From assembly GCA_022565805.1 (NCBI GenBank), contig JAIULZ010000022.1, positions 1-41,279 on the forward strand: a DNA stretch of 41,279 bases. Direction: 5' to 3'. Every line of letters begins with the position of its first letter. Position 1 is the first letter of the stretch. The stretch comes from Balneolales bacterium (GTDB lineage Bacteria > Bacteroidota > Rhodothermia > Balneolales > Cyclonatronaceae). The notes beneath the pieces are model-generated. The model did not search any database. It saw only the letters and a program-made list of their open reading frames with translations, and had not been told where the DNA came from. Both the position numbers and the translations under genes were made by a program. Below, one piece after another: positions 1 through 41,279 of the stretch.

Positions 1-180
1 AAATAAGTTGATTTGTAGCCACTACACGGTCTTTTTGCGGAAGTTAAGCTAGCTCAAATACTGTCTATTGATTGAGGATATATTTTGAGAATTCCCCGGT
101 CTCGTGCCATCGGTCGCCATGCATACCTTAACATGAGACATGACAGTATTGAATCTCTTGACTAAGTAATCTAAAAATTA
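1..180. other. Intergenic, nothing recognised
   Basis: This stretch lies downstream of the minus-strand transporter gene. I see no convincing open reading frame, RNA gene or strong hairpin with a T-tract in it. It may contain the 3' end of the transporter transcript and part of the neighbouring intergenic region beyond the window. Confidence 0.5.
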
Positions 181-1677
181 CTATTCAGACTCCATTTTAT
201 CCGCAATCCTTGAATTAAACACGATTAGTAGCCCAAGTATTAATCCCGCCTGAAATACGAAAGTAGCAAATGAGTAAAGGTCGAACGGGTTGAACCAGCT
301 GTCTGGGGCGAATACAAATATAGACTGATACAGCCACCAACCTAATAAAACGACTGCTTCTGCAGGTATTACGTAGGCGATTAAAAATTTCCAGAGCTTG
401 TGAATTCCGGTTACCGCCTCTCCTGCCGCTAAAATTTCGGCCGTAAATCGATCTTTACCGTAAATAAGTACAGCTACAGAAACGAAAAGTCCGGATACCA
501 TTAGCCCCACACCCCATACAAAATCCTGATTCGCGAATATATTGAGTGATATCGCTGATGGAATTCCCATCAAAAACCCGGCAAGACAAACTACCGAAGT
601 TGCTCTCATCCGTACCCAGCCACAATCTATCAGAACCTTAGTAGCGAGCTCGATCATGGCAATCAAGCTACTGAATGCCGCAAATGATAGTGCAAGAAAA
701 AATAAAACCGCAAGCATTTTGCCACCGGCCATTTGCATAAATAGCTGTGGCATCCAGATAAAGGTTAAACCGGTTGAGGCTGGTCCGGAATTCTGCATGA
801 TGTCAATAATGGCCGCCTGAGAAAGGCTGGCACCCAAAATGGCAAAAACAGTTGCAAAAATGGTAATTGCGGCCCATAAAGACACCAGGTTATTGCCGAT
901 TCCGGTTTGAAATGCACTCATAACAATCCGGTCTGATTTTCGCATATACGCGCCATAGGTTAAAATGAGCCCCCATCCTGCTCCGGTATCCCATGCGTTT
1001 TGAGTAAGAGCTTCCAGCCAGACCCTGCCGTTTAGTAGCATGCCCCATTCCGGCGTAAATAAATATCGAACACCTTCCATACTACCAGGTAGCGTTAGTG
1101 CCCGAACCCCCGCTAGCAGTAGAATTATCAGCAAAGAAGGAACTAGAACCAGGTTTACCCTTTCAATCATTTTCACCCCGTTCAGCACCACATAGCCTGC
1201 AAGGCCTATAGCCAAAGCATGAAATAAAACCGGCAGTATCCCCGACTGAAAAGAGTTCCACATCAGATCGGCTTCTTCGGGCGAAGTTGGTAAAGGATGC
1301 ATGGCCGACTGTATGAAATAGTAAATTGTCCAACCCGCTACTACGCTGTAATAGAACATAATTGCAGTTGCGACAAAAGCAACAAAACCACCCAGCCAGG
1401 CAAATTTTCTACCGATAAGCGAAATAAAAGAGCCAATTACGCTTCTGCGCCCGTTTCTTCCTATTGCATATTCTGCGATGATGAGTGGAATAGACCAAAG
1501 CATTAGCGATATAACCCAAGCCAGAATAAAGACCCCTGCTCCTTCTTCCCCGCCATTTTGGGCAGCAATTCTGGGAAAACGCCAGATATTTCCGGTCCCA
1601 ACGGCAATCCCAAGTACGCTAATTATTAAACCCCATTTACTTGTAAAGCGAAGAACAGCTTCTTTAGCTTTGGTCAT
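181..1677 (-). CDS. Sodium-dependent transporter, NSS/SNF family
   Basis: This encodes a 498-residue polytopic inner-membrane protein of the neurotransmitter:sodium symporter family (LeuT fold), expected to import an amino acid or similar amine with Na+. The N-terminus (residues about 11-43) has the family signature: a W, then a glycine-rich first helix with GTGNIWRFP, and the QNGG that follows. About 11-12 hydrophobic segments cover the rest, and the length fits bacterial NSS members (450-510). The ATG start has no clear Shine-Dalgarno sequence. The gene lies 98 bases downstream of the M1 peptidase on the same strand, so an amino-acid or peptide scavenging pair is possible, though only inferred. 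The substrate cannot be read from the sequence. Family assignment is secure. Confidence 0.93.
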   Translation of the reverse strand: MTKAKEAVLRFTSKWGLIISVLGIAVGTGNIWRFPRIAAQNGGEEGAGVFILAWVISLMLWSIPLIIAEYAIGRNGRRSVIGSFISLIGRKFAWLGGFVAFVATAIMFYYSVVAGWTIYYFIQSAMHPLPTSPEEADLMWNSFQSGILPVLFHALAIGLAGYVVLNGVKMIERVNLVLVPSLLIILLLAGVRALTLPGSMEGVRYLFTPEWGMLLNGRVWLEALTQNAWDTGAGWGLILTYGAYMRKSDRIVMSAFQTGIGNNLVSLWAAITIFATVFAILGASLSQAAIIDIMQNSGPASTGLTFIWMPQLFMQMAGGKMLAVLFFLALSFAAFSSLIAMIELATKVLIDCGWVRMRATSVVCLAGFLMGIPSAISLNIFANQDFVWGVGLMVSGLFVSVAVLIYGKDRFTAEILAAGEAVTGIHKLWKFLIAYVIPAEAVVLLGWWLYQSIFVFAPDSWFNPFDLYSFATFVFQAGLILGLLIVFNSRIADKMESE

Positions 1678-1775
1678 TTTCAGTAAAGATAATTGAGTAA
1701 AAAGTGATCTATTTAAGACTCTATGCTAGCTTGAATTTAAAGCTCCGGATATCTTAAGGGTTTACAGCGATCATT

Positions 1776-4319
1776 TCAATCACTAAAAACATTATTGAGA
1801 ATACGTATTTCGTCTTCGTTATCTGTTCGTTCGCGCAACTCGCGCAGGGCATTTATTGCTTCTTCATTGCCATAAGATCTGATTGCTCGAATGGCGTGCA
1901 GGCGATTTTCAGGGTATGGGTCATTAAGAACTTCAATCATCAGGCTAAGGCTTTCGTCTGTCATTTGATAACGCGGAGCACTGGAAGCAACATAAGAAAG
2001 TGCTTTACTACGAAAAGAAGCGTTGCCAGGCATTGCAGCTAGTTTGAGCATGGTTCTGAAGGATTCGGGAGTACCGCTTATGAGCATTGCATCTGCCACT
2101 GCATTCCTTAGTAAATGATTCCAGGAATAACTTTCTGCAAACGGAATAATCAGCTCTTCGGCGTCTTCGAATCCTGCGCGCATATAGCTTACAATGGCTT
2201 GTGCAGCAATAAAATAGCTACTATCATGCAGAGCTTTTTGTAAATGGTTCTGTACCCCTTCGAGTTGCGGGAAGTGTTCTAATAGCTGTATCACTTCTGT
2301 ATGAACCCGAAAATAAGCTTCATTTTCGGAGTTAATACTCAGCGCAAACTGAGCATTTTCCTGCGTTCTTTCCTGCCTTAGAATTTCCATAGCCAATCCC
2401 CTGATTTCAGGAGAATCATCATCACGAACGACTAAACGCAGATTTTCTGTAAAGTCTGTACCGATTCTGTTTCCTTTTACATAATGAAGCGCATTATATC
2501 TTGTCGCAATTTCATGATGCTGTAGTCTTCCGATTAGCTGCTCATCACTTAAATCCTCATGAAGAACGGCAAGCTGAACGGACTGCGGATCGAAAATTAC
2601 ATCTGCAATATTCTCGGATACCGGCATCCTGATTACATTTTCAATTTCTGAAATTCTGACCGGAATAGACATTGTGTTGCCATCTGAAAAACGAACTTCT
2701 GCTATACTTTCAAGCCGGTAAACTGGCTGACGTGTAATATCATGAATCTGATTAATGCTGATTTCAAGAGTATCTGAATCAGACCCTTCGTGTACAGCCC
2801 AGCTTATAGATAAGTCCGGATGCCCGGGTTCGAAAAACCACTGATCAAAAAACCAGCTTAGCGATAGTCCACTCTCCTGCTCGAATGCCCTGCGCACATC
2901 ATGCATGTCTACAGCGCTGTACTCATGCTCTCTTAAAAAAAGCTGAAGCGCACTCCACCAAACCTCATCTCCTACATAATGATGCAGCATACCGAGAACC
3001 TGACCCGCTTTCGCATAGGTATGTCTGTCGTACATGTCTTCTGGCTCGGAATACTGATTGAAAATAATGGGTCTTCTGTATCTTGTAGCTTCAGTAAAGT
3101 AATCTGCCTTATGATTTAGACTGTGCCAGCGACCCGCATTTTCATCAATGCGGTCGATTTTGTACAGGGTTTCGAAGTAATTTGCAAAACCTTCGTTAAA
3201 CGGTAAGTTTGCCCAGTCTTTACACGTAACAAGGTTTCCAAACCACTGATGCACCAGCTCGTGAACGATTAAGGCCGTATTATTTAGATCGCGGGCACCG
3301 CGGCAGTCGAACTGTACCAGGTTATAGAGAATGGTGGCGGATGTATTTTCCATACCGCGCGCTATGAATTCATGAACAGGAACCTGAGCATAACTACCCC
3401 ATGGATAGGGATAATCGAAACGATCATTGAAATAATCCATGATATCTTCTGTATGAGCATAGATATCATCTTTATAGGCCGCATATTTTGGTTCGGTGTA
3501 GTAGGCATAATAAATATCGTTAACCCAGCGGTCTGTAACATCAAATACGCCAACAGCAAGTGCGAATAAATATGGCGTATGCGGCAGGTCGAGTCTCCAG
3601 TAATCGGTTCTGAGATTATTTGCGGGATCTGAAGATGATGATATCAAAAAACCATTAGAAAGTGTGGTCATGGAATCGGGTACCGTTAGCCAGAATTCCT
3701 GCGTAGTACGTTCTGCGGGATGATCTATAGTTGGCAGCCAGAAACTATTGTCTTCGGGTTGACCGAGAGTCCAGATTTGCGTTGGCTTGGAAGGGTCTTT
3801 GCCCAGAGGATCAACAAAGTAAAGTCCTCTGCGTGGTGGAAATGAGGTAAAGTCTATGGTAACCGAAAGCGTATCATCACGGCTGTAGCTGCGATCGAGA
3901 AGAATCGATACCGTGGCTGAATCCTGACGAATAGCAAGCTCTTCTCCGCTACTAGTTAAGGTAATACTATGGAAGTCTGTCGTCTTACTATCCAGAATTA
4001 AAATTTGATTATTGTTCCTGATACTTGTAAAAAGCAGTTCCGTTGAGCCAATTACAGCCTGCTGCTCGAAATCGAATGATAATCTTGCGGCCTGATGATG
4101 CAGATTCCATGTTCGGGGACGCAGAAAACGTGGCTCACCTTCCAAAAGAACCCAGTCTGTCGCTACAGATGGAACTCTGTGTACTTCAGGATGAATTTCT
4201 TCAAAAAAGATTTCATGTTCAGGCTCTGTAGTGGTTGTGCTTGTTGGAGAACAACCAAGCTGAAAACCAAGAGCAACTATCATAATTGCCGTGCATACAC
4301 CAAATAATCCGGATTTCAT
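1776..4319 (-). CDS. M1 family metallopeptidase lipoprotein with HEAT-like C-terminus
   Basis: This encodes a zinc aminopeptidase-type protein of the gluzincin M1 family, probably anchored to the outer membrane. I chose the ATG at 4319 (847 residues); an in-frame ATG at 4343 would add eight residues and spoil the short signal peptide. With the chosen start, a hydrophobic signal ends in a lipobox, FQLGC, with Cys23. The exopeptidase motif GMEN is at 322-325. The zinc motif HELVH is at 353-357 and the third ligand Glu376 (in NEGFAN) lies exactly 18 residues beyond it, as in active M1 enzymes. The last ~250 residues look like HEAT-type helical repeats. All catalytic residues are present. Substrate range is unknown; cleavage of short peptides at the cell surface is the likely role. 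Confidence 0.93.
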   Translation of the reverse strand: MKSGLFGVCTAIMIVALGFQLGCSPTSTTTTEPEHEIFFEEIHPEVHRVPSVATDWVLLEGEPRFLRPRTWNLHHQAARLSFDFEQQAVIGSTELLFTSIRNNNQILILDSKTTDFHSITLTSSGEELAIRQDSATVSILLDRSYSRDDTLSVTIDFTSFPPRRGLYFVDPLGKDPSKPTQIWTLGQPEDNSFWLPTIDHPAERTTQEFWLTVPDSMTTLSNGFLISSSSDPANNLRTDYWRLDLPHTPYLFALAVGVFDVTDRWVNDIYYAYYTEPKYAAYKDDIYAHTEDIMDYFNDRFDYPYPWGSYAQVPVHEFIARGMENTSATILYNLVQFDCRGARDLNNTALIVHELVHQWFGNLVTCKDWANLPFNEGFANYFETLYKIDRIDENAGRWHSLNHKADYFTEATRYRRPIIFNQYSEPEDMYDRHTYAKAGQVLGMLHHYVGDEVWWSALQLFLREHEYSAVDMHDVRRAFEQESGLSLSWFFDQWFFEPGHPDLSISWAVHEGSDSDTLEISINQIHDITRQPVYRLESIAEVRFSDGNTMSIPVRISEIENVIRMPVSENIADVIFDPQSVQLAVLHEDLSDEQLIGRLQHHEIATRYNALHYVKGNRIGTDFTENLRLVVRDDDSPEIRGLAMEILRQERTQENAQFALSINSENEAYFRVHTEVIQLLEHFPQLEGVQNHLQKALHDSSYFIAAQAIVSYMRAGFEDAEELIIPFAESYSWNHLLRNAVADAMLISGTPESFRTMLKLAAMPGNASFRSKALSYVASSAPRYQMTDESLSLMIEVLNDPYPENRLHAIRAIRSYGNEEAINALRELRERTDNEDEIRILNNVFSD

Positions 4320-4343
4320 ATTTTCCAGTAAGAAGAACTTCAT

Positions 4344-4662
4344 AATTGTAAATCGTAATAAGTTGTCAGAAACTTGATAGTACCTTTTGCTATTCCTATT
4401 ATAACAAGTTTTGAAGATACAGCCCTAAAGATTCATTTTAAAAATGAATCTGCACCGTAATTGCAATAGAGATGCCTTGTAAGCCGTTACATCTCAATTT
4501 CTAAATAGTTTCTGCGGGCAGGTGTCTTTATGGATTTGGTGCTAAGCCGTATGTTGAAACCCGGTGAATAACCTAAGCAAGACGAACAAATAATCTACAT
4601 CAAAGCCCCACTTATTTATTGCTCTGCAATATTTTAACAGTACTTATTTAAATTAATTCTTG
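4344..4662. other. Divergent intergenic region, M1 peptidase / GT117
   Basis: About 320 bases separate the divergent peptidase and glycosyltransferase genes and should hold both promoters. The main structure is the perfect inverted repeat at 4429-4451. A second small hairpin has arms GAGATG (4469-4474) and CATCTC (4490-4495). The octamer TAAGCCGT occurs twice, near 4480 and 4544. I could not match the region to a known RNA family or riboswitch. Confidence 0.4.
4429..4451. repeat. Perfect 11-bp inverted repeat (possible operator)
   Basis: The arms AGATTCATTTT (4429-4439) and AAAATGAATCT (4441-4451) are exact reverse complements around a single central base. The site lies about 110 bases from the peptidase start and 210 bases from the glycosyltransferase start, between divergent genes. 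No T-tract follows on either strand, so an operator for a dimeric regulator is more likely than a terminator. Function is inferred. Confidence 0.45.
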
Positions 4663-7600
4663 ATGCAAACTGATCATAAAAGTCTGAACCGTCTCTTTGC
4701 CCTGTTTAGCTTTTTATTCGCTTTTATTTTATACGTTGTTACACTGGCGCCCACAGCAAGTTTCTGGGATCCGGCAGAGCGAATTGCCACATCATACAGT
4801 TTAACCATTCCGCATCCGCCGGGAGCGCCCATGTATTTATTGCTCGGCCGCTTCTTTTCCATGTTCGTACCCACCGAATATGTGGCATACAGCATTAATA
4901 TGATGAGTGCGCTTTCTTCGGGCATTACAATCGCGCTGTTGTATTTAATTGTTGTGCGTCTGGTACGCACTTTTAACGAAGGGCATCCCGATGAATGGTC
5001 TGTTTCTGCCCGAATCGCCATGTACGGCGGTGCACTTATTGGTGCTCTTACTTTTGCTGCAACAGACAGCCTTTGGTTTATTTCCGTTGAGGCAGAAACA
5101 TATGCTATGTCGCTAACTTTTACAGCCCTCGTTTTTTGGATGTCGCTCAAATGGGCATCTCAGGCAGATGAGCCCGGTAACGAGCGTTGGCTGGTGTTTA
5201 TAGCTTATTTAATTGGTCTGGCTTTTGGTATTCACTTGCTTAATCTACTTGCAATTTTTGCTATTGCACTAATCATTTATTTCAGAAAATTTGAGTTTAC
5301 CTTTTTAGGCTTTTTAGCCTGTATTGGCCTTTCAGTAACAGCGTTTCTTGTAATTTTCCCCGGTACAATTATTTGGTTGCCTACTCTTGCAAATACGCTT
5401 AGTGAAATATCTGTAGGCCTGATTGGTCCGGGTATTTTCATGTTTTTTGTATTGGGCATTCTGGCAGCCGGTATTTATTTCACCCACAAGAAAAAATACA
5501 AGGTCGCCAACTATATAATTGTAGCCTATACGGCTATAATGATTGGTTACTCTAGTTATGCGGTAATCTTTATACGATCTATGACCGATCCGGCTATCGA
5601 CCAGAATAACCCGGATAATATCGAACGATTTACCAGCTACATTAAAAGAGAGCAATATGGCTCTGCCCCGCTTCTTTTCGACCGAAGCTTCGATAATACC
5701 ACGATGGATATTCCGAGAGACCAAAAGAGGTTTTTCCCGCGCCGGTATTCATCACAGCCTGCCCATATGGCTGCATACGCAAATTATAACAGCGATCTTC
5801 ATTTCTTTTTCAGCTATCAGCTGGGTCATATGTATTTCAGATATTTTAACTGGAATTTCATTGGCAGACAGGCAGATATACAAGACACCCCTTCCTATTT
5901 CGGAACATTCAGAGCTGATGAACGTTTTGCCGATAATAAAGCGAATAACTTTTATTGGTATCTCCCCTTCCTGCTCGGGCTCTTCGGCATAATTTATCAT
6001 TTTGTTCGAGACTGGAAGAGGGCGCTATCGGTAATGGCACTTTTTGTAATGACGGGCATTGCTATTGTTGTGTTCCTCAATCAAACCCCGATGCAGCCGC
6101 GAGAACGGGATTATTCCTATGCGGGATCATTTTTTGCATTCTCCATTTTTATAGGCCTTGGCGCTACCGGTGTGCTCGATATGATTCGAACAGCAATCAA
6201 CAACAAATTTGCTCTTCTAGGAGTTTTGCTGGCCATGTATCTGCTTGTCCCGCTTCGGGTGCTAACAGAAAACTTTGATGATCACGATCGAAGTCTTAGG
6301 TATGTAGCTCCGGATTATGCCTATAACCTTCTAAATTCTGTAGAACCCTACGGTATTTTATTCACAAACGGAGACAATGATACGTTCCCGCTTTGGTTTT
6401 TGCAGGAAGTTTACGGTATAAGAACCGACGTTCGTATCGTTTGCCTTAGCCTTGCCAATACGAGCTGGTATATAGACCAGATTAAGAATCGGTGGAACTA
6501 CGATTCGCCGCCTGTACGTCTTTCGCTCACCAATCGTGAAATTCAGCGAATTGAAGATAAATTCCGATTTGAGCGCGACAGTGATTTCCACAGACCTGGA
6601 AATGTGCGAATTCCTTTTAACAGAGAGAATTATTTACGAATGACGGCCTCACAGCCAGAAACCGGTATGACAACAATTCCTGAGTTAATAGAGTCCGGCT
6701 CAAATGAGTGGCCGTCTAACTTACATGCTCCAGAATTCAGCTTTAGGATGAATCCTGAGGATATGGAGGATGAGATCGTATTCTTCCACCAGGGAATTCC
6801 ACTTTTCTCAGATGGTGATCGCTCCTTCTATTACACCCGAATTCAGGATGATATTGTTCTCGATATCGTAAGAGAAAATATTAATCATCGCCCCATTTAC
6901 TTTGCAATTACTGTCGCCGGCGACGCTATGCTTGGAATGGAAAATTACCTGCGGCTCGAAGGTAAAGCGTTCAGAGTTATTCCAAACCGCCATGAAGAAG
7001 AGTTTGGCCATTTAGATACAGAAATACATGCAGAGCGCCTCGAGCAATTCCGATTGCGCTACGTAAATGATGAAAGAAATTATCTGGACCAGAACAAACG
7101 CAGAATGCTGGATAATTACCGCACTATCATTACACGCCAAGCTAATGCATTTATACAAACCGGCGATTACGCCGAGGCTAATCGTTGGCTCGAATGGGGC
7201 GAGTATAAGATTCCATTTAATACAGTTACTCCAGACTTAACCTCTGCGTTAACCTATGCCCTTAGATTTGCTCAGGCACAAAATACCGAAGCCGGAGAGC
7301 GCCTTGGACTCGAGTTTCTGCCACGATTTATGAGTGAGTTGGAGCGAAGCCTTAAACAAATGGACGATGCAGAACTCGAAATAGATCGGATACGCAGGCA
7401 ACTCAGAGAGCGGTCGCGGGCTGATCAGCGGGCGCGCCTAATGGCAAGATCACAGCATCTGGAAAATAATCTGCGCCGCTATCATCGAAGCTACACCAAT
7501 AATATGTCGCGACTTATTGTAATGCAGCGTATTTTTTATATTACAGGTAACGAGTCTATAGCAGTTTCAATAGCAGACGATATAAACAGGATGGTTGGCA

Positions 7601-7665
7601 CAGAAACCAATTTTCCTCGTACCGAGTCAGAAAATATGGAGCATTTCAGCCGTATATTCTTTTAA
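4663..7665 (+). CDS. GT117 / TMEM260-like (DUF2723) membrane glycosyltransferase
   Basis: This encodes a 1000-residue protein with a large multi-spanning N-terminal half and a soluble C-terminal half, matching the DUF2723 family (PF11028, TMEM260-like, CAZy GT117), thought to O-mannosylate proteins on the non-cytoplasmic side of the membrane. The acidic loop after the first helix (FWDPAERIATSY, residues about 34-45) is followed by HPPGAP (51-56), the family hallmark. The usual bacterial form, as I recall it, is WDCGEFI, so WDPAERI is a variant that keeps the Asp and Glu. NGDNDTFPLWFLQEV in the second half is also typical. The C-terminus is helical and charged, possibly coiled coil around the DAELEIDRIRRQLRER stretch. 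ATG at 4663 is preferred over the TTG just before it. A terminator follows at 7724-7761. Confidence 0.85.
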   Translation: MQTDHKSLNRLFALFSFLFAFILYVVTLAPTASFWDPAERIATSYSLTIPHPPGAPMYLLLGRFFSMFVPTEYVAYSINMMSALSSGITIALLYLIVVRLVRTFNEGHPDEWSVSARIAMYGGALIGALTFAATDSLWFISVEAETYAMSLTFTALVFWMSLKWASQADEPGNERWLVFIAYLIGLAFGIHLLNLLAIFAIALIIYFRKFEFTFLGFLACIGLSVTAFLVIFPGTIIWLPTLANTLSEISVGLIGPGIFMFFVLGILAAGIYFTHKKKYKVANYIIVAYTAIMIGYSSYAVIFIRSMTDPAIDQNNPDNIERFTSYIKREQYGSAPLLFDRSFDNTTMDIPRDQKRFFPRRYSSQPAHMAAYANYNSDLHFFFSYQLGHMYFRYFNWNFIGRQADIQDTPSYFGTFRADERFADNKANNFYWYLPFLLGLFGIIYHFVRDWKRALSVMALFVMTGIAIVVFLNQTPMQPRERDYSYAGSFFAFSIFIGLGATGVLDMIRTAINNKFALLGVLLAMYLLVPLRVLTENFDDHDRSLRYVAPDYAYNLLNSVEPYGILFTNGDNDTFPLWFLQEVYGIRTDVRIVCLSLANTSWYIDQIKNRWNYDSPPVRLSLTNREIQRIEDKFRFERDSDFHRPGNVRIPFNRENYLRMTASQPETGMTTIPELIESGSNEWPSNLHAPEFSFRMNPEDMEDEIVFFHQGIPLFSDGDRSFYYTRIQDDIVLDIVRENINHRPIYFAITVAGDAMLGMENYLRLEGKAFRVIPNRHEEEFGHLDTEIHAERLEQFRLRYVNDERNYLDQNKRRMLDNYRTIITRQANAFIQTGDYAEANRWLEWGEYKIPFNTVTPDLTSALTYALRFAQAQNTEAGERLGLEFLPRFMSELERSLKQMDDAELEIDRIRRQLRERSRADQRARLMARSQHLENNLRRYHRSYTNNMSRLIVMQRIFYITGNESIAVSIADDINRMVGTETNFPRTESENMEHFSRIFF

Positions 7666-7723
7666 ATGGAATCATTTGAATCTTGTCTCGCATTTTTACT
7701 TATTTTTGAGTTTGGTCTGTGTT

Positions 7724-7761
7724 AAAAAGGTTTCATATTTCTTAAACAATGAAACCTTTTT
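7724..7761 (+). terminator. Rho-independent terminator after GT117 gene
   Basis: The 13-bp arms AAAAAGGTTTCAT (7724-7736) and ATGAAACCTTTTT (7749-7761) are perfect complements with a 12-base loop and end in a T-run. They lie about 60 bases past the glycosyltransferase stop codon. The A-run on the left arm would also give U residues on the minus strand. Confidence 0.85.
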
Positions 7762-7874
7762 ATTCAGTCTGCGTAATAAGTTAGTTTATCCGGGCGAATT
7801 ACACTGCCCTTTTAGTTTTATGAAATATTAGATGCCGTTTCTGGCCTTGATTTTGAATGAATAATTAAAAATCT

Positions 7875-8333
7875 ATGATTTTAACTTTTTCGACCGATAA
7901 CATTCGCGAAATTACTGAACTGCTGGGTTGCGATTACAAGCAAATCGGGGAAGTATCCCGATTTACAGTAAAACCGGAAAATAATGAGCTTAAAACGGTC
8001 ATAGAAATACATATGGGCCTTAAAGTAGACGGTAAAGAAACCAATATCGTTTCTGTCTACTCTCATAATTCTTTTCTTCAACTACATAATTGTACTGGTT
8101 TTGTTGCGAGTAAAACCCTTCAGCAAATTACGTTTTTTGGGAAGCTGGGAGGGCAAACAACAGGCTTGATTATTGAGAAGAATGGCGGCATCAGCATGTA
8201 TGCAAATGTTGATGACACCCTTTTGAACGGTGACTTTACTAAACTTCCGCCCGAGGTTATGATGTGTAGCGTGGCCCTATCTCTTACGGAGTCCTTAGAT
8301 TTCGAAGATTTTTCTTTCGATGATGATGTCTGA
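7875..8333 (+). CDS. Conserved-looking hypothetical protein, acidic tail
   Basis: I do not recognise this 152-residue protein. It is soluble in appearance, with no signal peptide or membrane segment, and seems to be alternating beta and helix. A central glycine-rich patch (FFGKLGGQTTGLIIEKNGG) is followed by a region ending in a strongly acidic tail (DFEDFSFDDDV). The ATG start at 7875 has no Shine-Dalgarno, which is ordinary in this window. It lies downstream of the glycosyltransferase terminator and 86 bases upstream of ybeY, on the same strand, so it may be the first gene of the ybeY-smg-topoisomerase cluster. Coding reality is supported by length, position and codon use in line with the neighbours. 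No function is offered. Confidence 0.75.
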   Translation: MILTFSTDNIREITELLGCDYKQIGEVSRFTVKPENNELKTVIEIHMGLKVDGKETNIVSVYSHNSFLQLHNCTGFVASKTLQQITFFGKLGGQTTGLIIEKNGGISMYANVDDTLLNGDFTKLPPEVMMCSVALSLTESLDFEDFSFDDDV

Positions 8334-8419
8334 AATTGAATTATGCATGCCATCAATTTGAATTTCACCTGTTAATTAACCATTTTACCAGCACATACTT
8401 ACAGTAACCTATTCAAGTA

Positions 8420-8860
8420 TTGGAGCAAAATACGTTTCACCTTAGCATAACAAATCAATCCGGTTTATCTCATAACATAGATGCAGCTCGCCTTGAAAGC
8501 CTGTATCTTTTAATGTCTGATGAGGAGAAAGTGACGCTTCATTTTATTGAAATTGTACTGATAACCGAAGAGATGATTGTACAAATTAATAAAGAGTTTT
8601 TGGGTAAAGACTACATTACAGACATTATTACTTTTCCTTACCACGAAGATGGTGAGCCAATTGAGGGCACGCTTTTTTGTTGTCTACCGCGTATTTATGA
8701 TCAGGCTAAAGAGTTTCTGACTACAGAAACTGACGAATTATACCGAATTTGTATCCATGGTTTACTCCATTTAGTAGGTTATACCGATACATCCGGTCCT
8801 GAAAAGAAACGAATGACCCATAAAGAAAATGAGTATTTAGAAAGGCTAAAAGATTTATGA
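8420..8860 (+). CDS. ybeY: Endoribonuclease YbeY (rRNA maturation / ribosome quality control)
   Basis: This 146-residue protein matches YbeY, the metal-dependent single-strand endoribonuclease that acts in 16S rRNA 3' end maturation. The family motif appears as HGLLHLVGYTD at residues 113-123. His113 and His117 are the first two metal ligands. The third ligand position, usually His in HGxxHLxGYDH, is Asp123 here; I recall the same replacement in Bacteroidota YbeY proteins. The upstream strand TDIITFPYH also fits. The start is the TTG at 8420; the next in-frame ATG (residue 32) would remove conserved N-terminal sequence. Its stop overlaps the smg start by four bases (ATGA), showing translational coupling. 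Confidence 0.9.
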   Translation: MEQNTFHLSITNQSGLSHNIDAARLESLYLLMSDEEKVTLHFIEIVLITEEMIVQINKEFLGKDYITDIITFPYHEDGEPIEGTLFCCLPRIYDQAKEFLTTETDELYRICIHGLLHLVGYTDTSGPEKKRMTHKENEYLERLKDL

Positions 8861-9303
8861 GAGCAAGTGTAATCGATTTAATTATTCGTATTGCAAAAGA
8901 TATCCACTCTGGCAGTAGCCTGCAGGAACTAGACAAAAATGCATTTAGTAATGTTGACACTGCAGAACGTTCGGCTGCCTATTCATGGATTATGCAAAAA
9001 ATTGAAAATGGGGAACTTAGCAGCTCCGAAAAAACAAAGTCTAAACGCAATTTAAGAGTGTTGCATATTGCTGAACGCTCTATGATTACAACAGAAGCCT
9101 ATGGATACCTTCTCGAACTCTATAATCTTGGGCTAATTAACCACAGCGACTTAGAAAGTATTATCGAAAGCTTTATGATGAATGCGTTCGAAAAAGTAAC
9201 ACTTGAAAAGATGAAAGAAACGGTTGCAAGAGTCGTATTTGGGAAAGATGACAAACAGCGCCCCGGTAATGTATATCTCAAAGGAAATGAACGCATTAAT
9301 TAA
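8857..9303 (+). CDS. smg: Smg-like (DUF494) protein
   Basis: This 148-residue soluble helical protein matches the DUF494/Smg family by pattern: an N-terminal helix (MRASVIDLIIRIAKDI), a variable middle, then a helix pair of the form R-x-L-x(3)-E-R-x(3)-T-x-E-A-x-G-Y-L-L-x-L and a closing DLESIIESFMMNAFEKVTLEKMKETVARVVF stretch, which parallels the E. coli Smg end (GFLLFL, REMVIERV, LDDLKWVILMVLF). The molecular function of Smg is not established. Context supports the call: in E. coli smg lies directly upstream of topA, and here a topoisomerase-like gene follows after about 100 bases. It overlaps ybeY by four bases. Confidence 0.72.
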   Translation: MRASVIDLIIRIAKDIHSGSSLQELDKNAFSNVDTAERSAAYSWIMQKIENGELSSSEKTKSKRNLRVLHIAERSMITTEAYGYLLELYNLGLINHSDLESIIESFMMNAFEKVTLEKMKETVARVVFGKDDKQRPGNVYLKGNERIN

Positions 9304-9405
9304 TAAAATATTAGCTACAGATTTCTATTAAGGATTTGTACCAAAACAAAGAAAAGTGCCTGATAGTAAATTGTCAGACCCTTTTGCCTTTTGCCTTTCT
9401 GTATA

Positions 9406-10929
9406 ATGGTCTCCGTCTCAAAACTTATCCTTCTGATTGTAGAATCTGAAATAATTGCCAGACGGATTAGAAGATTTAATCTTCCCGGGATTGAAGTTTT
9501 AGCTACAGCCGGGTATGCATGGAAACCGAAGATTGATCTCCCCAGGCTTAAAATACAGGCTAAGGCAGATCCTGAAGCTGTGGCTGTAGCTTTCAGAAAA
9601 AAACTAAAGGAGCTTGCCCCTTTTGCCCATCATATCATAATTTGCACGGATTCTGATCCAAGCGGGCGCTTTATTTCTCATTGCATTGTAAAGTTTTTGG
9701 GTAATTATGCCAATAAAGCTTGCTTTGGTCATCTGACTTATCTGTCTGCAAATAGTATTCAATCGGTAATTGAGAGGGCTATTTTACAAAAACCAGATTC
9801 CTCAGAAAATGCAACTGCAATCCCTCTCCTATCCGGTGCTGTTATTTCAGATCAAATTTCGAGGAAAATCAAGAGAGCTACTAGCCGTGTTGGCAGATTA
9901 AATCCTGCTTCTCAAAGAGATATCTTCATCCGGTTTGCAGCATGGCTCGCATACCTGGAGACTATTCAACGAACCCCCTATTTTGCAAGTAAATGTGGCA
10001 GATATATTCTTGGTCCTACACAAGAAATAAAATCACCGATTAAATTTGAACAGTACTATACAATTGAGCCGGTCAAAAATATTACGCAAAATTTTTGGAG
10101 GCCTGTTGTATTACCCGCCTCTACTGCTTTCATACCCTGTATAAGCGGAAATAGTTTTTCAGAAACACAGCTATCATTAAATAAACTTTTTGCATACGAC
10201 GACCCTGATTTCCCTGACGGTCTTATAAGCTATCCCCGAACTTCATCTCAATTCTATTCTGAAACTACCTGGAGAAATCTGCAATCTGATTTACTCATAA
10301 GCCATCAAAATATTTCTCAATACGAATTACTGCCGCTTCAGCTGCAGAAGAATCATCACAAGAGAGGACATCAGGCACTGCATATTTTTTCATTTTCAAA
10401 TACACCGGAGGATATTGGCTACAGATTTGAAAAAAATCAACAGATAATTTACAAGTATATTTATCATAAAACATTGGTATCTTTACTTTTGCCTCAAGTT
10501 ACTCCAACATCCAAACTTGCGTATTGTAATGAGCTTCAAACTAATCTGTATTTCGTAGACAAGAGTGAAATACCCGAAAATTACACAATGGGCAAACTTT
10601 ACCTTAAACCCAGGGTAGTTCTTGAAGATTACATGCAAAATATTCTTAAATCTGGTATGGTTAAACCTTCCTCTTTAGGTAAGTCGATGGATTACCTTAT
10701 ACAGCAAGGTCTGATTAAAGTATGGCGAAATGAGACTACAGGTTTCGATTTTGCAGAATATTACGATGATCTGTTTCAAAATGATGAGTCGGAAATTCAT
10801 AGAAAAATGAGCCCCGCTATGTTATTCCAAAAAATGTATTCTCTGTTTGAAGATGAAATACATCGTATAGATACAGTTGAGGAGCTAAAAAAACTTAGAT
10901 CTTCAGTAGACTCACTTTTTAACGCATAA
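9406..10929 (+). CDS. Divergent, reduced type IA DNA topoisomerase
   Basis: This 507-residue protein has the order of motifs of a type IA topoisomerase at about 60% of the usual TopA length. An N-terminal Toprim-like domain starts KLILLIVES with Glu13, and continues to TDSDPSG with Asp82 and Asp84. In TopA this is TDPDREGE, so the Arg and Glu after DxD are lost. A helical stretch DQISRKIKRATSRVGRL recalls the AQxARRxLDR region. FSETQLSLNKLF then leads to LISYPRTSS, with likely catalytic Tyr276 and supporting Arg278. GHQALH (His322) sits where TopA has AHEAIRPT. KPSSLGKSMDYLIQQGLI matches the RPSTYAxII segment. No C-terminal zinc ribbons are present. ATG at 9406 is preferred over TTG at 9391. 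Position after smg is the topA position. It may be an active minimal enzyme or an altered paralogue. Confidence 0.72.
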   Translation: MVSVSKLILLIVESEIIARRIRRFNLPGIEVLATAGYAWKPKIDLPRLKIQAKADPEAVAVAFRKKLKELAPFAHHIIICTDSDPSGRFISHCIVKFLGNYANKACFGHLTYLSANSIQSVIERAILQKPDSSENATAIPLLSGAVISDQISRKIKRATSRVGRLNPASQRDIFIRFAAWLAYLETIQRTPYFASKCGRYILGPTQEIKSPIKFEQYYTIEPVKNITQNFWRPVVLPASTAFIPCISGNSFSETQLSLNKLFAYDDPDFPDGLISYPRTSSQFYSETTWRNLQSDLLISHQNISQYELLPLQLQKNHHKRGHQALHIFSFSNTPEDIGYRFEKNQQIIYKYIYHKTLVSLLLPQVTPTSKLAYCNELQTNLYFVDKSEIPENYTMGKLYLKPRVVLEDYMQNILKSGMVKPSSLGKSMDYLIQQGLIKVWRNETTGFDFAEYYDDLFQNDESEIHRKMSPAMLFQKMYSLFEDEIHRIDTVEELKKLRSSVDSLFNA

Positions 10930-10936
10930 AATTAAT

Positions 10937-12109
10937 ATGTCTGAAAACTCATCAAGCCCGAAATTTGGTAAGGATAAAAAGAAATCCGCTACTGAAAATT
11001 CTGCAGACTGGAAATTGATTATAAAAAAGTACACCAGCCAACGTACGAGTACTAGTGCAAACCCGGCCGATAAAACAGATGCAAGAAATAATACATCGGC
11101 AGCTAATACCCAAGACCCGGGTGACAAGCAATCAACAGGCCTGCTGGTGTTATTTGTTTTTCCTTATTTGTTAAGCGTTTTGTTTGTTTTGAGCTTTTTT
11201 TGGGATTTTGATGGTATAGTTTTCCATCTACCATTTTTTTCTTTGAGTGCAGAAGGCTTGGTTCGTACGCTTAGTGTTGCGGGGCTTATTGGTTTTCTCA
11301 CCAACTGGCTGGCTATACAAATGTTGTTTTACCCAAGAAAAAAACGTCCTGTTCTGGGTCAGGGACTTATTCCTGCTCAGAAAGATAAAATAGCTTTACG
11401 CCTATCTGCTGCTGTAGAAAGAGAGCTCATAAACCCGGAGTTAATTAAGCGAGAGTTTATCGAAAGTGGAATTTTAGACCATTACATTAATCGGTCTATA
11501 AGAGGATTATATGATACAATGCAACAGCAAGATTTCCGGGCTGATGTAGATGCTCTGGCCAGAAAATATATCCGACAAACACTGGAAAATGAATCTGTTA
11601 TCCAGAAGCTTGTTCAAGAGTCGGAGGCCATCATCCGGAAAAGAACAGAGAGCAACAGCGTGGAAAAATCGGCGCTTAAGCTATATTTACTCTTAAAAGG
11701 TAAAACTTTAGACGAATTACTACGAGGTATTATTTCATCACTGCCAGAATCGGTTGATGAAGCGGCTATACCTTTTCATGGCATTGTAAGTAAACTACCT
11801 GCGCAGTTAAGGTCGGAGCGTGCAGGGTTTCATGAGCTTATTTTAAGTTTACTCGAAAAAGTGGTTGACGAAATAAAAATCGGAAAGATTATTCAGGAAA
11901 ATCTACATAGGTACGATGAAGTAAAGCTGGAAAAAATTATTCGTAGTACTACAGACTCTCAGCTTCGGTACATAAAATATTTAGGCGCGGTGATTGGCAC
12001 AATTGGTGGGCTTGTGATATGGAGCCCGATTCCAGCGCTTATTTTATTGTCGGCTATAACCGGAATAGTTTTTCTTACAGATAGAATACTACAACCTGCA
12101 TCCGATTAA
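10937..12109 (+). CDS. DUF445 family membrane protein
   Basis: This 390-residue protein fits the DUF445 family. A charged, low-complexity N-terminus (residues 1-65) precedes a hydrophobic segment (about 68-90), then the family signature GFLTNWLAIQMLFYP (about 119-133) and the following QGLIPAQKDKIALRLSAAV block. The long middle is helical with coiled-coil character, and a hydrophobic helix lies near the C-terminus (LGAVIGTIGGLVIWSPIPALILLS). It should be an inner-membrane protein; function is unknown for the family. It begins only seven bases after the topoisomerase stop, so the two are likely co-transcribed. Its stop lies three bases from the end of the convergent outer-membrane gene, with no room for a classical terminator. 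Confidence 0.85.
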   Translation: MSENSSSPKFGKDKKKSATENSADWKLIIKKYTSQRTSTSANPADKTDARNNTSAANTQDPGDKQSTGLLVLFVFPYLLSVLFVLSFFWDFDGIVFHLPFFSLSAEGLVRTLSVAGLIGFLTNWLAIQMLFYPRKKRPVLGQGLIPAQKDKIALRLSAAVERELINPELIKREFIESGILDHYINRSIRGLYDTMQQQDFRADVDALARKYIRQTLENESVIQKLVQESEAIIRKRTESNSVEKSALKLYLLLKGKTLDELLRGIISSLPESVDEAAIPFHGIVSKLPAQLRSERAGFHELILSLLEKVVDEIKIGKIIQENLHRYDEVKLEKIIRSTTDSQLRYIKYLGAVIGTIGGLVIWSPIPALILLSAITGIVFLTDRILQPASD

Positions 12110-12112
12110 CTT

Positions 12113-14053
12113 TTATAGATTTGCAGTAATACCAATATGAACTTTCCCATTCGAAAAACTGTCTTCTGCAGATAGCGCGTAGCTAAACTGCAGCACGCCC
12201 AGTGGAATCGTATAGGCAAATCCGAGTCCGTAAGAATATAGCCGGTCTGTGGTCCATTGTGTTCTGCCAGAGAGGGCTGCTCCTGATTCTCGCTCTGTCA
12301 CTTCAAAGATAAAGTCTGGCCTCTCGTAATATCCTGCAGCACCAAAAAGAAACGCATAAGAAAATCGGTCCAGTAAATATCTATATTCGACATCTGCCCA
12401 TAGCATTCTCGCAGACTGAAACTGATCTTCGCGATACCCCCTTAAATCTCTGGCACCACCAAACCGGTTCAGGTCAGATTCGGTAAAAAAGGGCGAAAGC
12501 ATTAGAAATGCATTAATAGACGGAGATACAACCTGCCTGCTAAATGTTGAAAAAAAAAGCCTTGTACTTAGATTAAGCTCTTGCTGAGACCATCTTGTTT
12601 GACTTGTAAACTCGTCTAATGCAGGATCATTTATATTCTTGATTCCCGATTCTGCTAAAAAGTTAAGCACAAGACCACGGGTTGGATTTTCAAAACTATC
12701 AGTATTACGAATTTCCAGACCAACACCTGTAAACAAAGTAGTCGCATCAAAAACCCGCCTTAGGGCTCGCGGGTCACCGCTACCGGCTGAAGTTTCCTGT
12801 CTTAAAGAACCAATTAAAGCGGTTGAAGTCGTTAGCCGATACCTTATAAACGACCGGATATTTCTAATTTGATAATCTACATTCTGCTGCTCAAAATCAA
12901 ACCGAAAACCTGCACCGAATGGTGTTGAACCAATATATATAGCATCGTAGCCTAGATCAAGACGGGTTACAAACTGCTGAAGCCGCTCAAACCGTACATC
13001 GAAACGGCTTCCCGGTAAAAATAGGTTTCGAATAATAAGTTCACCGCTTCCGATAAACCTGCCGCTTGACGAAGAACTGCCTGAACCCGGCACGCTTACG
13101 CTCTGCGCCTGAGGCACATAGCCCAAAAGAAGATCAAAAGCATTTGTTCGCCTCTCTCTTACTTGAAATACTACAATAAAGCGCTCATTTTGTTGAATTA
13201 AAAGAGGTTCTTCTACAGCCCGGAATAATCCGGTATTTTCCAATCTGCGAACAGCATCCAGTAATGTAGCCGGAGTTAGCACATCCCCCGGAACAATACG
13301 CACTATTCTTTCTAAAAAGTCCGGACTATTCCGCTCAAGATCAGGAAAGATAATTTCATAAGCTGTAACCTTATTGCCAGGCGTTACAGAAATTTCAAAA
13401 TTCACTCTACAAGAATCACTTTCAGGAAAAACCGTAAGCAGGTCTGCTTTAACAAAAAGATAGCCTTCATTTTCCCAATACCGGATATACTCATCCATCA
13501 CTCTGCTAAATCGTCTTTCCGTATATAAGCCTCGTTCGCGCCTCAAAATTCTATCGGTAGATATTTTTGCTTTATCCTGAATTGGCTGAAAATGATCGTG
13601 ATTAGTCTCATCCTCCAAATGAAAACGCAGACTACCAAAAGTAAAGGCACAGCCCTTGGTTATATGTAAATGAAGGGTGGAATCGCGTAAGCTTATATCA
13701 TCAATATTTGCGTTTAGCCAGCCATTGCTTCCTAAAAACGAAAGAACATCCCGGGAAATGCGATTTTTGATTTCATCGGTAGATTTACCACTAATTAGCA
13801 TAGTACGCAGAGAATCGGGCAAACGAACAGCTTCATTCTGATCTATAACCCGGATTTGAACAGAGTATGACAAAAGAGTATCAACTCTTTGTTCGACAAA
13901 CTGATCATCTAAATAAATCTGTGCTTTTTCAGTTTCGGCAGCAGAAACTGAAAAAGGATAAAATAGTATAAAAAAGAAAAGCCCTGCAGTATAATATACT
14001 GAGGGCCTTTCAAAAAAGAACGAACTATTATTTGGCAAAAAATTAGAAAGCAT
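12113..14053 (-). CDS. BamA/TamA-like outer-membrane beta-barrel with POTRA domains
   Basis: This encodes a 646-residue Omp85-superfamily protein. I chose the ATG at 14053 because GGAG lies eight bases upstream and the reading begins a signal peptide (hydrophobic YYTAGLFFFILFYPF, then SVSAAET). An ATG at 14068 is possible; the frame stays open into speE. POTRA-like repeats occupy roughly residues 50-300 (for example the VTAYEIIFPDLE and TPATLLDAVRRLENTGLFRAVEE segments). The rest is a 16-strand-type barrel with FGGARDLRGY near residue 530, the conserved loop-6 RGF/Y motif, and a C-terminal strand ending in an aromatic-poor GITANL. It could serve in outer-membrane protein or lipid insertion; the main BamA is probably elsewhere. 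It follows speE by about 23 bases. Confidence 0.85.
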   Translation of the reverse strand: MLSNFLPNNSSFFFERPSVYYTAGLFFFILFYPFSVSAAETEKAQIYLDDQFVEQRVDTLLSYSVQIRVIDQNEAVRLPDSLRTMLISGKSTDEIKNRISRDVLSFLGSNGWLNANIDDISLRDSTLHLHITKGCAFTFGSLRFHLEDETNHDHFQPIQDKAKISTDRILRRERGLYTERRFSRVMDEYIRYWENEGYLFVKADLLTVFPESDSCRVNFEISVTPGNKVTAYEIIFPDLERNSPDFLERIVRIVPGDVLTPATLLDAVRRLENTGLFRAVEEPLLIQQNERFIVVFQVRERRTNAFDLLLGYVPQAQSVSVPGSGSSSSSGRFIGSGELIIRNLFLPGSRFDVRFERLQQFVTRLDLGYDAIYIGSTPFGAGFRFDFEQQNVDYQIRNIRSFIRYRLTTSTALIGSLRQETSAGSGDPRALRRVFDATTLFTGVGLEIRNTDSFENPTRGLVLNFLAESGIKNINDPALDEFTSQTRWSQQELNLSTRLFFSTFSRQVVSPSINAFLMLSPFFTESDLNRFGGARDLRGYREDQFQSARMLWADVEYRYLLDRFSYAFLFGAAGYYERPDFIFEVTERESGAALSGRTQWTTDRLYSYGLGFAYTIPLGVLQFSYALSAEDSFSNGKVHIGITANL

Positions 14054-14076
14054 GGAGCAGACTCCCATGCCAGCGG

Positions 14077-14928
14077 TTACTTCAGAATTTGACGCACGAA
14101 ACCTGGCAGTGCAAAACATCCGCTGTGTACGTCTTGGTTGTAATATTTGAGAGTATCGGCAAATGATGACAAACGATTATTAATATCACTGGTAACTTCA
14201 TCAGAAAGAGGATCTCTCTTCTTGCTTGCAATAGACATAGACCACATTCCCGTAGGATAAAGAGGTATGTATGTTAGAAATAATTTCGCAATCGGGAAAA
14301 GATCTGAAATCGCATTCTGCACGCTTCTTATACTATCGTGATATGATTCAACGAACGGGCTTTCTGTTTGTGATACCAAAACACCATCTGTTTTTAAGCA
14401 GTGGTGACATTTTTCATAAAAGTCTTTCTTAAAAAGATCTACAGCCGGGCCTACAGGATCGGAACCATCAATAATGATTACATCATACTTGTTTTCGGGT
14501 CCGTCTACAAAAGTGAGGCCATTTTCGTAAATCACATTTAGCTTTGGATTTTCGAAATCACCAACTTCGGGCATGTACAGTTTACTGGCACGCACAACGG
14601 CTTCATCAATTTCTACCATATCTACCTGTTCTACTCCGGGGTGCTTCAGCACTTCTCGTGCTGTGCCACCATCTCCCCCGCCAATAATTAAAACGGTTTT
14701 AGGATTTGGATGCGTTAATAAGGGCACATGCGCCATCATTTCATGATACACAAATTCATCCTTCTCGGAGAGCATAACCATACCATCTATGGTCATTAAG
14801 TTGCCCCATGTGTCGGTTTCAAACACTTCAACGAGTTGAAAGGGTGTTTGTTCACGAAAAAGTTGTTTACCTATACCTACAGTTAGTCCTGTAGCGCCGT
14901 TGTAAAACTCATTAAAGTGTAAAGACAT
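14077..14928 (-). CDS. speE: Spermidine synthase (aminopropyltransferase)
   Basis: This 283-residue cytosolic enzyme transfers an aminopropyl group from decarboxylated S-adenosylmethionine to an amine, normally putrescine, giving spermidine. The nucleotide-binding GGGDGGTAREVLKH is at residues 83-96, VEIDEAVV follows at 105-112, and the catalytic DGSDPVGPA (Asp154, Asp157) corresponds to DxTDPxGP of characterised enzymes. The N-terminal beta domain is present and the length is normal. It is the third gene of speD-pdaD-speE, with 32 bases after pdaD. Because arginine decarboxylase in this cluster makes agmatine, the enzyme might use agmatine directly, as in Thermus, or putrescine made elsewhere; the sequence does not decide this. 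Confidence 0.95.
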   Translation of the reverse strand: MSLHFNEFYNGATGLTVGIGKQLFREQTPFQLVEVFETDTWGNLMTIDGMVMLSEKDEFVYHEMMAHVPLLTHPNPKTVLIIGGGDGGTAREVLKHPGVEQVDMVEIDEAVVRASKLYMPEVGDFENPKLNVIYENGLTFVDGPENKYDVIIIDGSDPVGPAVDLFKKDFYEKCHHCLKTDGVLVSQTESPFVESYHDSIRSVQNAISDLFPIAKLFLTYIPLYPTGMWSMSIASKKRDPLSDEVTSDINNRLSSFADTLKYYNQDVHSGCFALPGFVRQILK

Positions 14929-14960
14929 CTAATGAAAGAATAAAATTAAATTAAATTTTC

Positions 14961-15431
14961 TTATTTGTACCAAAGAACGGCAGCGGCGTAAACAGCACCT
15001 TTCTTGATAACCGTATGCTCAATTCCAATAGTAAGAATTTCGCGGTATTTGCGGTTACGATATTCATAACCATCCACCACCATCTGGCGTACAATATCCT
15101 CTACTTCTTTTAGTGGCGCAGTATCTTCAAATTCCATAATAAGGCCTGGCTCACCGTCTTTTTCAGGAAGACCAACACCAATAGCAGCAGAAATAACTTC
15201 ACCCGGATTAGCAGAATTAATAGCTGCATAAGCTACGGGAATTAAGGCACCTTTAGGGAGGATAATTTTATCTACCAATTCGCAGTTTGGCGGTATAATG
15301 CTACTCATACGAACAAGATTTGTATCACCAACACCGGCATTAAGAAGGGCGAGGTCGAAAGCATTAAGTACTGTATTTCCCTCACCGGAACCTTTTACGA
15401 GAGAAAATATTTCTGGGTTTTTAACCATCAT
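14961..15431 (-). CDS. pdaD: Pyruvoyl-dependent arginine decarboxylase proenzyme
   Basis: This 156-residue protein matches pyruvoyl-dependent arginine decarboxylase, which converts arginine to agmatine and CO2. The self-cleavage site is visible as RMSSIIPP, with Ser43-Ser44; cleavage between the two serines leaves a beta chain and a pyruvoyl-blocked alpha chain. The family-typical GEVISAAIGVGLP and the glutamate-rich GLIMEFEDTAP follow. The length matches the archaeal enzyme (about 160). It lies between speD and speE, so agmatine is presumably channelled into spermidine synthesis; an agmatinase (speB) or N-carbamoyl route is not in the window. The start is one of two adjacent ATG codons. Confidence 0.92.
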   Translation of the reverse strand: MMVKNPEIFSLVKGSGEGNTVLNAFDLALLNAGVGDTNLVRMSSIIPPNCELVDKIILPKGALIPVAYAAINSANPGEVISAAIGVGLPEKDGEPGLIMEFEDTAPLKEVEDIVRQMVVDGYEYRNRKYREILTIGIEHTVIKKGAVYAAAVLWYK

Positions 15432-15463
15432 AGCTTTAAAATTCTTTTCAATTAAATAATTAC

Positions 15464-15877
15464 TTAATTCACATTGTTGTATTGTGCGGAATCTTTGGGT
15501 TTAAACAAGAGTTCTTCGCCTTCGGCAACTTTAAACATACCTCGCTTCATCTCAATACTTGAAACGTTCTTCGATTGGAAAGAATCTTTGATAAACTCTT
15601 GTATAATCCAAGGATCTATAGTTTCGCCACAAGTGAATATGTCTACTGCTGCATACCCGTACTCGGGCCATGTATGTATGGCAACATGCGATTCGGCAAT
15701 AACTACCGTACCACTAACACCATGCGGGCTGAATTTGTGAAAATTATGGGAAATAATACTGGCTTTCGACCTTCTGGTGGCTTCGAGCAATATAGACTCA
15801 ATTTTAGCAACATCGTTAATAATATCGCTGTTACAATCGTAGTACTCTACCAATATTTGACGTCCTAATGCTTGCAT
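15464..15877 (-). CDS. speD: S-adenosylmethionine decarboxylase proenzyme
   Basis: This 137-residue protein is the short, prokaryotic class 1B AdoMet decarboxylase that supplies the aminopropyl donor for SpeE. It matches at every key position: the self-processing site Glu62-Ser63 in AESHVAIHTWPE, the proton donor His68 and catalytic Cys83 in FTCGE, the same numbering as the Thermotoga enzyme. Processing turns Ser63 into the pyruvoyl group. It is the first gene of the polyamine cluster, with an AGAGG Shine-Dalgarno eight bases before the ATG, one of the few good ones in this window. The 33-base gap to pdaD suggests an operon. Confidence 0.95.
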   Translation of the reverse strand: MQALGRQILVEYYDCNSDIINDVAKIESILLEATRRSKASIISHNFHKFSPHGVSGTVVIAESHVAIHTWPEYGYAAVDIFTCGETIDPWIIQEFIKDSFQSKNVSSIEMKRGMFKVAEGEELLFKPKDSAQYNNVN

Positions 15878-15881
15878 GACT

Positions 15882-16136
15882 TTAACCTCTGCTTATTAAA
15901 GTGTGGAATTTATAGCTTATAAACCGACAGATAGATTGCCCTAAAACATAAAAAGCAACACGTACGGAGACCATACCGGAATTAATAAATAATTCGGAAT
16001 AGGTAATCTCAGAACGGTTGCAATTGCAGAGGCGCTGTCTGTTAGAGTAGGTCTGAACAGCAACTCCTTCACCCATTAATTTGTGAGCAGGTGCTGCTGA
16101 TGCCAATATTTTGGCATAAGATGCTTTTCTAAACAA
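15882..16136 (-). CDS. Possible small ORF / leader upstream of speD (doubtful)
   Basis: An open frame of 84 codons starting with TTG (or 64 codons from the internal ATG, MGEGVAVQTYS) ends four bases before the speD start, with its stop TAA inside the speD ribosome binding region. The predicted peptide has clustered Cys (LCNCN) and mixed hydrophobic sequence, and resembles no family I know. The position would allow a translated leader that controls speD, but nothing else supports coding. I give it mainly to mark the region. Confidence 0.2.
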   Translation of the reverse strand: MFRKASYAKILASAAPAHKLMGEGVAVQTYSNRQRLCNCNRSEITYSELFINSGMVSVRVAFYVLGQSICRFISYKFHTLISRG

Positions 16137-16204
16137 TTCGACTCAGTTTCCTTATTTATAGTGAAAAAGATCAGGAAGTATCTTGCATAAATTTTTTTTT
16201 GGTT

Positions 16205-16225
16205 AAGATATCCAAAGGATATCTT
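16205..16225. repeat. Perfect 9-bp inverted repeat (possible operator)
   Basis: The arms AAGATATCC (16205-16213) and GGATATCTT (16217-16225) flank three A residues. The site lies between the divergent speD and E1 genes, 99 bases before the E1 start. No T-tract follows on either strand, so an operator is a better reading than a terminator. A run of T residues lies just to the left on the plus strand. Confidence 0.45.
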
Positions 16226-16323
16226 GTCTGAGCTTTTGATTACAATATAGCAGGCTGCAAGTGCACTGCTAATTAATTAAAAACACAGAATATTAAATAT
16301 AAAGAATTATCAACTCAAATTGA

Positions 16324-18345
16324 ATGAACACAAATAATTTATTTTCAGACCCTGTAAAAGCGTCTGAATTGTACTTCAATCTTTGTTTACCTAGAAGAAT
16401 TGAAGAAAAAATGCTCAAACTTCTGCGACAAAATAAAATTTCGAAATGGTTTTCGGGAATTGGTCAGGAGGCTATTTCGGTTTCTGTAGCCCGCGCTATG
16501 CATCCAGAAGACTATATATTAACCATGCATAGAAATTTAGGAGTCTTTACGGGTAGAAATGTGCCTTTGTATCCCCTGTTTTGTCAACTTTTAGGCAAAA
16601 AAGACGGGTTTAGTGAAGGCCGTGAGCGTTCATTCCATTTTGGGATTCCTCAGCATCGTATTATTGGAATGATTTCTCATTTGGCTGCCATGCTGCCCGT
16701 TGCAGACGGTCTTGCACTAAGTGGTAAATTGAGAAATGAGCCATTCGCGGTTTTAGCTTTCTGTGGAGAAGGTGCAACAAGTGAAGGCGACTTCCACGAA
16801 GCACTTAATCTTGCCGCTGTGTGGGATCTGCCCGTAATTTTTCTTGTAGAAAATAATGGATATGCCCTCTCTACTCCGGTCAAAGAACAGTTTCGTTGTA
16901 AAAACTTGGCAGACCGAGCTGCAGGCTATGGTATGAAAGGAATACAAATAGATGGCAACTGTGTAGAAACCGTATACCAAACTATTTCGGAAGCACGAAA
17001 ATACGCTTTGGAAAACTCGGCTCCAGTACTTGTAGAAGCTATGACTTTCCGTATGAGGGGTCACGAAGAAGCTTCCGGTACGGCTTACGTACCACCGCAT
17101 TTATTTGATGAGTGGTCCAGAAAAGATCCATTGCTGAGATTTGAACAAAAAGCGATTGAATCTAACTTGATGTCGGAAGCCGATTTTGAAAAAATTCGAG
17201 CCGAGGCAGACGCCAGCTTTTTGCCTGAACTTGAGCGGGCTCTACAAGCAGAACAGCCTGCTTTTGATGAACGCACCGAGTTAGAACGGATTTTTGTATC
17301 TGTAGATTTTTCAAAAGATGTAGTTAAAACTGCCGTTGAAGAATCCGCTAAAAGTATCTTAGAGTATAAAGACAAAGGAATTCGTTTTATAGATGCAATT
17401 CGATTGTGCTTATTAGACTGCATGAGGGCCGATAACGACATTATTCTTATTGGGCAGGATATCTCAGATTACGGAGGTGTCTTTAAAATTACAGATGGTT
17501 TTGTGGACGAATTTGGCAGAGAACGCATAAGAAATACGCCTATCATAGAATCCGGTGCACTTGGCGCTGCGCTTGGTTTAGCTTATGAGGGGTTTAAACC
17601 AGTGGTTGAAATGCAGTTTGCCGATTTTATAAGCTGTGGATTTAATCAAATTATTAACAATATTGCCAAATCCAGATACCGCTGGAGTGATGGTGTTAAC
17701 ATTACCATAAGGGCTCCGCATGGCGCCGGAGTTGGAGCCGGCCCATTCCATTCTCAAAGTCCGGAGGGATGGTTTATGCAACATCCCGGCTTAAAAATAG
17801 TAGTGCCGTCTACGGTAGAAGATGCAAGAAATCTGCTTCTATCCTCAATTTATGACCCTAATCCTGTCTTATTTTTTGAGCATAAGAAGCTGTACCGAAG
17901 CCTCAAAGAATCTTTGCAATCCCCGATGATGCCGGAACCATTAGGTAAGGCAAAAATAAGAAGAGATGGAACAGACGCCAGCATCATAAGCTTTGGAATG
18001 GGAGTAATTTGGGCGACTGAGCTGGCTAATAAGCTCTTTTACGAAGAGGGAATTAACATAGAGGTTCTCGACTTGCGCACATTACAGCCACTTGATACAG
18101 AGGCCATAAAACAAACAACGACTAAAACCGGCCGCGTGCTTGTGCTTGAAGAAGCAACATCTGTTCTGGGTCCTGCAAGCGAGATAGCCTCCTGGGTTGC
18201 AGAAAACTGCTTTAGCAGCCTGGATGCACCCGTAATGCGATGCTCCTCACTACATACGCCCGTGCCATTGAATAAACATCTTGAAGAAGGCTTTCTTGCA
18301 TCTGGCCGATTAGAAAAAAAGGTAAGAGAATTGCTCTCCTATTAG
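16324..18345 (+). CDS. Fused 2-oxoacid dehydrogenase E1, alpha-beta subunits
   Basis: This 673-residue protein joins the alpha and beta subunits of a thiamine-diphosphate E1 component in one chain. The alpha half (about 1-330) contains the TPP motif GEGATSEGDFHEALNLA, running to ENN (148-178). A linker of about 20 residues leads to the beta half (about 350-673), which begins FIDAIRLCLLDCM and has the family GQDISDYGGVFKITDGF and GAALGLAYEGFKPVVEMQFADF stretches. The alpha-beta type is that of branched-chain 2-oxoacid or acetoin/pyruvate dehydrogenases. Fused forms are usual in Bacteroidota-like bacteria, where they are annotated as 2-oxoisovalerate dehydrogenase. E2 and E3 are not adjacent, so the substrate remains open. 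Transcription ends in a shared terminator at 18466-18504. Confidence 0.92.
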   Translation: MNTNNLFSDPVKASELYFNLCLPRRIEEKMLKLLRQNKISKWFSGIGQEAISVSVARAMHPEDYILTMHRNLGVFTGRNVPLYPLFCQLLGKKDGFSEGRERSFHFGIPQHRIIGMISHLAAMLPVADGLALSGKLRNEPFAVLAFCGEGATSEGDFHEALNLAAVWDLPVIFLVENNGYALSTPVKEQFRCKNLADRAAGYGMKGIQIDGNCVETVYQTISEARKYALENSAPVLVEAMTFRMRGHEEASGTAYVPPHLFDEWSRKDPLLRFEQKAIESNLMSEADFEKIRAEADASFLPELERALQAEQPAFDERTELERIFVSVDFSKDVVKTAVEESAKSILEYKDKGIRFIDAIRLCLLDCMRADNDIILIGQDISDYGGVFKITDGFVDEFGRERIRNTPIIESGALGAALGLAYEGFKPVVEMQFADFISCGFNQIINNIAKSRYRWSDGVNITIRAPHGAGVGAGPFHSQSPEGWFMQHPGLKIVVPSTVEDARNLLLSSIYDPNPVLFFEHKKLYRSLKESLQSPMMPEPLGKAKIRRDGTDASIISFGMGVIWATELANKLFYEEGINIEVLDLRTLQPLDTEAIKQTTTKTGRVLVLEEATSVLGPASEIASWVAENCFSSLDAPVMRCSSLHTPVPLNKHLEEGFLASGRLEKKVRELLSY

Positions 18346-18465
18346 CCTTGAGTACCAATTTACTCATTGATGAACTTTCGGGGATTAATAACGAGCATTA
18401 ACTATTTGATTCGTAAAAAATTCGTTTTGAGAAAGTAGTTGCTTATTGGTGAGATCTCAAAATTA

Positions 18466-18504
18466 AAAAACCTCGCGCCCATAATATGTGGACGCGAGGT
18501 TTTT
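18466..18504. terminator. Bidirectional rho-independent terminator
   Basis: The arms AAAAACCTCGCG (18466-18477) and CGCGAGGTTTTT (18493-18504) are perfect 12-bp complements around a 15-base loop. The hairpin lies between the convergent E1 and sigma-factor genes, with T-tracts on both strands, and can stop transcription from both sides. Confidence 0.9.
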
Positions 18505-18585
18505 GCCACTGGCAAAATGCTTTCCTAAATAAATTTACAAATTTTTATTAAATGCCTGTTTTAAAAAAATAGAATTATCAGAATT

Positions 18586-19212
18586 TTAGGCTGCGAATGT
18601 AACGCTTTCAATTTCGTTTTTTAACATTCCCGACAACGTTTCCTGTAATTTAGCTCTGCCGCGGTTAAGTCTTGACTTAACCGTTCCCATAGGTAAATTA
18701 ACGGCAACTGAAATCTCTTCGTAAGTAAGATCTCGGTATTCTCTTAACTGAATAAGCAGCTTGTAATCTTCGGGTAATTCGGAAACGGCTCGTCTAAGCA
18801 AGGAAAGCATTAGTTCTGTCTGTGTGTTTTCTGCAGGGTTTAAGGCAGGATCAGGCAGGTCGTAAACGTAACCAGACTCTTCGGTTGTGGGCTCTGAAAT
18901 AGAAAAAGTCTGCATCCTGCTTTTCTTTTTGAACTCTGTTCTCATCAGATTCGATGCTATTGTATAGAGCCAGGTAGAAAAGCGGGCAACTTCCCGATAG
19001 GCGTTTCTGCTTCTGTAAACTCTCAGAAAAGTTTCCTGAATAAGATCTTCAGTGTCTTCATGGTTATGTGTAAATCGAAGCATGAAATGATACAGACGAT
19101 TTCTGTAACGATTACACAATTCTGTATAAGCGTCTTCTCTTCCGCTTTGGAACAATTGCATAAGTTGTTCGTCGCTTGTAGCCGAAAGCCTGATTTTATT
19201 CTGAATTAACAT
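18586..19212 (-). CDS. ECF-type RNA polymerase sigma factor
   Basis: This 208-residue protein is a group 4 (extracytoplasmic function) sigma factor. Region 2 covers about residues 20-95 (AYTELCNRYRNRLYHFMLRFTHNHEDTEDLIQETF and FSTWLYTIASNL, split here for clarity), and region 4 covers about 135-190, with the helix-turn-helix DLTYEEISVAVNLPMGTVKSRLNR. There is no region 3 and no extra C-terminal domain. The GGTGA eight bases before the ATG is a fair Shine-Dalgarno. No anti-sigma factor lies next to it: holA is upstream on the same strand by 42 bases, and the E1 gene is convergent downstream. Its regulon cannot be inferred from this window. Confidence 0.93.
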   Translation of the reverse strand: MLIQNKIRLSATSDEQLMQLFQSGREDAYTELCNRYRNRLYHFMLRFTHNHEDTEDLIQETFLRVYRSRNAYREVARFSTWLYTIASNLMRTEFKKKSRMQTFSISEPTTEESGYVYDLPDPALNPAENTQTELMLSLLRRAVSELPEDYKLLIQLREYRDLTYEEISVAVNLPMGTVKSRLNRGRAKLQETLSGMLKNEIESVTFAA

Positions 19213-19254
19213 AAATAGTCACCATTTGAGTGTCAGAAGTAGTCTTCATTCAAC

Positions 19255-20358
19255 TCAGGCGATTATCCGTTGCAGCATCATTACAAATATTGCTTTTGTG
19301 TCGAGCTTGCTAAAACCTTTAATTGCCCGGTCTGCGTCGTACAAGGCTTCAAACACCCGTGGCATTTCCGCTTCTGAGAAGCGTGATGAATCGCGCGCTA
19401 TCATTTTTAGCCTGAATGAACTGCGGATATTCATCTGCCTGGACAGCTCTGCTTCTGGTAAACGCTTTGATTGAAGCCTTTTATACTGCCAGATATTTGA
19501 AAAACTTGACTGCAGCAAGGCAATCATACGGATTACTTCGCCTGTGTCTGCAGTGGTACCTTGCAAAATACGTTCCGCTATAAACATGGTCCGTTTTATA
19601 TCTTTGGCAAAAATGGCTGATTGGAGCTCAAAAGCTGAATACTCTCTGGAAAAACCGGCTAATTTTTTTACATCTTGTTCTGTAATTGCATTTTTTGAGC
19701 GATCAAACGTACAAATTTTAGACAGTTCACCAGTTAATTTATGTAAACTATTACCTACAATTTGCAATAATATTATTGCTGCCCTCGGTTCAAGCTCTTT
19801 GTTATGCGTTAATTTTAACCAGCTTTGAAGAATACCCGGTATTTGCGACTCGGCAGGAGAATCAAACTCGAGATAAATGCATTTATTCGACTCAGCCATT
19901 GCCTTATAAAACCGTAATTTCTTGTTTGGTTTCTTACTATCGGTTAAAACCAAAACCGTAGACGGTACGGGATTTTTGAAATAGGGAATATATGGCTCAA
20001 GTGCGCTGGCCCCTATTTCTTCTGTATCGTAGTCGGATACCTCTGTAACAGATCTAACTTTTTTTTCTATTGATTGAAAAAATTCCCTTACAAGTACGAA
20101 TCTTTTTTCAACCATCATTGGATAGCTTCTTGATATATCAAGGATTTTAGCCGTATCAACATCGTTGCCATACAGCATATCAAAATTGAAGGATTTTGAT
20201 TCCTCTGGAATCAGTGAAAGAATTTTTTCCTGAATCTGATCAATAAAAAACTGCTCATCCCCGCAAATGAAATAAACAGACTTTAGATTACCTGAATCCA
20301 GATGCTGCATTGCCTGCTGAAACTGTGCGAAAGGATCCGGTTTTGATTTTTTAGCCAT
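19255..20358 (-). CDS. holA: DNA polymerase III subunit delta
   Basis: This 367-residue protein matches HolA, the delta subunit of the clamp loader that opens the beta sliding clamp. It begins with the family pattern SVYFICGDEQFFIDQIQEKI near residue 26, in place of an active Walker A. It then continues with YPMMVEKRFVLVREF and STVLVLTDSKKPNKKLRFYKAM, and has the helical collar domain at the C-terminus (IFAKDIKRTMFIAERILQG, RMIALLQSSFSNIWQYKRL). Length is a little above the E. coli protein (343). The gene lies 42 bases upstream of the sigma-factor gene. It is preceded by a 300-base intergenic region holding the asnS terminator. Confidence 0.92.
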   Translation of the reverse strand: MAKKSKPDPFAQFQQAMQHLDSGNLKSVYFICGDEQFFIDQIQEKILSLIPEESKSFNFDMLYGNDVDTAKILDISRSYPMMVEKRFVLVREFFQSIEKKVRSVTEVSDYDTEEIGASALEPYIPYFKNPVPSTVLVLTDSKKPNKKLRFYKAMAESNKCIYLEFDSPAESQIPGILQSWLKLTHNKELEPRAAIILLQIVGNSLHKLTGELSKICTFDRSKNAITEQDVKKLAGFSREYSAFELQSAIFAKDIKRTMFIAERILQGTTADTGEVIRMIALLQSSFSNIWQYKRLQSKRLPEAELSRQMNIRSSFRLKMIARDSSRFSEAEMPRVFEALYDADRAIKGFSKLDTKAIFVMMLQRIIA

Positions 20359-20658
20359 AAATAGTGATTACATCTAATAATAAAAATGAACTGATCCGTA
20401 TAAGTCCGTCTTGAGCTTTTATCATTTTATAAAATAAGATTATCAGAAAGCATTTCCATGCCTACTATTTTCCTCTTTTTAATTAGACACAGAAAATTAT
20501 AGCTACAAAATATTGAAACAATGCAAATTTACTGAAGACGCTAAATGTACTTTATTAAAATAAAAAACCGGAAAGAAGGCATTTTAAAGCACTACTAACC
20601 GGTTTTTTAAATGTGATAGCTTTCCAAATAATTCCGGAAAAATAACCCATTCAGAATA
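20359..20658. other. Intergenic, holA upstream / asnS downstream
   Basis: This 300-base stretch contains the asnS terminator (20562-20608) and the holA promoter region. I see no open frame or other structure of note in it. Confidence 0.5.
20562..20608 (-). terminator. Rho-independent terminator after asnS
   Basis: The arms AAAAAACCGG (20562-20571) and CCGGTTTTTT (20599-20608) form a 10-bp stem with a 27-base loop. It lies about 50 bases past the asnS stop on the minus strand and gives a U-run there. Confidence 0.8.
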
Positions 20659-22167
20659 TTAAGGTGTAAGTCTTCCCAACATTCTCGGAAAGGGAATGGT
20701 TTCCCGAACATGCGGGAGACCGCAAATCCAGGCTACAGTTCGCTCAAGACCGAGTCCAAAACCGCTATGCGGCACTGTCCCAAACTTTCTTAGCTCCAGA
20801 TACCATTTAAAGGTTTCTTCATCGAGGCCATGCTCTTTAATTCTTTCAAGTAATAGCTCAAGACTATCCTCTCTTTGCGCACCTCCAATCATTTCGCCAT
20901 ATCCTTCGGGAGCAAGCATATCTACACCCAAAGCTACTTTATCATTTTCGGGGTCACGCTTCATATAAAAAGCTTTAATGGCGGCAGGATAGCCGTGTAC
21001 CATAACCGGTTTTTCGAAATGCATCGTTAGCAGAGTTTCATCGCTGCCACCAAAGTCGTCGCCCCAGATTTTTTCAGTAGCAGATTTTCTCCAAACAGGT
21101 ATGTTACGCAACTTTTCTTCAGTCTCTTCCCTGCTTGCCCGTAGCTCCTTTAATCTGCGATCAATTTGAAATTTCCGACCTTTCTTCGCCTTACCGTGTT
21201 CTGCTTCAAGTTCCGGGATTTCTATTTTGATAGATTCGAGCAGTTCAAGCGCTTCTTTTTCCATTCCGTCGAGAAGCGTACTGGTTTTAGGGCCCGTTAG
21301 TAGCTCTACAGCTTCTGTATAGGTGATGCGCGGAAATGGCTTTTGCACCTTTTCAAGCTTACTAATGTCTCTGCCAAGTATTTCAAGCTCCTGACGCGAA
21401 TTTTCGAGTACTTTTTCAACAATAAAACAAACCATGTCTTCTGCAAGATCCATATTCATTGCCAGGTCAAAGAAAGCCATTTCGGGCTCAATCATCCAGA
21501 ACTCTGTTAGATGTCTTCTGGTCTTGCTTTTCTCGGCTCTGAATGTCGGACCAAAAGTATAAATTTTGCCATGTGCCATAGCCATAGCTTCGCCATAAAG
21601 CTGCCCTGACTGACTCAAGTAGGCCTTTTCTTCGAAATAATCTGTCTCGAATAAAGTAGTAGATCCTTCAGCTGCATTACCGGTAAATATGGGGGCATCC
21701 ATCTGTATAAACCCCTCTTTCTGGAAAAACTGATGAATCGCAAAAATGATCTGATTACGCACTCTCATGGCCGCCCATTGCCTTTGGCTTCTTAGCCATA
21801 AATGGCGGTTTTCCATCAAGAACTCAACACCGTGTTCTTTAGGTGTAATTGGGTAATCTGTAGAAATCTGTATAATTTCAACAGATTGAACGTGCAACTC
21901 GTAGCCACCAAGACTACGATCATCTTTCTTTACCATACCTGTAATCCTGAGCGAAGATTCCTGCGTAAGACTCTCAGCATCGCTCCACACATTTTCGTCG
22001 GTATCTTCCTTAGAAACTATACACTGGCAAAGGCCGCTTCCATCCCTCACAATTATAAAAATAAGGGCTTTACTGCTGCGAATGTTATGAACCCAGCCCT
22101 GCAGGGTTACCGGAGTGTCTCCGGCCTTACTTAGCTGACTAATTAATAAAACGTTTTTGTCTTTCAT
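20659..22167 (-). CDS. asnS: Asparagine--tRNA ligase
   Basis: This 502-residue class IIb aminoacyl-tRNA synthetase charges tRNA-Asn. It has an N-terminal OB-fold anticodon-binding domain (residues about 15-105, [26 protein letters not shown]). Motif 2 is [21 protein letters not shown] (209-229), and motif 3 is [27 protein letters not shown] near the C-terminus. The ending and the [11 protein letters not shown] string point to AsnRS rather than AspRS. It carries a charged helical insertion (about 292-362, rich in Lys/Glu) that makes it longer than the E. coli enzyme (466). It starts almost directly after the M16 peptidase stop (two bases between), so the two are one transcript. Confidence 0.95.
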
Positions 22168-22169
22168 GT

Positions 22170-23405
22170 TTATTCTGGTGATAAAATCGTTTCTGTAAAC
22201 TGGTCTTGTCTGAAAAATTCCTGCGAGAAGTTACGAATCTCATCTGAGGTTACCGCATCAATTTGCTCAACAAGCTCATCGAGATTAATATAACGGTCGA
22301 AATACATCTCGCTTTTGGCGAGACGGGTCATTCGGTTACTCATACTTTCCTGCGCTAGCAGCAGTTTGCCTTTAAGCTGAGACTTCGCCTCGCTCAATTC
22401 CTGTGCAGGAAGTACATCATCCCCCATTTTTCGCAATTCGTCGTATACAATCTCCTGTACATGATCTACGTACGTCTCATCGGTTCCAACATATACCCCG
22501 AAAAGACCAGTATCAGTATATGACTGGTTGAAGGAATTAATAGAGTAGCAGTATCCGTATTTTTCGCGCACATTCTGATGAAGGCGCGAGCTCATGCCAC
22601 CGCTAAGAATCGTATTTGCAAGCAAAAGCTTATAGCGGTCGTCATGATTAGTACTCAGCGATCTTCTACCCAGAACAAGATGGGTTTGCTCTATAGCCTT
22701 TTTAACCTGTTTCTTTTGTTTCTCGTACGGGCTTAATTCTAATACAGGAACTTCCTGGCCTTCAGATTTTGTGGCCGAAAAATATTTTTCAGCAAATTTA
22801 ATTACATCTTCATGCGAAGCATTTCCTGCTACGGCAAGCACGATATTGGCCGGGTTGTATCGGTCATCGAGATATTTTTTAAGATCATTTCTCGTAAAAC
22901 CGTTAACGGTATGCTCAAATCCAATAATAGGACGACCCAGCGGATGGTTATTAAATACCATGCCGTTAAAAATTTCGAATACATAGTCGTCCGGGCTGTC
23001 GCGATACATTTTCATTTCTTCAATCACGACTTTTTTTTCTTTTTCAATTTCTTCTTCCGGAAACGTTGAGTGCAGCACCATATCAGACAGTACATCTACA
23101 GCGCGCTCCAGCTCGGTGTCTAAACATCGGGTATAGTAGCAAGTATGCTCCATAGAAGTAAAGGCGTTGAGGTAGCCACCTACCGATTCCATAGTTTGGG
23201 CAATCTGGAACGGCGTTCTTTGCTCTGTACCTTTAAAAAGCATGTGTTCCAAAAAGTGGGTAATACCGGCTTCGCGGTCGGTCTCGTGCCGGCTTCCTGT
23301 TTTTATCCAAACCCCAACCGACAAGCTCCGCACAGAGCTAATATTTTCGGTTACCACGCGCAAACCCGAAGGCAAAGTGGTTTTATTAATAATATCTTGG
23401 GACAT
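22170..23405 (-). CDS. M16 family zinc peptidase (processing-peptidase type)
   Basis: This 411-residue protein matches the mitochondrial-processing-peptidase-like M16B family. The inverted zinc motif HFLEH is at residues 50-54 and the second Glu, Glu130, lies 76 residues beyond it, as in active enzymes. The C-terminal half has the family R/Y pair region (around [21 protein letters not shown]). It has no signal peptide and should be cytosolic. It is the first gene of a two-gene unit with asnS and follows the pnp terminator, and in many bacteria a similar M16 gene lies beside pnp, which supports the call. The substrate is unknown. Confidence 0.94.
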
Positions 23406-23594
23406 ATTTTAAAAAATAAATCGAATGAATGATTACGAATTGCTTAGTTACACTTCGACAAATACAATATGAATATCTAAATCCGGGAAAACGTTTAAAC
23501 TTTTCTGCTAACTTTAACTAAACTCAGGGAAAAATTATTCAGTTGGATCTCTCTTATATCGATATAATTAGAACCCGGTTCGTAAAATGATAAA

Positions 23595-23622
23595 AGCGCC
23601 ATCAATGTAATATGATGGCGCT
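23595..23622 (-). terminator. Rho-independent terminator after pnp
   Basis: The arms AGCGCCATCA (23595-23604) and TGATGGCGCT (23613-23622) are exact complements with an 8-base loop. On the minus strand they are followed by a T-rich stretch. The hairpin lies about 40 bases past the pnp stop. Confidence 0.85.
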
Positions 23623-23661
23623 CTTATTCAACGGCGAATTATAGATACTGCCGGAACGGAA

Positions 23662-25761
23662 TTACTCCGAATCTGCCAAGGCACGCATTGATAGACGAAG
23701 TTTTCCTCCGCTCTCAACTTTAATAAGCTTTACTTGAATTTTTTGTCCTTCGGTTAGAACTTCCTCCACATTACGAATTCTTTCATGAGAAATTTCCGAA
23801 ATGTGCAGTAAGCCATCTTTTCCGGGCATAATTTCTACGAAGGCACCGTATTCTTTAATAGAACGCACAGTTCCTTCATAAATCTCACCTTCTTCCGGCT
23901 TACCAGCAATAGCTTTAATACGCGCCAATGCAGCTTCGGCTTTTTCAGCGCTGTCGGCAGCGATAGTAACGACCCCTTTATTATCGATTTCCTCAATAAT
24001 AATTTCGGTACCAGTTTCTTTTTGTATAGCCTGTATCACTTTACCGCCCGGGCCAATAATGGCGCCAATCATATCGGTATCTACGATATACTTGGTAAAG
24101 CTTGGGGCATATTTGGAAATCTGCTGACGTGGTGCAGAAATGGTTTCAGCCATTTTTTCCAGAATATGAAGTCTGCCTTCGCGAGCCTGAAGTAGGGCTT
24201 TATGCATAAGCTCTTTATCAATTCCCTGAACCTTTATATCCATCTGGCATGCGGTAATACCATCTGTGGTTCCGGTAATTTTAAAATCCATATCGCCAAA
24301 ATGATCTTCTTCTCCGGAAATATCGGAAAGAACCATGGGCTCGCCATCACCAACACAAAGCCCCATAGCAATACCTGCAACCGGTTTCTTAACGGGAACA
24401 CCGGCATCCATTAGGGCCATAGAACCACCACAAACGGAAGCCATGGATGAGGAACCATTTGATTCAAGAACATCAGAAACTACGCGAATGGTATAGGCAA
24501 AATCTTCTTCAGAAGGGAGCATCATTTTGAGGGCTCTTTCTGCAAGATTACCATGACCAACTTCCCTGCGGCTTACGCCACGCATCATTCTGGCTTCTCC
24601 CACACAAAAGGGAGGGAAATTATAATCAAGCATAAACTTTTTGGAGTTCGTATCGAACAAAGAGTCAACAGATTGCTCATCGCGCTTGGTACCCAGAGTA
24701 GCCGATACGAGAGCCTGAGTTTCGCCTCGTGTGAAAATTGCCGAACCGTGTGTACGTGGCAAATATCCTACTTCGGTCCAAATATCGCGTACTTTGTTGG
24801 CTTCGCGCCCATCTAGACGAACCCTGTCTTTTAGCATCATGGTACGGATGGCATCATTCTGCAAATCGTGACAGATATCACCAATAACTTGCTCCATTTC
24901 CGGAAAGTCTTCGGCAAGGGTTTGTTTAACTTCTGTATAGATATCCTGTATGGCCTCTGAATAAGCTTTTTTACCGAACTTAGCTTTAGAGGTAGTATAA
25001 AAACGATCGCCAACCAGTTCCTTGATTTTTTCAACAAGCGCAGCATCTGGTTTTTCGATAACCACTTCGCGCTTTTCTTTACCAAATTCTTTACGGAGTT
25101 CTTCCTGGAATTCACAAAGTTTTGTGATGCTTTCCTGTGCAAGACTAATTGCCGCGAGCATATCTTCTTCGGAACACTCTTTCATCTCTCCCTCTACCAT
25201 CACTACGCTGTTTTTTAGACCTCCAACGGTGATGTCCATATCGCAACCGACAAGCTCGTCTACAGTTGGGTTTACAATAAACTCGCCGTTAACTCGCGCA
25301 ACACGTACCTGAGCCATTGGACCGTCGAACGGAGCGTCTGAGATATGCAGAGCTGCTGAGGCAGCAACCGCTCCCAAGACATCTGCATGGTTCTGTGCAT
25401 CTGATGATATTACCTGGCAAATAACCTGGGCTTCGTTCATAAAGCCCTCGGGGAATAAGGGTCTGATGGTGCGGTCTATCAATCGGGAGGAAAGAATTTC
25501 CTTTTCGGAAAGTCTGCCTTCACGCTTAATAAAACCACCGGGAAATTTACCACCTGCGGCATAGGTTTCCCTGAACTCTACAGTTAGCGGGAAAAAGTTT
25601 TGCCCGGGTCTTGGTTCTTTTGCAACAACGGCTGTTGCCAGTACCATTGTGTCACCCAAACGTGCTACTACGGCTCCGTGTGCTTGTTTAGCCAGACGTC
25701 CTGTTTCAATAGAAAGTACCTTTCCTGGCGCGAATTCAACGGTTCTAAAATCTGCTTTCAT
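23662..25761 (-). CDS. pnp: Polyribonucleotide nucleotidyltransferase (PNPase)
   Basis: This 699-residue phosphorolytic 3'-5' exoribonuclease degrades RNA and can add nucleotides in reverse. Two RNase PH-type domains are visible: the first begins FAPGKVLSIETGRLAKQAHGAV and the second contains RTHGSAIFTRGETQALVSATLG. A linker helical domain lies between. A KH domain (TDMIGAIIGPGGKVIQAIQ) and an S1 domain (GTVRSIKEYGAFVEIMPGKDGLLHIS) close the protein. The catalytic regions look intact and length is normal. It follows rpsO, the ancient rpsO-pnp arrangement. A terminator separates the two, and PNPase autoregulation via the 5' leader is known in enterobacteria but cannot be judged here. Confidence 0.97.
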   Translation of the reverse strand: MKADFRTVEFAPGKVLSIETGRLAKQAHGAVVARLGDTMVLATAVVAKEPRPGQNFFPLTVEFRETYAAGGKFPGGFIKREGRLSEKEILSSRLIDRTIRPLFPEGFMNEAQVICQVISSDAQNHADVLGAVAASAALHISDAPFDGPMAQVRVARVNGEFIVNPTVDELVGCDMDITVGGLKNSVVMVEGEMKECSEEDMLAAISLAQESITKLCEFQEELRKEFGKEKREVVIEKPDAALVEKIKELVGDRFYTTSKAKFGKKAYSEAIQDIYTEVKQTLAEDFPEMEQVIGDICHDLQNDAIRTMMLKDRVRLDGREANKVRDIWTEVGYLPRTHGSAIFTRGETQALVSATLGTKRDEQSVDSLFDTNSKKFMLDYNFPPFCVGEARMMRGVSRREVGHGNLAERALKMMLPSEEDFAYTIRVVSDVLESNGSSSMASVCGGSMALMDAGVPVKKPVAGIAMGLCVGDGEPMVLSDISGEEDHFGDMDFKITGTTDGITACQMDIKVQGIDKELMHKALLQAREGRLHILEKMAETISAPRQQISKYAPSFTKYIVDTDMIGAIIGPGGKVIQAIQKETGTEIIIEEIDNKGVVTIAADSAEKAEAALARIKAIAGKPEEGEIYEGTVRSIKEYGAFVEIMPGKDGLLHISEISHERIRNVEEVLTEGQKIQVKLIKVESGGKLRLSMRALADSE

Positions 25762-25884
25762 TTCTTTTTTCTTTCTGCTTTTAGCTGCTTGGATTGCATG
25801 AAAATTCTGGAATACTTTTTCCAGTTAATACAACCCGGTTAAATGTTGCCCAAAGAGTTTCATACTCAAACGGGCAGATATAAA

Positions 25885-25909
25885 AAAGGCACGAACAAGC
25901 CGTGCCTTT
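25885..25909 (-). terminator. Terminator/attenuator between rpsO and pnp
   Basis: The arms AAAGGCACG (25885-25893) and CGTGCCTTT (25901-25909) form a 9-bp stem with a 7-base loop, followed on the minus strand by a run of T residues. It lies 10 bases past the rpsO stop and about 125 bases before pnp. Read-through would give a rpsO-pnp transcript. Confidence 0.8.
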
Positions 25910-25918
25910 ACGTAGAAA

Positions 25919-26188
25919 TTATTTACGAATTCCTAATTCCTTAATGAGCGTTCTGTAGCCTTCTATATCTTTCTTCATGATATAGTTGAGGAGGCGACGA
26001 CGCTTACCTACCAATTTAAGAAGCCCTAAACGGGTAGAATGATCTTTTTTGTGTTCTTTAAGGTGAAGTGTCAGTCGCTGTATACGCTCTGTAAACATTG
26101 CAACCTGTGCTTCTGGTGAGCCTGTATCTTCGATATTCTTTCCGAATTTCTCAAATATGGCCTTTTTTTCTTCTGAAGTAATATTCAT
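25919..26188 (-). CDS. rpsO: Small ribosomal subunit protein uS15
   Basis: This 89-residue primary-binding protein of the 16S rRNA central domain matches S15 in full: the N-terminal helix (EEKKAIFEKFG), the DTGSPEAQVAMFTERI stretch, the LTLHLKEHKKDHSTRLGLL core and the KRRRLLNYIMKKD tail are all conserved. No Shine-Dalgarno lies before the ATG. It is downstream of ribF in the translation block and upstream of pnp. In other bacteria S15 represses its own translation by binding its leader; I saw no clear pseudoknot here. Confidence 0.97.
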   Translation of the reverse strand: MNITSEEKKAIFEKFGKNIEDTGSPEAQVAMFTERIQRLTLHLKEHKKDHSTRLGLLKLVGKRRRLLNYIMKKDIEGYRTLIKELGIRK

Positions 26189-26254
26189 TTATAAATATGC
26201 GCTTCCGCTTTAGATTAATACCATGCTAAAGTAGAACTTTAACGTTACAGCCTT

Positions 26255-27196
26255 CTAAGTTAATGAATTAAAATATGAGAGGCAATCTGCCTTATCGTTA
26301 TCAAGCTGTTTTTTTAGCGCCTGTATACTCTCAAACCGAACTTCATCTCGTATTCTGGCATGAAAAGCAATTTGAAGCTCTCGCCCGTAAATATCTTCGT
26401 TAAAATCGAATATATGTGCTTCAATACGTAGCTCCTTTGAGTTTGTAACCGTTGGACGAATACCAATATTAAGCATTCCTTTGTAGAGTACGCCTTTAAG
26501 CTGTACCTCAACCGCGTACACTCCGAATTTAGGAAGCACCTTTCGGCTTTCTTCTATTCGCAAGTTAGCGGTAGGGTAACCTAAGAGCCTGCCTTTTTTG
26601 TCGCCATGAACAACCATTCCTGATAGCGGGTAAGGCCTGCCCAGCAAGGTTCTTGCCAACAATGTGTTTCCCGAATCTACCAGTTCTTTCCGTATTAAAG
26701 TTGAGCTTACAGTATTATGCTCAACTTCATGCGCATGAACAAGATGCACGTTATAGTCGAGAATTTTTGAAAGGTCTTCAACAGTCTTAATAGTGCCTTC
26801 TCTGTTTTTTCCAAACTGATGATCGTAGCCAATAATAAACTCTTTAATTCCGATTTTTTTATAAAGTATCTTCTGTATAAAATCTCCGGAACTTAACAGT
26901 GAGAAGTCGCGGTCGAAAGGGATTACTACCATCTGATCCACGCCAAGATCTGAGAGTATCTCAGCTCTTTCTTTTATGGTGGTGAGTAAGCCAACCGAAT
27001 TATGGCCGCCATGCAGAACTTCACGCGGATGCGGATTAAAAGTAACAAGTACGCTCCTGCCCCCTATCTCACGGGCTTTTGTAACTAACTTTTGGATTAG
27101 CGTGCGGTGACCTAAGTGCACACCATCAAATGTTCCTACCGTAAGGGCAGTATTTGCGTTTCGCTTAATTTCATCAATGTAGATTAATGGAGTCAT
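26255..27196 (-). CDS. ribF: Bifunctional riboflavin kinase / FAD synthetase
   Basis: This 313-residue enzyme makes FMN from riboflavin and then FAD. The N-terminal nucleotidyltransferase domain shows GTFDGVHLGHRTLIQKL (near residue 22) and TFNPHPREVLH. The C-terminal riboflavin kinase domain shows GDKKGRLLGYPTANLRI with the conserved PTAN, then the VYAVEVQL and GMLNIGIRPT stretches. Length is normal. It overlaps the end of truB by 23 bases in another frame, showing tight coupling. The truB-ribF-rpsO order is widely conserved. Confidence 0.96.
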   Translation of the reverse strand: MTPLIYIDEIKRNANTALTVGTFDGVHLGHRTLIQKLVTKAREIGGRSVLVTFNPHPREVLHGGHNSVGLLTTIKERAEILSDLGVDQMVVIPFDRDFSLLSSGDFIQKILYKKIGIKEFIIGYDHQFGKNREGTIKTVEDLSKILDYNVHLVHAHEVEHNTVSSTLIRKELVDSGNTLLARTLLGRPYPLSGMVVHGDKKGRLLGYPTANLRIEESRKVLPKFGVYAVEVQLKGVLYKGMLNIGIRPTVTNSKELRIEAHIFDFNEDIYGRELQIAFHARIRDEVRFESIQALKKQLDNDKADCLSYFNSLT

Positions 27197-27971
27197 CTGC
27201 GTCGAACAAAGTTATGAGTTGTTCTGGAGTAAGGGCATTTTCTGCGAGATAGTTTCCTATAGAGGTTCTTCTAAGAGCATCAAGATGAGCTCTGCTGTCG
27301 AGTAAAATACCAAGGTCGTGGGCTATTGAGCGAATGTATGTGCCTTTTGAACAGCCAATTCGTACAGAACCAGAGCTGCTCTCCTTTTGTTTTTCAAAAT
27401 GCAGCAGTTCTGTATTATAAACAGTAATCTTGCGTTTTTTTCGCTCAATTTCTACACCTTTTCTGGCCAACTGATATAAGCGTTTTCCTCCTACTTTAAG
27501 AGCAGAGTACATGGGAGGAACCTGTTCAATATCGCCGCAAAAGCGCAATTTCAGGGTCTGCTCTATGGTTTCCGGTGTGATATGTTCAAAGGCCGCAATT
27601 TCATCAGGTTCAGTTTCTGCATCGTAACTGGGAGTAGAGCTGCCAAAACGAATACCTGCGATGTACTCTTTATGTAACTCTTGTGCTAAAGATACAGACT
27701 TAGTTGCCTTACCACAGCAAATTACCAGTAAACCCGTGGCCATTGGATCTAAAGTTCCGGCATGACCGACTTTTTTTATCCCAATTAATTTCCGGATTAA
27801 ACCTACAGCCCGAAAACTACTCCAACCCTTAGGTTTATCAACAAGAAAAACAACTCCACTTGAAAAATCTATCGACTTTTCTTTAATGGCATCCAACAGC
27901 TCCGGATTAGTGTTGGAATCTATAATTGGATATGAATCCAGCTTTGCTGGTTGTTTTTTGGGAATATCCAA
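27174..27971 (-). CDS. truB: tRNA pseudouridine(55) synthase
   Basis: This 265-residue enzyme makes pseudouridine 55 in the T-loop of tRNAs. The catalytic Asp75 lies in HAGTLDPMATGLLVI (70-84). VDKPKGWSS lies upstream, and the later YSALKVGGKRLYQLARKG and RIGCSKGTYIRSIAHDLG stretches are family-typical. The N-terminus has about 30 residues more than E. coli TruB before the first conserved strand, and lacks clear motifs; a later start is not obvious. It lies 11 bases after rbfA and overlaps ribF at its end. Confidence 0.95.
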   Translation of the reverse strand: MDIPKKQPAKLDSYPIIDSNTNPELLDAIKEKSIDFSSGVVFLVDKPKGWSSFRAVGLIRKLIGIKKVGHAGTLDPMATGLLVICCGKATKSVSLAQELHKEYIAGIRFGSSTPSYDAETEPDEIAAFEHITPETIEQTLKLRFCGDIEQVPPMYSALKVGGKRLYQLARKGVEIERKKRKITVYNTELLHFEKQKESSSGSVRIGCSKGTYIRSIAHDLGILLDSRAHLDALRRTSIGNYLAENALTPEQLITLFDADDSINLH

Positions 27972-27982
27972 TGCAGGCGAAT

Positions 27983-28348
27983 CTAATTTTCTTCTAAATT
28001 ATCCGGATTTTCTATGGTCTTAGCTTTTCTGAAGAGCTTTTCCATTTTACTTGCGTACTCTGCTGTTTCATCGCGAAAAAACTGTATTTCAGGTATCTTA
28101 CGAACCTGATGCCGTAATAATTTTGCCAATTCAGTTCTTATTTCTGTTTTTTTCTCGTTCAAAAGATCATAAACAGCTTCTTCCGAGCCACTTGTATCGA
28201 TTACACTTAAGTTTATTCGGGCAATGGAGAGATCCGGAGTTACCTTTACAGCGGTAACCGTAATCATGTTATTGTTTTGGTACTTCTGCAAAATCCGGCT
28301 TATGTCGTTTTTAATTACAGAAGCCAGCCTTTCTGTTCTGATACTCAT
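27983..28348 (-). CDS. rbfA: Ribosome-binding factor A
   Basis: This 121-residue KH-fold protein takes part in late 30S maturation. The pattern is typical: RTERLASVIKNDISRIL at the start, VTAVKVTPDLSIARINLSV in the middle with the strand-turn pair, and LRHQVRKIPEIQFFRDETAEYASKMEKLF near the end. The gene lies between infB and truB as in most bacteria. A strong terminator-like hairpin lies between infB and this gene (28371-28412), so some transcripts may start or stop here. Confidence 0.95.
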   Translation of the reverse strand: MSIRTERLASVIKNDISRILQKYQNNNMITVTAVKVTPDLSIARINLSVIDTSGSEEAVYDLLNEKKTEIRTELAKLLRHQVRKIPEIQFFRDETAEYASKMEKLFRKAKTIENPDNLEEN

Positions 28349-28362
28349 AATAAATTTTCCTG

Positions 28363-28412
28363 TATAAAAAATGAGCGGCGCTCCTGGCTAATTCGCCAGC
28401 CAGCGCCGTCAT
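28363..28412 (-). terminator. Terminator/attenuator between infB and rbfA
   Basis: On the minus strand a long GC-rich stem (CGGCGCT paired with AGCGCCG, extended by CTGGC/GCCAG inside and ATGA/TCAT outside, with one bulged base and a small internal loop) is followed by a run of T. It occupies 28371-28412, with the T-run at about 28363-28370, and begins about 47 bases past the infB stop. It would split the operon or partly attenuate rbfA and the genes after it. Confidence 0.75.
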
Positions 28413-28458
28413 TTACATAAAGCTATATTCGGAAACCTTCGTTTTTAACGCTGTTCTG

Positions 28459-31400
28459 TTAATCAGAAACCAGTTTCCGCTTAGTTTCAATAATCTCGTA
28501 ACCTTCTATTACATCACCAACTTTAACATCGTTATAGTTCTTAATGCCTATACCGCATTCATAGCCGGCAGAAACTTCGCGAACATCGTCTTTAAAGCGT
28601 TTAAGGGAAGAGATTTCTCCTGTAAAGATAACGATACCGTCTCTAATAAGACGGATTTTCGTATTCCGGTTCATTTTACCTTCTACAACATAACAACCGG
28701 CAATAGTACCGATACCCGGCACTTTAAAGATATCTCTGACTTCCACACTACTTACAATATTTTCTGATAAATCTGGTGATAACATCCCTTCGAGAGCATC
28801 TTTAACCAGATCTACAGCTTCGTAAATAATGCTAAACAATCTAATATCGACTTCCTCTTTCTCAGCAAGTTTCCTTGCATTAGATGTTGGACGAACCTGG
28901 AAACCGATAATGATAGCAGATGAAGCCGTTGCAAGCAAGACATCCGATTCGCTTATAGCTCCAACCCCTGTATGAATGATGTTTACCTTAACTTCGCTGG
29001 TCTCAAGTTTCTTAAGTGAGCCAGAAAGTGCTTCAATCGAGCCGTCTACATCACCTTTAATAATGATATTTAGCTCGGAAACATCACCCTGAGACATTCT
29101 TCTGGAGAACTCATCGAGGCTCATATGTTTAACTTTTCTCAGATCTTGCTCACGCTTAATCTGCTGACGCTTGAGAGCTATATCTTTAGCGGTTTTCTCA
29201 TCATTTGTAACGTTAAACTTATCGCCTGCCTGTGGCTGTCCGTCAAAACCGGTAATCTGAACAGGCGAAGAGGGGCCGGCTTGATCAATACGCTTACCGA
29301 ATTCGTTTTCCATAGCACGAACGCGACCGTAGTGATTTCCGGCTACAAAGGTATCACCAATTTTAAGCAAACCTTTTTGAATGAGCAGGTTGGCTACTAC
29401 TCCTTTTCCTTTATCCAGTTTTGTTTCGAGAACTATACCGCTTGCATTCCTATTAGGATTGGCCTTTAGTTCGAGTAATTCGGCTTCAATCAAAACTTTT
29501 TCAAGTAACTCGTCTATATTAAGACCAGTTTTAGCAGAAACTCTTGCACACTGAATGCTTCCTCCCCAATCTTCAACCAGAACATTATGCTCGCTTAGTT
29601 GCTGCATAATTTTTTCAGGATTAGCCTCGGCCTTATCAATTTTATTGATGGCTACAATTATTGATACACCTGCTGCCTGAGCATGGTTAATCGCTTCGAT
29701 TGTTTGTGGCATCACAGAATCGTCGGCCGCAACAACCAGAATTACAATATCTGTAACCTGCGCACCACGTGCACGCATTGCGGTAAACGCTTCGTGACCC
29801 GGGGTATCCAGAAATGAAATTTTGCGGCCATCATCGAGCTCTACATTATAAGCTCCGATATGCTGTGTAATACCACCTGCTTCGCCTTCGGCAACCTTAC
29901 TCTTCTTAATAAAATCGAGCAAGGATGTTTTACCGTGATCTACGTGACCCATAACCGTTACAATAGGAGCTCTTGGAAGCAGATCTTCTTCAGCATCCTC
30001 TTCTTCCTCGAAAATATCTTCTGCTACAGTATCGGCATCAACAAAACGAATTTCCTTATCGTATTCGTCTGCAATAAGCTCAATAGTTCCGGATTCCAGC
30101 CTTTGGTTTATAGAAACCATCAATCCAAGATTCATACAGCTGGTAATAACCTGAGTTGGCGTTACATCGAAAAGGGTTGCAAGATCACTAACCGTTAAGT
30201 ATTCGGTTACTTCTATTACAGAACTTTCCTCTTCCTGCATAATAGCTTCGAGCTCGCGCTTTTCGGCCATTTCATCCCGCTTCATTTTACGGCGTTTCTG
30301 GCGTTGCTTGCCTTTACCACCCTGAATAGAGGAAATTGTTTCTTTAACTTTCTTATCAATTTCTTTTTCAGAAACCTCTGTCTTACCACGCTTTTTAATA
30401 CGTTTTTTCTTGCTTTTCGCAGAATCATCTGCATCAGCAGCAGGTTTTACAGGTTTCTTTGTTTTAGCGGTAGCTGTATCATCCTTGGCATCTGGAGTCG
30501 CTTTACGGGTGCGTTTCTTTTTCTTTTTACGCTTAGTACCCGCATCTTCTTCTGCTTCGTCAAAAGCTTTTCCGACTTTTACATCAACAGTTCCCAAGAC
30601 TTTGGTACCTCTCAACCTATTCGAGCTTCTGGCCCTGATAGTCTCGCGAGGAGCTTCTACTTCTGCTTCTGCCTCTTCTTCGGCTACTTCTTCTTTCTTC
30701 TTAGCTGGCTTTTCCTTGGCCCGAATGTCTTTTTTAGCCTTAGATGAAGAGTCATCTTTTTGCTCTTTCGAGCTTTCTTGCTTAGCTACTTTAGCCATTG
30801 GCTCTGCTTCAGCTTTTTCCTTTTCAGCAGAAACGTTTTTATCGTCTTTTTCAGGCTTTTGTTTTACCTCAGTAACCTGAGCAGCAGCAGCTTCTTTGGA
30901 AGGCGATTCGACGACCGGCTTTTCGGGCTCACTTTCTTTTGAAACCTTTTTAGGCTCAACGGAAACAGATTCAGTCTCTTTTGCCTGCTCGGGTTCCTTA
31001 GCCTGCTCCGGCTTTGGTATATTTTCTACAACCTTATCCTTTGCTACTTTTTCTACTTGGGATGGTTGTGGCTTTTCCAATGGCTCTAAATCAGGCTCAG
31101 ACCTTTTCTCAGCAAAAACTTTTGGCGCTTCTTCCTGAACAGGCTTTTCTTCAGCCTTTTCAGCGGGCTTAAGGGAATCTTCTGGTTCAAGCGGGAGTAA
31201 ATTGTCTTCAGGTTCGAGCATGGTATCAATGGTAACCGACTTGTTACCACTCGCCAGAATTTGCTCTCTTTTGTCTTTATATGCCTCCTTCGACTGGTCA
31301 TGACTTGCGCTTTTAGCCTTGTCTTCGCCATATAAAGATTCCAGCACCGAATACATTTCAGGTGTAACCTTAGTAAGCGGTTTATTATCGATGGAAAAGT

Positions 31401-31494
31401 TTTCCCCGGCTAATGCATCTACAATTGTTTGTGTAGAAACATTAAACTCTTGTGCTACTTTAAATAATCGTTTTGGCTTTGAACCTTGCGACAT
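28459..31494 (-). CDS. infB: Translation initiation factor IF-2
   Basis: This 1011-residue GTPase brings initiator tRNA to the 30S subunit. The N-terminus has the IF2N domain ([23 protein letters not shown]). A 350-residue low-complexity stretch rich in Lys, Glu, Ala, Pro follows (about 70-410), a Bacteroidota-like expansion. A second IF2N-like segment precedes the G domain, with [10 protein letters not shown] near residue 513, DTPGHEAF and NKID. Domains II-IV follow, ending with [21 protein letters not shown]. The charged part is written in a lysine/glutamate-rich codon pattern that gives long open frames in other frames; these are shadows. It lies between nusA and rbfA as usual. Confidence 0.97.
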
Positions 31495-31521
31495 AGAATA
31501 AAAATCCTGCTTTTAATAACG

Positions 31522-32781
31522 TTAATTCAACTCATCTTCACTAAACTCATCACGAATGGTTTTGAAAATCATTTCGGCGGTTTGCTCATCAATTTTCCCA
31601 TTGGTTCTTCGCATAAGTTCTACGCTGTCCATTTTAAGAACGGCACGGGCTGTATCACAGCCTATATCATACAAAACATCAATGGTTTCATTCCCAAATT
31701 CTTCTGCAAATTCAGAAATTTCAATATCATCTTCAAAATCAGGTTCGCGATACACATCGATTTCACAATCTGTAAGCATTGATGCCAGCCTGATATTGAC
31801 CCCGCCTTTACCTATCGCTTTTGAAACCTGTTCTGCCGGCACATAAACCTTGCAATTTCTGCCATTCGGCCCCATCTCTACAGAAAGTACTCTTGCGGGC
31901 TGCAGAGCTCTTTTTATAAACTCAACCTTATCGTCGGTATAATTGATTACATCTATATTCTCGTTACACAATTCCCGAACAATAGAATGAATACGCACAC
32001 CTCTCATTCCCACACAGGCACCTACAGCATCTACTCGTTCATCGTTAGAAATAACGGCTACTTTTGAGCGATCGCCAGGTTCGCGAACTACCTTAATAAT
32101 CTCGATAATTCCATCATAGACTTCAGGAATTTCGTTTTCAAATAATCGCTCTAAAAATACCGGCGATGTTCTCGAAACTATGATTGAAAGATTACCATTA
32201 TCACGTTTTACCTCATGAATTACGCAGCGTATAGTATCGCCCTTACGAAACCTGTCTTTGTAAATCTGATGCTTCTGTGGCATTACCATTTCGGTGCCAT
32301 TGTGATTAAGCAACACATCACGGCTACGGATTTGATAAATATCTCCCATCACGATTTCTCCGACTCTCTCGGAGTATTCTTCGAAAACATTATCCTTTTC
32401 GATTTCACGAATGCGCTGCGCAAGAGTCTGCCGCGCCATCATTACAGATCTGCGGCCAAAATCTTCTATAAATATTTCCTGAGCAAATTCATCAAAAAGC
32501 TCAATATCAGGATCGTGTTTTTTTGCTTCAGTTATAGAAATTTCAGAAACGGGGTTTGAAAGTTCATCATCCGGTACTACTTCCCGTATATGAAGCATTT
32601 GAATATCACCACGATCGGGATTCAAAATAACGGAAAATGCATCATCAGACTCGTATTTTTTACGAATCATGGAGCGAAATACTTCCTCCAGAATGGAGAG
32701 CAGCATATCCCTGTCGATACCTTTTTCCTTTGCTATTTCCGCAAAGCCTTGAATAATCAGTTTTGAAGCATCACTGCGCAT
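31522..32781 (-). CDS. nusA: Transcription termination/antitermination protein NusA
   Basis: This 419-residue RNA polymerase-binding factor influences pausing, termination and antitermination. The N-terminal domain (residues about 1-125) is followed by S1 (EIVMGDIYQIRSRDVLL onward), then KH1 and KH2 (DAVGACVGMRGVRIHSIVREL and YVPAEQVSKAIGKGGVNIRLAS). The C-terminal acidic repeats found in gamma-proteobacteria are absent, as is normal in this group; a short helix-hairpin-like tail remains. A GGAG lies seven bases before the ATG. The gene lies 22 bases after rimP and 27 bases before infB, so the three form one unit. Confidence 0.96.
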   Translation of the reverse strand: MRSDASKLIIQGFAEIAKEKGIDRDMLLSILEEVFRSMIRKKYESDDAFSVILNPDRGDIQMLHIREVVPDDELSNPVSEISITEAKKHDPDIELFDEFAQEIFIEDFGRRSVMMARQTLAQRIREIEKDNVFEEYSERVGEIVMGDIYQIRSRDVLLNHNGTEMVMPQKHQIYKDRFRKGDTIRCVIHEVKRDNGNLSIIVSRTSPVFLERLFENEIPEVYDGIIEIIKVVREPGDRSKVAVISNDERVDAVGACVGMRGVRIHSIVRELCNENIDVINYTDDKVEFIKRALQPARVLSVEMGPNGRNCKVYVPAEQVSKAIGKGGVNIRLASMLTDCEIDVYREPDFEDDIEISEFAEEFGNETIDVLYDIGCDTARAVLKMDSVELMRRTNGKIDEQTAEMIFKTIRDEFSEDELN

Positions 32782-32803
32782 GAAATTCTCCAGACTAAAC
32801 CGG

Positions 32804-33283
32804 CTAAACTACCGGTACAATTTTTGTTTCAATTACATGGTCAAAACGAACTAAAACCGTCTTGCCGTTTTGATCAATAAGAAAATCATCTTCATTGATT
32901 TCCTTTAAAATTCCTTCAACAATCTGAGTTTGCTCTCCAGATCGTAAACGAACCCTCGCCAGACGGCCCTTGTTTACCACATATTGTCTTTTAATTTTAA
33001 GTGGCCTGCTAAGACCGGGCGAAGAAACGTTAAGAGTAAAACGTTCCCCAAGAAGCTCATTTGCCTCAATTACCGTTTGCAGTAACCGGCTGATTTCGGC
33101 ACAGTCATCCAGCTTTATACCACCCTGATCCGATTCCAGGTATACAGATAAAACCGGGTTGCCATCGCTTCCCTTTAGCTCTACATCTACCAGAAATATC
33201 TCATCCCTGGCGATTGTACGCTGGACTAGCTGTTCAATTTCACTAATTCGACTGTCTCTGAATGCCATTCGTGTTAAAACCAT
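32804..33283 (-). CDS. rimP: Ribosome maturation factor RimP
   Basis: This protein of up to 159 residues helps assemble the 30S subunit. The N-terminal domain has GIKLDDCAEISRLLQTVIE and FTLNVSSPGLSRPLK, the second being the RimP hallmark (VSSPGLxRPL). The C-terminal SH3-like domain ends LVRFDHVIETKIVPV. An ATG at 33283 gives MVLTRMAF; a second in-frame ATG at 33268 (MAFRDS) is equally possible. The first start sits only a few bases after a terminator-like hairpin and T-run. It heads the rimP-nusA-infB block; no tRNA lies in front of it, unlike the metY arrangement of enterobacteria. Confidence 0.93.
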   Translation of the reverse strand: MVLTRMAFRDSRISEIEQLVQRTIARDEIFLVDVELKGSDGNPVLSVYLESDQGGIKLDDCAEISRLLQTVIEANELLGERFTLNVSSPGLSRPLKIKRQYVVNKGRLARVRLRSGEQTQIVEGILKEINEDDFLIDQNGKTVLVRFDHVIETKIVPVV

Positions 33284-33287
33284 AAAT

Positions 33288-33323
33288 ACAAAAAAAGTGA
33301 GACCCCGCTTATGAGCCTCACTT
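33288..33323 (-). terminator. Terminator-like hairpin next to the rimP start
   Basis: On the minus strand the arms AAGTGAG and CTCACTT (plus positions 33295-33323) flank a 15-base loop and are followed by seven T residues. The T-run ends only a few bases before the rimP ATG at 33283. It could stop an upstream small RNA or leader transcript, or act as an attenuator for the operon. Confidence 0.65.
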
Positions 33324-33993
33324 CAAACAGATTGCTAATATAGTGAATTAGAGATGCGATAACAAGCTGTATTAAACGTAATCCAAACAACCGAAAGCAT
33401 ATGGCCACATACTCTTTAAACTTATATAAGCGGAGCACAAAAAATCAAGGGATAGGCTTTATCACCTTTAGTCTCTTTAAACATCGATTCTTAACATTCT
33501 GTACCGTATGGCCCATTTTTCATTCGCTCCGGAACGTCTTGCGAGGGTAAGTTATTAAACTCGGCCGAACAGCTTTATTTATTTTTTTTTGAATGTTAGC
33601 AGGCTTTTATAGCCTTCTTATTCACGAAGAAACTTAGTTTTGGAGTAGGAGTATGTGAATAGGGAGCGGCACACTAACTGTGTATATTGATCAAATTATT
33701 CTACAAACAACGAAGTCCAGATTAAAGTGTAACGGTATGGAAATCGCTTTATTTAGCGCAAAGTGTTCAAAAACATTTTGACTTTTATATGGTACCTAAC
33801 TCATGGAAAGACTGTTGCATTCGATCATTTATTTTTTGTGAAGTATGCAGGAAAAAATACAAACCACCTTTTGTTCTTCAAATTATAACTACTACTAAAT
33901 AGCAATCCTCAAATATCTAAATCATTTTAAAGATTAAAATAAATACAATTTTTGCCCTAGAACACCTGTACGTATCGTATTTGTCAAAATATT

Positions 33994-34008
33994 TGCAACT
34001 TATTTGCA
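33994..34008. promoter_or_regulatory. Dyad TGCAA-N5-TTGCA upstream of the DUF192/ABC module
   Basis: TGCAA (33994-33998), CTTAT and TTGCA (34004-34008) form a 15-base dyad about 165 bases before the DUF192 start codon. The size and shape suit a dimeric repressor such as those of the Fur/Zur or DtxR families, but the sequence itself does not match a consensus I can name. Function is inferred from position. Confidence 0.3.
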
Positions 34009-34067
34009 TTATTTAATTTTGATCGTCGGTTTTTGTTCGTTAATTGTGTCTCACATTGTTAAATTTG

Positions 34068-34096
34068 GTCTTCCTCAGTGCTATATAGCAGAAGAC
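34068..34096. repeat. Dyad in the leader of the DUF192/ABC module
   Basis: A perfect palindrome TGCTATATAGCA (34079-34090) lies inside arms GTCTTC (34068-34073) and GAAGAC (34091-34096), with five unpaired bases on the left. It lies about 75 bases before the DUF192 start. An A-run follows on the plus strand, so it is not a terminator for that direction. It may be an operator or a folded 5' leader. Confidence 0.35.
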
Positions 34097-34170
34097 GATA
34101 AAAAAAACGGTTTACTAAGTCTTCCGGAAAACCTCTCCAAAAACTTAATGACAGGCTCAAATTGTTAAAT

Positions 34171-34689
34171 ATGAAGTTATTCAACCCTAGAAATACATCT
34201 TCAATATTAATAAGTCTATTGCTTGTAATTTTACTTTTTTCCTGTGGTCAAAATCACGGGGAGCAGTCGTCAAGTACGTCCGAATCGACCTCGGGACGCG
34301 AGCTAAACTACACAGCTGAAGTCCGTTTTTTCAAAGACCGTGAGTTTACAGATGCGATTACCTCAGCCCGAATGGCGATAGCTGAAACCGATCGTGAACG
34401 ACAGGAAGGTTTAATGGGAGTATATCACATGCCATCCGATGCAGGAATGATTTTCCTTTTTGCACGTGAGCAGGAACTAAGCTTTTGGATGGCAAATACT
34501 CCCCTGCCCCTCGACATTATTTTTGTAAACAGCGATAACAAAATTGTTCGAATTCACAGCAATACTCCACCATACTCGCAACAGAATTTCAGCTCTGGCG
34601 AACCGGCTATAAAAGCCGTTGAAGTAAATGGAGGATTCGCTGCCCGCTACGATATACAAGAAGGACATTACGTAGAATTTTTAAGATAA
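34171..34689 (+). CDS. DUF192 domain lipoprotein
   Basis: This encodes a 172-residue secreted lipoprotein. A hydrophobic signal (SILISLLLVILLFSC) ends in a lipobox with Cys25. A Ser/Thr-rich linker leads to the DUF192 domain (PF02643): ARMAIAETDRERQEGLMGVYHMP, then GMIFLFAREQELSFWMANTPLPLDIIFVN and IHSNTPPYS. All the conserved family stretches are visible. The function of the family is not known. I chose the ATG at 34171; the TTG at 34162 adds three residues. It lies 68 bases before the ABC ATPase gene and is probably the first gene of that module, though DUF192 proteins also occur alone. Confidence 0.88.
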   Translation: MKLFNPRNTSSILISLLLVILLFSCGQNHGEQSSSTSESTSGRELNYTAEVRFFKDREFTDAITSARMAIAETDRERQEGLMGVYHMPSDAGMIFLFAREQELSFWMANTPLPLDIIFVNSDNKIVRIHSNTPPYSQQNFSSGEPAIKAVEVNGGFAARYDIQEGHYVEFLR

Positions 34690-34757
34690 AATAAACTAAC
34701 AGATGTTTTTGTCCATAAAATCAACGTCTTTCCTGCTTACCCATACAATTAAATACT

Positions 34758-35429
34758 ATGGCATCCATTCAAATAAAAAACCTTCGGAAAACTTATAAAG
34801 ACCCCGCAACCGGAGTACCATCCGATATATTGAATATTTCGTTTTTCGAAACCGGCCCTAAAAAACATCTCGCTATTCGCGGTGTTTCAGGCTCTGGTAA
34901 AACCACTTTTCTGCACTGTATTTCAGGAATGATAAGTGCCGATTCGGGCGAGATTAATGTTCTTGGTACTAATTTAAGTGCACTTACCGAATCGAAAAGA
35001 GATCGTTTCAGAGCAAACCATATTGGCTACATATTTCAATCTTTTAATTTGCTGGATGGCTTTACGGCCCTAGAAAATGTAATGCTGGGAATGCAGTTTT
35101 CCGATAAAGGCGCAGACCGTGAACGTGCCGAATTGCTGCTGGAAAAAGCCGGTCTTAAAGACCGGATGTTTAACCGGCCTTCTCAACTTTCTGTGGGTCA
35201 GCAGCAAAGGGTGTGCATTGCCCGAGCATTGGCAAATAACCCCGAAATTCTTCTGGCAGATGAACCAACAGGATCGCTCGATCCTAAAACCTCTGCTGCT
35301 GTACTCAACCTTATACGAACAGTTGCCGAAGATAAAACTCTCATTTTAGTGAGTCATGAGCCGGAAGTGCTGCAACAATTCGATTCTGTTACCGATTTAA
35401 ATGAAATAAACCAGACTGCACAGGTATGA
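34758..35429 (+). CDS. ABC transporter ATP-binding protein, LolD/MacB type
   Basis: This 223-residue cytoplasmic ATPase powers the permease encoded next to it. Walker A is GVSGSGKTT (42-50), the Q-loop stretch FQSFNLLDGFTALENV is typical of the LolD/FtsE/MacB subfamily, the signature is LSVGQQQRVCIARAL (144-158) and Walker B is ILLADEPTGSLD (164-175). The H-loop is VSHEPEVL. All catalytic parts are present. It overlaps the permease gene by four bases (ATGA), as expected for two subunits made together. LolD-like ATPases usually drive mechanotransmission across the envelope (lipoprotein release, efflux) rather than classical import. Confidence 0.95.
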   Translation: MASIQIKNLRKTYKDPATGVPSDILNISFFETGPKKHLAIRGVSGSGKTTFLHCISGMISADSGEINVLGTNLSALTESKRDRFRANHIGYIFQSFNLLDGFTALENVMLGMQFSDKGADRERAELLLEKAGLKDRMFNRPSQLSVGQQQRVCIARALANNPEILLADEPTGSLDPKTSAAVLNLIRTVAEDKTLILVSHEPEVLQQFDSVTDLNEINQTAQV

Positions 35430-36916
35430 ATCCCTTAAAAATAGTTTTAAAAAATATGAAGCTCAGGTTACTGAGCACCGTTCTTACCATAGGGTCTGTT
35501 GCATTAGCGGCTTCCTTGGTTATTGCTGTTCAAATTCTGGAGCGAGAAACAGAAAGAAACTACACCCAAACCTCTGTAGGCTACGATCTGATTCTGGCAG
35601 CCCCCGGTAGCAGAATGCAAACAACCTTAAACACTATCTATCACTTGGAAACCTCCACGGGCGTAATTCCATACGGTGTTTTTGAGGCTGCATCAAGAGA
35701 TCCCAGAATAGCTAAAGCTTTTCCTTTTTTTGTAGGAGATAACTACCGCGGAGTACGAATAATTGGTACGAATCAGCAGTTTATTGATAGTGCAGAGCCA
35801 CGTGCCGGCGTACAATTTGAGCTGGCCGAAGGCCGTAACTTCAGCGCACCGTTCGAAGCCGTAATTGGCAGTGCCGCCGCAAGAAGACTTGGAATTGAAG
35901 TTGGTCACAAATTTTATATGACCCACGGCGTGTCTGAAACTGGTGGCGGTGCAGAAGCCCATATCCACGACGAGCATGAGCTGGTGATTGTCGGGATATT
36001 GGAGCAATCCAGAACTGCGAATGATAATGTTATTTTCACAAGCGTATACTCTACCTACGTCGTTCATTACCATGACCATGACCATGACCACGATCACAAC
36101 CATGATGATCATGACCATAATGGACACAGCCATGGCAACAACGCTGTTCATGAGCATGAGCATGAGCATGAGCATGAGCATGGCCATAATCACGATCACG
36201 ACCACAATGGCTCTCACTCCCACGACGATCACCACCATAGTGAACATGATGATGATGATGAACATCACCATCATGGAAGCCATTCAGTTACATTAAGCGA
36301 ACTTGAAAGTAGAGTTACTGCAATAGACGCTGTTTTGCTACGATTTAATAACCAAGCTGCCGCGATTCAGTTAGCTGGGTTAATTAATTTCCCGGTACCC
36401 GACAATCCTCTTTTCAGGCAAAACGCCATGAGAGATCCGTTCTTCCAATATAAAGATGATTTAATGGCTGTTATACCTGCTACACAGATTCAAGAGCTGA
36501 TGGGAATCGTAGGAAATGCAGAGCAAGTACTGCGGGCAATCGGCTGGCTGGTATTTATTGTTGCCTTGCTAGGTGTACTAGTTGCACTCTACAACACAAT
36601 GGAGGAAAGACGCCGCGACATCGCAATTATGCGTTCGCTTGGTGCTTCAAGAAGCAACATTCTAACCTATATTCTGCTTGAATCTGCATTGATTACGGGA
36701 ATTGGCTGTATTATTGGCCTTCTTCTTGGCCTTGGTATCGTTGGTTTCAGTGCTCCGCAAATCGCCGAACTGGCGGGAATCGTAATCGATTCTTATCAAA
36801 TCGAAGCTACACAAATTACAACAATTGCTATTTTTACAGGTTTGGGTATATTATCTGGTATAATTCCTGCGTTAAAGGCATACAACACAGATGTAGCTAC
36901 AAATCTGGCACCCTAA
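35426..36916 (+). CDS. ABC permease, FtsX/MacB type, with histidine-rich loop
   Basis: This 496-residue membrane protein has the FtsX/MacB plan. One N-terminal helix (about 15-38) precedes a large periplasmic domain (about 40-370) and three C-terminal helices (about 380-490), with ALYNTMEERRRDIAIMRSLGASRSNIL between helices, the usual FtsX-domain signature. Within the periplasmic domain, residues 214-286 hold 32 His, plus many Asp and Glu, in the form of HD, HE and HN repeats. Such a loop would bind Zn, Ni, Co or Cu in the periplasm. Pairing with the overlapping ATPase gene is certain; with DUF3299 and DUF192 it is likely. I infer a metal-related transporter or metal-responsive mechanotransmitter. 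The loop is encoded by short tandem repeats. Confidence 0.93.
   Translation: MNPLKIVLKNMKLRLLSTVLTIGSVALAASLVIAVQILERETERNYTQTSVGYDLILAAPGSRMQTTLNTIYHLETSTGVIPYGVFEAASRDPRIAKAFPFFVGDNYRGVRIIGTNQQFIDSAEPRAGVQFELAEGRNFSAPFEAVIGSAAARRLGIEVGHKFYMTHGVSETGGGAEAHIHDEHELVIVGILEQSRTANDNVIFTSVYSTYVVHYHDHDHDHDHNHDDHDHNGHSHGNNAVHEHEHEHEHEHGHNHDHDHNGSHSHDDHHHSEHDDDDEHHHHGSHSVTLSELESRVTAIDAVLLRFNNQAAAIQLAGLINFPVPDNPLFRQNAMRDPFFQYKDDLMAVIPATQIQELMGIVGNAEQVLRAIGWLVFIVALLGVLVALYNTMEERRRDIAIMRSLGASRSNILTYILLESALITGIGCIIGLLLGLGIVGFSAPQIAELAGIVIDSYQIEATQITTIAIFTGLGILSGIIPALKAYNTDVATNLAP
36065..36283 (+). repeat. Histidine-codon tandem repeat region within the permease
   Basis: This stretch is dominated by CAT/CAC codons alternating with GAC, GAT or GAG. 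It includes a clean hexamer run of CATGAG units at about 36149-36180 and CATGAC units at about 36070-36090. The low complexity makes all other frames open and leads to long false reading frames on both strands. It is prone to repeat-number change by slippage, in steps that keep the frame. Confidence 0.85.
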
Positions 36917-36930
36917 TTTTAAATTACTTT

Positions 36931-37494
36931 ATGAATATCCGGTCTGTAAAATTTTTAGCTCTAGTAATCCCTTTATTTGTTTGGGGATCAATGATTTATC
37001 CTACTCAGACTGAAGCGTCGACACCTGGTATACAAGCTGAAACCAGTACGTCGCTTACCGTCAACTCGCCGGTCGAAAGAGTTTATTTTAAAGATCTGAG
37101 ACGTTATCCAATTCATAGAAGCAATCCTGTGATCCCAGAGAACTTAAAAGCACTTGACGGAAAGGAAGTTTCTATTGTTGGGTATATGGTTCCATTCGAC
37201 AGAATTGAAAATATCACTCAATTTATCTTACTTCAGGCTCCTTTTATGGGGTGCATGCATGTGCCGCCACCGCAGGCAAATGAAGTAATCATGATAAAAA
37301 CAGAACGTCCGCTTTCAAGCTATACCTACGATCCGCTCAAGATTACAGGCAAACTTACCATTGATGAAGTCTTTGTTGATGGATACCTTATTAGCGTTTA
37401 TACCATTAATTCAACCAATATACAGTCGAGCACAGCATCTGATGCAGAGCTTGATGACCTGCCTGCAAATTTCCACTTTTACGGAGATATGTAA
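36931..37494 (+). CDS. Secreted DUF3299 protein
   Basis: This 187-residue protein begins with a signal peptide (residues 1-29 or so, hydrophobic FLALVIPLFVWGSMIYP, cleavage likely near TEA-ST). The mature part matches DUF3299 (PF11736): LDGKEVSIVGYMVPFD (75-90), then FILLQAPFMGCMHVPPPQANEVI with Cys108 and His110, then the ITGKLTIDEVFVDGYLISVYTI strand pattern. The family is small and OB-fold-like in appearance, with unknown role. It lies 14 bases after the permease. I recall DUF3299 genes next to similar ABC genes in zinc-regulated clusters of marine gamma-proteobacteria, which would support a metal function; I could not check this. A bidirectional terminator follows. Confidence 0.88.
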   Translation: MNIRSVKFLALVIPLFVWGSMIYPTQTEASTPGIQAETSTSLTVNSPVERVYFKDLRRYPIHRSNPVIPENLKALDGKEVSIVGYMVPFDRIENITQFILLQAPFMGCMHVPPPQANEVIMIKTERPLSSYTYDPLKITGKLTIDEVFVDGYLISVYTINSTNIQSSTASDAELDDLPANFHFYGDM

Positions 37495-37533
37495 GATTTA
37501 AATTAAGCGGTCTTCTCCCCAATAAATTTTGTT

Positions 37534-37567
37534 AAAAACACTCTTTGAATTTCCGAAGAGTGTTTTT
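37534..37567. terminator. Bidirectional rho-independent terminator
   Basis: The arms AAAAACACTCTT (37534-37545) and AAGAGTGTTTTT (37556-37567) form a 12-bp stem with a 10-base loop, and a T-run continues on the plus strand. It lies between the convergent DUF3299 and coaE genes. Confidence 0.9.
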
Positions 37568-37578
37568 TTTTGGCCTGT

Positions 37579-38172
37579 TCATATTTCAATTATTCGGTTG
37601 TAAAGTTCTTCTGCATATTTTTCAAGTTCTTCTGCTGAACTATTATTGTATATAACAAAATCGGCCATTTCCTTCATTTTTTCAACAGAGAGCTGTTTTG
37701 CCATTCTTTCCCTTACCTTACTTTCGGGTATATTATCTCTGTCTAAAACTCTTTTGATGCGAATATCTTCGGGAGCATCTACTACTACAATATAGCTAAA
37801 CTCTGTCGGGCGACCGTTATCCAGCAAAAGAGCCGCCTCCTTTACAAACATCCTCGTTCCCTTCTGCTTATGTTGCTTTATTAAATTACGCGTAAGTTGC
37901 CTGACAGCAGGGTGTACAATTTTATTTAGCTCCTTAACCCGGTTTTTCTCAAAAGCTTCCCGAATTAGAAAAGCTTTATTCAGATTTCCATCACTTAGGT
38001 AGACTTCCTCACCAAAGGTTTCTACAAGTTGCTTTCTCACCATTGGATCACCAATCATAAGCAGACGCGCTTCATGATCGGCATCAAACAGAAAAGCCCC
38101 AAGGCTCTTCCATTTTTGCGCCACTCTAGTTTTTCCAGATCCGATTCCGCCGGTTAAGCCAATAGTCTTCAT
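37579..38172 (-). CDS. coaE: Dephospho-CoA kinase
   Basis: This enzyme of about 197 residues phosphorylates dephospho-CoA, the last step of coenzyme A synthesis. The P-loop GLTGGIGSGKTRVAQKW opens the protein, FDADHEARLL follows with the conserved Asp, and IVHPAVRQL, then VVVDAPEDIRIKRVLDRD, are family patterns. Length is normal (about 200). I chose the ATG at 38172; a TTG at 38178 would add two residues. It lies 21 bases after nadB and is the last gene of the prfB-nadB-coaE run on the minus strand. Confidence 0.95.
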   Translation of the reverse strand: MKTIGLTGGIGSGKTRVAQKWKSLGAFLFDADHEARLLMIGDPMVRKQLVETFGEEVYLSDGNLNKAFLIREAFEKNRVKELNKIVHPAVRQLTRNLIKQHKQKGTRMFVKEAALLLDNGRPTEFSYIVVVDAPEDIRIKRVLDRDNIPESKVRERMAKQLSVEKMKEMADFVIYNNSSAEELEKYAEELYNRIIEI

Positions 38173-38193
38173 AAACAATTAATACCATGTTAG

Positions 38194-39777
38194 CTACAGA
38201 ATTGTATGGTGCTCCACTTTATCATTTAAATGCGGGTAGTCTGTAGTGTAGTGCAACCCTCTGCTTTCCTTCCGGTTCATGGCCGACCGAATAATAAGAT
38301 AAGCCACCGAAATCATATTTCGCAGCTGACACAACGGTTCGCTCACTTTTGTGCGCTGGTAAAAACTTTCCACTTCTTCATGCAGAAGACGCGTACGGCG
38401 AAATGCGCGCTCAAGTCGCAAATTGCTGCGCACAATACCAACGTAATCCCACATAATTTGCTGAAGCTCCCGGTGATTATGAGAAATTAAAACCCACTCT
38501 TCTGTATTAACGGTGCCGGAGTCGTCCCATTCGGGAACAGCTGCATTTATTTCCTGATTTTTTGCAAATTCTTTTGCCTTTAGAACTGCATTATCTGCAA
38601 CAACAAGGGCTTCAAGTAAACTGTTTGATGCGAGCCTGTTTGCACCATGCAACCCGGTGCATGCAACCTCGCCGGCTGCAAATAAACCTTTAATAGTTGT
38701 CTGGCCATGAATATCGGTCCAAACGCCACCACACATATAATGAGCTGCAGGCACGATTGGTATTAAATCCTGAGACATATCCATACCATGCCGCAAACAT
38801 TCTTTGTAAATATTCGGGAAGTTTTTTTGCAGATCTTCTTTACCAGCACTACGAATATCAAGATAGACAAAATCATCTCCGCGTTTTTTAAGCTGATCGT
38901 CTATGGCTCGAGCTACAATATCGCGTGGCGCAAGCTCTTCTCTTTTGTCGTATTGAGCCATAAATGCTTCACCGGCCTTATTCCGGAGCTTAGCACCATG
39001 GCCTCTTACTGCTTCGGAAATTAAAAACGAGTTTGCATCGGGATGATACAGCGAAGTTGGATGAAACTGGATAAACTCCATATTCGAAACTCTGGCTTTA
39101 GCGCGATAGGCCATTGCGACACCATCGCCGGTTGCGATAGGAGGATTTGTAGTATGTTGATAAACCTGACCTGCTCCACCCGTTGCCAGTAAAGTTGTTT
39201 TAGAAAGTATGCGCTCTACTTTAGACGTTTGTAAGTTAAGTACATATGCCCCGTAGCACTGGTTATTTTCGGTATATCTGGTAACTTTTTGTCCCATGTG
39301 ATGCTCTGTGATGAGCTCCATGGCAAAGTGGTGTTCCAAAATTGTAATACCAGGGTGGCTGTCTGCATTTTCAAGTAGCACACGCTCGATTTCACGACCC
39401 GTCATATCATCGGCATGAATAATTCGATGGTGCGAATGCCCGCCTTCTCTCACAAGGTGAAGGCCACCTTCTTTTTGAGTGAATTCAGCTCCAAGAGCAA
39501 TAAGTTTACGAATAGTTTCGGGTCCGCGGCGAACCACTTCTGCTACAACTTCGGGATCGCACATTCCGGCTCCGGCTACGAGAGTATCATGTACATGCTT
39601 CTCAAAAGAATCTGCAGCGTCAAGTACGCTGGCAATACCACCCTGTGCATAGTTTGTATTCGACTCGGCGCTGTTTTTTTTGGTAACAATACATACCGAC
39701 CCGAACTTTGCTGCTTCCAATGCAAAAGAAAGACCCGCGCTGCCACTTCCTAAAACTAAAAAATCGTAAGCCTGCAT
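38194..39777 (-). CDS. nadB: L-aspartate oxidase
   Basis: This 527-residue flavoenzyme oxidises aspartate to iminoaspartate, the first step of de novo NAD synthesis. It opens with the FAD motif LVLGSGSAGLSFALEAAKFG, followed by NYAQGGIASVL. Later come the substrate-site region FIQFHPTSLYHP, SEAVRGHGAKLRN and the closing flavin stretch GLHGANRLASNSLLEALV, as in NadB rather than succinate dehydrogenase SdhA. The C-terminal helical domain (QIMWDYVGIVRSNLRLERAF) is present. It lies 35 bases downstream of prfB. The partner genes nadA and nadC are not in this window. Confidence 0.95.
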   Translation of the reverse strand: MQAYDFLVLGSGSAGLSFALEAAKFGSVCIVTKKNSAESNTNYAQGGIASVLDAADSFEKHVHDTLVAGAGMCDPEVVAEVVRRGPETIRKLIALGAEFTQKEGGLHLVREGGHSHHRIIHADDMTGREIERVLLENADSHPGITILEHHFAMELITEHHMGQKVTRYTENNQCYGAYVLNLQTSKVERILSKTTLLATGGAGQVYQHTTNPPIATGDGVAMAYRAKARVSNMEFIQFHPTSLYHPDANSFLISEAVRGHGAKLRNKAGEAFMAQYDKREELAPRDIVARAIDDQLKKRGDDFVYLDIRSAGKEDLQKNFPNIYKECLRHGMDMSQDLIPIVPAAHYMCGGVWTDIHGQTTIKGLFAAGEVACTGLHGANRLASNSLLEALVVADNAVLKAKEFAKNQEINAAVPEWDDSGTVNTEEWVLISHNHRELQQIMWDYVGIVRSNLRLERAFRRTRLLHEEVESFYQRTKVSEPLCQLRNMISVAYLIIRSAMNRKESRGLHYTTDYPHLNDKVEHHTIL

Positions 39778-39812
39778 TTCCGTTTATTAATTTAGTATTT
39801 AATTTCCTGCAC

Positions 39813-40938
39813 TTAGCGGGCTTCGCTCATGAGGAAAGCCTTTATAAAAGCATCAAGATCGCCTTCCATTACCGCATCTACATTAGAGGTCTCATGATCT
39901 GTACGGTGATCTTTAACCATATTATAGGGATGCATCACGTAAGAACGAATTTGTGAACCCCACTCATTTGCTTTTTTTGTGCCTTCTAGAGCATCTTTCT
40001 GCGCTTCCTTAATTTCTTTTTCAAGTGCATAAACACGGGATTTAAGAAGCTGCATGGCTTTCTCCCTGTTCTGCAGCTGACTCCTCTCCTGCTGGCACTC
40101 TGCAACTACCCTGGGCTGAGATCCATCACTAAGGGTTCCCGTCCATACTAGCCTCACACCTGTTTCTACTTTGTTCACATTTTGCCCTCCGGCTCCCGAA
40201 GAGTGAAAGCGCTGAAGTTCGATATCGGCTGGATTCAGATTTATCTCAATTTCATCATCTACAATGGGATACACAAAAATGGAGCAAAAAGAAGTGTGTC
40301 TGCGGGCATTGCTGTCGAAGGGCGAAATTCGTACAAGGCGATGAACACCATTTTCTGCTTTTAAATAGCCATAAGCAAATTCGCCGGTTACTTCGATTGA
40401 TGCACTTTTAATTCCTGCTACTTCCCCGTGCTGATATTCTACAGTGGATACACTAAATCCGGCTTTTTCTGCCCAGCGTACATACATTCTATACAACATA
40501 TTCGCCCAATCCTGGCTTTCTGTACCACCGGCACCCGGGTTAATTGTAACAAGGGCGTCACGGCGATCATCTTCATTCTGAAGCATATTCCTGAATTCTA
40601 AATCTTCTATGCCCTCAACAAGTAGCCCTATTTCTTGCTTCAGTTCCGCCTCTACAGCTTCACCCTCTTCTATCATTTCCTGATAAACCTGAATATTTTC
40701 TCTTCGCTCATGAAGTGAATCCCAACCCTTAACCCAATCTTTTTCAAAGTTAAGATCTTTCATAACAGATTGGGCTCTGTCCGGATTATCCCAAAAGTCC
40801 TGCGCCTGTGTAGATTGCTCGAGTTCGGCTATACGAAGTTTTCGGTGATCGTAGTCAAAGATACCTCCTTAGCTGGTCGAGCCTGCCAAATGTCTTTTTA
40901 ATAAAATCGCTGGTATAATGCTGATCTTTAAGATTCAT
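39813..40938 (-). CDS. prfB: Peptide chain release factor 2, with programmed +1 frameshift
   Basis: RF2 recognises UGA and UAA stop codons and releases the chain. The gene starts at the ATG at 40938 and reads 27 codons (MNLKDQHYTS to RRYL) to an in-frame TGA at 40857-40855. A +1 shift at CTT-TGA-C continues into DYDHRKLRIAEL and the main frame to 39813, giving 374 residues. The stop-codon recognition tripeptide SPF is at 205-207 and the catalytic GGQ at 250-252, the same numbering as E. coli RF2. Reading only the long frame would give a false start at 40763 and lose the N-terminal 58 residues. Autoregulation by RF2 level follows from the intact shift site. Confidence 0.96.
40854..40869 (-). 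promoter_or_regulatory. prfB programmed frameshift site
   Basis: On the minus strand the sequence AGGAGGTATCTTTGAC has the Shine-Dalgarno-like AGGAGG (40869-40864), three bases, the slippery CTT codon (40860-40858) and the in-frame TGA followed by C. This is the classic RF2 layout with the same spacing as E. coli (AGGGGG-TAT-CTT-TGA-C). It needs pairing of AGGAGG with the 3' end of 16S rRNA in the elongating ribosome. Confidence 0.95.
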
Positions 40939-41279
40939 GAATTATAAATTTGTTAAAAATAAATGAGTACAGTAAATCTGTCTTGGTGTAAAAATTACTT
41001 AAGTTTATGAATGGAAGGCTCGACAAAATTTCTCAGTTGCCTTTTCATTACTTAGTTCAAGGGATTAATATACATATTTTTGATCTGGCGTTAAAAACAC
41101 CACTACTGTGATAAACGTGCTTTCTTGATCTTTTTTTAGAAGGCTTTGCAAAACCACTCTTTTGCCCGCCTTCTTCCTTGGGTCAAAAATAAAATCCTCG
41201 AATAGATAGCCTATACTCCGGTTTTATTTTTGCTCCCGCGTCGAATACGAACAAAATAGAAGGTTTTTCAAAGCCTTCT
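40939..41279. other. Intergenic with nested inverted repeat
   Basis: This holds the prfB promoter side and, from 41138 to the window end, a nested inverted repeat. I see no open frame with recognisable sequence in it. The element could be a MITE-like or foldback repeat, or the edge of something that continues beyond the window. Confidence 0.45.
41138..41279. repeat. Nested inverted repeat (MITE-like or foldback element)
   Basis: The outer arms are AGAAGGCTTTGCAAAACC (41138-41155) and GGTTTTTCAAAGCCTTCT (41262-41279), 17 of 18 positions complementary. The inner arms CAAAAATAAAA (41184-41194) and TTTTATTTTTG (41222-41232) are perfectly complementary. The right outer arm also ends in CCTTCT facing its own AGAAGG, so it can fold on itself. 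The window ends exactly at the last base of the arm, so the true right edge is unknown. Confidence 0.55.

Follow-up and report, generated by a model that had tools for sequence, protein, structure and literature searches.

A compact, strongly reduced type IA topoisomerase subfamily that coexists with TopA in Balneolales genomes

The window analysed here, a 41,279-nucleotide stretch of DNA from a Balneolales bacterium (contig JAIULZ010000022.1), carries at 9406..10929 (plus strand) a gene that, judged from sequence comparison and structure prediction, encodes a real type IA topoisomerase homologue. We regard it as probable that this protein is a member of a compact type IA subfamily that is specific to the Balneolales, has been inherited vertically and coexists with TopA, with an apparently intact tyrosine chemistry and a putatively remodelled substrate groove. 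The subfamily is new, clearly bounded and strongly reduced, and a limited literature search found no published description of it.

Results

The window protein shares the core of type IA topoisomerases

The open reading frame starts with ATG and encodes 507 amino acids with no internal stop, and its in-frame codon likelihood was clearly the best among the six frames; a promoter and terminator scan of the locus gave results at chance level. Searched alone, the protein matched Pfam Topoisom_bac with an E-value of 2e-7 (30.8 bits vs. a cut-off of 35.1) and Toprim with 1e-4 (22.6 bits, below the cut-off of 23.1), and it scored 29.2 bits against the NCBIfam topA equivalog TIGR01051, whose cut-off is 456 bits. 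A family profile built from 19 members matched, among PDB sequences, the whole core of S. mutans TopA (6ozw, E = 2.9e-28), T. maritima TopA (2gai, 9e-24), the 67K core of E. coli TopA (about 1e-19) and the reverse gyrases (about 1e-12; 8e-13), which share the homologous core but lie further away than TopA and contain a helicase domain that the subfamily lacks. Profile–profile comparison with 18 TopA proteins of the class paired 450 columns with residues 1–585 (probability 99.9, E = 1.7e-31), where gaps fell within the Toprim insert, both halves of D2 and the part of D4 surrounding SAGRVQS. The topA models scored far better against the subfamily than the topo 3 model (9.9e-20 vs. 2.5e-5).

The AlphaFold2 model of the Rhodohalobacter sulfatireducens orthologue (L046:6004-7365; pLDDT 89.5, pTM 0.86) displayed the Toprim domain, six strands in the D2 region, the D3 helices and D4, consistent with the four-domain fold (D1–D4) of TopA, whereas the model of the window protein was weaker (pLDDT 69, pTM 0.67), with low confidence in the middle and the tail. 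The 50 PDB matches listed by Foldseek for each of the two models were all type IA topoisomerases, with E-values as low as 2.6e-22 for the L046 model; the query-normalised TM-scores of about 0.5–0.64, at an rmsd of about 10 Å, indicate that the domain arrangement differs or is uncertain. These matches, together with that of the family profile to 6ozw, bore out the original prediction of a type IA homologue.

Based on the Pfam match (PF01751, residues 9–105) and the alignment to TopA, the Toprim domain (D1) spans residues 9–125 (9430..9780, plus strand, as are all features of the gene). It contains the acids E13 (9442-9444), D82 (9649-9651) and D84 (9655-9657), while I17 (9454-9456) and S86 (9661-9663) align at the places of TopA Lys13 and Glu115. 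The reduced D4/D2 region includes a stretch of low confidence (residues 197–211, 9994..10038, pLDDT <50) inside an insert that the alignment marks as special to the window member. The D3 region, delimited by the PF01131 match and by conservation (residues 252–373, 10159..10524), holds Y276 (10231-10233) and R278 (10237-10239) within SYPRT, as well as H322 (10369-10371). PSSLGKSMDYL (residues 421–431, 10666..10698) aligns in D4 as an eroded counterpart of TopA GRPSTYASII. The landmarks named in the original prediction were thus all found at the residues it gave. The reduced length it described was also evident, as the subfamily core comprises about 455 residues, some 150 fewer than the roughly 600 of TopA. 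The C-terminal DNA-binding repeats are absent from the subfamily according to both sequence and prediction, and the net charge of most members is about zero or negative.

The catalytic residues are invariant while the DNA groove is eroded

E13, D82, D84, Y276, R278 and H322 were invariant in all 32 distinct full-length members, which share about 25% identity. All three strictly conserved type IA acids, namely E plus DxD (PMC6101483), are therefore kept, alongside the Tyr-x-Arg-Thr and the His of HEAIRP shared with TopA; how E, DxD, R and H contribute to type IA catalysis has been described (PMC7587558, PMC6101483). We then scored, in 18 family members, the 127 columns that are near-invariant in 25 TopA proteins, counting a column as kept at ≥90%. 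Only 18 columns were kept and 21 mostly kept, whereas 69 were changed and 19 deleted. All six catalytic residues fell among the 18 kept columns, for which the random expectation, phylogeny ignored, is 3.6e-6.

Other TopA motifs fared differently. The Lys13 position, a lysine in ≥96% of the 25 TopA proteins, is hydrophobic (I/L/M/V) and the Glu115 position is Ser or Ala in 32/32 members. In E. coli TopA, Lys13 is required for DNA cleavage, which drops strongly, together with relaxation, in the mutants K13A and K13R (PMC5983628); D111, D113 and E115 have been termed the Mg-binding triad (PMC7823277). At the place of DPDREGE the window protein reads DSDPSGR, having lost the R and the following E, as predicted. 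The groove motifs SAGRVQS and GRPSTYA are gapped or altered in most members, although the alignment of SAGRVQS is uncertain in this reduced region, and R114, E117, the Arg of HEAIRP, the R and TY of RPSTY and the TKPPARF segment, which is eroded or deleted, are likewise altered in most, R114 being lost and E117 variable. The original prediction had stressed the loss of Glu115 but missed those of Lys13, SAGRVQS and RPSTYA.

As in topoisomerase III (TopB), the catalytic Tyr is directly followed by Pro (31/32 members; YPR vs. YMR in TopA), which is a Topo III trait (PMC10969213), and the protein would be a second type IA enzyme in addition to TopA. Unlike TopB, however, the subfamily has no Lys next to the Toprim Glu, since the residue at this position is S14 in 32/32 members. 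Family-invariant positions that are not TopA-like include W39, P41, R64 and F89; as a speculation, R64 might supply the missing positive charge.

Such losses could also point to a pseudo-topoisomerase, in which the fold is preserved but strand cleavage has been given up, so that the protein would bind nucleic acids or act as a regulator and need its invariant residues for binding or folding. The absence of Lys13 and Glu115 from every member, the erosion of SAGRVQS and RPSTYA and the fast evolution of the subfamily (about 28–32% identity within the genus, where TopA proteins of the whole taxonomic family share about 75%) are consistent with this explanation. However, the six catalytic residues do not vary across the 32 members while 88 of the 127 TopA-invariant columns were changed or deleted, and in dead paralogues the nucleophile is usually the first residue to go. 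We therefore consider a pseudo-topoisomerase rather unlikely, and the catalytic competence of the compact paralogue, as far as its residues can tell, fairly probable.

The gene occupies a fixed slot in a minority of Balneolales genera

Using a profile of 13 orthologues and counting E <1e-60 as a strong member, we found the gene in 42 of 129 Balneolales genomes and 8 of 39 genera, namely the genus of the window (6/6 genomes), two others of its family, and g25, g26, g31, g34 and g36; most genera of the order have no such gene. No member outside the Balneolales was present among the listed matches in 296 genomes of the phylum, where the matches beyond the order had frames of about 730–930 aa, consistent with canonical TopA (six examples read). 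A match in Anaeromyxobacter (L048, E = 7e-5) is presumed to be an ordinary TopA. Carriers include Rhodohalobacter halophilus, R. sulfatireducens and many MAGs labelled Balneolaceae or Balneolales, and isolate names suggest a saline or soda-lake origin.

In the window, the gene is preceded by ybeY (8420..8860, plus strand), encoding an endoribonuclease, and by smg (8857..9303, plus strand), identified by its DUF494/Smg match as originally predicted, and it is followed by a DUF445 gene (10937..12109, plus strand) that starts 7 bases past its stop codon. Wherever the contig was long enough, carriers showed the order DUF2723-orf152-ybeY-(smg)-paralogue-DUF445, except that another gene replaces the downstream DUF445 in genus g26. 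Most non-carriers checked had the same order minus the paralogue, that is ybeY-DUF445, or ybeY-smg-DUF445 in family f5, and other genes followed smg in the non-carriers G006, G011, G012 and G015. The fixed slot in carriers and the empty slot in most non-carriers led us to infer vertical inheritance from an ancestor of families f1, f3 and f4 with repeated loss. Among side observations, smg/DUF494 was found in families f1, f2, f3 and f5, whereas the f4 genomes searched all lacked a match. The orf152 product (window 7875-8333), a 152-aa protein with no Pfam match that always lies directly before ybeY, is about 50–76% identical to its counterparts in Balneolales loci and represents a conserved protein of unknown function.

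The neighbourhood bears on two further claims. The gene had been suggested to sit at the old topA locus on the strength of an E. coli smg-topA synteny. In E. coli K-12, however, smg is followed by yrdD, and the adjacency is documented for Neisseria, in a dprA-smg-topA operon (PMC5817196). A canonical topA following smg was not observed in any genome of the order, and the idea of an old locus is thus unsupported. YrdD resembles the window protein as a topoisomerase-related gene product encoded next to smg, but it has 180 aa and is, we assume, only zinc-ribbon-like, whereas the window protein contains the catalytic core but lacks a zinc ribbon.

The fixed position behind ybeY, which encodes a ribosomal RNA endoribonuclease, also raises the idea of an RNA-directed type IA enzyme, either an RNA topoisomerase or an RNA strand transferase linked to this neighbour. 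All topoisomerases known to act on RNA are type IA (PMC10969213), and the DNA groove is remodelled. However, the idea derives from the neighbourhood, and ybeY-DUF445 persists in non-carriers that have no paralogue, which makes it improbable.

The subfamily evolves fast under purifying selection

Nei–Gojobori dN/dS was 0.07–0.24 for the ten pairs of close relatives with finite estimates, dS being near saturation in several, against the value near 1 that the original prediction had named as refuting its claim. In the window member, 4 of the 43 columns conserved across the family are broken, compared with 0–7 in other members. As the window tip has no close relative, purifying selection on the window copy itself is deduced from the family. 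Judged by these sequences, the subfamily is under purifying selection and is not decaying, as originally argued. The paralogue also evolves much faster than TopA and than its own gene neighbours, its identity within the genus being about 30%, compared with about 70% for orf152 and about 50% for DUF445.

A decaying pseudogene of a duplicated topA is very improbable. Such decay would agree with the window tip, the longest in the family tree (2.17), and with the poorly predicted middle and tail of its model, but the 507-codon frame is intact, no more conserved columns are broken than in several relatives, and dN/dS is low in close pairs of relatives.

In a tree with long branches and a small outgroup, the subfamily formed one clade that stood apart from all TopA proteins compared, on a very long stem. 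This tree, in which the subfamily was not nested in Balneolales TopA, gave no support to a recent duplication of that gene, or to the old topA locus discussed above. Other origins were also considered. For a phage origin there was no phage match, and the single viral-contig match carried the DPDREGE and SAGRTQS of a normal topoisomerase; plasmid matches were of low identity, to records annotated as topA or topoisomerase. A defence system was rejected, as PADLOC returned one marginal match (0.0076) in 1 of 19 members.

A canonical TopA is encoded elsewhere in the same genome

In the assembly of the window genome, which is 98.95% complete, PF01131 matched in two places, on contig C76 (E = 1.1e-112) and at 9406-10929 (1.4e-7). 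The C76 protein is a canonical TopA of 874 aa with intact VESPTKA, DEDREGE, SAGRVQS, YMRTDS, HEAIRP and RPSTYA. It likewise has no CxxC zinc ribbon. The original prediction that all zinc ribbons had been lost therefore holds insofar as no CxxC pair was found in the 507-aa protein, but their absence is not peculiar to it. Each of the further carriers examined with PF01131 (G005, G044, G082 and G113) likewise encodes a TopA of its own, and topA and the compact paralogue lie about 1.86 Mb apart on the single contig of G005. Of the two original suggestions, replacement of topA or a paralogue, the second thus stands; that the gene, placed after smg like Neisseria topA (PMC5817196), has replaced TopA as the topoisomerase I of the genome is refuted by the resident TopA and has next to no probability.

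No further, Topo III-like PF01131 match was present among the 40 genomes searched. RecQ was present in 8/8 carriers tested but also in several non-carriers, indicating no specific link. With regard to type II enzymes, PF00521 (GyrA/ParC-type) was mostly represented by one gene in the sampled Balneolales vs. two in three outgroup genomes of the class, and no separate Topo IV was seen in the sampled Balneolales genomes. G105 has two nearby PF00521 copies (C4:453185 and C4:457512), and the G004 copy is split over contigs.

Discussion

If the compact paralogue is an active member of the type IA class, known type IA chemistry (PMC7587558) suggests how it would work. Tyr276 would attack one nucleic-acid strand to form a 5'-phosphotyrosine, with E13 and H322 passing the proton and R278 stabilising the transition state. 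E13, D82 and D84 would hold the Mg2+ needed for religation, after which the cut strand would be resealed. Since little is left of the usual single-strand groove (D4) or of the C-terminal domains, the enzyme probably does not perform TopA-like bulk relaxation and probably has a narrower substrate or a partner protein. A Topo III-like role in resolving recombination or replication intermediates is conceivable. The missing Lys and DNA-groove residues argue for a substrate choice or rate different from that of TopA.

Two features of the sequences, and the absence of the gene from most genera of the order, weigh against an active, compact type IA subfamily. Lys13 and Glu115 are lost in 32/32 members with the Topo III Lys absent too, and the near-zero or negative charge seems odd for a DNA binder, although the members are halophiles. 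More tentatively, the subfamily might rank with Topo I and Topo III as a third type IA class of bacteria. Its members would then be active tyrosine strand-transferases of halophilic Balneolales that do without Glu115 and without the active-site Lys of either known subfamily, and their substrate would be a special DNA or RNA; we consider this possible but doubtful.

Few enzymes are as highly conserved across life as those of type IA. The compact subfamily, which has shrunk in nature while retaining just the chemical residues, reveals which portions of the TopA core are dispensable to selection, and it allows the functions proposed for Lys13, Glu115 and the DNA groove to be examined in a natural setting. 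It would also add a further type IA enzyme to the Balneolales, where the genomes sampled contained no Topo III and mostly one GyrA/ParC-type gene.

Other features of the window

Two further loci were noted. On the minus strand, 14077-15877 includes a spermidine synthase (Pfam) among small ORFs that by eye resemble pyruvoyl arginine decarboxylase and AdoMet decarboxylase, indicating a probable polyamine operon. At 34758-36916, an ABC ATPase and an FtsX-like permease with a long His/Asp-rich stretch (DHDHDHDHNHDDHDHNGHSHG...) were recognised by eye, which is suggestive of metal handling.
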